This document shows positions 1 to 40,787 of a stretch of DNA of 40,787 bases, piece after piece. The DNA comes from a virus. How positions within the stretch are numbered: position 1 is the stretch's first letter; every line of letters begins with the position of its first letter. Made by a program: the position numbers and the translations under genes. The stretch is taken from the IMG/VR virus record IMGVR_UViG_3300038701_001502, positions 1-40,787 of that record; one strand, written 5' to 3'. A model generated the notes under the pieces. It was not told where the DNA came from. It saw nothing but the letters and a program-made list of their open reading frames with translations, and did not search any database.

Positions 1-8
1 GATTATGG

Positions 9-40
9 TTTTTTTTTTTTTTTTTTTTTTTTTCTTTTTT
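9..40 (+). terminator. poly-T tract at left edge (archaeal U-tract terminator)
   Basis: Twenty-five consecutive T, one C, then six more T lie directly before the first late promoter. Archaeal RNA polymerase stops at U-tracts, so this fits the terminator of the preceding rightward operon if the genome is circular. A similar T-run closes the right edge. Confidence 0.55.
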
Positions 41-56
41 AAGTGGTGTTTAAATA
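41..56 (+). promoter_or_regulatory. late promoter copy 1
   Basis: AAGTGGTGTTTAAATA, with the TATA box TTTAAATA at 49-56 and GTGGTG in the BRE position. The same 16 bases recur at 3953, 9313 and 17749, always before virion genes. The expected start of transcription, about 30 nt downstream, falls on the ATG at 80. Confidence 0.8.
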
Positions 57-79
57 ATAATTAATATATGATGATACCT

Positions 80-1597
80 ATGGACAAACTTCTCGAACCC
101 ACTAAGGTTTATGAAATTGATGATGTGCTTGATAAAGTGCACGTTGATATTGACAACCAGTACAGTAAAAGTTTAAGCACTGACCTCGGTCTTGGTAAAA
201 ACATCGACCCTGTGTATAGCAACGGTGGGGAGAGTAAAGGGTTTAATTCTCTTGTCCGACTTCCTATTTTTCCTGAATGGTTCTTTACGGCTCGTATTGG
301 CCAGCCTCGTAAGATTAACTATGTTGAGATTCGTAACTTTGCTCAGTCTCCTTGGGTTCAAATGGTTATGAATGCTATTAAGAAACAATTGTTAGTTACT
401 GATTATCGGTTAACTAAAGTTGATGACCAAGACGAGAACGACTATATTGAAATGATTGATAAGGCTAATACATTCTTACGTAAAGTTAACGCTAATAAAG
501 AAACTATTAACCAACTATCCATGGAGGGTGTAACCGATATTTGTGAGATTGATGCATTAACTTGGACTAAAGTGTACAGTGTTGATAGTTATGAAATGAA
601 ACAAGTTGACGTGTATAACGACGTTGGTGATGTTGTTAGTACTGAAGAACGACCTGTTCTCAAACCTTTTGGTCAACGTAAACTTATGGAGTTGCGCAGT
701 GCAGACCCTGCTACTTTCTTAAAACAAATAGATATTTATAAAACTCTTACAGCCTTTTATCAGTACAGTTGGAAAAACCCACGCAGTAGTCCTGTTCGTT
801 TTGAACCTGATGAAATAGCTTATGCGATGCTTAACCCTCGTTCTTACAAAGTATATGGTTTTAGTCCTGTACAAGCTATCCAACAAGTATTAGAACTGTT
901 AATTCAAGCAACAAGGTACAATAAAGATTTCTTCAAGAACAATGCTATTCCAGATGCAATCATTGGGTTACCCTTGGCTGACCGTGACAGTCTTAATGAA
1001 TTTAAATCTTCTTGGAATCAAAGCCTTAAAGGTAAACCTCACAAGTTAGCATTCCATAATAGTGACGTTAAAGTTGAACATTTTAGTAAATCTAACAAAG
1101 ATATGGAATGGTTAGGTGGACAAAAATGGTACTTCCATTTAGTGTTTGCTGTGTTTGGTTTGAGTCCTCAAGAAGCCGGTTTTTATGAAGACAGTAACCG
1201 CAGTACTAGTGATTCTCAAGAACGTATTAGTGTACGTAATGCAATCAAACCGTTCTTTAAACTTATCGAAGACGTTCTTAATAATGATATTCTTCCTGAA
1301 CTGTTCCAACAAGAAAATCTTCCTATCAAGTTTGAATTCTATGCTCCAGACCATGTCGCTGAAAAGATAGAGTTTGAACAAAAGATGAAAGAAGTAGAAC
1401 TGGGCGCAATGACTGTTAATGAATACCGTGCTAGCCAAGGTCGTTCTCCTGTTGAATGGGGGGATGTGCCTGCTAACAAGACGGCAGAACCTGAAGAGTC
1501 TAGTGAAGCTTCTCCTGATAAAGTTGACGATAATAAACAAAAATCTTTTAGTTATTCTAAGGCTTTCGAGAGGTTTGTAGATAATGCCAGTGAGTAA
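80..1597 (+). CDS. portal protein
   Basis: Portal of a tailed virus: the dodecameric ring at one capsid vertex through which DNA is pumped. The 505-residue length fits. The C-terminal half has the family-like stretch with SPQEAGFYEDSNRST followed by a long helix with an ERISVRNAIKPF segment, and the N-terminal part has the usual helix-rich wing region. It opens the head operon, followed by a gpF-like head protein, protease and capsid protein. Start: ATGs exist at 68, 71 and 80; none has a Shine-Dalgarno. The ATG at 80 lies 31 nt from the TATA box start, as in the other leaderless genes, so I prefer it. Confidence 0.9.
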   Translation: MDKLLEPTKVYEIDDVLDKVHVDIDNQYSKSLSTDLGLGKNIDPVYSNGGESKGFNSLVRLPIFPEWFFTARIGQPRKINYVEIRNFAQSPWVQMVMNAIKKQLLVTDYRLTKVDDQDENDYIEMIDKANTFLRKVNANKETINQLSMEGVTDICEIDALTWTKVYSVDSYEMKQVDVYNDVGDVVSTEERPVLKPFGQRKLMELRSADPATFLKQIDIYKTLTAFYQYSWKNPRSSPVRFEPDEIAYAMLNPRSYKVYGFSPVQAIQQVLELLIQATRYNKDFFKNNAIPDAIIGLPLADRDSLNEFKSSWNQSLKGKPHKLAFHNSDVKVEHFSKSNKDMEWLGGQKWYFHLVFAVFGLSPQEAGFYEDSNRSTSDSQERISVRNAIKPFFKLIEDVLNNDILPELFQQENLPIKFEFYAPDHVAEKIEFEQKMKEVELGAMTVNEYRASQGRSPVEWGDVPANKTAEPEESSEASPDKVDDNKQKSFSYSKAFERFVDNASE

Positions 1598-2906
1598 TGA
1601 TAACAGGCAACCTACAACTGAAGAGTTAAATGATGTAAATCAGGATACTGTTCAGTGGGCTGCTAAAGCAAAACGAGTAATGAATGTTGATGGTACAGGA
1701 ACACCAATTTCAACAACCAATCCTATTTCGGTAAGAGAACAAAATACTAGACGTACTACTTTTGAAGAGTTTTTAGTTGCTACTCGTACTTCAAGGTTTA
1801 ACTTTAAACCAACATGGGGGGTTAGCGAGCTTAGAGACGTAGTTACTGAAACAGGTACAGGCGCTAGTGTTGGTGAGACTGGTGGAGAGTTTAAAGTTTC
1901 TACTGGTACAGCAACAGATAATGTTGCACAAATAGCTACTAAACAACGGGGGCAATACCAAGCAGGGACTCAAGGTGAGGCAGGCGTTGGTATTCGTATT
2001 CCCACAACCCCCACTGGCACACAGTTTGGAGAGTGGGGGTACTTTGATGACCAGAACGGTTTTGGGTTTGGTGTTGATGTAACAGGTATTTATGTGTTTA
2101 TTTTAGAGTCTGGTACAAAAACTAAAACGTATCAAGATAATTGGAACCTTGATAAAGTTGATGGCACAGGAGATAGTGGTGTTACTCTTGATTTAAGCGA
2201 CGGTAACATTTTTCAAATCGACTTTACTTGGTATGGTTATGGTGCTATAGAGTTCACTTTAAATACTACAGCTATTAATAGAAGTGTAGACTTACGAGTT
2301 CCTCTTCATGCTGTTACACAAACAGGAGAAGTAAGTGTTGTTGACCCTAACCAACCAGTTACTGTTCGTGCTGAGAACGGTGCAACTTCAGATACTAATT
2401 TTGATGTATATGTTGGTGGTCGCAATTTCTGTGTGGTTGATGGTATTAGTGAGCCACAAAAAAGAGATGTTCCTATAGAAGTAACAGGATTTTCAGTAAC
2501 TAGTACAAGTTTTGTAGCTGCAGCAGCTATTCGTAAAAAAACTACTTTTAATGGTCGAAATAACAGTGTTAATGTTCGTTTTCGAGATGTGCAAGTAAGT
2601 ACTGATAATCCAGTGATTATCAATGTTGACATAGGAGGTAGTGTGACTGGAGGAACATGGTCTTCTCCAAGCGATGTTCAATCAGCAGAAACTGCTATTG
2701 AAACGAATACAACATTTACTGGAGATACTGCCTATACTAGTGCTGGTAAATTCTTAGTTTCTAGTGATAAAAATACTCCTACAAACCAAGCATTTACCGA
2801 GAGTGTTATCGTCGGTGATACTGAAACATTAATTATTTACATTAAGAAAACAACAAATACTGATGCTGTTGTAGATTTAATTATTGACATTGAGGAAGAA
2901 TGGTAA
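1584..2906 (+). CDS. putative virion surface or head-fibre-like protein
   Basis: A 440-residue beta-rich protein with few charged clusters. Residues about 145-230 contain a GEWGYFDDQNGFGF motif and a WN.DK..G.G.SG..LD.S...IF.IDFTWYG pattern, a beta-sandwich signature I associate with structural proteins of marine phages and large DNA viruses. Its start overlaps the portal end by 14 nt in another frame, indicating translational coupling. Position between portal and the gpF-like gene is unusual for a fibre and suggests a capsid-associated component. Exact role is uncertain. Confidence 0.65.
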   Translation: MPVSNDNRQPTTEELNDVNQDTVQWAAKAKRVMNVDGTGTPISTTNPISVREQNTRRTTFEEFLVATRTSRFNFKPTWGVSELRDVVTETGTGASVGETGGEFKVSTGTATDNVAQIATKQRGQYQAGTQGEAGVGIRIPTTPTGTQFGEWGYFDDQNGFGFGVDVTGIYVFILESGTKTKTYQDNWNLDKVDGTGDSGVTLDLSDGNIFQIDFTWYGYGAIEFTLNTTAINRSVDLRVPLHAVTQTGEVSVVDPNQPVTVRAENGATSDTNFDVYVGGRNFCVVDGISEPQKRDVPIEVTGFSVTSTSFVAAAAIRKKTTFNGRNNSVNVRFRDVQVSTDNPVIINVDIGGSVTGGTWSSPSDVQSAETAIETNTTFTGDTAYTSAGKFLVSSDKNTPTNQAFTESVIVGDTETLIIYIKKTTNTDAVVDLIIDIEEEW

Positions 2907-3947
2907 ATGATATTTGAAATACAATTTAAAACATTTATGGACATGTACAAGAAAGATAAACAGTTCAGAGCTTGTGATTTATATTATAAAGAAAACAAGG
3001 ACAACTTTGAACTATACTTTCAATCACACAACCATATGGCACATAAAACCACAGTTAAACGTAGTACTATAGAAGCCTTTGGTGAATCTTACGGTGCAGA
3101 CGCTACTGACGCAGTGGAAGACTGGAAGGCAGACTATCTTAACGAAGCAATAGAATTAGAAGTCGAAGAGAAAGAAATAGAAACCGTTTATTTTTCCAAA
3201 AATGTCGATGCAGACTTTGTGATTGATGAGAGTACGCCTTATGATAATTTATACACTTCTATTGTAGACCAATGGGAAGAAAAGGTTATAGCTAATATTC
3301 CTAAATTACAAAAGATGCAGAAAGGATTTGGTGATTTTATATCATCAGTATTTAATACTATCAACACAAAGTCTTTCTTAACAGTACTTCGTAGAACTAT
3401 AAAAAACAGTGTTCTTGATGGTGTAAGTCAAGTTGAAGAAGAACAAAACACCCAAGTTGGTTTTACTTTTGGTATGAGTGAACGAGTAAAGGTTCTTGAG
3501 AACCAACAACTAAACGGTTACCGATTGCCAGACGGTAAAGCATGGCCAGGTATCAAGGGACAAACTAAAGAATTACAATTTAATATTTTAAAAAGTGTAG
3601 AAGAAGCAATCAAGAACAAAGAATCCAATGAATCTATTGCTGCTCGATTACGAGGAGATTTTAATCTTTCTAAGGTTAGTGCGGAGCGCACTGCAAGAAC
3701 AGAAACAACAAGGTTCATTAATGAAGGCAAATCAGCTAGCTATAAAGAAATTGGTATTGATGGAAAAATTTGCGAAGCTGTAGGAGACAATAAAACAAGT
3801 GAACTTTGTACCCGTTTATGGGACAAATACAAAGATAGTCCTATTGCTTTAGATGAACCATTTATTGATGATGTGACAGGTAAACAATTCTCTACACCAC
3901 CCTTCCATGTTAATTGTCGTTGCGTTATTGGTGGACGAAAATTATAA
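2907..3947 (+). CDS. Mu gpF-like head morphogenesis / minor head protein
   Basis: The C-terminal about 150 residues match the Mu gpF / SPP1 gp7 family: an ARTETTRFINEGK motif, then E.VGDN.TSELC..L, and a terminal PPFHVNCRC motif with paired cysteines. These proteins sit inside the procapsid near the portal and may help DNA ejection. The ATG directly follows the TAA of the previous gene (TAAATG), so translation is probably coupled. The N-terminal 200 residues are helical and unassigned. Confidence 0.88.
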   Translation: MIFEIQFKTFMDMYKKDKQFRACDLYYKENKDNFELYFQSHNHMAHKTTVKRSTIEAFGESYGADATDAVEDWKADYLNEAIELEVEEKEIETVYFSKNVDADFVIDESTPYDNLYTSIVDQWEEKVIANIPKLQKMQKGFGDFISSVFNTINTKSFLTVLRRTIKNSVLDGVSQVEEEQNTQVGFTFGMSERVKVLENQQLNGYRLPDGKAWPGIKGQTKELQFNILKSVEEAIKNKESNESIAARLRGDFNLSKVSAERTARTETTRFINEGKSASYKEIGIDGKICEAVGDNKTSELCTRLWDKYKDSPIALDEPFIDDVTGKQFSTPPFHVNCRCVIGGRKL

Positions 3948-3952
3948 TTTTT

Positions 3953-3968
3953 AAGTGGTGTTTAAATA
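3953..3968 (+). promoter_or_regulatory. late promoter copy 2
   Basis: Exact copy of AAGTGGTGTTTAAATA. The TATA box begins at 3961 and the protease ATG is at 3991, exactly 30 nt later, with no Shine-Dalgarno. This predicts a leaderless mRNA starting at the protease gene and driving the protease, scaffold and capsid genes. Confidence 0.82.
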
Positions 3969-3990
3969 ATAGATAAATAAGATAGTTATC

Positions 3991-4884
3991 ATGCAAAAAG
4001 CAACTCATGACGACAGAATAGTAATGCATTCTGTTGTTTCAAAAAATTCCGGCGGAAAATTTATCGCAGTTTTATCAGATGATAGTATAGACCGTGACGG
4101 AGAGAAAATGTCTTCTGAAGCACTAAATAAAGTAATGAAAAGTGACGGTTACACGGTAATATTGTACGACCATGAAAATAAGGTAATGAACCAAGTAGGT
4201 GAATGGACTAACAAACGTATAGAAACAATTGATGGTCATACTGCTTTAGTTGCTGAACCTAAATTTTACGAATCCAACCCTAACGCTAAGATACTAAAAG
4301 GTATGTTAGAAGAAGGTGCAAAAATGGGAGTATCTATTGGTGCAATACCAAAAGACTACCGTATGGAAAAAATAAACGGTAAAGACACTAGAGTATATAC
4401 TGATTTAGAACTATTGGAAGCGTCATTTGTTGCAATCCCAAGCAACAGACATGGTATGGCGATGGCTGTAGCTAAAATGGCAAAATCAATTAAAACATAC
4501 GATGAGGTAAACAAAATGGAAAAACATGAAGAACTCCAGAAAAGTTTAGAAGACGTAAACAAACAACTTTCTGCTAAAACAGAAGCTTTTGATGAGTTAA
4601 CTAAAAACTTTGAAGGTGTAAACAAACAATTAGAATCAGTTACTAAAGAACTAGAAACAGTTCAAGAAACTGTGAAAGCTTTAACTGTAGAAAAGGAAAC
4701 TTTAGCAGAAGAAGTGGAAAACAAAGAATCTGAAAAAGCAGAATTACAAAAAAACCTTGAAGAAGCACAGAAAGTAGCTAAACATAAAGGAAACGTAACT
4801 CTACAAGAAGATGAAGCAAGAGAACAATTAGAAAAGCAAGTAAAAGAAAGTGTTGACAAAGCATATTCTCATCTAGCTAACTAA
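3991..4884 (+). CDS. HK97-type prohead protease fused to scaffold
   Basis: Residues 1-165 are a serine prohead protease (S78-like): catalytic histidine in YDHEN (His61), serine in GVSIGA (Ser115), and the following LLEASFVAIPSN motif. It would cleave scaffold and the capsid protein delta region during maturation. Residues about 176-297 are almost pure coiled coil rich in K, E and Q, typical of a scaffold. The major capsid protein follows directly. An internal ATG with a good ribosome site (see 4516) suggests that scaffold is also made separately. Confidence 0.92.
   Translation: MQKATHDDRIVMHSVVSKNSGGKFIAVLSDDSIDRDGEKMSSEALNKVMKSDGYTVILYDHENKVMNQVGEWTNKRIETIDGHTALVAEPKFYESNPNAKILKGMLEEGAKMGVSIGAIPKDYRMEKINGKDTRVYTDLELLEASFVAIPSNRHGMAMAVAKMAKSIKTYDEVNKMEKHEELQKSLEDVNKQLSAKTEAFDELTKNFEGVNKQLESVTKELETVQETVKALTVEKETLAEEVENKESEKAELQKNLEEAQKVAKHKGNVTLQEDEAREQLEKQVKESVDKAYSHLAN
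4516..4884 (+). CDS. scaffold protein from an internal in-frame start
   Basis: The in-frame ATG at codon 176 of the protease gene is preceded by GATGAGGTAAACAAA. This GAGGT site and spacing match those before the capsid gene (4902) and the 6021 gene. The 122-residue product is a charged coiled coil ending just before the capsid gene, as expected for a scaffold. The arrangement parallels lambda C/Nu3. It rests on the ribosome site and composition; no product was observed. Confidence 0.6.
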   Translation: MEKHEELQKSLEDVNKQLSAKTEAFDELTKNFEGVNKQLESVTKELETVQETVKALTVEKETLAEEVENKESEKAELQKNLEEAQKVAKHKGNVTLQEDEAREQLEKQVKESVDKAYSHLAN

Positions 4885-4901
4885 TTTGAGGTAAAAAGAA
4901 A

Positions 4902-5987
4902 ATGAAAGCAATGTTTAAATCAATTTCAAATGAATTTAACCAAGACGTAGCATTTAAATCAAGTTTCTCAGATGAAATTAACGTTTATGATGATGCGTTC
5001 GAAGGTAAAAGTTTTGAATACTACAACCCAATGAACCGTGTAAACACTAAAGGTTTATACGAAAAAGCTGTAGCTAAATTAAATAGCACAGTAGAACAAT
5101 TACGAAAAGCGAGTATTGATACTCAAACTGGTGGTCCTGGTACTGCTGGTACAGCATTAATCCCTGTGTACCCTGATAGTCAAGTTGTTGACCGAACTAT
5201 TCGTGAAACTCCATTACGTACTATGATGCCACGACGAGCTGTTAAAGGTCTTACTTACGATTATATTCCTAAAACTTCACAAACTGAAGCAAGTTGGGAA
5301 TTTGAAGGCGCAAGTATTGCAGACCAAGTTGACATCTACGACCGTGTAAGTGTACCTATTAAATACTTATACGCTAAAGGACGACTTACTGGTCCATCCA
5401 TTGCAGCAATGCGAGGATTTATTGACCCAGCTCAGTTAGACTTAGCTAGTAAAACTAAAGGTATTCGTGAAGCAGAAGAAGAAGCAATTATCAACGGTAA
5501 TACTTCTACTAACCCAGAAGAACCAAACGGTTTAATCACTTTAATTACAACTAACACTACTGATAAATCTAGTGCTAATGTAACTCTGGCTGATTTACGA
5601 GCTGAATATACTACAACTTTTAACGCTAACGGCCAAGTTAGTGTAGCAGTTACAGATGCAGCAACACATAATTACATTAAAGGTTTACTATTAAGTTTCC
5701 AACGACAAGTAGAAAACCCAAGTGAACGTGTGATGGGATTCGGTATTCCTGACGCTTTCGAGTTTGACGGTGTAATGTTTATCAAAGACCGATTCATGCC
5801 TACATCAAGTGGTTCACGTAGAATCTTATTGTTAGACATGAGATACATCTTTATGGCTGTACTTCAAGATTTAACTTACGAAGAAAAATTCAGTGAAAAC
5901 GACAACTACCCGTACTTACTTAAAGAATACGTAACTTTAGTTATGACTTTCGAAGCAAGTAGTGCGCAAATTTACGGTATCGCATAA
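4902..5987 (+). CDS. major capsid protein (HK97 fold)
   Basis: 361 residues, directly after protease and scaffold. The N-terminal about 60 residues (delta-like, with an acidic start) precede a GGPGTAGTALIPVYPDSQVV stretch characteristic of the beginning of the mature HK97-fold subunit. E-loop and P-domain features follow (VSVPIKYLYAKGRLTGPSIAA; EAIINGN; NPEEPNGL). The start is fixed by TTGAGGTAAAAAGAAAATG. A hairpin-plus-T terminator overlaps the stop codon. Removal of the N-terminal segment by the upstream protease is inferred. Confidence 0.93.
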   Translation: MKAMFKSISNEFNQDVAFKSSFSDEINVYDDAFEGKSFEYYNPMNRVNTKGLYEKAVAKLNSTVEQLRKASIDTQTGGPGTAGTALIPVYPDSQVVDRTIRETPLRTMMPRRAVKGLTYDYIPKTSQTEASWEFEGASIADQVDIYDRVSVPIKYLYAKGRLTGPSIAAMRGFIDPAQLDLASKTKGIREAEEEAIINGNTSTNPEEPNGLITLITTNTTDKSSANVTLADLRAEYTTTFNANGQVSVAVTDAATHNYIKGLLLSFQRQVENPSERVMGFGIPDAFEFDGVMFIKDRFMPTSSGSRRILLLDMRYIFMAVLQDLTYEEKFSENDNYPYLLKEYVTLVMTFEASSAQIYGIA

Positions 5988-6000
5988 GCGATACCCTTTT
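5976..6000 (+). terminator. hairpin terminator after capsid gene
   Basis: A perfect 8-bp stem (GGTATCGC / GCGATACC) with loop ATAA, followed by CTTTTATT. The loop contains the capsid stop codon. It may attenuate transcription or protect the 3' end of an abundant capsid mRNA. Confidence 0.65.
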
Positions 6001-6020
6001 ATTAACGAGGTAAAATAAAA

Positions 6021-6299
6021 ATGGCAGATATAACAAGTACATGTGAATTCATCGTAGACCCTGTTGGACAAATTAAGCATATTGCGATTATTACTCCAGC
6101 TGGCGCAGCTACTGGTGATACAATCGATTTAGGTAGTGATACTGCAGCAAATGCAAAAGTAAAAACTATTTTAAACACTTTAGTCCAAGATGATTTAGGT
6201 GCAGATAAAACAGCTACATGGGTTCCTGCAACTGGTGTTATCACACTAGGAACTATCACAACTGGAATCCATAACTTACAAGTTTGGGGATTAGGTTAA
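6021..6299 (+). CDS. small decoration-like structural protein
   Basis: 92 residues, beta-rich, with alternating small and hydrophobic residues (IDLGSDTAANAKVKTIL; GVITLGTITTGIHNLQVWG). Good ribosome site ACGAGGTAAAATAAAA. It follows the capsid gene, where head decoration or stabilising proteins usually lie. It shares general style with the next gene (both begin MAD and end in a short beta hairpin), so they may be distant paralogues. No family is recognised with certainty. Confidence 0.6.
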   Translation: MADITSTCEFIVDPVGQIKHIAIITPAGAATGDTIDLGSDTAANAKVKTILNTLVQDDLGADKTATWVPATGVITLGTITTGIHNLQVWGLG

Positions 6300-6300
6300 G

Positions 6301-6555
6301 ATGGCAGACGTTACTGATGTAGTTTCTTTAGTCTCTAGCATTCCAGAAATAGAAGTTATTACTTGCGTAGCAAGTGACGGAGAAACTTACACTAGTCAAA
6401 AGTTTGGTGCTATTGTAGCAGCAACTGTTAGTAAAAATAGCGACTCAGACGCAGCAATCAATGTTACGTTTTCAGGAGCTGTAGCTACTATCAATTATGC
6501 TTCAGCGTCAGACGCCCCAGTAACTCTAGTATTATTTGGTAATCCAGGTAACTAG
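6301..6555 (+). CDS. small decoration-like structural protein, second copy type
   Basis: 84 residues, beta-rich (GETYTSQKFGAIVAATVSK; INVTFSGAVATINYA), starting one base after the stop of the 6021 gene. Length, composition and location suggest a capsid-surface or head-completion protein related to its neighbour. The gene ends just before a long T-rich stretch that probably terminates transcription. Confidence 0.55.
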   Translation: MADVTDVVSLVSSIPEIEVITCVASDGETYTSQKFGAIVAATVSKNSDSDAAINVTFSGAVATINYASASDAPVTLVLFGNPGN

Positions 6556-6556
6556 A

Positions 6557-6590
6557 ATTTTTCTTTTTTATTTTTTTTCATTTTTACGAG
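6557..6590 (+). terminator. T-rich archaeal terminator
   Basis: Several T-runs of 5-8 bases follow the stop codon of the 6301 gene with no clear hairpin, the usual form of archaeal factor-independent termination. Partial read-through would be needed to reach the next genes, which have ribosome sites but no clear promoter. Confidence 0.55.
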
Positions 6591-6602
6591 GTATAAAATA
6601 AA

Positions 6603-6767
6603 ATGGCAGCAGGCGATACAGAAAGTTTAACAATCTCAGCAAGTGACACAGATGCAGAAGTAAAGGCAGCAGTAGAAGCCAAGTTTACTACAGTAGCATC
6701 AGGTGACATATTCATTACAGCAAACCATGGTGGTTTTGTGCGTATTATTCAAATCAAAACAGCATAG
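6603..6767 (+). CDS. 54-residue hypothetical virion-region protein
   Basis: Short gene with an excellent ribosome site (ACGAGGTATAAAATAAA before ATG). The product is acidic at the N-terminus (MAAGDTESLTISASDTDAEV), has an amphipathic helix, and ends in beta strands (GGFVRIIQIKTA). The TAG at 6765-6767 is nine bases before the next ATG. Function unknown; its place among decoration-like genes suggests a head component. Confidence 0.6.
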   Translation: MAAGDTESLTISASDTDAEVKAAVEAKFTTVASGDIFITANHGGFVRIIQIKTA

Positions 6768-6776
6768 GTAGATAAC

Positions 6777-6983
6777 ATGAAAGTAAAAAATATTTCCAAA
6801 AAAACAATTTCAATGAAGGCAAGTTTAAACAAAGACTCTCCTATGGTTACTTTACAACCAGGAGGAGTTGGTGAAGTTTCAGAACGATGTTTTGTTGCCT
6901 ATGGAAAATTTTTGGAAGAAGTTAAACCTAAAAAGAAAGCAGCGGTTAAAAAAATCGCTAAGAAAAAGGTTACTAAAAAATAA
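6777..6983 (+). CDS. 68-residue lysine-tailed head protein
   Basis: A beta-type N-terminal part (VTLQPGGVGEVSE) is followed by a strongly basic tail (KPKKKAAVKKIAKKKVTKK). Small proteins of this form occur between capsid and connector genes of siphoviruses; the basic tail could contact DNA or the acidic inner shell. The next gene starts two bases after its stop. Function is inferred from location and composition. Confidence 0.55.
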   Translation: MKVKNISKKTISMKASLNKDSPMVTLQPGGVGEVSERCFVAYGKFLEEVKPKKKAAVKKIAKKKVTKK

Positions 6984-6985
6984 CT

Positions 6986-7909
6986 ATGGCGGACTACTTA
7001 ACAGTATCGGACGTTATCAAAACAGCAGGTTTAGGTAATGAAGTTTTCGGCGAAAACCTTGGTGCAGGTGATGATAGCGAAACAAGTTTTGACTTGGCTA
7101 ATCCCCAAGTTATTAGTTCTACTTATAGTTTATATTACGGTGCGAGCGGCTCTAATGACTTCACCTCTTTAACAGAAACAACGCATTATACTATAAACCT
7201 TGATTTAGGCACTATAGAATTAACAGATAGTGGTGTAACTGAACTCGGTACCAATGATTTATACGCGGATTATATTCATTCTCCAAAAGTAAGCGACTCA
7301 ATAGTTAGTGGCTGGTTAGATGATTTAGAAGAAGAACTCGAAAGTCTAACAGGTAACTATTGGGGCGACGATACAACCACAACTAAAGTGTTTGATGGTC
7401 GGGAAACACCTGCTTATCCTACTACAAACAGTCCTTATGTCACAGATTATGATGACCAGGACATTATTCAATTAAACAATAAAGCTGTAGCATCAATTAC
7501 ATCCGTTAAGTTTCTTGCACAAGGCAGTGGTGCAGACAGAGTTATTGACAGTTCGGCTTATACATTTAACGAAAATGGTAGAATTGTTTTTTATAGCGAA
7601 AAATTACCAGTAGGTAAAGCAAACGTAGAAGTAGTTTATGTTCATGGTTATACAACTGGTCGACCAAAAAGAGTAGTAGAAGCAGCATCATTAATAGGAG
7701 CAATTAAAGCTTTTGCATATATCACTGGTGGTTCATACGACGAGGCTACAAGTTATACGTTAGGTCGTAAAGCAGTGACTATTGGTGAACAATACGTTAA
7801 CATTGCACAAACTATAAAGAATTTTGAAGACCGATTATTTGGTAATCGTGATAAAATGCGACCAGGAGTTCTTGACAAGTTAGGCAGAGATTTCGCGGTG
7901 GTGGCTTGA
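6986..7909 (+). CDS. head-tail connector (adaptor) protein
   Basis: 307 residues. The C-terminal two thirds resemble head-tail adaptor proteins of the HK97 gp6 type: helices with VSGWLDDLEEELESLTG, a beta region, and a helical end with RPKRVVEAASLIGAIKAFA. Residues about 20-92 hold an inserted small beta domain (ETSFDLANPQVISS, then TINLDLGTIELTDSG, then LYADYI) related to domains in the 9392 and 12590 proteins. The adaptor would attach the portal to the neck. Confidence 0.65.
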   Translation: MADYLTVSDVIKTAGLGNEVFGENLGAGDDSETSFDLANPQVISSTYSLYYGASGSNDFTSLTETTHYTINLDLGTIELTDSGVTELGTNDLYADYIHSPKVSDSIVSGWLDDLEEELESLTGNYWGDDTTTTKVFDGRETPAYPTTNSPYVTDYDDQDIIQLNNKAVASITSVKFLAQGSGADRVIDSSAYTFNENGRIVFYSEKLPVGKANVEVVYVHGYTTGRPKRVVEAASLIGAIKAFAYITGGSYDEATSYTLGRKAVTIGEQYVNIAQTIKNFEDRLFGNRDKMRPGVLDKLGRDFAVVA

Positions 7910-7910
7910 A

Positions 7911-8330
7911 GTGCCACAAACTACAACGGGACTTAGTCGAACAAGTGGTGGAACTTACCAAACACTTAAGAGAACTACTGACGAATGGATGAAAATATTT
8001 GGTCGAACAGACATTTCTTTAACAACTAGAACTATTACACCAAACGCTAATGGCCGCGCTCTTAGTCAAACAGAAAGTTCTACAACTATAACTGGTGATT
8101 TACAATTCAGCAGTAAGGTTATGAAAGAATATATTGATTTAGGTGTGGCTAAAAGTGGTGATGGTGTATTGTTTGTTCCTGGTGATGTTACTATCGCTGT
8201 TAGTACTAATCTTGTTGAGTATTATATTACTGTAGATAGTGTTTCTTGGCGTATTGTTAAACAAGTTGAAGGAGAGGTTGTTGACCGACAAGTTCCCTAT
8301 AAAGGGTTTATTGTTGAACAAAGACCATAA
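7911..8330 (+). CDS. neck / head-completion protein, GTG start
   Basis: 139 residues beginning with GTG two bases after the previous stop. The upstream GGTGGTGG could pair with 16S rRNA. Mostly beta structure with a conserved-looking C-terminal half (VMKEYIDLGVAKSGDGVLFVP, EYYITVDSVSWRIVKQVEGEVV), like small phage head-closure proteins. Its stop overlaps the next ATG (TAATG). Assignment rests mainly on gene order: adaptor, this, then a gp10-like gene. Confidence 0.5.
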   Translation: MPQTTTGLSRTSGGTYQTLKRTTDEWMKIFGRTDISLTTRTITPNANGRALSQTESSTTITGDLQFSSKVMKEYIDLGVAKSGDGVLFVPGDVTIAVSTNLVEYYITVDSVSWRIVKQVEGEVVDRQVPYKGFIVEQRP

Positions 8331-8743
8331 TGCCAAGCGTAGAACTTGATATCGATGCGGGCGACATGAGTGATGAAGAGTTAAATACTCGCATTGCTAT
8401 TCTTGGTGAGTTAATTATTTCTGAGGTTAAGAAGAACATTCGTAAAATGGACCTTATTGGTAGTGGCCAGTTGTTACAACGATGGTTTGCTGATTATTCT
8501 AACGGTGTTTTAACTATCGATACTGGTACAAAATATGGGTATTATATTGAATATGGTACTTATGAGTATTTTGACCAGTATGGTCTTGAGGATTATCCTG
8601 AAGTTCCTGACCCTAAGAAGAAAGATTTGCTCCGTAGTTTACGCAGTGCATATCCTTCAGGCATGCAACCATTTTCTCCAGTGAGAAGGGTATTATATAA
8701 CCCAACTATCATGGAAAGGCTTGCTAAGGAGGCATTTAGGTAA
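8330..8743 (+). CDS. tail-completion / HK97 gp10-like neck protein
   Basis: 137 residues: an N-terminal helix (LNTRIAILGELIISEVKKNIRK), then a beta region with GSGQLLQRWFADYSNGVLTI and YGYYIEYGTY, ending in PFSPVRRVLYNP. A helix followed by a YA..VEYGT-like motif is typical of gp10-like neck or tail-completion proteins. The downstream HNH gene interrupts the expected run to the tail terminator. Confidence 0.65.
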   Translation: MPSVELDIDAGDMSDEELNTRIAILGELIISEVKKNIRKMDLIGSGQLLQRWFADYSNGVLTIDTGTKYGYYIEYGTYEYFDQYGLEDYPEVPDPKKKDLLRSLRSAYPSGMQPFSPVRRVLYNPTIMERLAKEAFR

Positions 8744-8745
8744 TA

Positions 8746-8778
8746 TTTATAAAGAACGGGTGCATACCATATGGTATG
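8746..8778 (+). promoter_or_regulatory. HNH gene promoter with palindromic operator
   Basis: A TATA-like TTTATAAAG begins at 8746, 30 nt before the ATG at 8776, so the mRNA would be leaderless. A perfect 16-bp palindrome, CATACCATATGGTATG (8763-8778), covers the expected transcription start and the start codon. This fits an operator for self-repression by the encoded helix-turn-helix protein; the binding is inferred. Confidence 0.55.
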
Positions 8779-9306
8779 GAAAGAAATTCTAAAGGTCAGT
8801 TTGTAACTGGAAAAACACCATTAAAAGTAGATGAAAAATACATTGTAGATAATTATAAAGACGGTAAATCTTTATCGCAAATCGCTAAAGCACTCAATAT
8901 TAGTAATAATACTGTTATGCGAAGGTTAAAAAAATTAAATATACCTAGAAGAGAAGCTGGATTTAAAAAAGGGCATATTCAACATCCAGGGTCTAAGAAA
9001 CATTGGTTTAAAAAAGGACAGCGAAGTGCTGCTTGGAAAACTGGTATTAGATATACATCAGGTGGTTATAGGGAAGTTTGGGTGCCTAAAAAACAGAAGT
9101 ATGTCAGAGAACATCGATATATTATGGAACTACATTTAGGAAGACCTTTACAAGATGATGAACACATACACCATATAAATAAAAACATATTAGATAATAG
9201 AATTGAAAATTTACAAATTATGAGTCCAGAAGAACATGGTAGACATCATGGTAAAGAAAATTATGAAAATAAAACAAGTATGTTGTATAAAATAAATAAT
9301 TCTTAG
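8776..9306 (+). CDS. HNH homing endonuclease with N-terminal helix-turn-helix
   Basis: 176 residues. Residues about 12-60 form a helix-turn-helix (DGKSLSQIAKALNISNNTVM). The C-terminal half has an HNH nuclease core: VREHRYIMELHLGRPL, DEHIHHINKNILDNRIENL, and a SPEEHGRHH finish, as in free-standing phage HNH homing endonucleases. It is the only gene in this block with no virion role and sits with its own promoter between two neck/tail genes, so it is a mobile insertion. Its codon use is richer in AAA and ATA than its neighbours. Confidence 0.88.
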   Translation: MERNSKGQFVTGKTPLKVDEKYIVDNYKDGKSLSQIAKALNISNNTVMRRLKKLNIPRREAGFKKGHIQHPGSKKHWFKKGQRSAAWKTGIRYTSGGYREVWVPKKQKYVREHRYIMELHLGRPLQDDEHIHHINKNILDNRIENLQIMSPEEHGRHHGKENYENKTSMLYKINNS

Positions 9307-9312
9307 GGTATC

Positions 9313-9328
9313 AAGTGGTGTTTAAATA
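9313..9328 (+). promoter_or_regulatory. late promoter copy 3
   Basis: Exact copy of AAGTGGTGTTTAAATA directly downstream of the HNH gene. Here the gene start (9392) lies 71 nt from the TATA box start, so unlike the other three copies the transcript should have a leader of about 40 nt. Confidence 0.75.
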
Positions 9329-9356
9329 CTAAAACGTTTTTAATTACATTGTCCAA

Positions 9357-9395
9357 GTGGACGTAAAACTTATACCAAGCGGTAGAACAATATGA
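9357..9395 (+). CDS. possible 12-codon leader peptide
   Basis: A GTG codon near the predicted transcription start opens a 12-codon frame whose TGA overlaps the ATG of the next gene (ATGA). Such an overlap could couple translation in a leader that otherwise lacks a Shine-Dalgarno. Very short, so it may be chance. Confidence 0.2.
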   Translation: MDVKLIPSGRTI

Positions 9396-10069
9396 ACTTA
9401 ATAGAACCCGAAGAAATATTAGCGCATTTTATACAATCACAAGTCACAGACTTAAAAGGTTCACGTTTATCTAGTTCTACTGAAACATTTGATGGTACAG
9501 GTGCACAAACAGAATTTGTGGTTACTAACGTTATTGCTGCTGTTACTGTGGTTAGTGTTGGTGGTTCTACTCTTTATCCTTATCAAGATTTCCAAATTGA
9601 CAGGGATAATAAAACAATTACTTTTAACACTGCTCCAGCAAGTGGTACTGACAACGTGTCTATAACTTATTTGTATGGTACTCAGTGGGTCTTCCCAGAT
9701 AAACCGTTAGATACATTGCGTGCAGTTTCTTACCCTAGAATAGGTGTTACTAAGCTTACAGAGAGCAGTGAACCCCAAGGTGCGTACAACGATGAAACAT
9801 ATGACACATTAACATTCCAGATTGACGTAGTAACATACAAAGACGCTGAACTTACAATCGACACAGAAACTAAAACTAACGCTGACGTGACTATGTACTT
9901 AGCACGGCAAGTGATAAACAAAATAAAAACAACATGGAGAAATCAATTAAACACTAAACTGTTTAATCCTATTTTAATAAGTAATGACCCACAGCCATAC
10001 AATAGTGGACAAAATACTCATCGAAGAATAGTAGAATACAGGTTTAACGCGTTTAATATAGGTGCATAA
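9392..10069 (+). CDS. tail terminator-like protein with inserted beta domain
   Basis: 225 residues. Residues about 1-25 (EPEEILAHFIQSQVT) and 100-225 (VSYPRIGVTKLTE, TFQIDVVTY, ARQVINKIKTTWRN) resemble tail terminator proteins that cap the tail tube. Residues about 31-92 are an inserted beta domain (FDGTGAQTEFVVTN, then ITFNTAPASGTDNVSITYLY) shared with two other virion proteins here. It directly precedes the tail-tube gene, the usual position for a terminator. Confidence 0.6.
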   Translation: MNLIEPEEILAHFIQSQVTDLKGSRLSSSTETFDGTGAQTEFVVTNVIAAVTVVSVGGSTLYPYQDFQIDRDNKTITFNTAPASGTDNVSITYLYGTQWVFPDKPLDTLRAVSYPRIGVTKLTESSEPQGAYNDETYDTLTFQIDVVTYKDAELTIDTETKTNADVTMYLARQVINKIKTTWRNQLNTKLFNPILISNDPQPYNSGQNTHRRIVEYRFNAFNIGA

Positions 10070-10071
10070 TT

Positions 10072-11064
10072 ATGGCAAGACAAGATAGAATATTTACAAG
10101 AGGAATGTACGGCGGTGAAACAACGTACGGTACAGCAGCAACTCGGACTAACGAGATTAGTAGACTACAACAAATTAATTGGACAGAAGATAATGGCTTA
10201 GTTTATGAACGTGGTGCAGGTGAAGGAGTTAACGTACAAAAAATATACTATGGACCGTACAATACTAGTGCAAACATCACATTTAACGTGAACGATTTTG
10301 ACTTTCTTAAACACTGGGTTGGTCCTAAAACAGGAGCGGGTACATCTGGTGATAAATACACATTAACTGAAGCTACAGATATTGAAGCTAATACTACAAG
10401 CTTACAGCCTTTCAGTTTAGAAATGACAAACACTAGCGAATCTAGTGATGATGTTGCTTTAATGCTTGGTGCGATTGGTAACGATTTTACTTTATCAGGC
10501 AGTGTTAATGGTATTCTTAGTTGTAGTGCTAACTGTTTTGGTAGAAAAACTACTAGACCAGCAAGTGCAACCAGTTATACTCCTGTTACAGAAAACAGTT
10601 ATATTATGCTTGGTGGAAGTTGGAAGTACGGTAGTACACCAACAGCAGTAGACGGTATTAGAAGTTTCACTCTTAATTATGGTAATGGTATTACTCCTGA
10701 TGACCACCGTGACGCGAACAGTCGGTTTGTTAACAAGGCTACTCTTACTAACCGTAGTTATTCTGGACAGTTAGTTATTGCTATGAGTAAAGCACAAGCG
10801 GACATAATATATGCTGATTTTTATGGAGACACTATAACTAATGGTCCAGAAGATGGTAGTACAGCAAGCGAGTACACAGCAGACTTAGAGTTCAATGTGA
10901 ACCTTGTAAACGGTAGTAAAAACGCTAACATCTGGTTAGACCAAGTAAGCATTGACAGTTTAGAACGAGGCGGTGGTGTAGACGGTGGGTTAGTATTAAT
11001 GACTGTTAACTTTACAGCTAAAGAAGCAAAAGATAATACTCCTATAACTTGGTGGACAGCATAA
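10072..11064 (+). CDS. major tail tube protein
   Basis: 330 residues, beta-rich, with a tube-protein layout: an N-terminal strand-loop (IFTRGMYGGETTYGTAATRTNEI), internal strands (PFSLEMTNTSESSD; FTLSGSVNGILS; YSGQLVIAM), and a late hydrophobic strand (GLVLMTVNFTAKEA). Terminator-like, tube, chaperone-like, tape-measure-like gene order matches siphovirus tail modules. Its stop overlaps the next ATG (TAATG). Confidence 0.75.
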   Translation: MARQDRIFTRGMYGGETTYGTAATRTNEISRLQQINWTEDNGLVYERGAGEGVNVQKIYYGPYNTSANITFNVNDFDFLKHWVGPKTGAGTSGDKYTLTEATDIEANTTSLQPFSLEMTNTSESSDDVALMLGAIGNDFTLSGSVNGILSCSANCFGRKTTRPASATSYTPVTENSYIMLGGSWKYGSTPTAVDGIRSFTLNYGNGITPDDHRDANSRFVNKATLTNRSYSGQLVIAMSKAQADIIYADFYGDTITNGPEDGSTASEYTADLEFNVNLVNGSKNANIWLDQVSIDSLERGGGVDGGLVLMTVNFTAKEAKDNTPITWWTA

Positions 11065-11420
11065 TGTTTTGGAAAACTAAACTAAGCGAGGACTTCGTAG
11101 AATTACCACAAGGTAAAGTTTACTTCAAAGAACTTACTAACGGTATTGTAAATGAATGTATGACTTTAGCATCACTTAAAGGTGGGGCTGTTAATAACAA
11201 TCATTTCTACCGATGTTTAGAATACAAACTATTAAACTTATCAAATAAGAAAATTAACGCGTTAACTCCACGTCAAGGTAATAAGGTTCGTGAGAAACTA
11301 AAAGAAATACTGTTACGTCACGAAGTTATTACAGAAGATAGTGGTTTTAGTGAAATGGAAAAACAACAACTCGGTGAAATGTTACAATCGAGTTTACAAA
11401 ATTTAATGAGTAATAAATAA
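11064..11420 (+). CDS. tail assembly chaperone-like protein
   Basis: 118 residues, mostly helical, with an N-terminal strand pair (FVELPQGKVYFKELTNGIVNE) and a charged C-terminal helix. Position between tube and tape-measure candidate matches gpG-type tail assembly chaperones. The start at 11064 overlaps the tube stop; an upstream in-frame ATG at 11049 is inside the tube gene and less likely. The stop overlaps the next ATG. I saw no obvious slippery heptamer for the usual G/GT frameshift. Confidence 0.55.
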   Translation: MFWKTKLSEDFVELPQGKVYFKELTNGIVNECMTLASLKGGAVNNNHFYRCLEYKLLNLSNKKINALTPRQGNKVREKLKEILLRHEVITEDSGFSEMEKQQLGEMLQSSLQNLMSNK

Positions 11421-12190
11421 TGGTCGCAACTGTAAAAATTAACGCTAACCGTAACAGCGGGCAAGTTCAAGGTACTAGTGAGATTGGAAAGCTTACTAAA
11501 GTTATGACTGACTTTAAGAACGCTTTTGTTAAAAACACAAAACTAAGTCAGTCAGGCCTTGGTGGAGGAGGTCTTTTAGCTAGAGGCGGTTTGTTTGGAT
11601 TACTTGCTGGTGCAACAGGCGCTGTTTTTGGTGCAGAAGCTGAAAGAAAAAAACAAATAGGCGGTCCATCACAAAACCAAGCAAATGATATTACTGGGTT
11701 TGACCCAATGACTGGAAGTCGCAATTTTGACTTTGACCCAGCAACTATGAACGGAGAAGATGTTTTTGTTAAAACAAATTCTAAAACCGGCGAAATATTA
11801 GAAATCCTTACAAAAAGAGAAGCAGAAGAGCAAGGTCTTCTTGATAAAACTGGCAAACTTAGTGGTTATCTTGATGATGCTAATGGTATTTGGGATGAAC
11901 AAACTAAAGATGCAGCAGCAATAGGAGAAAAAACAATCCTAACTAAAGAAAATCTTGACAGTATAAAATCTAGCACTGATGAGGCAGCAACGTTATGGGG
12001 TGAAATTGTTACTACACTAAGAGAAAAGAAAGTAGAAGTACAAAGAATTAGTCTTGATATATCAGGAAACAGGGCAGGTACTGGTAATTTTGGAGCAGAC
12101 ATTGCTAGTAATGCTTTGCCAAATCTTTATCCTTCAGTAAATGATTACTTAGGTGGTCGAGGAATACAACAATCGGTGATACGAAGATGA
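11420..12190 (+). CDS. very short candidate tape measure protein
   Basis: 256 residues. Residues about 45-80 are a Gly/Ala/Leu-rich hydrophobic segment (GLGGGGLLARGGLFGLLAGA), as in tape measure proteins; the rest is helical and polar. Its place after a chaperone-like gene and before hub genes is the tape-measure slot. Tape measures usually exceed 600 residues. At about 0.15 nm per residue this would specify a tail of only about 40 nm. Alternatively it is another tail or membrane-interacting protein. Confidence 0.5.
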   Translation: MVATVKINANRNSGQVQGTSEIGKLTKVMTDFKNAFVKNTKLSQSGLGGGGLLARGGLFGLLAGATGAVFGAEAERKKQIGGPSQNQANDITGFDPMTGSRNFDFDPATMNGEDVFVKTNSKTGEILEILTKREAEEQGLLDKTGKLSGYLDDANGIWDEQTKDAAAIGEKTILTKENLDSIKSSTDEAATLWGEIVTTLREKKVEVQRISLDISGNRAGTGNFGADIASNALPNLYPSVNDYLGGRGIQQSVIRR

Positions 12191-12588
12191 CAACACCATC
12201 ATTAAGTTTCTTAACAGGAACAGAAAATTTAGGTCTTGTGTTTAGAGATAGTTCTCAAACTAATGTTAAATTTATAGATTTCAATATTCCATTAAGTAAT
12301 AGTGCAAACCGGTTTAGTTTCAACCTTGGTGGTAAACTAAAAACTTTTGTTATACAAGGTGCAACAAATGGCGATGGTTGGGATGGTGCAACCACAGAAC
12401 TAAAACTACAAGATTTTATTTCCACAATGGACACGTTCATTGATAACGACGGAGAACAGTTGACAACAACGTACACTAATAGTATTGGTTTAAGTTATAT
12501 TGTTGATATTGTTGATTGGCAATGGAGTAAAAGCCGTGATGACCCTAACCGTATTTTATACACACTAATAATGAAGAGGACTGCTTAA
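12187..12588 (+). CDS. distal tail / baseplate protein
   Basis: 133 residues, beta-rich (NRFSFNLGGKLKTFVIQGATNG; LSYIVDIVDWQWSKSRDDPNRILYTLIMKR). The final strand pattern resembles small tail proteins beside the hub. It overlaps the tape-measure candidate by 4 nt (ATGA) and precedes the hub gene. Probably a distal-tail or hub-associated protein. Confidence 0.5.
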   Translation: MTTPSLSFLTGTENLGLVFRDSSQTNVKFIDFNIPLSNSANRFSFNLGGKLKTFVIQGATNGDGWDGATTELKLQDFISTMDTFIDNDGEQLTTTYTNSIGLSYIVDIVDWQWSKSRDDPNRILYTLIMKRTA

Positions 12589-12589
12589 A

Positions 12590-14530
12590 ATGCCAGCAGT
12601 GCAACTATGGAGTTTTTTATTAGACGGAATTGAAATAAAAGACTATGTACTTGAAGGTAGTAGTGTTTATCGTACTAAAAAGAGTACTGAAGCAGACGTT
12701 GCTAATTTATTTATCGCTCCAAGTGTTACAGCTGTAATAACTCCACAAAACGGACAAAGCATAGTTATTAGCAGAGGAGACACTACAGCCACAGAAGAAT
12801 ATATTTTTCGAGGTGTAGTTGAACGATTTGATAATGAAACTAGCAATTGGGTTGTAGATTGTGTAAGTGAATATACAAAATTAAAAACTAGCTTACTTAC
12901 AAAAAGTTACGATAAAAACATTGATACAGAAGCTGGAGAAGTTTCAGCTATAGCAGAAGATATTTTTACTGGAGCAAATTTTACAGTAAGCACAGTCGCC
13001 ACAGGAGTTGCCAGTGGTGATGTAGTTCTTGATAAATTTATTAGTAGACGTAACAGTAGAAGCGAACGATTAGAAGTACTAGCAGAACTTGTAGGGTATC
13101 TTACTAGTTATGACTACCAAAACGCTCAGGGATTATTTCAACCAATAGGACACACACAAGTAACCACAGCCTTAACTGTAGGAGGTAATGTATATAATAT
13201 TCCATTGTGGCAAGAAGATAGTGGCGGAGTGCGTAATGTTATCTATGTAGACGGAGCGTTTGTTGAAGACAGTGGTTATCAAGAAACTTTCGATGGTGAT
13301 GGTGCTGAAGATACGTTTCAGTTAACAAACGATTTTGCTATCACACAAGTAAAGGTAACTGTTGATAGTGTAGTGCAGATTCTTGGTGTTGAAGATAGCG
13401 GTAGTACTTTTGATTATAGTTTTGATTCAGACCTTAAAAGAATTACATTTCAATCTGGCAGTATTCCGGCAAGTGGTACTGATAATATTGTTGTAGATTA
13501 CACTGTTAAAATTCCATATACAAGTGTGGCAAGTGATGATACAAGTATTGAGACATATAATGGTGGTGTTGCTAAAGAAGAAAGTTTTACTTTTAAAGAT
13601 TTATTGAGTGTTAATGATAGTGATAGTCGTGCAGAAGCAATACTTGAACGATTAAAAACAGCGCCTTTACGAACAAAACTATTAACAGATTTACGATTAC
13701 TTAACCCAGGTAATTTAGTTGAAGTTAATGATATAAATAACCCACAATATAATGATACATATGTTATTCAGAGTATTAAAACTACTTATCCTAATCCTGT
13801 TGACCAAGTAGAAGTTGGTGATGTTGAATTTAACATTAACGATTTTATAACAAATGTTAATGATAGACTACGACAACTTGAAGGTGACAATGATTTATTT
13901 AGTGAAATATTACGACAAATTATTCAAATCACAACCAGTATGAAGTTGCGAACTAGAGAGCTGATAAAGGAAAGTTTTGACGTTTCTACAACCACAGATT
14001 TATACTGGGATAGCGCAACTAATGGCACTTGGGATGATTTTAACTGGGCAGACGATACACCAGAAACCTTCACAGAAGAATATGTTATACCAGGAAACAA
14101 CACGTTTGAAGAGTATATTTATGATACTGATTATTATGATAGTGTTAATAGTGTTGGTGTTACTTGGAACACTTCAACAAAAACTATTACTATAAGCGAT
14201 GTGTTATACACTAAAAGAATAGCTCTTGGTGTAGCTTATCAATATTTTACGGTGTCTTTTGCCTCAATATCTGGAACTAGTGATTATACAGTAGAGATAA
14301 GTGGTGATAATAAATCAACGTGGCAAACAGTAACACAAGGATTGCGGACATTGTTTTCATCAAGTGACGGAAGCGGTGTTTATATACGAGTAACTAATAA
14401 TGCAGGTAGTGGTTGGCCAACTCCGTTTGGAACGTGGGGCACAGTGGCTGCTGACTTAATAATAGCAAACACGTATTCATCACAAGATGTGTACTTACTA
14501 CCTGGAATTAAAGTTATACTAGAGGAATGA
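12590..14530 (+). CDS. tail hub / tail tip protein
   Basis: 646 residues. The N-terminal about 220 residues resemble gp27/gpD-type hub folds: VQLWSFLLDGIEIKDYVLEG, then SVTAVITPQNGQSIVI, IFRGVVERF, and DKFISRRNSRSERLEVLAEL. Residues about 225-305 hold a beta domain (ETFDGDGAEDTFQLTN, then ITFQSGSIPASGTDNIVVDY) like those at 9392 and 6986. A hub-like segment with LKTAPLRTKLLTDLRLLNPG follows, then an acidic, Thr-rich beta C-terminus likely exposed at the tip. Confidence 0.7.
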   Translation: MPAVQLWSFLLDGIEIKDYVLEGSSVYRTKKSTEADVANLFIAPSVTAVITPQNGQSIVISRGDTTATEEYIFRGVVERFDNETSNWVVDCVSEYTKLKTSLLTKSYDKNIDTEAGEVSAIAEDIFTGANFTVSTVATGVASGDVVLDKFISRRNSRSERLEVLAELVGYLTSYDYQNAQGLFQPIGHTQVTTALTVGGNVYNIPLWQEDSGGVRNVIYVDGAFVEDSGYQETFDGDGAEDTFQLTNDFAITQVKVTVDSVVQILGVEDSGSTFDYSFDSDLKRITFQSGSIPASGTDNIVVDYTVKIPYTSVASDDTSIETYNGGVAKEESFTFKDLLSVNDSDSRAEAILERLKTAPLRTKLLTDLRLLNPGNLVEVNDINNPQYNDTYVIQSIKTTYPNPVDQVEVGDVEFNINDFITNVNDRLRQLEGDNDLFSEILRQIIQITTSMKLRTRELIKESFDVSTTTDLYWDSATNGTWDDFNWADDTPETFTEEYVIPGNNTFEEYIYDTDYYDSVNSVGVTWNTSTKTITISDVLYTKRIALGVAYQYFTVSFASISGTSDYTVEISGDNKSTWQTVTQGLRTLFSSSDGSGVYIRVTNNAGSGWPTPFGTWGTVAADLIIANTYSSQDVYLLPGIKVILEE

Positions 14531-14534
14531 TAAA

Positions 14535-15323
14535 ATGGCAAGATTAAATTTTACAAGCACATCAGGAAGTGGTTTTTTAGAAACAGACTATGACCAACTA
14601 GTTGCGTTGTTTGAAACCGGAGCTGACGATGTGGAATTTTTTGATGTAGAAAAGCTCAGTATAAACGGGACTTTGGTTACTGCAACTGGTACGGAGCTTA
14701 ACTATGTTGACGGGGTAACTAGTTCTATTCAAACACAACTAGATACTAAAATAACGGAAAGCAGTACAGACACACTAACGAACAAAACTATTGATGCAGA
14801 TAATAATACTATTTCTAATCTTGCTATTGGTTCAGAAGTATCTGGTGCAAGTACTGACTTAACAGACACTGCAGACTTAACTTATAATGCCGATACTGAT
14901 GTTAGTGCTAATGGTTGGGTTGTTGATGAAGATGATATGAGTAGTGATTCTGCTACAAAAGTCCCTACACAACAAAGTACAAAAGCTTATGCTGATACTA
15001 AAGGCGATAAAGAACTTACTCTTAATGCACAATCAGGAACTACATATACTCTCGTGTTAGCAGATAGTGGTAAGTATGTTCGTTTGAATAATGCTTCAGC
15101 TATTACTATGACTGTTCCTCCTAACTCCAGTGTGGCTTTCCCTACAGGAACACAAATTGTTCTACGACAAGTTGGTGCAGGACAAGTTACGGTAGCAGAA
15201 GGCAGCGGTGTAACAATTAATACTTCACAAACACTATTATTACGCGCTCAACATAGTACGGCAACTTTGATTAAAGTCGGTACTGACGAATGGGATTTAG
15301 CAGGAGACTTAGAGGCAGCATAA
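14535..15323 (+). CDS. tail fibre protein
   Basis: 262 residues with fibre repeats familiar from phage fibres: TELNYVDGVTSSIQTQLDTK, STDTLTNKTIDADNNTISNL, and a VPTQQSTKAYADTKGDKELTL stretch. The C-terminal about 100 residues are a beta domain (GTTYTLVLADSGKYVRLNNA). Such proteins are trimeric and carry adhesins. It lies between the hub and a LamG-like adhesin, so it may connect them. Confidence 0.75.
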   Translation: MARLNFTSTSGSGFLETDYDQLVALFETGADDVEFFDVEKLSINGTLVTATGTELNYVDGVTSSIQTQLDTKITESSTDTLTNKTIDADNNTISNLAIGSEVSGASTDLTDTADLTYNADTDVSANGWVVDEDDMSSDSATKVPTQQSTKAYADTKGDKELTLNAQSGTTYTLVLADSGKYVRLNNASAITMTVPPNSSVAFPTGTQIVLRQVGAGQVTVAEGSGVTINTSQTLLLRAQHSTATLIKVGTDEWDLAGDLEAA

Positions 15324-15325
15324 AG

Positions 15326-17359
15326 ATGTTAAAAAGATGGAATAAGAAAGGGATGATTGCTTTTAATCACGGAGTTTTTGCTAGTACGGTTACTGGTGCT
15401 GCTCCTGTTGCTGATACTGCTTTCTCCATCATTGGTAGTGAGAATATTGTGGCTGCTTATAAGCTTCGTTATAATAGCCTTGATTTCAAGAGTGGTAATG
15501 ATGGTACTGATAATGCTATAGCTTACGAAACAGAAGCCCCTACCAATTTACCAGGAAGCGCCCACTTTAATGCTAGCACTAGCTATATACAAACTTCCAG
15601 GTTGGATAATGTTTCTTTTATTTCAGGATGGATTTATTTAGACACGGCCAGCCCTTCAAATTTATGGTTAATAGACAACCGTGATGTAGGAGGCTCTAAA
15701 CCAGGTTGGGCCCTGTACTTGAATGCAGCTGGAGAGATAAATCTTACTAACGATATTGGTGCTAGTTCTCAAGCACTAAGAACTTCTGGCCTGTCTTGGA
15801 GTGCAAGTACTTGGTATCATATAGCAATAGTTATTGATTCTTCGGGTGGTAATAATATTTATAGAAATGGAGTGTCTCAAACTCTTGGCGCAAATACTAT
15901 AACCGGAGATTCTTTAACAAACCAAACAGACACCTACGCTTATATTGGGAGTGCTGATGGAAGCCTTTTGGAGTTTGATGGAAACATTTCTCAGTTAATT
16001 GTCGGAACTTCAGTACCTTCTTCGGATAATATTTTAGCCCTTTACAATAGCGGCGATGGTGTTGAACTTGGTGAACCTGATAGTTTATACAGTGAAAGCT
16101 TAACAACTGGTCTGCAACTTGCTTGTGAATATAACCGTAATGCTAACGACCAATACTCTACACATGACGGCACGGTTACAGGAGCAACACTTACTGCTAT
16201 CAATTCAGGAAATCACGGTTACGCTTATACTTTTGATGGTGTTAATGATTATATTAGTCACGGTGCAGGTTTAGACATTACTAGCGCTATAACTGTTGAA
16301 GCGTGGGTTAAAAGTCCCACAGGTTCAGGGGACGAATACATTGCCGGAGAAGATGACGGTACTAACCGTAACTGGTATATTCAACGTACAAACACAGGAA
16401 CTAGTTTTGTAATATTTATTGGAGGAACTGCTTATACTGCTACAGACACTAGCGAATTACCTGATGATACTATAGCTCACGTTGTAGGTATTTATGATGG
16501 TAGTACGGTTAAGATTTATGTTAATAATTCTATTGGTGCAACTACTGCAAGTATTACAGGCAGTATTGATGCTGATGCTGTTAATGTAGAGGTTGGTCGT
16601 AAAGGAGATTCTTCTAATTATTTCACTGGAGAAATTCTTACTTTTAGAGTTTGGAATACAGACAAAACAAGTTCAATAGCCGCTCTTTACAATTCTGGTA
16701 ACGGTGTGACTGTTGGTAGACCAAGCGTGATTACTGACCACGGAAGCTTAAGTACAGATGCAAGAAGTTATTGGAACTTTAACAGTGACGCTACTGATGA
16801 GGTAGGCAGTAACGACCTTACAGTAACTGGCGCTACCAACGCCACAGGGTTTATAGGTAATGGTTACACTCTTGACGGCACGGGAGATTATTTACGTAAA
16901 ACATCCATGGCGTCTTTTGGTACTGCGTTCACTATAGCTGGTTGGATAAAGTCTACTTCTTCTGCTAACGTTAGAATAGTTAATTTCAATGACGGCACGA
17001 ACAACGAGTTCCTAAATTCAGGGTGGAGAAGCGACGATACTATTCGTTTGCAACCCGTAGATAGTACGAGTACTTTATTTACTGCTTATACTAGTGCTTT
17101 AGAAACTGATAAATGGTATTTCTACGTATTAACAGCTAATAGTCCTTCTTGGAAAGTGTATGTTGATGGTGTAGAAGAAATAAGCCAAAGTGCGGCTTTT
17201 AATTATACGTTAAGCAACCAATTTACTCTCGGAGCGGACAATAACGGAAATGCAGGGTTTGCAGGGCAATTTGATGAGTTCTTCTTTAGCAATAAAGGAT
17301 TGACTGCTGGAGAAGCCGAAGTATTTTTTAATTTAGGAGATGGTTTAACTTACAGTTAA
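15326..17359 (+). CDS. receptor-binding adhesin with three LamG-like domains
   Basis: 677 residues. After a short basic start it contains three concanavalin/LamG-like domains (about 40-255, 256-475, 476-677). Each has an ..FDG..DY-like opening strand, a central W.K/W.Y strand, a tryptophan-tyrosine strand before I.VDG/Y.NG, and an ALYNSGDGV-like ending (LALYNSGDGVELG, AALYNSGNGVTVG, VFFNLGDGL). These domains bind glycans, so this is a likely host-surface adhesin. The start follows AGAGGCAGCATAAAG; an in-frame ATG at 15290 lies in the previous gene. Confidence 0.82.
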   Translation: MLKRWNKKGMIAFNHGVFASTVTGAAPVADTAFSIIGSENIVAAYKLRYNSLDFKSGNDGTDNAIAYETEAPTNLPGSAHFNASTSYIQTSRLDNVSFISGWIYLDTASPSNLWLIDNRDVGGSKPGWALYLNAAGEINLTNDIGASSQALRTSGLSWSASTWYHIAIVIDSSGGNNIYRNGVSQTLGANTITGDSLTNQTDTYAYIGSADGSLLEFDGNISQLIVGTSVPSSDNILALYNSGDGVELGEPDSLYSESLTTGLQLACEYNRNANDQYSTHDGTVTGATLTAINSGNHGYAYTFDGVNDYISHGAGLDITSAITVEAWVKSPTGSGDEYIAGEDDGTNRNWYIQRTNTGTSFVIFIGGTAYTATDTSELPDDTIAHVVGIYDGSTVKIYVNNSIGATTASITGSIDADAVNVEVGRKGDSSNYFTGEILTFRVWNTDKTSSIAALYNSGNGVTVGRPSVITDHGSLSTDARSYWNFNSDATDEVGSNDLTVTGATNATGFIGNGYTLDGTGDYLRKTSMASFGTAFTIAGWIKSTSSANVRIVNFNDGTNNEFLNSGWRSDDTIRLQPVDSTSTLFTAYTSALETDKWYFYVLTANSPSWKVYVDGVEEISQSAAFNYTLSNQFTLGADNNGNAGFAGQFDEFFFSNKGLTAGEAEVFFNLGDGLTYS

Positions 17360-17378
17360 TGAAACGAGGAAATAGAAT

Positions 17379-17750
17379 ATGACAACAACATACGTATTAT
17401 GGGAAACACTTTACACTAACGCTGGAGGAGCACACCCAGGCAAACAAGCAGAACAGAACTGGCACCGACAAACAGACCTTACCTTTAGTGAGTTAAGGTA
17501 CGGCGGTAACAGTATAGACGCTAGGTTTTTAGGACGAGTAGAACACTCAAGCACAGAACAACTAAACAGTTTTTTACAAAGCATGAGACTATTTAATATG
17601 CAATCAGTAACGCCAACAGAAGCAGTAGCTTACTGTAACAAAGTAGAACCAGTAAGCGAAGAGCACACTATAGACTTTCCAAACGGATACTTCGAGCTTG
17701 ATGCTGATGGGGTAACTATAATTGATAACAAACCAGTAGAAAATATCTAA
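17379..17750 (+). CDS. hypothetical protein of the fibre region
   Basis: 123 residues, soluble, no recognised family. Ribosome site ACGAGGAAATAGAAT before ATG. Contains an aromatic N-terminus (YVLWETLYTNAGGAHPGKQ) and an acidic C-terminus. It is the last gene before the fourth late promoter, so it probably belongs to the fibre transcript and may be a fibre chaperone or minor tip protein. Confidence 0.55.
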   Translation: MTTTYVLWETLYTNAGGAHPGKQAEQNWHRQTDLTFSELRYGGNSIDARFLGRVEHSSTEQLNSFLQSMRLFNMQSVTPTEAVAYCNKVEPVSEEHTIDFPNGYFELDADGVTIIDNKPVENI

Positions 17751-17764
17751 GTGGTGTTTAAATA
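17749..17764 (+). promoter_or_regulatory. late promoter copy 4
   Basis: Exact copy of AAGTGGTGTTTAAATA, overlapping the stop codon of the previous gene. The TATA box begins at 17757 and the next ATG is at 17787, exactly 30 nt downstream, so this transcript should be leaderless. Confidence 0.82.
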
Positions 17765-17786
17765 ACAAATAAAGAAGTAATATACT

Positions 17787-18713
17787 ATGGTAGATACAAA
17801 TGCAGTAAGCAACAACGATGGCAGGAAAATATATATGTACACTGCTAATACTAGCAGAGGTAGTTTATCAACTACACAATATTTGCCATTATCTAAAGTT
17901 CGCTTAGGTATAAATCAAACAACACCAGTAATCACAGACACTGAACTTGACGAAGCTATTCCTATTAGCGATGGTACAGCTAATGATGACGGAAGCAACC
18001 AACTAACAGGTAGCAGTGGTGGAGATAACAGCACCGATAACTCAACAACGTTTAAACCTGGTGCAGGTGTTAGTGATGATACTGCACAAAATCTTATTGC
18101 TAATGATACTAACGCTACTAAAATTTGGACTATAAGTGATTTATCCAGCGCAGGAACAAACATAGACAGTTCTTATTTTGTTGGATTATGGGTTTATATT
18201 TTAGACGCTACTGCTCTAGCTAAATTTGTAACAACAGGTGCAGCTTTAGAAATAAAATTGGGCAGCGATTCTAGTAATTATTACAGTAAAACATACACTG
18301 CAAGCCAACTAAGTACTGGCTGGCAATTCTTAAGCATGGGGTTAGTAAGCGACCTTACAGAAACAGGAACAGTAGGCAGTCCTATTGACACATTCATTAT
18401 AGAAATTACAACAAACAACACAACAGACACTTTTGTTGCTGGGGATGTTGTTTATGATTTATTACGAACATGGCAATACAGTGATACAATAAAAAGTTAT
18501 TTAACAGGATTCCCAAGTATTAATTTAACAAACTTAGAAGTGACTAGAAGCGCTTTGATTACAACAACTGAAGCTAATGGGTTCTTAATTGATGGAATAT
18601 CATATGTAAACGAAGATGATACTCCACTAATGGGTGCACTTGGTAAAATAACCGCTGACAGTAAAAGCAACACTGACCAGTGGCGAGTAACACAACGAGA
18701 GAGGATATTATAA
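17787..18713 (+). CDS. putative tail or fibre structural protein
   Basis: 308 residues, very rich in S, T, N and D, with predicted beta sandwich (residues about 110-215: WTISDLSS, YFVGLWVYIL, LEIKLGSDSSNYYSKTY, WQFLSMGL), resembling carbohydrate-binding or phage surface domains. The C-terminal about 70 residues (INLTNLEVTRSALITTTEANG) may be an attachment region. Leaderless start, first gene of its transcript. Probably an accessory receptor-binding protein; family not certain. Confidence 0.55.
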   Translation: MVDTNAVSNNDGRKIYMYTANTSRGSLSTTQYLPLSKVRLGINQTTPVITDTELDEAIPISDGTANDDGSNQLTGSSGGDNSTDNSTTFKPGAGVSDDTAQNLIANDTNATKIWTISDLSSAGTNIDSSYFVGLWVYILDATALAKFVTTGAALEIKLGSDSSNYYSKTYTASQLSTGWQFLSMGLVSDLTETGTVGSPIDTFIIEITTNNTTDTFVAGDVVYDLLRTWQYSDTIKSYLTGFPSINLTNLEVTRSALITTTEANGFLIDGISYVNEDDTPLMGALGKITADSKSNTDQWRVTQRERIL

Positions 18714-19681
18714 TGGTAAATATATTTACAGGCGGCACAGGTGCTGTTGGGAGTCAAGTAAACACTAACTTTAACGAAACATTGAACTTAAGTCTTAAAC
18801 AGGCAGCAAGACAATCTTTATTAGGCACTACACAAACGTTCTCTAGTGACGGTACAGACTTGTTCGCAGATAGTTTTGATGAAGGAGAAGGAATAAATTC
18901 TAGTATAAACATGAATAATTCTACAGCAACATATAATTCCGTCGATGAAACATTTCAGTCAAGAGTGGATAACGATGAAGCTGCTGCAGACACTACGCAT
19001 TCTGTAGACACAGGTGTTTCTTGGTCTAATACTGCTGATGCGTTTGACAATGATTATTCTACGGCAGCAAGCACAGCGTTTGGTTCAACGGGAGTTTTAG
19101 CTTTAGGAAAGACTTTTGGTGCAAAAACGATTAAATATGTTAGCTTTTTAGCATTTGTTACAGCAGGACCACCAACCCAATCAGGAACAGTTACTTTACA
19201 AACTTATAACGGAAGTGTCTGGAGTGATGTTTCAGGCACTGCTACAACTTACAGTGTAAGTAGTAATTCTCTGTTTATAGGCGGTACTTTTGAAGTCGAT
19301 GCTAGTGTTCAAGGTGTTCGAGTAGAATTTAATATTACTGCTGCACAAGGCTCTATTCAAGTAAGAACTTTAGAATACAACACCGATTCTACATTGCAGA
19401 CAGGATATGTTGAGTTAACTATTCCTACAGGAACTTTCTCGGCTACAGTGTCTAAATTACAAGGTACAGCTATTGTTTCTGCTACCGAAAGTGACGCCGC
19501 TATTAACTGTAAATTACTTAATGGTTCAGAAGATAGTGGATGGAAACCTATTAATGAAATAGGAAGTTTTACTGCTTTCACGACAGAACCTACAAAGGCA
19601 CAGTTTCAGTTAGTACTTGCAACAACACCAACAGTAGGTTATCCGAGTATTAAAGCAGTAGCAATTAAAGGGTGGAATTAG
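18713..19681 (+). CDS. putative tail or fibre structural protein with discoidin-like part
   Basis: 322 residues. The N-terminus (FTGGTGAVGSQVNTNFNETL) resembles fibre attachment segments. Residues about 95-230 have a discoidin/F5-8C-like pattern: SWSNTADAFDNDYSTAAST, then AKTIKYVSF, and FEVDASVQGVRVEF. The ATG overlaps the previous stop (TAATG) and follows GAGAGGATATT; an in-frame ATG at 18680 is inside the upstream gene. Likely a surface-exposed glycan-binding tail component. Confidence 0.55.
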   Translation: MVNIFTGGTGAVGSQVNTNFNETLNLSLKQAARQSLLGTTQTFSSDGTDLFADSFDEGEGINSSINMNNSTATYNSVDETFQSRVDNDEAAADTTHSVDTGVSWSNTADAFDNDYSTAASTAFGSTGVLALGKTFGAKTIKYVSFLAFVTAGPPTQSGTVTLQTYNGSVWSDVSGTATTYSVSSNSLFIGGTFEVDASVQGVRVEFNITAAQGSIQVRTLEYNTDSTLQTGYVELTIPTGTFSATVSKLQGTAIVSATESDAAINCKLLNGSEDSGWKPINEIGSFTAFTTEPTKAQFQLVLATTPTVGYPSIKAVAIKGWN

Positions 19682-19682
19682 A

Positions 19683-20468
19683 TTGAACATAATTAGATAC
19701 ATATATGATAAGTACTTCCGAAGAAGTAACGAGCCTTTACAGAGAGCTAGTAAGAAAGATTACAAGTACGAAGAGTACTTCCCTATTTCTGGAAGCTCTC
19801 AAGAGACTGTAGATAACGTCAAACCTCACAACCAAATCTACAATCAAGGTCGTTTAGAAGCTTGTACTGGTTATGCTATAGCTTATGTTATAGAAGATGT
19901 GCTGCGCAAGTATAGTGGTAAGATTCGTATCAATCCTTTATTTAACTGGTTCATGGCAAAAGCTAAACACGGTTATCCGCTTGCTAACAAAGGAGTATTC
20001 GCAAGGTACGCTTGCAATAGTGTATGTAAAGACGGTATCATAAGGATGTCTCATTGGAACAATACAAGCGATTACAAAGAGTTTCCACCACAACCAATAC
20101 TAAACGTAGCAAAAACATTCCAACAGCTTTATACAGCTAAGAAAGTAGGCCGATGGGCATACTACAATACTACTCTTTCTCAAGCTGACGAGATACTATC
20201 AAACGGATACAATATACTATTTACTATATCATTAAACAAAAGTTTTTACGGTAACACCACAGGACTCATTGCTGATTGCATACCAAACGGCTACTGGCAC
20301 AGAATGGTACTTGTGGGTTACACCTACATTGAAGGTGTAAAACATTACAAAGTAGCAAATAGTTGGGGGCGACGATTCGGAGACAAAGGGTACTGCTACA
20401 TTCCAGAAAGTTACATGAAAAAAAGTGGCAGAGAATATTACGTTATTAGAGAAAAGGTGAGTCGATAA
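19683..20468 (+). CDS. papain-like cysteine peptidase (C1A fold), candidate endolysin
   Basis: 261 residues with a full papain-type triad: oxyanion Gln55 and catalytic Cys61 in NQGRLEACTGYA (spacing of six, as Gln19/Cys25 in papain), His206 in YWHRMVLVGY, and Asn226 in VANSWGRRFGDKGY. No signal peptide. It starts with TTG one base after the previous stop, preceded by AAAGGGTGGA. It ends in an overlap with a coiled-coil/membrane protein gene, resembling a lysis cassette. The target may be the S-layer or a cell-wall peptide; that part is inference. Confidence 0.8.
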   Translation: MNIIRYIYDKYFRRSNEPLQRASKKDYKYEEYFPISGSSQETVDNVKPHNQIYNQGRLEACTGYAIAYVIEDVLRKYSGKIRINPLFNWFMAKAKHGYPLANKGVFARYACNSVCKDGIIRMSHWNNTSDYKEFPPQPILNVAKTFQQLYTAKKVGRWAYYNTTLSQADEILSNGYNILFTISLNKSFYGNTTGLIADCIPNGYWHRMVLVGYTYIEGVKHYKVANSWGRRFGDKGYCYIPESYMKKSGREYYVIREKVSR

Positions 20469-20827
20469 TGATGGAAGCAGGGTATTCTATAAAAGATATC
20501 ATGGACCGTATGGACAAACACTTCGAAGTGTTAAGCGAAGAAATAAAACATAACCGAGAAATCAGTGACCGCATGGATGATAAACAAAACCTTGTGTTAC
20601 AACGAATAGAAGACCATGTTAAAAACACTAATGGCAAAGTGGCTAAGAACCTTAAAGAAATTGCAGAATTACAAACGACTAAAGCAGACAATAGTGAATT
20701 ACAAACAGTAAGAAAATATTCTGTAGGAAACTACGCAAGGGACCACCCGGGAAAGTTTATCTCCTTCTTGACGGGAGGCAGCGGGTTAAGTTATGTACTT
20801 ATTGAGTGGATAAAAAAAATATTATAA
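20468..20827 (+). CDS. coiled-coil protein with C-terminal membrane segment (XhlA/holin-like)
   Basis: 119 residues. Residues about 5-80 are a coiled coil (IKDIMDRMDKHFEVLSEEI); residues about 92-119 are hydrophobic with a lysine end (GKFISFLTGGSGLSYVLIEW, then IKKIL). This build matches XhlA-like hemolysin or holin accessory proteins. It overlaps the cysteine peptidase by one base, suggesting joint action at the membrane. Confidence 0.6.
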   Translation: MMEAGYSIKDIMDRMDKHFEVLSEEIKHNREISDRMDDKQNLVLQRIEDHVKNTNGKVAKNLKEIAELQTTKADNSELQTVRKYSVGNYARDHPGKFISFLTGGSGLSYVLIEWIKKIL

Positions 20828-21224
20828 AAATATGAGACGTGAATAAAATGGAATGGAAAAAAATATTGTTAAGTTTTGGTAAATGGCTTTTGAAACTAGG
20901 CGCTAGTTTAGCTTTTAAATACGCAGACAAAGATAAGAACGGCGAAGTATCCGCTGCAGAATGGAACGCTGTTATTGAAGAGTTAGAATTATTAGTTTCT
21001 AAAAAATAAGTTTTTATTAGACACTGGTTTATTTCTTCTTTCGTGACTCCCCCACAATAACCAGTGTCTAATCTTTTTATTCTATCATACATATCAAACA
21101 CTAAAAAAGTTAACACTCCTAGTAGGACGCTCTTTTCTGGTGTTAATAAATTATAGGTTGTTGTTAGTAAAGCTAAAGTAATACTTTGTAGAGCAACCCA
21201 TAAAAGGTATTGTGCCTTGTTCAT
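20799..21224 (-). CDS. membrane protein overlapping convergent genes
   Basis: 141 residues. Residues 1-70 look genuine: two membrane segments (LLWVALQSITLALLTTTYNL and VLLGVLTFLVFDMYD) then a charged part. The remaining frame runs antisense through the EF-hand gene and the end of the 20468 gene, so the distal half may be fortuitous. The start ATG overlaps the previous stop (ATGA). A possible holin or membrane accessory. The frame passes through the 14-bp inverted repeat at 21016-21072. Confidence 0.5.
   Translation of the reverse strand: MNKAQYLLWVALQSITLALLTTTYNLLTPEKSVLLGVLTFLVFDMYDRIKRLDTGYCGGVTKEEINQCLIKTYFLETNNSNSSITAFHSAADTSPFLSLSAYLKAKLAPSFKSHLPKLNNIFFHSILFTSHIFIIFFLSTQ
20848..21009 (+). 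CDS. EF-hand miniprotein at end of lysis module
   Basis: 53 residues. An amphipathic or membrane-touching helix (WKKILLSFGKWLLKLGASLA) leads into a textbook EF-hand loop, DKDKNGEVSAAE (residues 27-38), with Asp1, Asp3, Asn5, Gly6 and Glu12, and a second helix (WNAVIEELELLV). It should bind calcium. It is the last gene of the rightward late operon and is followed by a strong hairpin. A calcium-sensing partner of the lysis proteins is one possibility; no family name is claimed. Confidence 0.65.
   Translation: MEWKKILLSFGKWLLKLGASLAFKYADKDKNGEVSAAEWNAVIEELELLVSKK
21016..21080. terminator. hairpin terminator between convergent operons
   Basis: A perfect 14-bp inverted repeat, ATTAGACACTGGTT (21016-21029) and its complement (21059-21072), with a 29-nt loop, then CTTTTTATT on the + strand. 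It lies just after the last rightward gene. It probably ends late transcripts and may also affect the opposing leftward operon. Confidence 0.6.
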
Positions 21225-21346
21225 TTTGTAGGCCACACTTTATGCTTCCAACAAGTGCCTGAGTAGTTGTTTGCTAACTCTTGCATAGTTATGCTCGATA
21301 ACTTATTAATTAGTTCTTGGTCTTCGCTTTCAATAGTTAAAATCAT
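21221..21346 (-). CDS. 41-residue hypothetical protein
   Basis: Begins MILTIESEDQELINKL and ends with a Trp/Lys-rich tail (TCWKHKVWPTK). The ribosome site AAAGAGGTTAAAGA precedes its ATG, and both ends overlap neighbours by 4 nt (ATGA), showing tight coupling. No family recognised. Confidence 0.5.
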   Translation of the reverse strand: MILTIESEDQELINKLSSITMQELANNYSGTCWKHKVWPTK

Positions 21347-21390
21347 TCTTTAACCTCTTTTTCATCTACGTATTTTATTGTTTTCATCAT
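21343..21390 (-). CDS. possible 15-residue micropeptide
   Basis: MMKTIKYVDEKEVKE, overlapping the upstream stop and, by ATGA, the downstream start. It contains the ribosome site of the next gene. It may be a coupling peptide or simply spacer. Confidence 0.25.
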   Translation of the reverse strand: MMKTIKYVDEKEVKE

Positions 21391-21596
21391 AAATCCCTCG
21401 CTAACTCATAATATGTTCTAACAATATTATGCATTGGGGTCTCTTTAAACTCTCTATCGTATAACATTATTGCTCTAGTCATTACAGGCTCGTAAGTAGA
21501 TGGGTCTGCATCAAACCTGTCGATAAGGCTTAACATCTTATCGTGTATTACTGTGTCGCTCTCTTTACTGTATGGTTGTAATAATTCTTCTAACAT
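21387..21596 (-). CDS. 69-residue hypothetical helical protein
   Basis: All-helical acidic protein (MLEELLQPYSKESDTVIHDK at the start, ARDL at the end). It lies three bases from the upstream gene and overlaps the next frame by its stop codon. No motif recognised; one of a run of small early proteins, which in viruses often modify host functions. Confidence 0.55.
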   Translation of the reverse strand: MLEELLQPYSKESDTVIHDKMLSLIDRFDADPSTYEPVMTRAIMLYDREFKETPMHNIVRTYYELARDL

Positions 21597-21599
21597 TCT

Positions 21600-21842
21600 T
21601 CATTCCTCCAAACCAAGTTCTTTTAACAATATATATTTTCGATTATCGTTAGGTAATCTCATTACAGCTTCTCGTACTCGTTGTTTACCAAGACAATATC
21701 TACTAATTTCTCCTCTGGTCATTAAACCCATTTCTAACTTTGCTAATCCAGGAAACATTTCTTCAAATTTTTGTTTATTTTCTTCAAATTTTTGTTTATT
21801 TTCTTCAATTATCATTTGCGTTACTTGTTTACTCATTGCCAT
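21600..21842 (-). CDS. 80-residue hypothetical protein with heptad duplication
   Basis: The N-terminal helix contains a tandem duplication (EENKQKFEENKQKFEE) encoded by a 21-bp direct repeat. The C-terminal part has a KQRVREAVMRL segment and ends LLKELGLEE, closely matching the protein at 31222-31410 (KQKVREAIMR and LLKELG), so the two share a domain. Ribosome site TAGGAGGAATAGAAA is strong. Confidence 0.6.
   Translation of the reverse strand: MAMSKQVTQMIIEENKQKFEENKQKFEEMFPGLAKLEMGLMTRGEISRYCLGKQRVREAVMRLPNDNRKYILLKELGLEE
21760..21808. repeat. 21-bp tandem repeat inside the 21600 gene
   Basis: Two perfect copies of a 21-bp unit (21760-21780 and 21781-21801) plus seven bases of a third. The unit is seven codons long, so each copy adds one heptad to the coiled coil and keeps the frame. 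Copy number could vary among relatives. Confidence 0.8.
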
Positions 21843-21854
21843 TTTCTATTCCTC

Positions 21855-22076
21855 CTAATCGTTGCCCCAATATTCAGGATTGTTTTCTCTGTGCCATTCA
21901 AGATACTTTGCACTCATTCCTGCCGTTAAACGTCCTTTCAAAAACATCTCATATAGTTTTAAAGACAATGTGTGAACAAAATTCTTGTGTTCGCTCATTT
22001 CAAATCTATAATGTAGATACTGTTTGAATGCTTCTTTGTCCTGCATTAAATCTTCTGATTTCTCTACCCAATCCAT
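21855..22076 (-). CDS. 73-residue hypothetical helical protein
   Basis: MDWVEKSEDLMQDKEAF at the start, then helices with aromatic residues (YLHYRFEMSEHKNFVH, AKYLEWHRENNPEYWGND). The start at 22076 follows GAGGACATGTAAA; a longer in-frame start at 22136 would lie inside the upstream gene. No family recognised. Co-transcribed with other small genes from the promoter near 22404. Confidence 0.55.
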   Translation of the reverse strand: MDWVEKSEDLMQDKEAFKQYLHYRFEMSEHKNFVHTLSLKLYEMFLKGRLTAGMSAKYLEWHRENNPEYWGND

Positions 22077-22077
22077 T

Positions 22078-22248
22078 TTACATGTCCTCACAGTGTGTGG
22101 CGCACATTTCATCTTCGGCTTCTTGTGCGTAGTCAATATCTACTTGTTCTACTGCTTCTATTGTACTGAATCCGGACTGTTTGTAGTATCTGATTCTTTC
22201 TTCGTAGTCAGCCGTGTATAAATCTTGTGCATCTTTAGTTAAACTCAT
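22078..22248 (-). CDS. 56-residue acidic hypothetical protein
   Basis: MSLTKDAQDLYTADYEERIR at the start; acidic C-terminus with CATHCEDM. The ATG overlaps the previous TGA (ATGA) and is preceded by GGAGGACGTACA. The cysteine/histidine end could bind a metal with partners but is too short to assign. Confidence 0.5.
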   Translation of the reverse strand: MSLTKDAQDLYTADYEERIRYYKQSGFSTIEAVEQVDIDYAQEAEDEMCATHCEDM

Positions 22249-22364
22249 TGTACGTCCTCCACGCTGAACCCTAGTAGGTTATCAACTAATTGTTGTCGTG
22301 GTGTCATTTTTTCTGTGTAGCCGTATACTATCGCGTTTCTTGTTTTGAAATATTGGTTTATCAT
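22245..22364 (-). CDS. 39-residue hypothetical protein, first of small operon
   Basis: MINQYFKTRNAIVYGYTEKM at the start; C-terminal helix (PRQQLVDNLLGFSVEDV). Preceded by AAAGGTGATAACAA, a good ribosome site, and a TATA box about 45 nt upstream. First gene of the leftward small-gene operon 22364-20799, each gene overlapping or nearly touching the next. Confidence 0.5.
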   Translation of the reverse strand: MINQYFKTRNAIVYGYTEKMTPRQQLVDNLLGFSVEDVQ

Positions 22365-22403
22365 TTGTTATCACCTTTGATGTAATATATAAAATATATA
22401 AAG

Positions 22404-22416
22404 TATATAAACCTTT
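22404..22416 (-). promoter_or_regulatory. early promoter (AAAGGTTTATATA)
   Basis: On the minus strand AAAGG precedes TTTATATA. Transcription should begin near 22381, giving a leader of about 17 nt with a Shine-Dalgarno before the ATG at 22364. The same box occurs at 30089, 36254 and 36366. Confidence 0.65.
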
Positions 22417-22806
22417 CTATTTTCTCACAGGAAAACGGACATTTAGCATAAAATTATAACACTTGGGGTCAAGAATAGCATCATCCTCAAGCTGGTATTT
22501 TAACTCAGTGTAAGAAAGCATCCATTTACTATCACAGATTGCGATTATTTCGCGTTTAAACGCGCTCTGACCATACTTGTCAATATCAACAAGCAAAGCC
22601 TTAGAGCTACCCCAATAAGACCGCCATTTAGACTCTACAACGCTTCTACGTTTACGGGTCTTGCCCTTCAAGGGAGGACGAGTAACCTTAGACCAAAAAC
22701 TCTTCTGACCAATATAATACTTACCAGTGGCAAGATGGGTAATTTTGTACACGAACCCCCGCATATCTTTTGGTGCTTCTTTAGGTGCGTTTATCCAATC
22801 ACTCAT
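22417..22806 (-). CDS. GIY-YIG-like endonuclease
   Basis: 129 residues. Residues about 17-30 read FVYKITHLATGKYYIGQ, a variant GIY-YIG signature (VYK..YYIG), followed by KWRSYWGSSKALLVDIDKYG and FKREII, the arginine and glutamate region of this nuclease fold. The start at 22806 overlaps the ligase stop by 8 nt; an upstream in-frame ATG at 22821 lies inside the ligase gene. Could be a free-standing homing nuclease or a repair nuclease. The catalytic glutamate is not assigned with certainty. Confidence 0.6.
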   Translation of the reverse strand: MSDWINAPKEAPKDMRGFVYKITHLATGKYYIGQKSFWSKVTRPPLKGKTRKRRSVVESKWRSYWGSSKALLVDIDKYGQSAFKREIIAICDSKWMLSYTELKYQLEDDAILDPKCYNFMLNVRFPVRK

Positions 22807-23758
22807 CTTGCAACCATACACGAGTCATCACAGGATGTCGAGGCAATCCGCCGTCTTTCTGGCCAACTTCCATACTCTTGTAATTCAACTCACAACCAAG
22901 GTATTTTTCACGTTCAGACCACATCTGTTCTTTTTCTTTATCAGTTGCAGCCACAACAACCTTTAAGTCTTGACCTTCATAGTCCACAACAAAGGCTGCA
23001 AGTTTATCAATAAGAATACGGTCGTCTTTCTTTTTAGAAGTAACAGAGTTACCCAGTTCATTAACAGTCTTTTCAGCATTAGGGTCAACCACAGTAGCTT
23101 GAACAAAACCTTTGATAATAGCAGACTTATCAATATATGGTTTAACCTTGTAGATAATGCCTTCCTTAAGGGTACCACGGCCAAACTTATACAAACCAGT
23201 TAGACTTTTTAACATCAGACCTTCATACCCATGTTTGATAGCCCACTCAAAAGCAGTTTTCACATCTTCAGCGTTATATACCGTTTGTTGTATTACTATC
23301 TCAACAGTACGTGGATTGGGTATATAGTCTTCTATTTCTTCAAGTAAAACAATTCTATCGCTAAAATCCAATACCATATCATTTATCGGTATGGCATCAA
23401 AACAGTGATATTTCAATTCATCCGGTAATGTTCGTTCTCCATATTTCTTAATAGTCTTAGGGTCTTCGTGGTCTTTGGTTATCACAAGACCGGTTATTTC
23501 TTGAAAAGATAAACCATGACCATATAACTCGCCATCAAGAATAATATCAGTTTCTCTGCACCACGCAAGTAAGTCTGCATACTTATCTTGTATCTGTTTG
23601 TTGGGTATTTGTTTTAAACTACGGGAGACAATACCGAGTTCAGGATGAATAATACATCTAATCCCGTCTAGTTTGTAACTAGCAAACTGTGGGTATTGAA
23701 TGTCTTTTAAGTCTACTGCTTGATTCGGTGCAAGCATTGGTTTAAATTGTTTATTCAT
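22799..23758 (-). CDS. ATP-dependent DNA ligase
   Basis: 319 residues, the short phage-type ligase. Motif I KLDGIR gives the adenylated lysine Lys29. DGELYG (motif III), HGYEGLMLK (motif IV) and IIYKVKP (motif V) follow, and the C-terminus is an OB fold. It seals nicks after replication and repair. The ATG overlaps the polymerase stop by 4 nt (ATGA), so polymerase and ligase are translationally coupled. Confidence 0.92.
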   Translation of the reverse strand: MNKQFKPMLAPNQAVDLKDIQYPQFASYKLDGIRCIIHPELGIVSRSLKQIPNKQIQDKYADLLAWCRETDIILDGELYGHGLSFQEITGLVITKDHEDPKTIKKYGERTLPDELKYHCFDAIPINDMVLDFSDRIVLLEEIEDYIPNPRTVEIVIQQTVYNAEDVKTAFEWAIKHGYEGLMLKSLTGLYKFGRGTLKEGIIYKVKPYIDKSAIIKGFVQATVVDPNAEKTVNELGNSVTSKKKDDRILIDKLAAFVVDYEGQDLKVVVAATDKEKEQMWSEREKYLGCELNYKSMEVGQKDGGLPRHPVMTRVWLQDE

Positions 23759-25716
23759 TTCTTTTCACTCTCCATAAATGGTTGCATCTCATTGTACAAC
23801 TTTACTAAATCAATATCTGTTAAGGTTAGTTTAGCTTCCAACAGTTCTTCCACAGTACAATACTTAGAAGTCTTACCAGCACGACCAACTTTTCTATTTT
23901 TAATAAGATAAGCTACACCATCTTGTCCACCAAAATATCCTTGGCTAATTTGTGCCTGCAACTGACTAGGTTTCTTATACGACTTAGCTTCTTTAACCTT
24001 AAACTCTCTAGCAAGTAACTTGACGTTTTCAGGTTTATCTAAATATCTTTTAATAATAGATTTCATTTCTTCCTTTGGCATACTAGCATGTTGGTGTTCT
24101 AAAATATAAGGTTCAATTTCTTCTTTGTATAACTTTTTACCAAGAGCAGTTGCATTATCTTTAATGATAGGCAAGCCCGTGAGTTTTATTTTACCATCAG
24201 TTATATACAAATAATTCTTTTTAAGACCTTGATATGCTTTAACAAGCCGATTGGTTTTTACAGTATTACCCTCTTTATCTATTTTAGTTTTGTATATTTT
24301 ATTACCATCATCGTCTAACTTTGGTTGCAAACTAAAAGGCCACTTAACATAACTCAAATAATCCTCAATATCAATGTTATATGTATCAACAGGGAAAGGA
24401 ACGTTATCAGTAATCTTCTTAACAACCTTTTGTAAACATTCTCGTACATACCATTCTTCATTAGGAGTTCCAGAATGTGCAATTACAAAAATACTATCAG
24501 TATCTCCAGCAATAGTTTCAAACCCAAAGTCTTTCATCATATCTTCGGTTAAATGGTTAATCTGTTGACCTAACCAACAACAATCCCAACCACAGTTAGG
24601 TGTATAAACTTGTTCAAAGATAGGACTGCGTGCTGCACCATACAAGCTGTTCAAGAAAATCTTAACAGCGTACCGCTTAGGGTCATCCTTACTAAGAGTA
24701 GAACGAAGCACTAACTTTTTCTTAACATCCTCACACAAAGGGTGTGGTTGTGAAATATCATAATACCCTTTTACTTTGAACACATCATTACCATGCCAAA
24801 TTTTTAAATCATAACGATTACCAGGAGCGATGCCAACTTTATCAATTTCATCCTGTGTTATCTCAGCGAACAAATTAAACATAGCAAAAATGTGAGGATA
24901 CAAACTAGTAAAGTCTACGTACCAAACATTACGAGCTTCCTCGTACTTCGGTTGAATGACACGACCACCCATTTTTTCTTTCTCGCTGTCACCTTTTTCA
25001 CCGTACGTCTCAGGAACACCTAGCGTATGGCAAGCAGCCTTGTACGTTAAAGACGCAATACTGCTCTTAATCCAAGATAAATTTTTAACATTACTATCAC
25101 TAAGATATTCAGTGAATGGTAACCAGAAGTCCCAAACTTTCTCAAACATGTCTTTAGTAACCATAACATCAGCTTCTAAATATTTCTTGATGTCACTAAC
25201 TTCTTCGGGAGTATAATCATCTTTAAAGAAAATCATGTAATCGATGTCACCTTTTTGTACATCAAGTTGCATACCTTGAGCAATATTTCTTAAACTGTTA
25301 GTGCCAAACTTGTAACCCATAAGAGCTCCACGGTTCTTAAAAGGTAAACCATCATGACGCTTGTAAGCACTACTACCAAGAATAACAAGTAAGTCAACTT
25401 GTAAAAACTTACCTTCAGGTATTAAATCATTATTATAACAAATCGGTGTATCGAACTCTTCAGAATTAAACCCAATGAGAATTTTATGTTGACCAATAAA
25501 ATCTCTAATAGCTTCTTCATTACCGCGCACTAAGTCACCAATGTATCGGTCAAACTTATAACTGTACATACCAATCCATTTACACTTGGCATATTTAACA
25601 TAGTCTTCAAAGTTTGTTCTTATATCTACTGGTCTACCGTCTGGATATGATGAGCATGTCTCTATATCGAAAACAATTCCTTCTTTTTTTATATCTTCTA
25701 TTGTTGGTTGGTCCAT
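23755..25716 (-). CDS. family B DNA polymerase with 3'-5' exonuclease
   Basis: 653 residues. Exonuclease motifs: FDIET (Asp17, Glu19), IGFNSEEFD near 81-89, and YLEADVMVT with Asp183. Polymerase: DFTSLYP (motif A, 268-274), KIFLNSLYG (motif B, 352-360), and GDTDS (motif C, 404-408). It is short for family B, with a trimmed N-terminus and no recognised terminal-protein regions, and carries no intein. It is the likely replicative enzyme, encoded with ligase, methyltransferase and helicase. The N-terminus overlaps the methyltransferase end by 19 nt. Confidence 0.93.
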   Translation of the reverse strand: MDQPTIEDIKKEGIVFDIETCSSYPDGRPVDIRTNFEDYVKYAKCKWIGMYSYKFDRYIGDLVRGNEEAIRDFIGQHKILIGFNSEEFDTPICYNNDLIPEGKFLQVDLLVILGSSAYKRHDGLPFKNRGALMGYKFGTNSLRNIAQGMQLDVQKGDIDYMIFFKDDYTPEEVSDIKKYLEADVMVTKDMFEKVWDFWLPFTEYLSDSNVKNLSWIKSSIASLTYKAACHTLGVPETYGEKGDSEKEKMGGRVIQPKYEEARNVWYVDFTSLYPHIFAMFNLFAEITQDEIDKVGIAPGNRYDLKIWHGNDVFKVKGYYDISQPHPLCEDVKKKLVLRSTLSKDDPKRYAVKIFLNSLYGAARSPIFEQVYTPNCGWDCCWLGQQINHLTEDMMKDFGFETIAGDTDSIFVIAHSGTPNEEWYVRECLQKVVKKITDNVPFPVDTYNIDIEDYLSYVKWPFSLQPKLDDDGNKIYKTKIDKEGNTVKTNRLVKAYQGLKKNYLYITDGKIKLTGLPIIKDNATALGKKLYKEEIEPYILEHQHASMPKEEMKSIIKRYLDKPENVKLLAREFKVKEAKSYKKPSQLQAQISQGYFGGQDGVAYLIKNRKVGRAGKTSKYCTVEELLEAKLTLTDIDLVKLYNEMQPFMESEKK

Positions 25717-27083
25717 ATTATTTCCTCCATTATTGCCTGAACTACGTTGACTGTGACAGCGTTCCCCATTTGTTTGTACCTTTGTGTGTCGCTCATCATC
25801 TTACCATTATCTAGTTCAACTAAAGTCCAGTTGTCCTTAAATCCTTGTAATCGTTCACACTCTACAGGTGTCAGCTTACGAATACTAACTCCTTCTCTTA
25901 TGCCGCCTGTGTTCATACTGTCTACAGTAAAAGCATAATCTCCTTCTATTTGTTTCTGATTACGATTAAGAAACTTTAAAGGAACTCTTTGTGCTACCAT
26001 TTGTCTTCTTCCTTTATCTAGTCGGTTTGTTCCTTTGTGATAGTTGGCATCAAGGCTATACAAGACTTCTCGTCCAGTTTCAAGAGTATTTTGTTTGTTG
26101 CCTCTGTAGAGAGGAAATACTTTTGTTCGACCTCGCTCTCTAACACCTCCGATAATGAACACTCGCTCCCTGTTTTGTGGAACTCCGAAGTACCTTGAAT
26201 TAAGAACTCCCCATTCAACATTGTACCCCAATTCTTGAAGCGTACTGATGATTGTAAGGAAAGTTTTCCCTTTGTCGTGACTGAGTAAGCCTTTGACGTT
26301 TTCAAGCACACAATACTCAGGTCTTTTAGCTTTAAGGACTCTCGCAATTTCGAAGAACATAGTTCCTCGGGTATCGTCAAACCCTCTTCTATTACCCGCG
26401 ATACTGAATGCTTGGCAAGGAAAGCCTCCCACGAGCATATCAAAGTCTGGTAATTCTTCTGTATTAATCTTTGTTGCATCTCCATAGTTTTTGACTCCAC
26501 TAAATCTTTTTTTGAGAACTTGACTGCTGTACTTGTCCCATTCACAAACGCCAACACATATGGGCTTTCTGAACCTGTCAAAGTCGGCATTATACCTTTG
26601 GTGCTGTAGAGTCTCTTCGTCATCTCGTAAGACTGCTCTTTCTCCTCTATCTCCGTTACTGTTTTGTCGTAAGTCGTTGGAAATTTCAGTATTTGTTTTA
26701 ATTGCATCCAAACTTTTGGACTCGGAACTGCACGACTCTTGTCCGTTCGAAAATAATGCTCTACTTGAGTAATCGGCAGATTTAATTGTTGAGCTATCTC
26801 TTTGTTCGTTCCTTTCTTGTACTCCCTCAAGAATTGATTTATCTCCACAGGAGTGTCGTGAATTCTTTTCTTCACTGTTAAAGGCATATCCATAATCTTT
26901 ATTATCTTCATCTGTACCTCCAACACAAGAGGGAGATTTCCATGAGTTTCTTTTCTCAGTGTCGGTACTATTATTGTTGTTTTTAATATTTTCTTCACCC
27001 TTCCTTGAGGGTCTACTATCATGTGCTTGTTGTATTGCAATTTCAAATCCTCCTACTCCACTGAACATACTAAAAAATTTCAT
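25698..27083 (-). CDS. DNA cytosine-5 methyltransferase with long variable insert
   Basis: 461 residues. Motif I FSGVGGFE (residues 7-14), GVCEWDKYS (motif II, about 178-186), GGFPCQAFSIAG with catalytic Cys223 (motif IV), ENVKG (motif VI), QNRERVFI (motif VIII), and LTPVECERLQGF and QMGNAV (motifs IX-X). Residues about 21-173 are a low-complexity S, N, D, E, R-rich insert between motifs I and II; a second frame through this DNA appears protein-like (see 26018). The enzyme would methylate cytosine in a specific site to protect viral DNA or counter host restriction. Its ATG overlaps the helicase stop (ATGA). Confidence 0.9.
   Translation of the reverse strand: MKFFSMFSGVGGFEIAIQQAHDSRPSRKGEENIKNNNNSTDTEKRNSWKSPSCVGGTDEDNKDYGYAFNSEEKNSRHSCGDKSILEGVQERNEQRDSSTIKSADYSSRALFSNGQESCSSESKSLDAIKTNTEISNDLRQNSNGDRGERAVLRDDEETLQHQRYNADFDRFRKPICVGVCEWDKYSSQVLKKRFSGVKNYGDATKINTEELPDFDMLVGGFPCQAFSIAGNRRGFDDTRGTMFFEIARVLKAKRPEYCVLENVKGLLSHDKGKTFLTIISTLQELGYNVEWGVLNSRYFGVPQNRERVFIIGGVRERGRTKVFPLYRGNKQNTLETGREVLYSLDANYHKGTNRLDKGRRQMVAQRVPLKFLNRNQKQIEGDYAFTVDSMNTGGIREGVSIRKLTPVECERLQGFKDNWTLVELDNGKMMSDTQRYKQMGNAVTVNVVQAIMEEIIWTNQQ
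26018..27046 (-). CDS. overlapping frame with methyltransferase-associated segment
   Basis: A 342-codon open frame (TTG start) one base out of phase with the methyltransferase. Frame residues about 64-167 (26546-26857) read like a real domain: TPVEINQFLREYKK, TNKEIAQQLNLPITQVEHYF, SRAVPSPKVWMQLKQIL, and RLYSTKGIMPTLT. I remember this as a segment of other DNA methyltransferases (helix-turn-helix-like part, then a Y..G.APTLT-type motif). The methyltransferase frame here is low complexity. After about 26546 this frame looks random. The ribosome site AGGAGG lies just upstream (within motif I). Whether it is translated is unknown. Confidence 0.35.
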   Translation of the reverse strand: MKLQYNKHMIVDPQGRVKKILKTTIIVPTLRKETHGNLPLVLEVQMKIIKIMDMPLTVKKRIHDTPVEINQFLREYKKGTNKEIAQQLNLPITQVEHYFRTDKSRAVPSPKVWMQLKQILKFPTTYDKTVTEIEEKEQSYEMTKRLYSTKGIMPTLTGSESPYVLAFVNGTSTAVKFSKKDLVESKTMEMQQRLIQKNYQTLICSWEAFLAKHSVSRVIEEGLTIPEELCSSKLRESLKLKDLSIVCLKTSKAYSVTTKGKLSLQSSVRFKNWGTMLNGEFLIQGTSEFHKTGSECSLSEVLESEVEQKYFLSTEATNKILLKLDEKSCIALMPTITKEQTD

Positions 27084-29218
27084 TCTTTTACCTCTACGTT
27101 GTGCTCCTGATTTTTAAAAGCATTTATTCGTGACACGCTGTGCCCGTGAGTGTGTGACCCACCGTCTAAAAAGTCGTGGTACACAGCTTCTTTGTCTTTA
27201 AACAATCGAAGCACTCTACCGAGGGTTTGAATACTTTTTACATCACCCGCATTAGCCGCGGCGTTAATAATAACCTCTAAATCAGGTATATCAATTCCTT
27301 CTGCAGCGATTGATTGTGTGATAATAAGCGTACCCCAATTACATTTAATAAACTCATCAAATATACTCTTTCTAGTTATACTTGGCAAACTACCATGAAT
27401 AAACCGACAACCTAAAGTTTTGCTCAACAACTCACCGTGTTTGATGTGTTTAACTAATATAATTTTTTTCTTATCGAGCGTTTGCATATGAATAGTGTTA
27501 ATAAGGTTGTTTCTATTATCGTTCTCTGTCACACTCACTCGGTAATCGTCGGGATAATTATCCCCCGCAGTGCTCTCTACCTTATGAAATACTATTTTAG
27601 GTTTAGTTAAGTACCCGGCATCAATAAGTTCTTTAGTTGACACTTCATAAATTACTGGACCAATAAGGCCGAACAATATCGGTTCTTTTTTATCATCACG
27701 AAACGGTGTGGCGGTAAGACCAAGACGATAATTAGCATGCACTAACAAACCTAGCATTTTTTGATAACTTTCTGCAGCGCCTTTATGGTACTCATCAACA
27801 ACAACAAAATTAATATTGTTAAAAAATTCTGTTAGCTCTGACTTTTTGCTCATCAGACTTTGTATGGTTGCAATAGTAACCGGGTGTTGTGTTTCACAAA
27901 CCCCTGCACTAATAGTACCTACTTTAAATGGTAAATTTTCTTCCATAACTTTTTTTGTTTGGGCTACTAATTCTTTGCGGTCACAAATCCATAAAGTTTG
28001 TTTTTGTAAAATTTTTATGATGTCTACAGCTGTTCTGGTCTTCCCTGAACCTGTTGGTAGTTGAATAATCCCTCGTTCTTTTTCTAAAAAAACCTTACGA
28101 GCTTCAATTTGGTAAGGTCGGTCAGCAACAGCATAAAAATCATTATCATATTCTGGTAGGATTTTATTCACAATAGTTAAGTCTCGACAGTCTTTTTCTA
28201 TAATATCAACAGCGTACTTGTAATGTGTTCTCCAATCATTAATAATTTTCTTAACCGTATCAAGTAACCCTATCGGAAAACAATGTAAACGTTTATTGTA
28301 CAAGTGTATTGTTCCCACATCTTTAATATCAATGTAACCTCGCGCGTATTTTTTAGCGTTCTGTTGCATGAAATATTTATCTTTCAAATCAAACTTTGTT
28401 TGTCGGTCAATACCTTCTTCTAAAACATTATCAAGGTCACCACTTAATTCATAATAACTACCCATGTTTGTTATAGTAATTTTTTTGTTAGGCGAAGCCA
28501 TCCGTTTTCCTACTTCTTGAATACAAAGGTCTAAGTGTGAGTTAAAAGGGTTCTTCCAGTCACCAGGGCCATATTTAGTAATATCATTCCCCCAAGTGTT
28601 AACGTTATTAATGAAAGTGTCCAAATCATTTTTGAATTTTAAAATATCTTGTTCAGTAAACACATCTTCAAAAACCTTTCCTGTCTTTAAATAAATCCAT
28701 CTACAAGTAGGAAATATTTTATGTTCACGGTAAGTCATAAAACTATAAAACAACCGTTGGTCTTTATGCATAGCATCGCTGCACTGGCTGTTTGTTTTCC
28801 AATCAAGAATAATAACATCCCCGTTTCTGGTTACAATATGGACATCATAAAAACCTTTTAATGTTTCTTCACCGTACTGCTGCACTACAGGTAATTCTGT
28901 AGTAATAGTTTTTATACTTCCTAAGGTTGATAAATACTGCACTGCTCTCTCGTACATTTTTAGATATTTTTGTTTATCCAACTTTTTATTATAAAAACCA
29001 GTTTGTCCATCAATGTTATAGTTTTTCCAGTGTTGTTCAAATGTAGATTCTCCTTTGTTAATATAATCTTCAATAGCATTATGTACAACACTTCCCGCGT
29101 CACCATACACACTGTTAACAGGGTTTGTTGGTTTTGTTTTTATTACTTTGTTAAAATAGAATTGTAAAGGTGATTGTTTGTATTGTGAGTACGTTGAATA
29201 TGATATGTTTCCTCTCAT
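27080..29218 (-). CDS. RecB-like nuclease fused to SF2 helicase
   Basis: 712 residues from the ATG at 29218. The N-terminal about 200 residues are a PD-(D/E)XK nuclease: YSTYSQYKQSPLQFYF, GSVVHNAIEDY, ILDWKTN (catalytic Asp and Lys), and QRLFYSF. After a linker comes an SF2 helicase: RPYQIEA (Q-like), LPTGSGKT (Walker A, about 388-395), DEYHKG (motif II), GLTATPFRDD (motif III), SIAAEGIDIP (motif V) and QTLGRVLR (motif VI). Role in replication, recombination or DNA degradation. The ATG overlaps the zinc-ribbon stop; an upstream in-frame start at 29242 lies inside that gene. Confidence 0.85.
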   Translation of the reverse strand: MRGNISYSTYSQYKQSPLQFYFNKVIKTKPTNPVNSVYGDAGSVVHNAIEDYINKGESTFEQHWKNYNIDGQTGFYNKKLDKQKYLKMYERAVQYLSTLGSIKTITTELPVVQQYGEETLKGFYDVHIVTRNGDVIILDWKTNSQCSDAMHKDQRLFYSFMTYREHKIFPTCRWIYLKTGKVFEDVFTEQDILKFKNDLDTFINNVNTWGNDITKYGPGDWKNPFNSHLDLCIQEVGKRMASPNKKITITNMGSYYELSGDLDNVLEEGIDRQTKFDLKDKYFMQQNAKKYARGYIDIKDVGTIHLYNKRLHCFPIGLLDTVKKIINDWRTHYKYAVDIIEKDCRDLTIVNKILPEYDNDFYAVADRPYQIEARKVFLEKERGIIQLPTGSGKTRTAVDIIKILQKQTLWICDRKELVAQTKKVMEENLPFKVGTISAGVCETQHPVTIATIQSLMSKKSELTEFFNNINFVVVDEYHKGAAESYQKMLGLLVHANYRLGLTATPFRDDKKEPILFGLIGPVIYEVSTKELIDAGYLTKPKIVFHKVESTAGDNYPDDYRVSVTENDNRNNLINTIHMQTLDKKKIILVKHIKHGELLSKTLGCRFIHGSLPSITRKSIFDEFIKCNWGTLIITQSIAAEGIDIPDLEVIINAAANAGDVKSIQTLGRVLRLFKDKEAVYHDFLDGGSHTHGHSVSRINAFKNQEHNVEVKE

Positions 29219-29334
29219 AGTTTTACTCCACATTCTGGACATTTTTGTTTGTTAGTTGATATAATAGCTTTACACTTGTTACATTTAACTTTTCTAACTT
29301 CGTTTATTTTTGTTATTCCTTCATACGTTTGCAT
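29215..29334 (-). CDS. 39-residue zinc-ribbon miniprotein
   Basis: MQTYEGITKINEVRKVKCNK at the start; two CxxC knuckles (CNKC and CPEC) separated by 12 residues form a rubredoxin-like zinc ribbon. Ribosome site TGTGAGGTCTATAAA before ATG. Its TGA overlaps the helicase ATG by 4 nt, so it is probably a partner of the nuclease-helicase. Confidence 0.7.
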   Translation of the reverse strand: MQTYEGITKINEVRKVKCNKCKAIISTNKQKCPECGVKL

Positions 29335-29369
29335 TTTATAGACCTCACACTAAGTAAATTTGATAAAAG

Positions 29370-29439
29370 AAAAAATAAAAAGCGAGTGTAACATTCCTCT
29401 TATCCATGTTACACCCTTTTGTCAAGAAGCTATCTTGAC
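29370..29439 (-). terminator. double hairpin and T-tract terminator after the 29455 gene
   Basis: Reading leftward after the 29455 gene: a 7-bp hairpin (GTCAAGA / TCTTGAC, 29421-29439), then a 9-bp hairpin (GTGTAACAT / ATGTTACAC, 29386-29414), then a T-rich run ending near 29370. It separates the SSB-like gene from the helicase operon. Confidence 0.65.
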
Positions 29440-29454
29440 GCACTTATTGGATTC

Positions 29455-30027
29455 CTATAAGAATTCAGCTGGCATATTCTTTTTAACAGTCCCTTCTTTA
29501 CGTTGTGTTTCAGGGTTCCAGTTATCGTACTCTTTAGCCATAATTTTAACTTTAGGCTTAGAAGATAACAATGCAATAAAGTCACCAAATAATAAATCTT
29601 TAGGTTCTACTCCTTTACTTTTTGCAACAGTTTCCCACAGTAAGTTACTTTGGCTTGTTCCACCAGAGTACCAGAATTGTGGTGCGCTTAAACTACCGTC
29701 TTTTTGTACGAACTGTTTTACACCAGAAATGTTTTCATAATTATGAATACCATCATCGTTTACAGATGCATACGTGATTTTTGTTTTTACGTTGTAGTAC
29801 TGTGCTTTAGCACCTTTACTTGGTTTGTCGTTTTCAGAAACTCCGAACACTTGGAAGTTGGTAATGATATCTTCTTTACCGTCAAGGTTTGGCCTAGTGT
29901 AGCTTATTTTATCGCTTGGTGCTACATTAGCGTACTGTGTTAAATCAAGTTCTGCATTACTTGCAACAGTGTTTGGTACTTCTTTGTTTTCTTGCTCCAT
30001 TTGAGCGAATGTGTTTTCTTCAGTCAT
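29455..30027 (-). CDS. putative single-stranded DNA-binding protein
   Basis: 190 residues. Acidic N-terminus, then an OB-like beta core (KISYTRPNLDGKEDIITNFQ, AQYYNVKTKITYASV), a middle region with aromatic residues (QFWYSGGTSQ), and a helical part (LLWETVAKSKGVEPKDLLFG, then VKIMAKEYDNW). Size, charge and a gene of its own between replication genes suggest a viral SSB, but no motif proves it. Ribosome site ACGAGGAAAACAAAA. It has its own early promoter (30089) and terminator, consistent with high expression. Confidence 0.45.
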   Translation of the reverse strand: MTEENTFAQMEQENKEVPNTVASNAELDLTQYANVAPSDKISYTRPNLDGKEDIITNFQVFGVSENDKPSKGAKAQYYNVKTKITYASVNDDGIHNYENISGVKQFVQKDGSLSAPQFWYSGGTSQSNLLWETVAKSKGVEPKDLLFGDFIALLSSKPKVKIMAKEYDNWNPETQRKEGTVKKNMPAEFL

Positions 30028-30081
30028 TTTTGTTTTCCTCGTTTACTAAATTTTTTAAGTAATAAAAGTAAATATATATGT

Positions 30082-30093
30082 TATATAAACCTT
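30082..30093 (-). promoter_or_regulatory. early promoter for the SSB-like gene
   Basis: AAAGGTTTATATA on the minus strand, the same box as at 22404. Transcription should start near 30059, giving a leader of about 32 nt with a GAGG ribosome site. Confidence 0.65.
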
Positions 30094-30094
30094 T

Positions 30095-30313
30095 CTATTT
30101 AACCATATAATCAGGAAGTTTACAGTAAGAATTATTCCTGTGTAGTTCATAAAAAGGACAACGGTTATCATCAACCAAACAGTAAGCATACAAGTGTTTA
30201 GTTGCAGGGTTAGCTTGCATCTTTTCAAAATCCTCGCTCATTATGTGTTGTCTGTAATGAAGCGTTCCTTCAAACTCGCAATGAGCATCTTCTAATATGT
30301 TATCAATGCTCAT
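30095..30313 (-). CDS. 72-residue Cys-containing hypothetical protein
   Basis: Begins MSIDNILEDAHCEFEG and has four cysteines spread through the chain (ending SYCKLPDYMVK). The conserved opening ILEDA also begins the 30907 protein, hinting at a shared N-terminal helix. The ATG overlaps the 30310 stop (ATGA). Function unknown; the cysteines could bind a metal such as zinc. Confidence 0.5.
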   Translation of the reverse strand: MSIDNILEDAHCEFEGTLHYRQHIMSEDFEKMQANPATKHLYAYCLVDDNRCPFYELHRNNSYCKLPDYMVK

Positions 30314-30693
30314 TTTTCAGGATACCATTCTAAAACCCAGCCTCTTATATCTTCAACATGGTCGTTAATAGCTTTCTCAATAGTTAATGCTGATGTCAAA
30401 GGAGTTAACCTTTTCAAAAAGTCTTCATCTAAATAGACCACCTTTTGTTTAAAACAACTAAGATTTAGTTCTCGAGCCAACACTTTAAAATTACCATCGT
30501 GACATGTGAGTTTTTCTAGTTTATACAATCTTCCTCTACGGAAAAAAGGGCCTTTATCTTTAATTTGAAAAACTTCGGGCACAGGAGAAATAGTCAACAA
30601 ATACCCATATCGGTCATGATACTTTTTATACATATCGTCAGCCTTCTTTTTTTCTTTATCTAAATGTTTTATTCTTTTAATTAATTCTTTCAT
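30310..30693 (-). CDS. 127-residue hypothetical protein
   Basis: N-terminal basic coiled coil (IKRIKHLDKEKKKADDMYKK), a beta region (FFRRGRLYKLEKLTCHDGNF), and a helical C-terminus (IEKAINDHVEDIRGWVLEW). No family recognised. It overlaps the preceding gene by 17 nt and the following by 4 nt, within a densely overlapping early operon. Confidence 0.55.
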   Translation of the reverse strand: MKELIKRIKHLDKEKKKADDMYKKYHDRYGYLLTISPVPEVFQIKDKGPFFRRGRLYKLEKLTCHDGNFKVLARELNLSCFKQKVVYLDEDFLKRLTPLTSALTIEKAINDHVEDIRGWVLEWYPEK

Positions 30694-30910
30694 TCTCTGT
30701 CACTCCGTCTTTCCAAAATTTAGTTTTACGTAAATATTGTTCTTTACGTTTATCATCCCAACCGCTCATGCTTAAACCTAAAAGAAAAGGGCCTATAACT
30801 AAACCTAAGATTCTAACAAACAAACTATAATCACTATACCACAAATAAAAACCAATATTAATAATAACTATAATAAATACATTAATCACGAACTGTTTAT
30901 GCCTATTCAT
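30677..30910 (-). CDS. membrane protein with HD-protein-like tail
   Basis: 77 residues. Two membrane helices (FVINVFIIVIINIGFYLWYS; FVRILGLVIGPFLLGLSMSG) followed by SGWDDKRKEQYLRKTKFWKD, which closely matches the C-terminal tail of the HD hydrolase at 32730 (SSWDDKRKSHYLKKTKFWKD). The tail is out of place on a membrane protein, so it may come from recombination or duplication. Function unknown. Confidence 0.6.
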   Translation of the reverse strand: MNRHKQFVINVFIIVIINIGFYLWYSDYSLFVRILGLVIGPFLLGLSMSGWDDKRKEQYLRKTKFWKDGVTENERIN

Positions 30911-31218
30911 CCTTCATCCTCCTTTTTATCATGGTTCATGAAAATAACAAAAGCACGTTTAGTACCAACACTAACAAAACCATAACGGTTATTTCTCATA
31001 GTGTCTGGTTCGTAATGCACGCTCTTCTTAGTGATATAAAAGACAGAGGATTCTAAAGCCTCACCTTCATTGGAATCTATAGATATTTTATTTCCCCATA
31101 ACACATATTTTGAAGGATTGCCTTTGTGGTCTATAAGTAGGTAATGTTCACAGCCGTAATCTTTCAAAGACCAATTAATCTTGTGTAATGCGTCTTCCAA
31201 TATTTCTTTAGAGTTCAT
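30907..31218 (-). CDS. 103-residue hypothetical protein
   Basis: Begins MNSKEILEDALHKINWSL (the ILEDA opening also begins the 30095 protein), then a beta-rich core (HYLLIDHKGNPSKYVLWGNK; YGFVSVGTKRAFVIFM) and an acidic lysine tail. Its stop overlaps the next ATG by 4 nt. No family recognised. Confidence 0.5.
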   Translation of the reverse strand: MNSKEILEDALHKINWSLKDYGCEHYLLIDHKGNPSKYVLWGNKISIDSNEGEALESSVFYITKKSVHYEPDTMRNNRYGFVSVGTKRAFVIFMNHDKKEDEG

Positions 31219-31221
31219 TCT

Positions 31222-31410
31222 TCAATCCTCCGAACCAAGTTCTTTAAGTAAATTAAAACTAAACTCCTCGACAGGGTCGTTGAACATTGTAACCATAGTA
31301 TTTAACTTCACTCTCATTATGGCTTCTCGTACCTTTTGTTTACTAATTAAATCATCATAAACATCTTTGTCAATAACCATCTCGTGGTCTCTAATAAATA
31401 TTTGTCTCAT
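31222..31410 (-). CDS. 62-residue protein sharing a domain with the 21600 gene
   Basis: Contains KQKVREAIMR and ends LLKELGSED, matching the C-terminal half of the 21600 protein (KQRVREAVMR, LLKELGLEE). The N-terminal part has short beta-like segments (IFIRDHEMVIDKDVYD). The pair probably arose by duplication. Function unknown. Confidence 0.55.
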   Translation of the reverse strand: MRQIFIRDHEMVIDKDVYDDLISKQKVREAIMRVKLNTMVTMFNDPVEEFSFNLLKELGSED

Positions 31411-31811
31411 ACTAAATCACCAAATCGGTCATTAACTATTTCTTTAAAATCTCTTTCGCAAACTTGTGTACCGTTTTCAGTATAAAGCTCTTCAATATCT
31501 TTTAGTATTAAATCTCTACACTTAATGGTTACATCATTAGTATAAGCTAATTCTCCTTTTACCGGTGCAGTAATGTTATCTGCTAAGCTCCAGTCTTTCT
31601 CTTCCTCGTAAACTTCCCAATCATCAGCATCCAACAAAGCAGTATTTAACCAAGCCTTGTCACCTAACTCTTCATAATAATAGGGGAAAGCAAACTCAAT
31701 ATAAGTACCATCCTTCCAAGTACTTGACTTAACTTTCTTACCTAAACGTTCAGCTTGATAACGAGCCCAAGCCCAAGTTCCTTCTTTTACGGTTCCTTTA
31801 ATTTTATCCAT
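31407..31811 (-). CDS. 134-residue hypothetical protein
   Basis: Aromatic and acidic, with GTWAWARYQAERLGKKVKSS, then IEFAFPYYYEELG and DWEVYEEEKDWSLADN. The C-terminus is helical (IVNDRFGDLV). Ribosome site AAGAGGTAAAATAAT. No family recognised. Its ATG follows the stop of the small cysteine protein. Confidence 0.55.
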   Translation of the reverse strand: MDKIKGTVKEGTWAWARYQAERLGKKVKSSTWKDGTYIEFAFPYYYEELGDKAWLNTALLDADDWEVYEEEKDWSLADNITAPVKGELAYTNDVTIKCRDLILKDIEELYTENGTQVCERDFKEIVNDRFGDLV

Positions 31812-31817
31812 ATTATT

Positions 31818-31952
31818 TTACCTCTTGTTGATTAATGAAAGTGGCAGGATTCGAACCTGATTGGAAATAGACAATACACAATAAGCTGCACCGCAACACC
31901 AATAGCTACGATGTTTAGTTTTTGCCTCACATTCACAAATTACACACTTCAT
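31818..31952 (-). CDS. 44-residue Cys/His zinc-binding miniprotein
   Basis: A cysteine cluster (CVICECEAKTKHRSYWCCGA, then AYC) suggests a zinc finger. Excellent ribosome site (AGAGGTAAAATAGAAA before ATG). The last 12 codons overlap a tRNA-3'-end-like sequence (see 31837), so the C-terminal residues (QVRILPLSLINKR) may be secondary to that sequence. Part of a cluster of small zinc proteins. Confidence 0.5.
   Translation of the reverse strand: MKCVICECEAKTKHRSYWCCGAAYCVLSISNQVRILPLSLINKR
31837..31862 (-). other. tRNA 3'-end-like segment
   Basis: On the minus strand CAGGTTCGAATCCTG forms a T-arm (4-bp stem and TTCGAAT loop) followed by CCACTTTC, like the end of an acceptor strand. I could not find the matching 5' acceptor strand (GAAAGTGG) nearby. 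It resembles the tRNA piece kept at an attachment site, but no integrase is present. Confidence 0.35.
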
Positions 31953-31967
31953 TTTCTATTTTACCTC

Positions 31968-32267
31968 TTATTTCTTTGGTTTGTTGCGAAGTTGTTGTTT
32001 CATTATTTCTTCAGCAAAAAAACCACTTGCTGCACTAGCACCTAGTTTCTCTGTTTCTTTAACTTTGAAAGTATCTTTAAGCCAATTACTAATCAGCCGT
32101 TCTTTAATTTTCCAGTATTGATTACTAGTAATTTTCTTTTTGCGAAGATTAGAGAGATTCTCTTGCATCGCTTCTTCGTGAGCAAACTCTCTGCGCATCT
32201 CTTCGCTTTCAATGTAATGTACAGGTTCTCCTGCAATCATATCCGTTACAATGATATTTTTAGACAT
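31968..32267 (-). CDS. 99-residue hypothetical helical protein
   Basis: Mostly charged helix after a short strand (MSKNIIVTDMIAGEPVHYIE). Contains EMRREFAHEEAMQEN and a Lys/Gln-rich C-terminus. Ribosome site AAAAGGTAAAATAAA. No family recognised; could be a small DNA- or protein-binding early factor. Confidence 0.5.
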   Translation of the reverse strand: MSKNIIVTDMIAGEPVHYIESEEMRREFAHEEAMQENLSNLRKKKITSNQYWKIKERLISNWLKDTFKVKETEKLGASAASGFFAEEIMKQQLRNKPKK

Positions 32268-32273
32268 TTTATT

Positions 32274-32507
32274 TTACCTTTTGCTTATAATTTTAGGTTT
32301 AATAGTTTGTCTAGTGAAGAATCGTTCCACCCAATAAACAAACCTTCCTAACCAATTATGTTGAACAGTGTTAATTATAGAAGTTCCATCAACATAAACA
32401 GTGATAGTTTCTCCCATTAAGTCTGAACGTTGAACAACATCTATATAATTATATTTGTTCTTCTTGTGTTGGTCAGTACTTACGTGAAAACTTATTGTTC
32501 TATTCAT
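32274..32507 (-). CDS. 77-residue hypothetical protein
   Basis: Beta-rich N-terminal half (TISFHVSTDQ; ETITVYVDGTSIINTV) followed by an aromatic basic C-terminus (FVYWVERFFTRQTIKPKI). Its ATG overlaps the stop region of the upstream zinc protein by 8 nt. Function unknown. Confidence 0.5.
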   Translation of the reverse strand: MNRTISFHVSTDQHKKNKYNYIDVVQRSDLMGETITVYVDGTSIINTVQHNWLGRFVYWVERFFTRQTIKPKIISKR

Positions 32508-32664
32508 TTTCTAACTCCTTGGCTTGTTCAAAAGTCAACCCATAAACCTTACTACCAGGGCTCTTTATCGCTGCTCGTAAACAACAATCATGGCACTTAC
32601 CCGAAACACCACAATAGTCAGTAGTCTTTTCTCCGCATTGTGAACAGTTAGTTTCGGTTTTCAT
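32500..32664 (-). CDS. 54-residue zinc-finger miniprotein
   Basis: Residues 7-28 contain CSQCGEKTTDYC then GKCHDCC, at least two CxxC knuckles for zinc. The remaining helix (LTFEQAKELENE) could mediate binding. It resembles the frameshifted zinc ORF at 33271 and the 31818 product, showing a cluster of such miniproteins. Confidence 0.6.
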   Translation of the reverse strand: MKTETNCSQCGEKTTDYCGVSGKCHDCCLRAAIKSPGSKVYGLTFEQAKELENE

Positions 32665-32729
32665 TTTGTATTGTTTTTGTTAAATCTGCCTGTTTGTTAG
32701 TAGTACTTTTACTGTTTAATTTGTTCTTA

Positions 32730-33227
32730 TTAGCAGTTTTGGTTGAAAATACTAATAGTAAAATTTACTTTATAGCGATTACGTCTATCGCTTCCGTCTT
32801 TCCAAAACTTTGTTTTTTTAAGATAATGAGATTTTCTTTTATCATCCCAACTACTCATACGATTAATATTATCAGCCCTATCGCACAATTTAATTATAAT
32901 GGCATCAGCACTTTTTAACCGAGGAAAATAATAACCATAAGCATCATAAGTACCTTCATGAGTAACTTCCATAACCAAATTGGCAACTTCTTTATTAAAA
33001 TATTCAACAAGCTCTTCGTAAGTCGTATCTGTATCTTCAATAGTGTCGTGTAAGTATGCTGCAGCAATAACATTTTCTTTATCAGTTATTTGTTGAACTG
33101 CACTAGCAACACGCAAACAATGTTCTACGTAAGGATTACCATCATCATCTTTTTGTTCTAAATGTTTCTCTTGAGCAAAATGTAATGCTCTCAACTCAAA
33201 ATTATCAATATTTTTTAATTCTTCCAT
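32730..33227 (-). CDS. HD-domain hydrolase (SpoT/MESH1-like)
   Basis: 165 residues. Metal-site motifs of the HD family: HFAQEKHL, YVEHCLRVA (first His), AAYLHDTIEDT (central HD), and IKLCDRADNINRM (final Asp). Short HD proteins of this type hydrolyse (p)ppGpp-like nucleotides or act as phosphohydrolases, and are common in phages. Start at 33227 follows AAAGGTAAAATAGAA; a longer in-frame start (33371) crosses the frameshifted zinc ORF. The C-terminal tail (WDDKRKSHYLKKTKFWKDG) recurs in the 30677 membrane protein. Confidence 0.72.
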   Translation of the reverse strand: MEELKNIDNFELRALHFAQEKHLEQKDDDGNPYVEHCLRVASAVQQITDKENVIAAAYLHDTIEDTDTTYEELVEYFNKEVANLVMEVTHEGTYDAYGYYFPRLKSADAIIIKLCDRADNINRMSSWDDKRKSHYLKKTKFWKDGSDRRNRYKVNFTISIFNQNC

Positions 33228-33270
33228 TTCTATTTTACCTTTTATTTCTCCAGTATAGCGATTACGTAAA

Positions 33271-33394
33271 TCATTTTCTATAAAATCCTGATTCTTTAAG
33301 ACAGTAACTACACCAATCAATAGGTTTTGCAGGTGTTTTGCATTCTCTTGTTTCTCTGCCACAATTAGCACAGGAAGTTTTGTATTTTCTTCAT
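33271..33394 (-). pseudogene. frameshifted zinc-finger miniprotein ORF
   Basis: In one frame the DNA reads SCANCGRETRECKTPAKPID then WCSYCLKES: a zinc finger with CxxC pairs. No start codon exists in that frame; the overlapping ATG (33394) opens a frame that stops after nine codons. A one-base shift near the A-run in ATACAAAACTTCC would join them. It may be a mutation, a sequencing error or a programmed shift. Confidence 0.4.
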
Positions 33395-33630
33395 TTTATT
33401 TTTGCCCACCCGCGTTTGCCGCACTTTTTACATTGTATTACATGCAAGTCTTGTAGTTTAATTAGTCTGCTTTTCTTGTCTTGTGGTCTTTTTTCCCACA
33501 CGTAACTGAACTCTTGAAATTCTTTACAACTTCTACAGTAAAACTTGTGGTTAACTTTTCCTCTTGGATGAGTTTTGTAATGAGGTCTTGTAACTGTTGT
33601 TATGAGTTCTCTTATGATATTTCTTGACAT
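33391..33630 (-). CDS. 79-residue zinc-ribbon protein
   Basis: Contains FYCRSCKEF and IQCKKCGKRGW, two CxxC knuckles about 34 residues apart, forming a zinc ribbon; the N-terminus is basic (VTRPHYKTHPRGKVNHK). The ATG at 33630 lies 29 nt from the TATA start at 33659, so the message should be leaderless. First gene of a long leftward early operon. Confidence 0.7.
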   Translation of the reverse strand: MSRNIIRELITTVTRPHYKTHPRGKVNHKFYCRSCKEFQEFSYVWEKRPQDKKSRLIKLQDLHVIQCKKCGKRGWAKIK

Positions 33631-33651
33631 ACTATTAGGTGTTATATATAG

Positions 33652-33663
33652 TATATAAACCTG
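33652..33663 (-). promoter_or_regulatory. early promoter for the zinc-ribbon operon
   Basis: AACAGGTTTATATACTATA on the minus strand; TATA box TTTATATA starts at 33659, and the ATG lies at 33630 (29 nt). It begins the operon of small genes downstream of the primase. Confidence 0.65.
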
Positions 33664-33673
33664 TTGTTTTTAA

Positions 33674-35944
33674 TTATTTAGTAACAACATATTTAACACC
33701 ACGCCACACCTTCTTCAACTCAGACAAACCACCACCAGCTATCACTCGCTTAGTAACATATGACACAGGATAGTTGTTTAAAACAGCGTTAGCCTGTTTG
33801 TTAGACTGCACCTTCAAACTGTTCTCTTCACAGTACTGAACGTACAACTGCCGCATGTCCTCAACCAACACAAAATCGTCAGGCTTACACGTAATATCCA
33901 AACAGTCTTCTACAAAACTATACATACTGCTGCTCTTACGCATCCAATATTTCTTTACCTTAGCATTGCTTGCACTCTGGCTGAACTTTTTGTTCTCACG
34001 TAAACGATGCAAACCAAGAATAGACCAGTTAAGCAAACCAGATAATTCTCCAGGAGTAAACAAGGTATCCTTAATATCAGGATTAGCAACCTTATATACC
34101 CCAGTTGCTAAATCTTTTTGAGACAACCTGCTGTACTCGTTATTTTTTAAGAACTTGTAAGGAAAATCTATAATACACCATCGTGTAAAAAACCCGTCAC
34201 TCTCATCGTCAGTGTCAGGGATGTTGTTGGCAGCAAAAATAAACTTAGCGTAATTACGGAACTTAACAGGGGTTAAGAACTTACGACTGGCTTGTACTTC
34301 GTCTCCAGCCACAAGTTTCTTAAACTGTGTGGTTTCAGTGATAGCCCCCTTACCAATGTCAGCGTTGCTGTTAATCATCTTACCAAATATTTCACTAGCA
34401 CTAAACTTATCATTGTCAAGCTCTTGCAACCCAATGTTACTGATATTTTCTTTACCAATCATTTCTTCAAGAATGTCGATGTACACACTTTTACCGTTAT
34501 CACCATTACCACTAAGCAAAAAAGCTTTTTTGTAACGGTTAGTTTTCCATAAACAGTACCCAAAAAACTCTTGAGTTAGGTTTATGTTCTCCACATCATC
34601 TAAGGTGCTAGTAAAAAAATCAAGTATAGCGGGGCACCTAGCCTCTGGGTCATACAAAATAGGTAATTTGTTAAAGAAAATATTATCAGGAGTAAAATCT
34701 GAAAGTTCAAGAGTCATGATGTTAAGAATACCATTCTCCACAGGAATAAGATTTTCATACACACAATTAAAGAACTGCTGTTCATCAATCATAGTGTCCT
34801 GCATAATCTTTTCAAGAATAATATTAGCACCGGTTACCGTGTAATATTCCTTCATTAAACCACGCACGTACTGTGTAATATAACTTTTACCATGAGGAAC
34901 ATAAACACCTTTGTTATATATCCAAATCTCGTTACGCTGGTCATTACGAATTGTCTTCACATAATTGTTACTAAGAAACTGCTGCACAATATATTCACTA
35001 TAGTCAGCCTTACTTTTCTTTTTAGCCATCATATAAGCCTTTTTCTGGACTTTCTCTGGAACACCTACTTTGGTAGCCAATTTGGTTTTAATCTCGTTAA
35101 ATGTATATTGCTGTGCGTCCTCTTGGCTGTAATATCGCTGTGCTAAATCAAACATACTCCCCATAGTGTGGCAATGATAACATGAGTACCCATGGTCATG
35201 GGGTTTGAAACAGCGACCAGACTCACTATCATGGAAAGGACATTCACAATTAGCACCACGGGCAACACTTATACCCCAGTCTTGTAACAGGTCATAGACT
35301 GTTAACCGAGATTTAATATAAGCAATAATGGGGTCACTCTCTTCATCCTCAACAGTTTTGGTGTTTGATTTACGTTTAGTACCAGTGAACTCATTGGTAC
35401 TAAACTCACTATTAGGCACTAGCGATAAGAGGTATTCTTTAAGCTCATTACCATTAACAAGAGAAATAGGGTTGTCTTGAGCTACATGGTAGCTACGGTC
35501 AGGCAGAGTTTCAAGCACACTATTAGGACCAAGGGTTTGGCTGTAAGTCTCTTTAGAAGTAACACTTTTAATATCACACTGTCTGATTACCGAGTCATTA
35601 TGTTTACTGTCTATACTAAAACTTGGTAAGGGTTCTTGTGTGTAGAAATAGAAATGCATTAGTTGTTTGTTGGCTGTACGTACACCAAACGTGTTTTTGA
35701 ATAAATCTTTATCACTAAGAATGTCTTCAAACTCTTTAGTGTCACAGTCAATGATTACTAAATTTTTATATCCGCATAGTACGCCATATTTCTTATCTTC
35801 AGGAAATTTGGTGTTGAATTCTTGCATGGAATAATGGTTTGTTGTGTTCCAACCGATTTCTAAGGGCATCTTTAATTTTTTAGAATCGGTGGTTGGTGTT
35901 ATTCTTACAAATCTGTGTTCTTTTAATTGCTCTGGAAATTCCAT
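33674..35944 (-). CDS. primase-polymerase / SF3 helicase
   Basis: 756 residues. The N-terminal about 175 residues are a Prim-Pol (AEP) domain (KYGVLCGYKNLVIIDCDTKE with catalytic Asp). Residues about 230-262 hold a CHC2-like zinc element (CECPFHDSESGRCF, YSCYHCHTMGSMFDLA). The C-terminal half is a D5-type superfamily 3 helicase: LLSGNGDNGKSVYID (Walker A, about 477-489), then INSNADIGKGAI and FIFAANNIPDTDDESDGFF with the SF3 sensor. It primes and unwinds at the origin. The start at 35944 follows GTGAGGTATAAA; an in-frame ATG at 35956 overlaps that site. Confidence 0.9.
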   Translation of the reverse strand: MEFPEQLKEHRFVRITPTTDSKKLKMPLEIGWNTTNHYSMQEFNTKFPEDKKYGVLCGYKNLVIIDCDTKEFEDILSDKDLFKNTFGVRTANKQLMHFYFYTQEPLPSFSIDSKHNDSVIRQCDIKSVTSKETYSQTLGPNSVLETLPDRSYHVAQDNPISLVNGNELKEYLLSLVPNSEFSTNEFTGTKRKSNTKTVEDEESDPIIAYIKSRLTVYDLLQDWGISVARGANCECPFHDSESGRCFKPHDHGYSCYHCHTMGSMFDLAQRYYSQEDAQQYTFNEIKTKLATKVGVPEKVQKKAYMMAKKKSKADYSEYIVQQFLSNNYVKTIRNDQRNEIWIYNKGVYVPHGKSYITQYVRGLMKEYYTVTGANIILEKIMQDTMIDEQQFFNCVYENLIPVENGILNIMTLELSDFTPDNIFFNKLPILYDPEARCPAILDFFTSTLDDVENINLTQEFFGYCLWKTNRYKKAFLLSGNGDNGKSVYIDILEEMIGKENISNIGLQELDNDKFSASEIFGKMINSNADIGKGAITETTQFKKLVAGDEVQASRKFLTPVKFRNYAKFIFAANNIPDTDDESDGFFTRWCIIDFPYKFLKNNEYSRLSQKDLATGVYKVANPDIKDTLFTPGELSGLLNWSILGLHRLRENKKFSQSASNAKVKKYWMRKSSSMYSFVEDCLDITCKPDDFVLVEDMRQLYVQYCEENSLKVQSNKQANAVLNNYPVSYVTKRVIAGGGLSELKKVWRGVKYVVTK

Positions 35945-35961
35945 TTTATACCTCACATCCT

Positions 35962-35975
35962 GTTACCAAAGTAAC
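35962..35975. promoter_or_regulatory. operator copy 1 (GTTACCAAAGTAAC)
   Basis: An inverted repeat (GTTAC-CAAA-GTAAC) in the primase leader, just downstream of its expected transcription start near 35980. An exact reverse copy occurs at 36201. It fits a repressor roadblock site. Confidence 0.6.
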
Positions 35976-36001
35976 CAGTGTTTTTGTTTAGTAATAGCAG
36001 A

Positions 36002-36009
36002 TTTATATA
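36002..36009 (-). promoter_or_regulatory. primase promoter TATA box
   Basis: TATATAAA on the minus strand with expected transcription start near 35980, giving a leader of about 36 nt with a GAGGT ribosome site before the ATG at 35944. It is flanked by operator-like repeats. Confidence 0.55.
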
Positions 36010-36011
36010 TG

Positions 36012-36035
36012 TTTTGGTTTGTTACCAAAAATACC
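36012..36035. promoter_or_regulatory. degenerate operator copy 2
   Basis: TTTTGGT, five bases, ACCAAAA forms a 7-bp inverted repeat. The adjoining GTTACCAAAAATACC matches half of the GTTACC operator. It lies in the BRE position of the primase promoter. Confidence 0.4.
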
Positions 36036-36155
36036 AAAAAACTAAGGTTTTGTACTCCTACTCACAGTTTTTATATAAAGGAATACAACGTATATTGTGT
36101 AATATATATACTATACTATATAAATTTAAGAAAATGTGTAGAAAAAAGATAATCC

Positions 36156-36163
36156 TTTATATA
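36156..36163 (+). promoter_or_regulatory. rightward TATA box upstream of operator 3
   Basis: CCTTTATATAG on the + strand. A transcript would start near 36186 and include operator 3. It is one of several TATA boxes in the 36060-36260 tract (also near 36069, 36117 in reverse, and 36217); which are active cannot be told from sequence. Confidence 0.4.
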
Positions 36164-36200
36164 GTAACAATAGATAGAAGTTGAAACCACCGGTTTTTTG

Positions 36201-36214
36201 GTTACTTTGGTAAC
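36201..36214. promoter_or_regulatory. operator copy 3 (GTTACTTTGGTAAC)
   Basis: Exact reverse complement of operator 1, 239 bp away. It lies just upstream of the TATA-like TTTATATA at 36217. Two identical sites flanking a divergent control region suggest co-operative or looping repression. Confidence 0.6.
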
Positions 36215-36253
36215 ATTTATATAAAGTATATAAGAATAGCGATAAACGAAAGG

Positions 36254-36261
36254 TTTATATA
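36254..36261 (+). promoter_or_regulatory. promoter of the hairpin small RNA
   Basis: AAAGGTTTATATA, the early-type box. Thirty nucleotides downstream lies the first stem base of the inverted repeat at 36282, so the RNA begins with its own stem. Confidence 0.65.
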
Positions 36262-36282
36262 GTATATATAACTAAAAAGACT

Positions 36283-36352
36283 GGGTATGTGGGAAAAGAC
36301 TAATTTCTGACTCACCTCTGATTTTAAACCCTTCACATCTCCACATACCCAA
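36283..36352 (+). ncRNA. hairpin small RNA with anti-Shine-Dalgarno-like loop
   Basis: An 11-bp perfect inverted repeat (TGGGTATGTGG, 36282-36292, and CCACATACCCA, 36341-36351) closes a loop of 48 nt. The predicted start lies at the base of the stem. No open reading frame fits. The loop carries CTCACCTCTGA; CACCTC resembles the 16S anti-Shine-Dalgarno (CACCTCC) and is complementary to the GAGGT sites before many viral genes. Box C/D elements were not found. Antisense or ribosome-mimic action is inference. Confidence 0.55.
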
Positions 36353-36365
36353 ATTTATGCAAAGG

Positions 36366-36373
36366 TTTATATA
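36366..36373 (+). promoter_or_regulatory. early promoter of the RHH and terminase operon
   Basis: AAAGGTTTATATA; the TATA start at 36366 lies 31 nt from the ATG at 36397, so the first gene is leaderless. Confidence 0.7.
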
Positions 36374-36396
36374 TCATATATAATATCTATAATACA

Positions 36397-36546
36397 ATGG
36401 CAAACAAAATAATCGCAATCAGTCCAAAACCAGAAACTGTCGAAAACCTACAAAACCAAGGCATAAACAGAACATGGTTCTTCAACCAAGCATACAGTGC
36501 TATGCAACGAGGAGAATGGACGTACCAGCATAATAAGACAGAATAG
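36397..36546 (+). CDS. ribbon-helix-helix-like DNA-binding regulator
   Basis: 49 residues. A beta strand (KIIAISPKPE) followed by TVENLQNQGINRTWFFNQA resembles the strand and first helix of CopG/Arc-like repressors (the V..L...GINRS.F...A pattern). The leaderless gene starts the rightward operon beside three repeated operators, so it is the best candidate for the repressor binding them. The C-terminal helix is short. Family membership is probable, not proven. Confidence 0.55.
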   Translation: MANKIIAISPKPETVENLQNQGINRTWFFNQAYSAMQRGEWTYQHNKTE

Positions 36547-36563
36547 TTTAGTGAGGTATTACA

Positions 36564-36977
36564 GTGAATGAACAAAACCTTATACCATTCAACAAAATGA
36601 GCCCTGAAAAGCATAAAGCAATAGCTGCTCGTGGTGGTAGAAATAAAGGTGTAAATCATGCAATCTCATCTAAAATTACTTGGATGAAGAAACGTGGTGA
36701 CCTCGGTGATGTAGACAGCAGACACATGTATGAGCTGATGACTAACCCTGATGTTAGTTCTCTTGATATTCAGAAACATATTAAGCGGCTTGAAGAGATT
36801 GCTCATGAGTCTGGGAGTCCTAGTGCTATTGAGAAGGTTGCTAAGCTTGCTATTGATTGGCATAAGATGCACCACGGTGATAAGAAGAAGATTGATGTTC
36901 GTAGTGTGTCTTATAATTTTAATGAGCCTATGAGTAATGATGAAATGAAGCAAATTATGGGAGAGGATTTTGAATGA
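36564..36977 (+). CDS. terminase small subunit-like protein
   Basis: 137 residues, GTG start after GTGAGGTATTACA. The N-terminus has a basic stretch with AARGGRNKGVNHAISSKITW that could bind DNA. The rest is helical (DIQKHIKRLEEIAHESG; EKVAKLAIDWHKMHHGDKKK), typical of a small terminase oligomer. It lies two genes upstream of the large terminase. It overlaps the next gene by 4 nt (ATGA). Recognition of the packaging site is inferred. Confidence 0.6.
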   Translation: MNEQNLIPFNKMSPEKHKAIAARGGRNKGVNHAISSKITWMKKRGDLGDVDSRHMYELMTNPDVSSLDIQKHIKRLEEIAHESGSPSAIEKVAKLAIDWHKMHHGDKKKIDVRSVSYNFNEPMSNDEMKQIMGEDFE

Positions 36978-37267
36978 GTCTTGATGACTATTTAGAAGAC
37001 GCTGTAAATAACACTACCCATAACAGACATCAAGCTATAGTTCATGGTGCAGAACTTAGATACATAAAATTTTTGACAACATTGTACACTCCTAGAGTAA
37101 AGTCAGAGCATGACTTTTTTTGGGAGTTGTTTGATGAACACCACGAAGAATATACTGCTTTGTGTAAAACTTATGATAAGGTTAAAGCACAATCACACGC
37201 TTTGCGTGATACTACTATACGTGCTGCCACCGTTTATTATAATATGGAGTTGAAAGAAAATGAATAA
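36974..37267 (+). CDS. 97-residue hypothetical helical protein
   Basis: Acidic and helical (MSLDDYLEDAVNNTTHNRHQ; FFWELFDEHHEEYTALCK), overlapping the small terminase-like gene by 4 nt. It may be a packaging accessory. No family recognised. It is the last protein gene before the non-coding RNA unit. Confidence 0.5.
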   Translation: MSLDDYLEDAVNNTTHNRHQAIVHGAELRYIKFLTTLYTPRVKSEHDFFWELFDEHHEEYTALCKTYDKVKAQSHALRDTTIRAATVYYNMELKENE

Positions 37268-37279
37268 GAAAACAGAACG

Positions 37280-37287
37280 TTTATATA
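37280..37287 (+). promoter_or_regulatory. promoter of the non-coding RNA unit
   Basis: TTTATATAAAA. By the 30-nt rule, transcription starts near 37310, just before the closing stem of the structured RNA. The next protein-coding start is nearly 650 bases away. Confidence 0.65.
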
Positions 37288-37309
37288 AAAGTTATTGTGT
37301 ATTTTTTAT

Positions 37310-37645
37310 TAACCCAGAGACAAGGATAGTTTAGGGAACCGAGCCTGAGGGCGCGTGAAACGAATAAGCTATAGTCGCAGTACAACTCTCCCTTCGACGG
37401 TAAGTGCCAGCTTTTGAGTCGACAGTGGACCGTAGAAGAATGTTGTATTGTCCCTTGCTGGAGTGTACGTACAGGGTTGTACCGCCCTCGGTCCGAACCG
37501 TAAACGGTACGCTTTATCATAGTCGCAGCGGATAAAACCGTGAATGGTTAGTTCACCGAGACCCAAAGAACTACAAGGGCAAGTGTGATGTCCTTAAGAA
37601 GGGAAAGAGAACTAACCAGCAAAATTACCTAAACTTTCTGGTCAG
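37310..37645 (+). ncRNA. large structured non-coding RNA between terminase genes
   Basis: About 330 nt, visibly richer in GC than its surroundings, with no convincing reading frame. Helices found by eye: closing pairs CCAGA/TCTGG (37314-37318, 37637-37641) and AGTTTAGG/CCTAAACT (37328-37335, 37628-37635); CTGAGGGCG/CGCCCTCGG (37345-37353, 37483-37491); GTACAAC/GTTGTAC (37380-37386, 37476-37482), whose 3' strands are contiguous; ACCG/CGGT (37497-37508); TTTATC/GATAAA (37513-37518, 37531-37536); TGGTTAGTTC/GAACTAACCA (37545-37554, 37609-37618); AAGGGCA/TGTCCTT (37575-37581, 37589-37595). ATAGTCGCAG occurs twice, at 37371 and 37519. I recognise no known RNA family. Confidence 0.65.
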
Positions 37646-37684
37646 TACAATCAAACCTCTTTTCCTTCAATCACACACTTTAAT

Positions 37685-37766
37685 GGACTGATAGTGTAGT
37701 GGCCTATCACGGACGATGCATCGTCAAACAGACAGTCAGACGTTGGTTCAAATCCAACTCAGTCCA
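37685..37766 (+). tRNA. tRNA-like gene with palindrome in place of the anticodon arm
   Basis: Acceptor GGACTGA pairs perfectly with TCAGTCC (37759-37765), then A as discriminator. T8, A9 and the A-box TAGTGTAGTGG match tRNA; the D-arm is GTG/CAC around AGTGGCC; the T-arm is GTTGG-TTCAAAT-CCAAC. The anticodon region is the perfect 14-bp palindrome GACGATGCATCGTC, leaving a 4-nt loop (TGCA), then a 16-nt tail. I could not assign an anticodon or a canonical intron. No CCA is encoded. Confidence 0.6.
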
Positions 37767-37776
37767 AACCTTTAAT

Positions 37777-37923
37777 GGAGCAGAGGGCGGAGAGGAAAGC
37801 CGCAAAGACAATAGGTTCATCCAAAGTCATATGGGAATTTGGAGAAGAGACGTAAGGTTTTAATAGACCGTTTAGAGTTTTGCAAAGACGTTTGTGTTTC
37901 AGGTTCAAATCCTGTCTGCTCCT
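37777..37923 (+). tRNA. tRNA-like element with a long insert
   Basis: Acceptor GGAGCAG pairs with CTGCTCC (37916-37922), discriminator T. D-arm GCGG/CCGC (37787-37790, 37800-37803); T-arm CAGG-TTCAAAT-CCTG. Between D- and T-arms lies about 95 nt instead of about 22. GCAAAGAC is repeated at both ends of the insert (37802, 37882). The insert has a TCCAAA/TTTGGA hairpin and a 10-codon frame ending in TAA TAG. No T at position 8. An intron is possible but no canonical anticodon stem was found. A T7 tract follows. Confidence 0.45.
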
Positions 37924-37930
37924 TTTTTTA
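37923..37930 (+). terminator. T7 tract after the RNA unit
   Basis: Seven T directly after the second tRNA-like acceptor. It would end the non-coding unit, with read-through to the large terminase. Confidence 0.5.
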
Positions 37931-37993
37931 TTTATTGGTTGTGTGAGGTAATATAAAATAACAAAATTAACAGTAAAACACTGCGAAGATTTA

Positions 37994-39544
37994 ATGCGAC
38001 GCAGAGACATAGACAAAATAAAAGTAAGACACTTTTTACACACACAGTTTGCTAGACCACAAAACTTCGAAGTATTCTGTAGATTCTGTCTACCAAAAGC
38101 GTTCACTAAACCATTCGCATCATTTCACAAGGAAATAGGAACAGAATTCTTAAAACCCGGTAACAGTGTAGTGGCCGCACCACGAGGCCATGGTAAAAGT
38201 ACACTAGTAGGTCTAGGCTTCGTACTATGGAACATCCTATACAAAAAATGTAACTACCTGCTATACATATCACAAAATCACAGCAAAACAGTACAATTTC
38301 TCGAACCAATAAGAAACGAGCTAAAGAATAACAAAAGAATACACTTCATATACGGAGAACCAAAAACAAACAATGCTTTTGATGAAGAAGGAAAGAATCG
38401 AGAAGACGTGTTTGATGTTGGAGCAATTAGAGTACAAGGTCTTAGTTTCGAAAAGAACCCAAGGGGTCTAAAACACGGTAACCAGCGACCAGACTTAGTA
38501 ATAGCAGACGATATAGAAGACGACCAGAGAGTACTCAATCCTGAACTGCGCATGAAAGACCAAGAAAAGTTTGACAAACAAATAATACCTGGTATGGATA
38601 TTGAAACCGGACGGTTCAAGTTTATTGGAACAATACTTAACATTGACAGCCTACTAGTTAAGAAACTAAGAGTACATGAAGGCCGAACCTACAGAGCATG
38701 CGAGTTAGACACCAAAGGAAAAGTATTACCACACACAATCTTATTCCCTGAACTATTTACAGCAGAAAAATTAGAAGAGATTAAACGTATCATGGGAACA
38801 TCAAGCTTTCAAAGTGAGTATCTTAATAATCCAGTAGACAACGCATCAAGTGTAATCAAAAAAGAATGGATTGTTGATGGTTACGATGAAGAGTTTAGTA
38901 TGTATGAAGCTAACCATCAACCGTACAAAGCAACATTTCAAGGGGTAGACTTTGCATTCAGTGACCGAGTAACAGCAGACAAGTCGGCATTCATAGGTAT
39001 TGGTACTGACGGTAAAGATTATGACCTTATCATGTACCGTGAAGAACAAGGGTGGTCACCACGTGCACAGTTTGACCTTATAGAATATAACAGCGGGTTA
39101 TATAGTTTTAAAGACAACGCCTTAGAAGAAAACAGTATTCGTGCATTAAGCAAGAACATTCTTGAAGAGTACGGGTTCCCTTACACACTTTTTTGGATGG
39201 GTGCTACAGACCCAGCACAAAAGAACACGCCGACCATGGACTATGAACGTAAGCGACATACTGTAGGTAAGATTAACATGGTTGACCGGTTGGCTGCTCA
39301 CTTTGAAGAGAACAGCATTCGTAAACAGTTCGGCGGTCGTCCTCACATTCGTATCCCTTACAAGACAGAAAAAGATAAAGAGTTTGCCCATAAGCTTACT
39401 GACCAACTGGTCAGTTGGGCTAAACAGGACGGCAAGTTAGTTGAAGTTGGTGTGCATCCCGATAGTCCTATTGCTCTTGGTCTTGCTTTGGAACGTGCGG
39501 AGTTAGAAGTGTTTGAGTCAGCTGGCGGAGTGTTAGAGTTATAA
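37994..39544 (+). CDS. terminase large subunit
   Basis: 516 residues from the first ATG. ATPase: AAPRGHGKST (Walker A, residues 61-70), LVIADDIEDD (Walker B, 168-177), and a KFIGTIL coupling strand. Nuclease: FQGVDFAFSDR (first acidic), TDPAQKN and a late PIALGLALERAELE region. It powers packaging and cuts DNA. The ATG at 37994 has no Shine-Dalgarno; in frame at 37958 is ATA, eight bases after GAGGT, which may be the true start and would add 12 residues (see findings). Overlaps the next gene by one base. Confidence 0.92.
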   Translation: MRRRDIDKIKVRHFLHTQFARPQNFEVFCRFCLPKAFTKPFASFHKEIGTEFLKPGNSVVAAPRGHGKSTLVGLGFVLWNILYKKCNYLLYISQNHSKTVQFLEPIRNELKNNKRIHFIYGEPKTNNAFDEEGKNREDVFDVGAIRVQGLSFEKNPRGLKHGNQRPDLVIADDIEDDQRVLNPELRMKDQEKFDKQIIPGMDIETGRFKFIGTILNIDSLLVKKLRVHEGRTYRACELDTKGKVLPHTILFPELFTAEKLEEIKRIMGTSSFQSEYLNNPVDNASSVIKKEWIVDGYDEEFSMYEANHQPYKATFQGVDFAFSDRVTADKSAFIGIGTDGKDYDLIMYREEQGWSPRAQFDLIEYNSGLYSFKDNALEENSIRALSKNILEEYGFPYTLFWMGATDPAQKNTPTMDYERKRHTVGKINMVDRLAAHFEENSIRKQFGGRPHIRIPYKTEKDKEFAHKLTDQLVSWAKQDGKLVEVGVHPDSPIALGLALERAELEVFESAGGVLEL

Positions 39545-39780
39545 TGGGACAAGCAGAAATAGCAACAATACTTGACAACAACCCAGAAAGATTATATAGC
39601 ACTAAAGAATTAATTGACCTACTAGGGCAATCAAAAGCTTTGGTAAGAAGAAATTTAAGGTCACTGATAAAAAGACGAGAATACTATGTTGTATTGCAAT
39701 ATAAAGAAAATTATCGTTTTAAAGGATACGTACAATTGTACGGGAGAGTAAAAAACAATGGAAGAAAAAACCAACAATGA
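39544..39780 (+). CDS. winged-helix DNA-binding protein
   Basis: 78 residues. Helix-turn-helix (LYSTKELIDLLGQSKALVRR) followed by a beta wing (YYVVLQYKENYRFKGYVQ). Starts on the terminase stop (TAATG). It may regulate late transcription or assist packaging. Its end overlaps the next gene by 23 nt. Confidence 0.62.
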   Translation: MGQAEIATILDNNPERLYSTKELIDLLGQSKALVRRNLRSLIKRREYYVVLQYKENYRFKGYVQLYGRVKNNGRKNQQ

Positions 39781-40243
39781 ACCAAAACAAGTAGTACCAA
39801 CACCGAAAGCTGTTACACCAAAAGCGCCAGTAGAACATGCTGGTCGAGTGAAAAAACATGCTTTAGAAGGATGGGAAGGAACCACTGAACTAATGATGCC
39901 TGTAATGTCTAGGCTTAAAAAAAGAGCTGATTTTTTACGAAAAGAAGGCGCATCAAAAACGATTAAGATTCCCATGGGTGCTAACAAGTACCGATTTGAA
40001 ACTATAAAAGCTAACCGTCGAATAACTAACATTTCTCCAATCTATAAAGATGGTAAAGGATTTATTAGTTACAAAGTCTTAAAAACAGACAAGGACGGTA
40101 ATGTGGTAACAACACCGGCAACTACACAAACTGCTGATAACGGTAAAGAGTTAGAAGTAGAAAAGAGCCACATTGAAGAAAAAGAAGTTACAGAAACTAT
40201 TGAACATCGACAACCAATCATGGTAGAAGAGTTCTTTTATTAG
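39758..40243 (+). CDS. 161-residue hypothetical protein
   Basis: Pro/Lys-rich N-terminal tail (PKQVVPTPKAVTPKAPVEHA), a helical basic middle (MPVMSRLKKRADFLRKEG), a beta section (NKYRFETIKANRRITNISPI), and a long acidic C-terminus. Good ribosome site GGGAGAGTAAAAAACA. In the terminase-portal interval, it may be a packaging or head-related accessory. No family recognised. Confidence 0.5.
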   Translation: MEEKTNNEPKQVVPTPKAVTPKAPVEHAGRVKKHALEGWEGTTELMMPVMSRLKKRADFLRKEGASKTIKIPMGANKYRFETIKANRRITNISPIYKDGKGFISYKVLKTDKDGNVVTTPATTQTADNGKELEVEKSHIEEKEVTETIEHRQPIMVEEFFY

Positions 40244-40253
40244 GTGAATTATT

Positions 40254-40760
40254 ATGACAGAAGATATAAGTACACGAAGATATGTAAGACAAGGTAGTGA
40301 AGTTCTTCTTAAAGAAGACGTGCAACCAAAAAAACTTAGCGACAGAGACATCATTCATTTTGTTAACGATTTTGAAAACAAAATCAAACAAGCTGAAACT
40401 GCAATTGAAGAAGCTAAAAAGAACATTGCTTCTATGGAAGAACAGAACGTTATGATTGCTAAAGACCTTAAAGGGTTACGTAGCCATCATAAGTGGGCTA
40501 AAGAATTACAAGAGAGTAAAATGAAAGCTCTTATTGACAAAGTTCTGCCAATCCATAAAGAAGTTATTGATGCTAATTATGATGTGAAAGATGACCCTGG
40601 GCTTAGTCCTGAACAGAACACCGAAGTGCACAAGTATTCTAAGTTTAGAAGACTACAAGACGCTATTGGTAGAGATAAGGAAGTTGCAGAAAGTATCCAT
40701 CCCACAATAATTAGTGAAATGGTGTACACAGATTGTGTTATTGATAACCCTTGGGCTTAA
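40254..40760 (+). CDS. 168-residue coiled-coil hypothetical protein
   Basis: A coiled coil dominates residues about 30-75 (DFENKIKQAETAIEEAKKNI), then a helical domain ending in ISEMVYTDCVIDNPWA. Ribosome site TTAGGTGAATTATT. Last gene before a poly-T terminator. It could be a scaffold- or packaging-associated protein; unassigned. Confidence 0.5.
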   Translation: MTEDISTRRYVRQGSEVLLKEDVQPKKLSDRDIIHFVNDFENKIKQAETAIEEAKKNIASMEEQNVMIAKDLKGLRSHHKWAKELQESKMKALIDKVLPIHKEVIDANYDVKDDPGLSPEQNTEVHKYSKFRRLQDAIGRDKEVAESIHPTIISEMVYTDCVIDNPWA

Positions 40761-40764
40761 GGGT

Positions 40765-40787
40765 TCTTTTTTTTTTTTTTTTTTTTT
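40765..40787 (+). terminator. poly-T tract at right edge
   Basis: The window ends in an unbroken T-run after the stop of the last gene. It is an archaeal-type terminator for the terminase operon and mirrors the poly-T at the left edge. Confidence 0.6.

Follow-up and report, generated by a model that had tools for sequence, protein, structure and literature searches.

The C5-cytosine DNA methyltransferase gene examined here very probably encodes two proteins in overlapping frames, the second of which, ORF B, would be a conserved overlapping gene. The gene lies in a 40.8-kb IMG/VR virus record, and the window analyzed is the whole 40,787-nt stretch of that record. The enzyme is read in frame 0 and ORF B in the +1 frame; we infer translation of ORF B from the selection acting on its frame. 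As far as the genomes can be read, the same hidden gene sits inside the methyltransferase genes of hundreds of phages, P1 included.

The enzyme (25698–27083, minus strand, 461 aa) matched PF00145 with E = 9.2e-75, and the solved structures nearest to it were M.HhaI and M.HaeIII. Catalytic motifs I, IV (PCQ), VI (ENV), VIII (QNRERV), IX and X were all found in frame 0, which by its sequence is an ordinary phage C5-cytosine methyltransferase. Between motif I (FSMFSGVGGFE, MKFFSMFSGVGGFE) and motif II (CVGVCEWDKY) lies an insert of 161 codons (26559–27041, minus strand), predicted to be disordered in frame 0 and to carry the N-terminal domain or domains of ORF B in +1. The original prediction had described the enzyme frame as low in complexity between these two motifs, and residues 15–175 were indeed rich in S, N, E and K.

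ORF B comprises 342 open codons (26018–27046, minus strand), running from a TTG at 27046 to a stop at 26018–26020 and thus from motif I to past motif VIII. The TTG at 27040 or the ATG at 27022 is a likelier start than the TTG at 27046. A Shine-Dalgarno-like AGGAGG (27049–27054, minus strand), which had been pointed out beside the second frame, is present 8 nt before the +1 TTG at 27040; it doubles as the GGA GGA (Gly-Gly) codons of motif I and is thus dictated by that motif. The second frame had been placed at 26546–26857. The sequence given for that segment was as reported, but its extent was not, since the +1 frame is far longer and continues through the catalytic core to beyond motif VIII.

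Three parts can be distinguished in ORF B. An HTH-type TRD module (DTPVEINQ...MPTLTG; 26573–26857, minus strand) lies in the insert, where the +1 frame reads TPVEINQFLREYKK...EIAQQLNLPITQVEHYF...YSTKGIMPTLT and includes QVEHYFRTDKSRAVPSPKVW between the first and last of these segments. A middle part on the catalytic core (26168–26578, minus strand) is predicted to be disordered and is kept free of stops, apparently under selection. A C-terminal module, CSLSEVLESEVEQKYFLSTEATNKIL and its flanks (26081–26179, minus strand), overlaps motif VIII and the early TRD of the enzyme, QNRERVFIIGGVRERGRTKVFPL. In the AlphaFold2 model of ORF B, most of the HTH region (residues ~64–150) had pLDDT >90 and the C-terminal module about 80–89, and the middle overprinted on the core (157–293) had pLDDT <50. 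In the model of the enzyme, the catalytic core was for the most part folded, as was motif I, and residues 26–170 had pLDDT of about 25–35. The two models together suggest that the same insert DNA yields a folded domain when read in +1 but a floppy loop when read in frame 0. Foldseek related the HTH region to XRE/lambda-repressor-like folds, placing it near lambda repressor, C.Esp1396I and SinR with probabilities of 0.9–0.99, although with weak E-values (E > 0.02). A profile of ORF B found no match among solved structures.

The second-frame pattern had been associated with other DNA methyltransferases, and homology searches supported this. By tblastn, the +1 segment matched methyltransferases of Pelagibacter phages and of Bacillus phage CM1 (E = 9e-15 to 3e-13), so that homologues of the second-frame segment do exist. 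In the translations of HTVC309P and CM1, and likewise in L007 and L023, the matching segment is part of the enzyme's reading frame and falls between motifs VIII and IX; a local BLAST of the window insert against the L007 TRD gave 48.8% over 125 aa (E = 1e-39). In L006, an IMG/VR relative (63% identical), and in the genome relative L120, the segment lies between motifs I and II in +1, as in the window. We fetched 32 and 80 viral and 80 bacterial or archaeal relatives, and 114 were scored. An insert of at least 20 codons was found at the same place in 70 of the 114. Its contents varied among the 70 and included an HTH module, TEEAKxLRR..PREDxLANTIT, GTGPLxSKEHCFAxDR, APTxRAEHHNTA and others. In 50 of these 70 relatives the +1 insert matched in-frame TRDs of other methyltransferases, and the other five frames of the 70 inserts gave no TRD match. 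Because the homologues are in-frame TRDs and no other frame shows such a match, the +1 resemblance is not attributable to chance. In L008–L010, an endonuclease-like ORF was found in the +2 frame of the insert instead (Endonuclease_7, E = 0.003, below the Pfam cut-off). The earlier suggestion of a captured methyltransferase fragment tolerated as an insert agrees with these data, the TRD module being in frame elsewhere and the insert disordered in frame 0.

At the end of the TRD a microhomology was seen, with PHVLV in +1 corresponding to PTCIG in frame 0. As a reason for the +1 frame, such microhomology is plausible for the junction but leaves the other +1 evidence unexplained.

Openness of the +1 frame was compared with that in within-sequence synonymous shuffles, which keep the enzyme, its composition and its codon usage. 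The +1 core was free of stops in 65 of 67 non-redundant insert-bearing relatives versus 2.0 in the shuffles (maximum 5 in 200 rounds). Among insert-free relatives, only 16 of 35 had a stop-free +1 frame along the whole core (0.8 expected), and ORF B there starts further downstream. Over all 102 cores, 0.26 +1 stops per core were observed versus 2.90 in the shuffles, and in the same comparison neither the +2 frame nor the three antisense frames showed a stop deficit. Column entropy was dropped as a test of frame-specific selection, as it fell below expectation in every frame.

Start codons of the +1 frame were enriched at the expected sites. A +1 start directly after motif I, or an ATG 19 nt further on, was present in 68 of 70 insert-bearing versus 18 of 44 insert-free relatives; the ATG at +19 accounted for 42/70 and 0/44, respectively. 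The start directly after motif I stands 8 nt behind the GGAGG of motif I wherever GGAGG is present. In the P1-like set (43 non-redundant sequences) there were no +1 stops in 110 codons versus 0.61 expected for each, and most of the ORFs begin M-[QP]-[LS]-[TM] just past the preceding stop.

Just past motif VIII, a form of [SC]SLSDILEE.VD.KYFLS......L was read in +1 in the 98 non-redundant relatives scored; its two Leu residues were kept by all of them, and E, Y and S by 96–97. The window version is SLSEVLESEVEQKYFLS, in which the +1 changes are conservative (I/V, D/E). Over this module the frame-0 third positions are nearly fixed and frame 0 itself is variable. An HMM of the module matched the in-frame VGDILENKVDSKYFLSDKAW..GKGFGF after motif VIII in L028, L030 and L031 (E about 2e-6), for which reason the +1 module is best read as the canonical early TRD displaced by one base. 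From this comparison, the C-terminal module of ORF B most likely arose by frame displacement of an early TRD together with overprinting of the core. That the module is exactly what canonical enzymes hold in frame at this place would also suit programmed frameshifting, by which the +1 islands would be read into the enzyme through a +1 shift and back, restoring the canonical TRD order. We regard this as improbable, since two opposite shifts at two places would be required and codons 6–9 of the motif VIII stretch are constrained in both frames at once. Furthermore, a local shift would need neither the core-wide avoidance of +1 stops nor the enriched starts at the head of the insert, and a near-constant ATG opens the P1-like ORFs.

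The overlapping-gene interpretation was further supported by the positions at which close relatives differ. Their changes fell mainly at frame-0 position 1 in the insert (63%) and at position 3 in the core (57%). Among ten relatives with a 59-codon insert, the four closest pairs differed within the insert at frame-0 positions 1/2/3 by 9/3/0, 9/4/2, 12/5/2 and 4/1/0, and in the first 100 core codons by 3/2/4, 3/2/9, 4/0/9 and 4/0/12. Summed over 21 same-length pairs, which are phylogenetically non-independent, the differences were 386/142/82 in the insert versus 4205/2108/8288 in part of the core. Because a +1 codon has its wobble position at frame-0 position 1, these counts indicate that the constraint on the insert is that of +1 code, and the constraint on the core that of frame-0 code. 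Judged by substitution patterns, purifying selection acts in both frames, in frame 0 by the position-3 bias of the core. Overprinting, one stretch coding in two frames, had been proposed for this locus, and the relatives bear it out: the second frame is under purifying selection, and selection is not confined to the enzyme frame.

In the window itself, the HTH module differed from that of L006 by 31/20/50 at the +1 codon positions; read in the TRD frame the two were 64% identical, as against 35% when read in the enzyme frame. Divergence among the window, L006 and L120 is large enough to allow separate captures, so selection on the window insert is read from the relatives. The HTH divergence among these three could also predate capture and have accrued in frame, as would be expected if captured TRD DNA were merely tolerated and the +1 conservation reflected in-frame TRDs being captured over and over or acting as donors in gene conversion. 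The mobility of TRD modules is evident, and L007, L023 and Pelagibacter phages have this very module in frame. We give this reading little chance, however, because the +1 pattern is already present in very close pairs, with about 92–97% identity in insert and core alike, because neither the avoidance of stops in the core nor the invariant +1 module past motif VIII belongs to an insert, and because recognizable captures are always in +1. A silent TRD cassette for recombination is likewise disfavored, selection being visible in very close pairs. An artefact, in which codon bias keeps +1 open (RNY-type bias in principle favors open +1 frames) or frameshift errors enter by assembly, is scarcely credible and already largely refuted: the synonymous shuffles keep composition and codon usage, yet contain 2.9 stops versus 0.26, which rules out a coincidence of codon bias, and the arrangement recurs in independently sequenced isolates, P1 included.

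The overlap was not limited to the close relatives, which are mostly metagenome contigs; isolates (P1, Streptococcus, Mycobacterium and Vibrio phages) share the ORF B core. The profile of PHROG 16143 ('DNA methyltransferase') matched 39 of 39 ORF B proteins (best 1e-57; window 2e-23), and the PF00145 catalytic domain was absent from all 39 tested. Searches with the +1 module returned 235 and 192 phage records. Upon inspection, an ORF in +1 of the methyltransferase was seen in P1, Cronobacter JK004, Vibrio VpaJT_1, Sinorhizobium NV1.1.1, Caulobacter DMCA, gut Firmicutes phages, Pectobacterium MA12 and Mycobacterium JuicyJay, and ORF B reaches as far as an archaeal virus, Methanobacterium virus Drs3. 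In P1, ORF B lies inside dmt (L206, 2198–2686) and reads ...GESLMPNTSEWHNDADACLLSQVLEQTSIPQRYFLSSKACAGILRRGEKRRKSLPPLLQMALQSVAKA. The scored motif was present in 72 of 80 further viral contigs, overlapping a methyltransferase frame with the tested landmarks in 61 and with some landmarks in 11, several of the latter being cut by the locus end or divergent in one landmark. The P1-like set of 43 comprises non-redundant contigs of this kind. In Streptococcus phage P0092, both overlapping ORFs are annotated 'DNA methyltransferase', and ORF B is gp45 (YP_010682126). In Mycobacterium phage Thibault, an HNH gene splits the enzyme and the C-terminus of ORF B persists as its own gene, gp104, the sole standalone ORF B homologue among those inspected.

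We propose that ORF B would be initiated internally, at a point of the enzyme gene close to motif I or downstream of it, and would end shortly after motif VIII. In the window lineage, methyltransferase TRD DNA inserted between motifs I and II would have supplied ORF B with its N-terminal TRD domains, here the HTH module. This DNA would sit in +1 because ORF B uses it, and the enzyme would carry it as a disordered loop. All recognizable parts of ORF B are TRD-derived, its N-terminal module is swapped and it is co-encoded with the enzyme; for these reasons we tentatively suggest that it could be a catalysis-free DNA-recognition protein that acts with or regulates the co-encoded methyltransferase, through specificity in trans or autoregulation. 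Alternatively, ORF B may serve in autoregulation by its HTH form, or in anti-restriction. It is plausible, though somewhat short of probable, that in a large family of phage C5-methyltransferase genes, P1 dmt among them, a conserved overlapping gene is translated into a DNA-recognition protein that has no catalytic activity. The host gene would then act as a landing site for repeated +1 gain of TRDs, and phages would obtain, at hardly any genomic cost, a second specificity protein that evolves on its own.

In dsDNA phages, long same-strand gene overlaps that persist over such divergence are seldom recognized and are mostly missed by annotation. ORF B lies inside a well-studied enzyme class and in P1, a standard laboratory phage, and is therefore directly testable. 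If the interpretation is correct, hundreds of phage genomes would have to be re-annotated, ORF B now being unannotated or misnamed 'DNA methyltransferase', and an overprinted gene would have a route to ready-made domains through its host gene. It might also show by what means phages gain additional methylation specificity or regulation.

Searches of open-access full texts found no published description of ORF B. The nearest precedent is the ShiLan domain, an out-of-frame HNH endonuclease in a mycobacteriophage DNA methylase (Arsenault et al. 2025, PMC11855218). The ShiLan domain is a homing HNH element that uses the third frame and does not reach beyond its insert; ORF B, in contrast, is a +1 frame built from TRD modules, spans the catalytic core and is also conserved in enzymes without inserts. 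An HNH endonuclease of the ShiLan type was not found in the alternative frame of the window insert, ORF B having no endonuclease match; the arrangement in L008–L010, with its +2 endonuclease-like ORF, does resemble the ShiLan domain. In-frame TRDs (the M.HhaI and phage multispecific type, HTVC309P and CM1) contain HTH and LSDILE..KYFLS modules homologous to those of ORF B. Canonical TRDs, however, are read in the same frame as their enzyme and sit between motifs VIII and IX, whereas in ORF B the modules are read in +1 and the HTH module lies between motifs I and II. The members of PHROG 16143 and gp45 of P0092 are ORF B proteins; they are named methyltransferases, yet the catalytic domain is missing from them and the true enzyme overlaps them in a different frame. 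Like the overprinted or embedded genes of viruses (reviewed in PMC8227390), ORF B would be a new protein in the second frame of an older gene, but it would also take up ready-made domains via insertions into its host gene. Overprinting is a known kind of arrangement, as are out-of-frame inserts in phage methylases; an overlapping gene made of TRD modules, ranging from P1 to an archaeal virus, appears to be new.

ORF B, the overlapping ORF in the +1 frame of the methyltransferase gene, also occurs in isolated phages. Streptococcus phage P0092 gp45 (L203, 1018-1437) and the family PHROG 16143 are both without a catalytic domain despite the name "DNA methyltransferase", and they represent the overlapping ORF rather than a methyltransferase. 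In Mycobacterium phage Thibault, an HNH gene splits the methyltransferase, yet the ORF B C-terminus is retained as a separate annotated gene, gp104 (L208, 1935-2180). A conserved +1 ORF also lies, without annotation, inside dmt of the classic phage P1 (AF234172; L206, 2198-2686).

ORF B of locus L041 (1538-2254) carries an extra insertion of ~25 codons 3′ of motif II, where the +1 frame reads NPKLQDYKPKTIAPVVIE, which appears target-recognition domain (TRD)-like by eye. Because this insertion sits after motif II, ORF B modules may have a landing site besides the motif I-II interval. In a Candidatus Scalindua contig (L146), a long insertion with frame 0 open interrupts the methyltransferase core between KHF and the NFGDITE segment, and is possibly another out-of-frame element. 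A single phage contig (L007, 1167-3555) has two C5 methyltransferase genes side by side, and the HTH module, the window-type TRD module, occupies the TRD slot of the second.

In three further loci (L008-L010), the motif I-II insert contains an endonuclease-like ORF (HNH or endonuclease VII-like) in the +2 frame (2827-3231 in L008; Pfam match sub-threshold), while the enzyme frame stays open across it. Like the ShiLan domain, the published HNH endonuclease encoded out of frame in a mycobacteriophage DNA methylase gene, this ORF is endonuclease-like and out of the enzyme frame, and it looks like a further element of that type in an unrelated phage.
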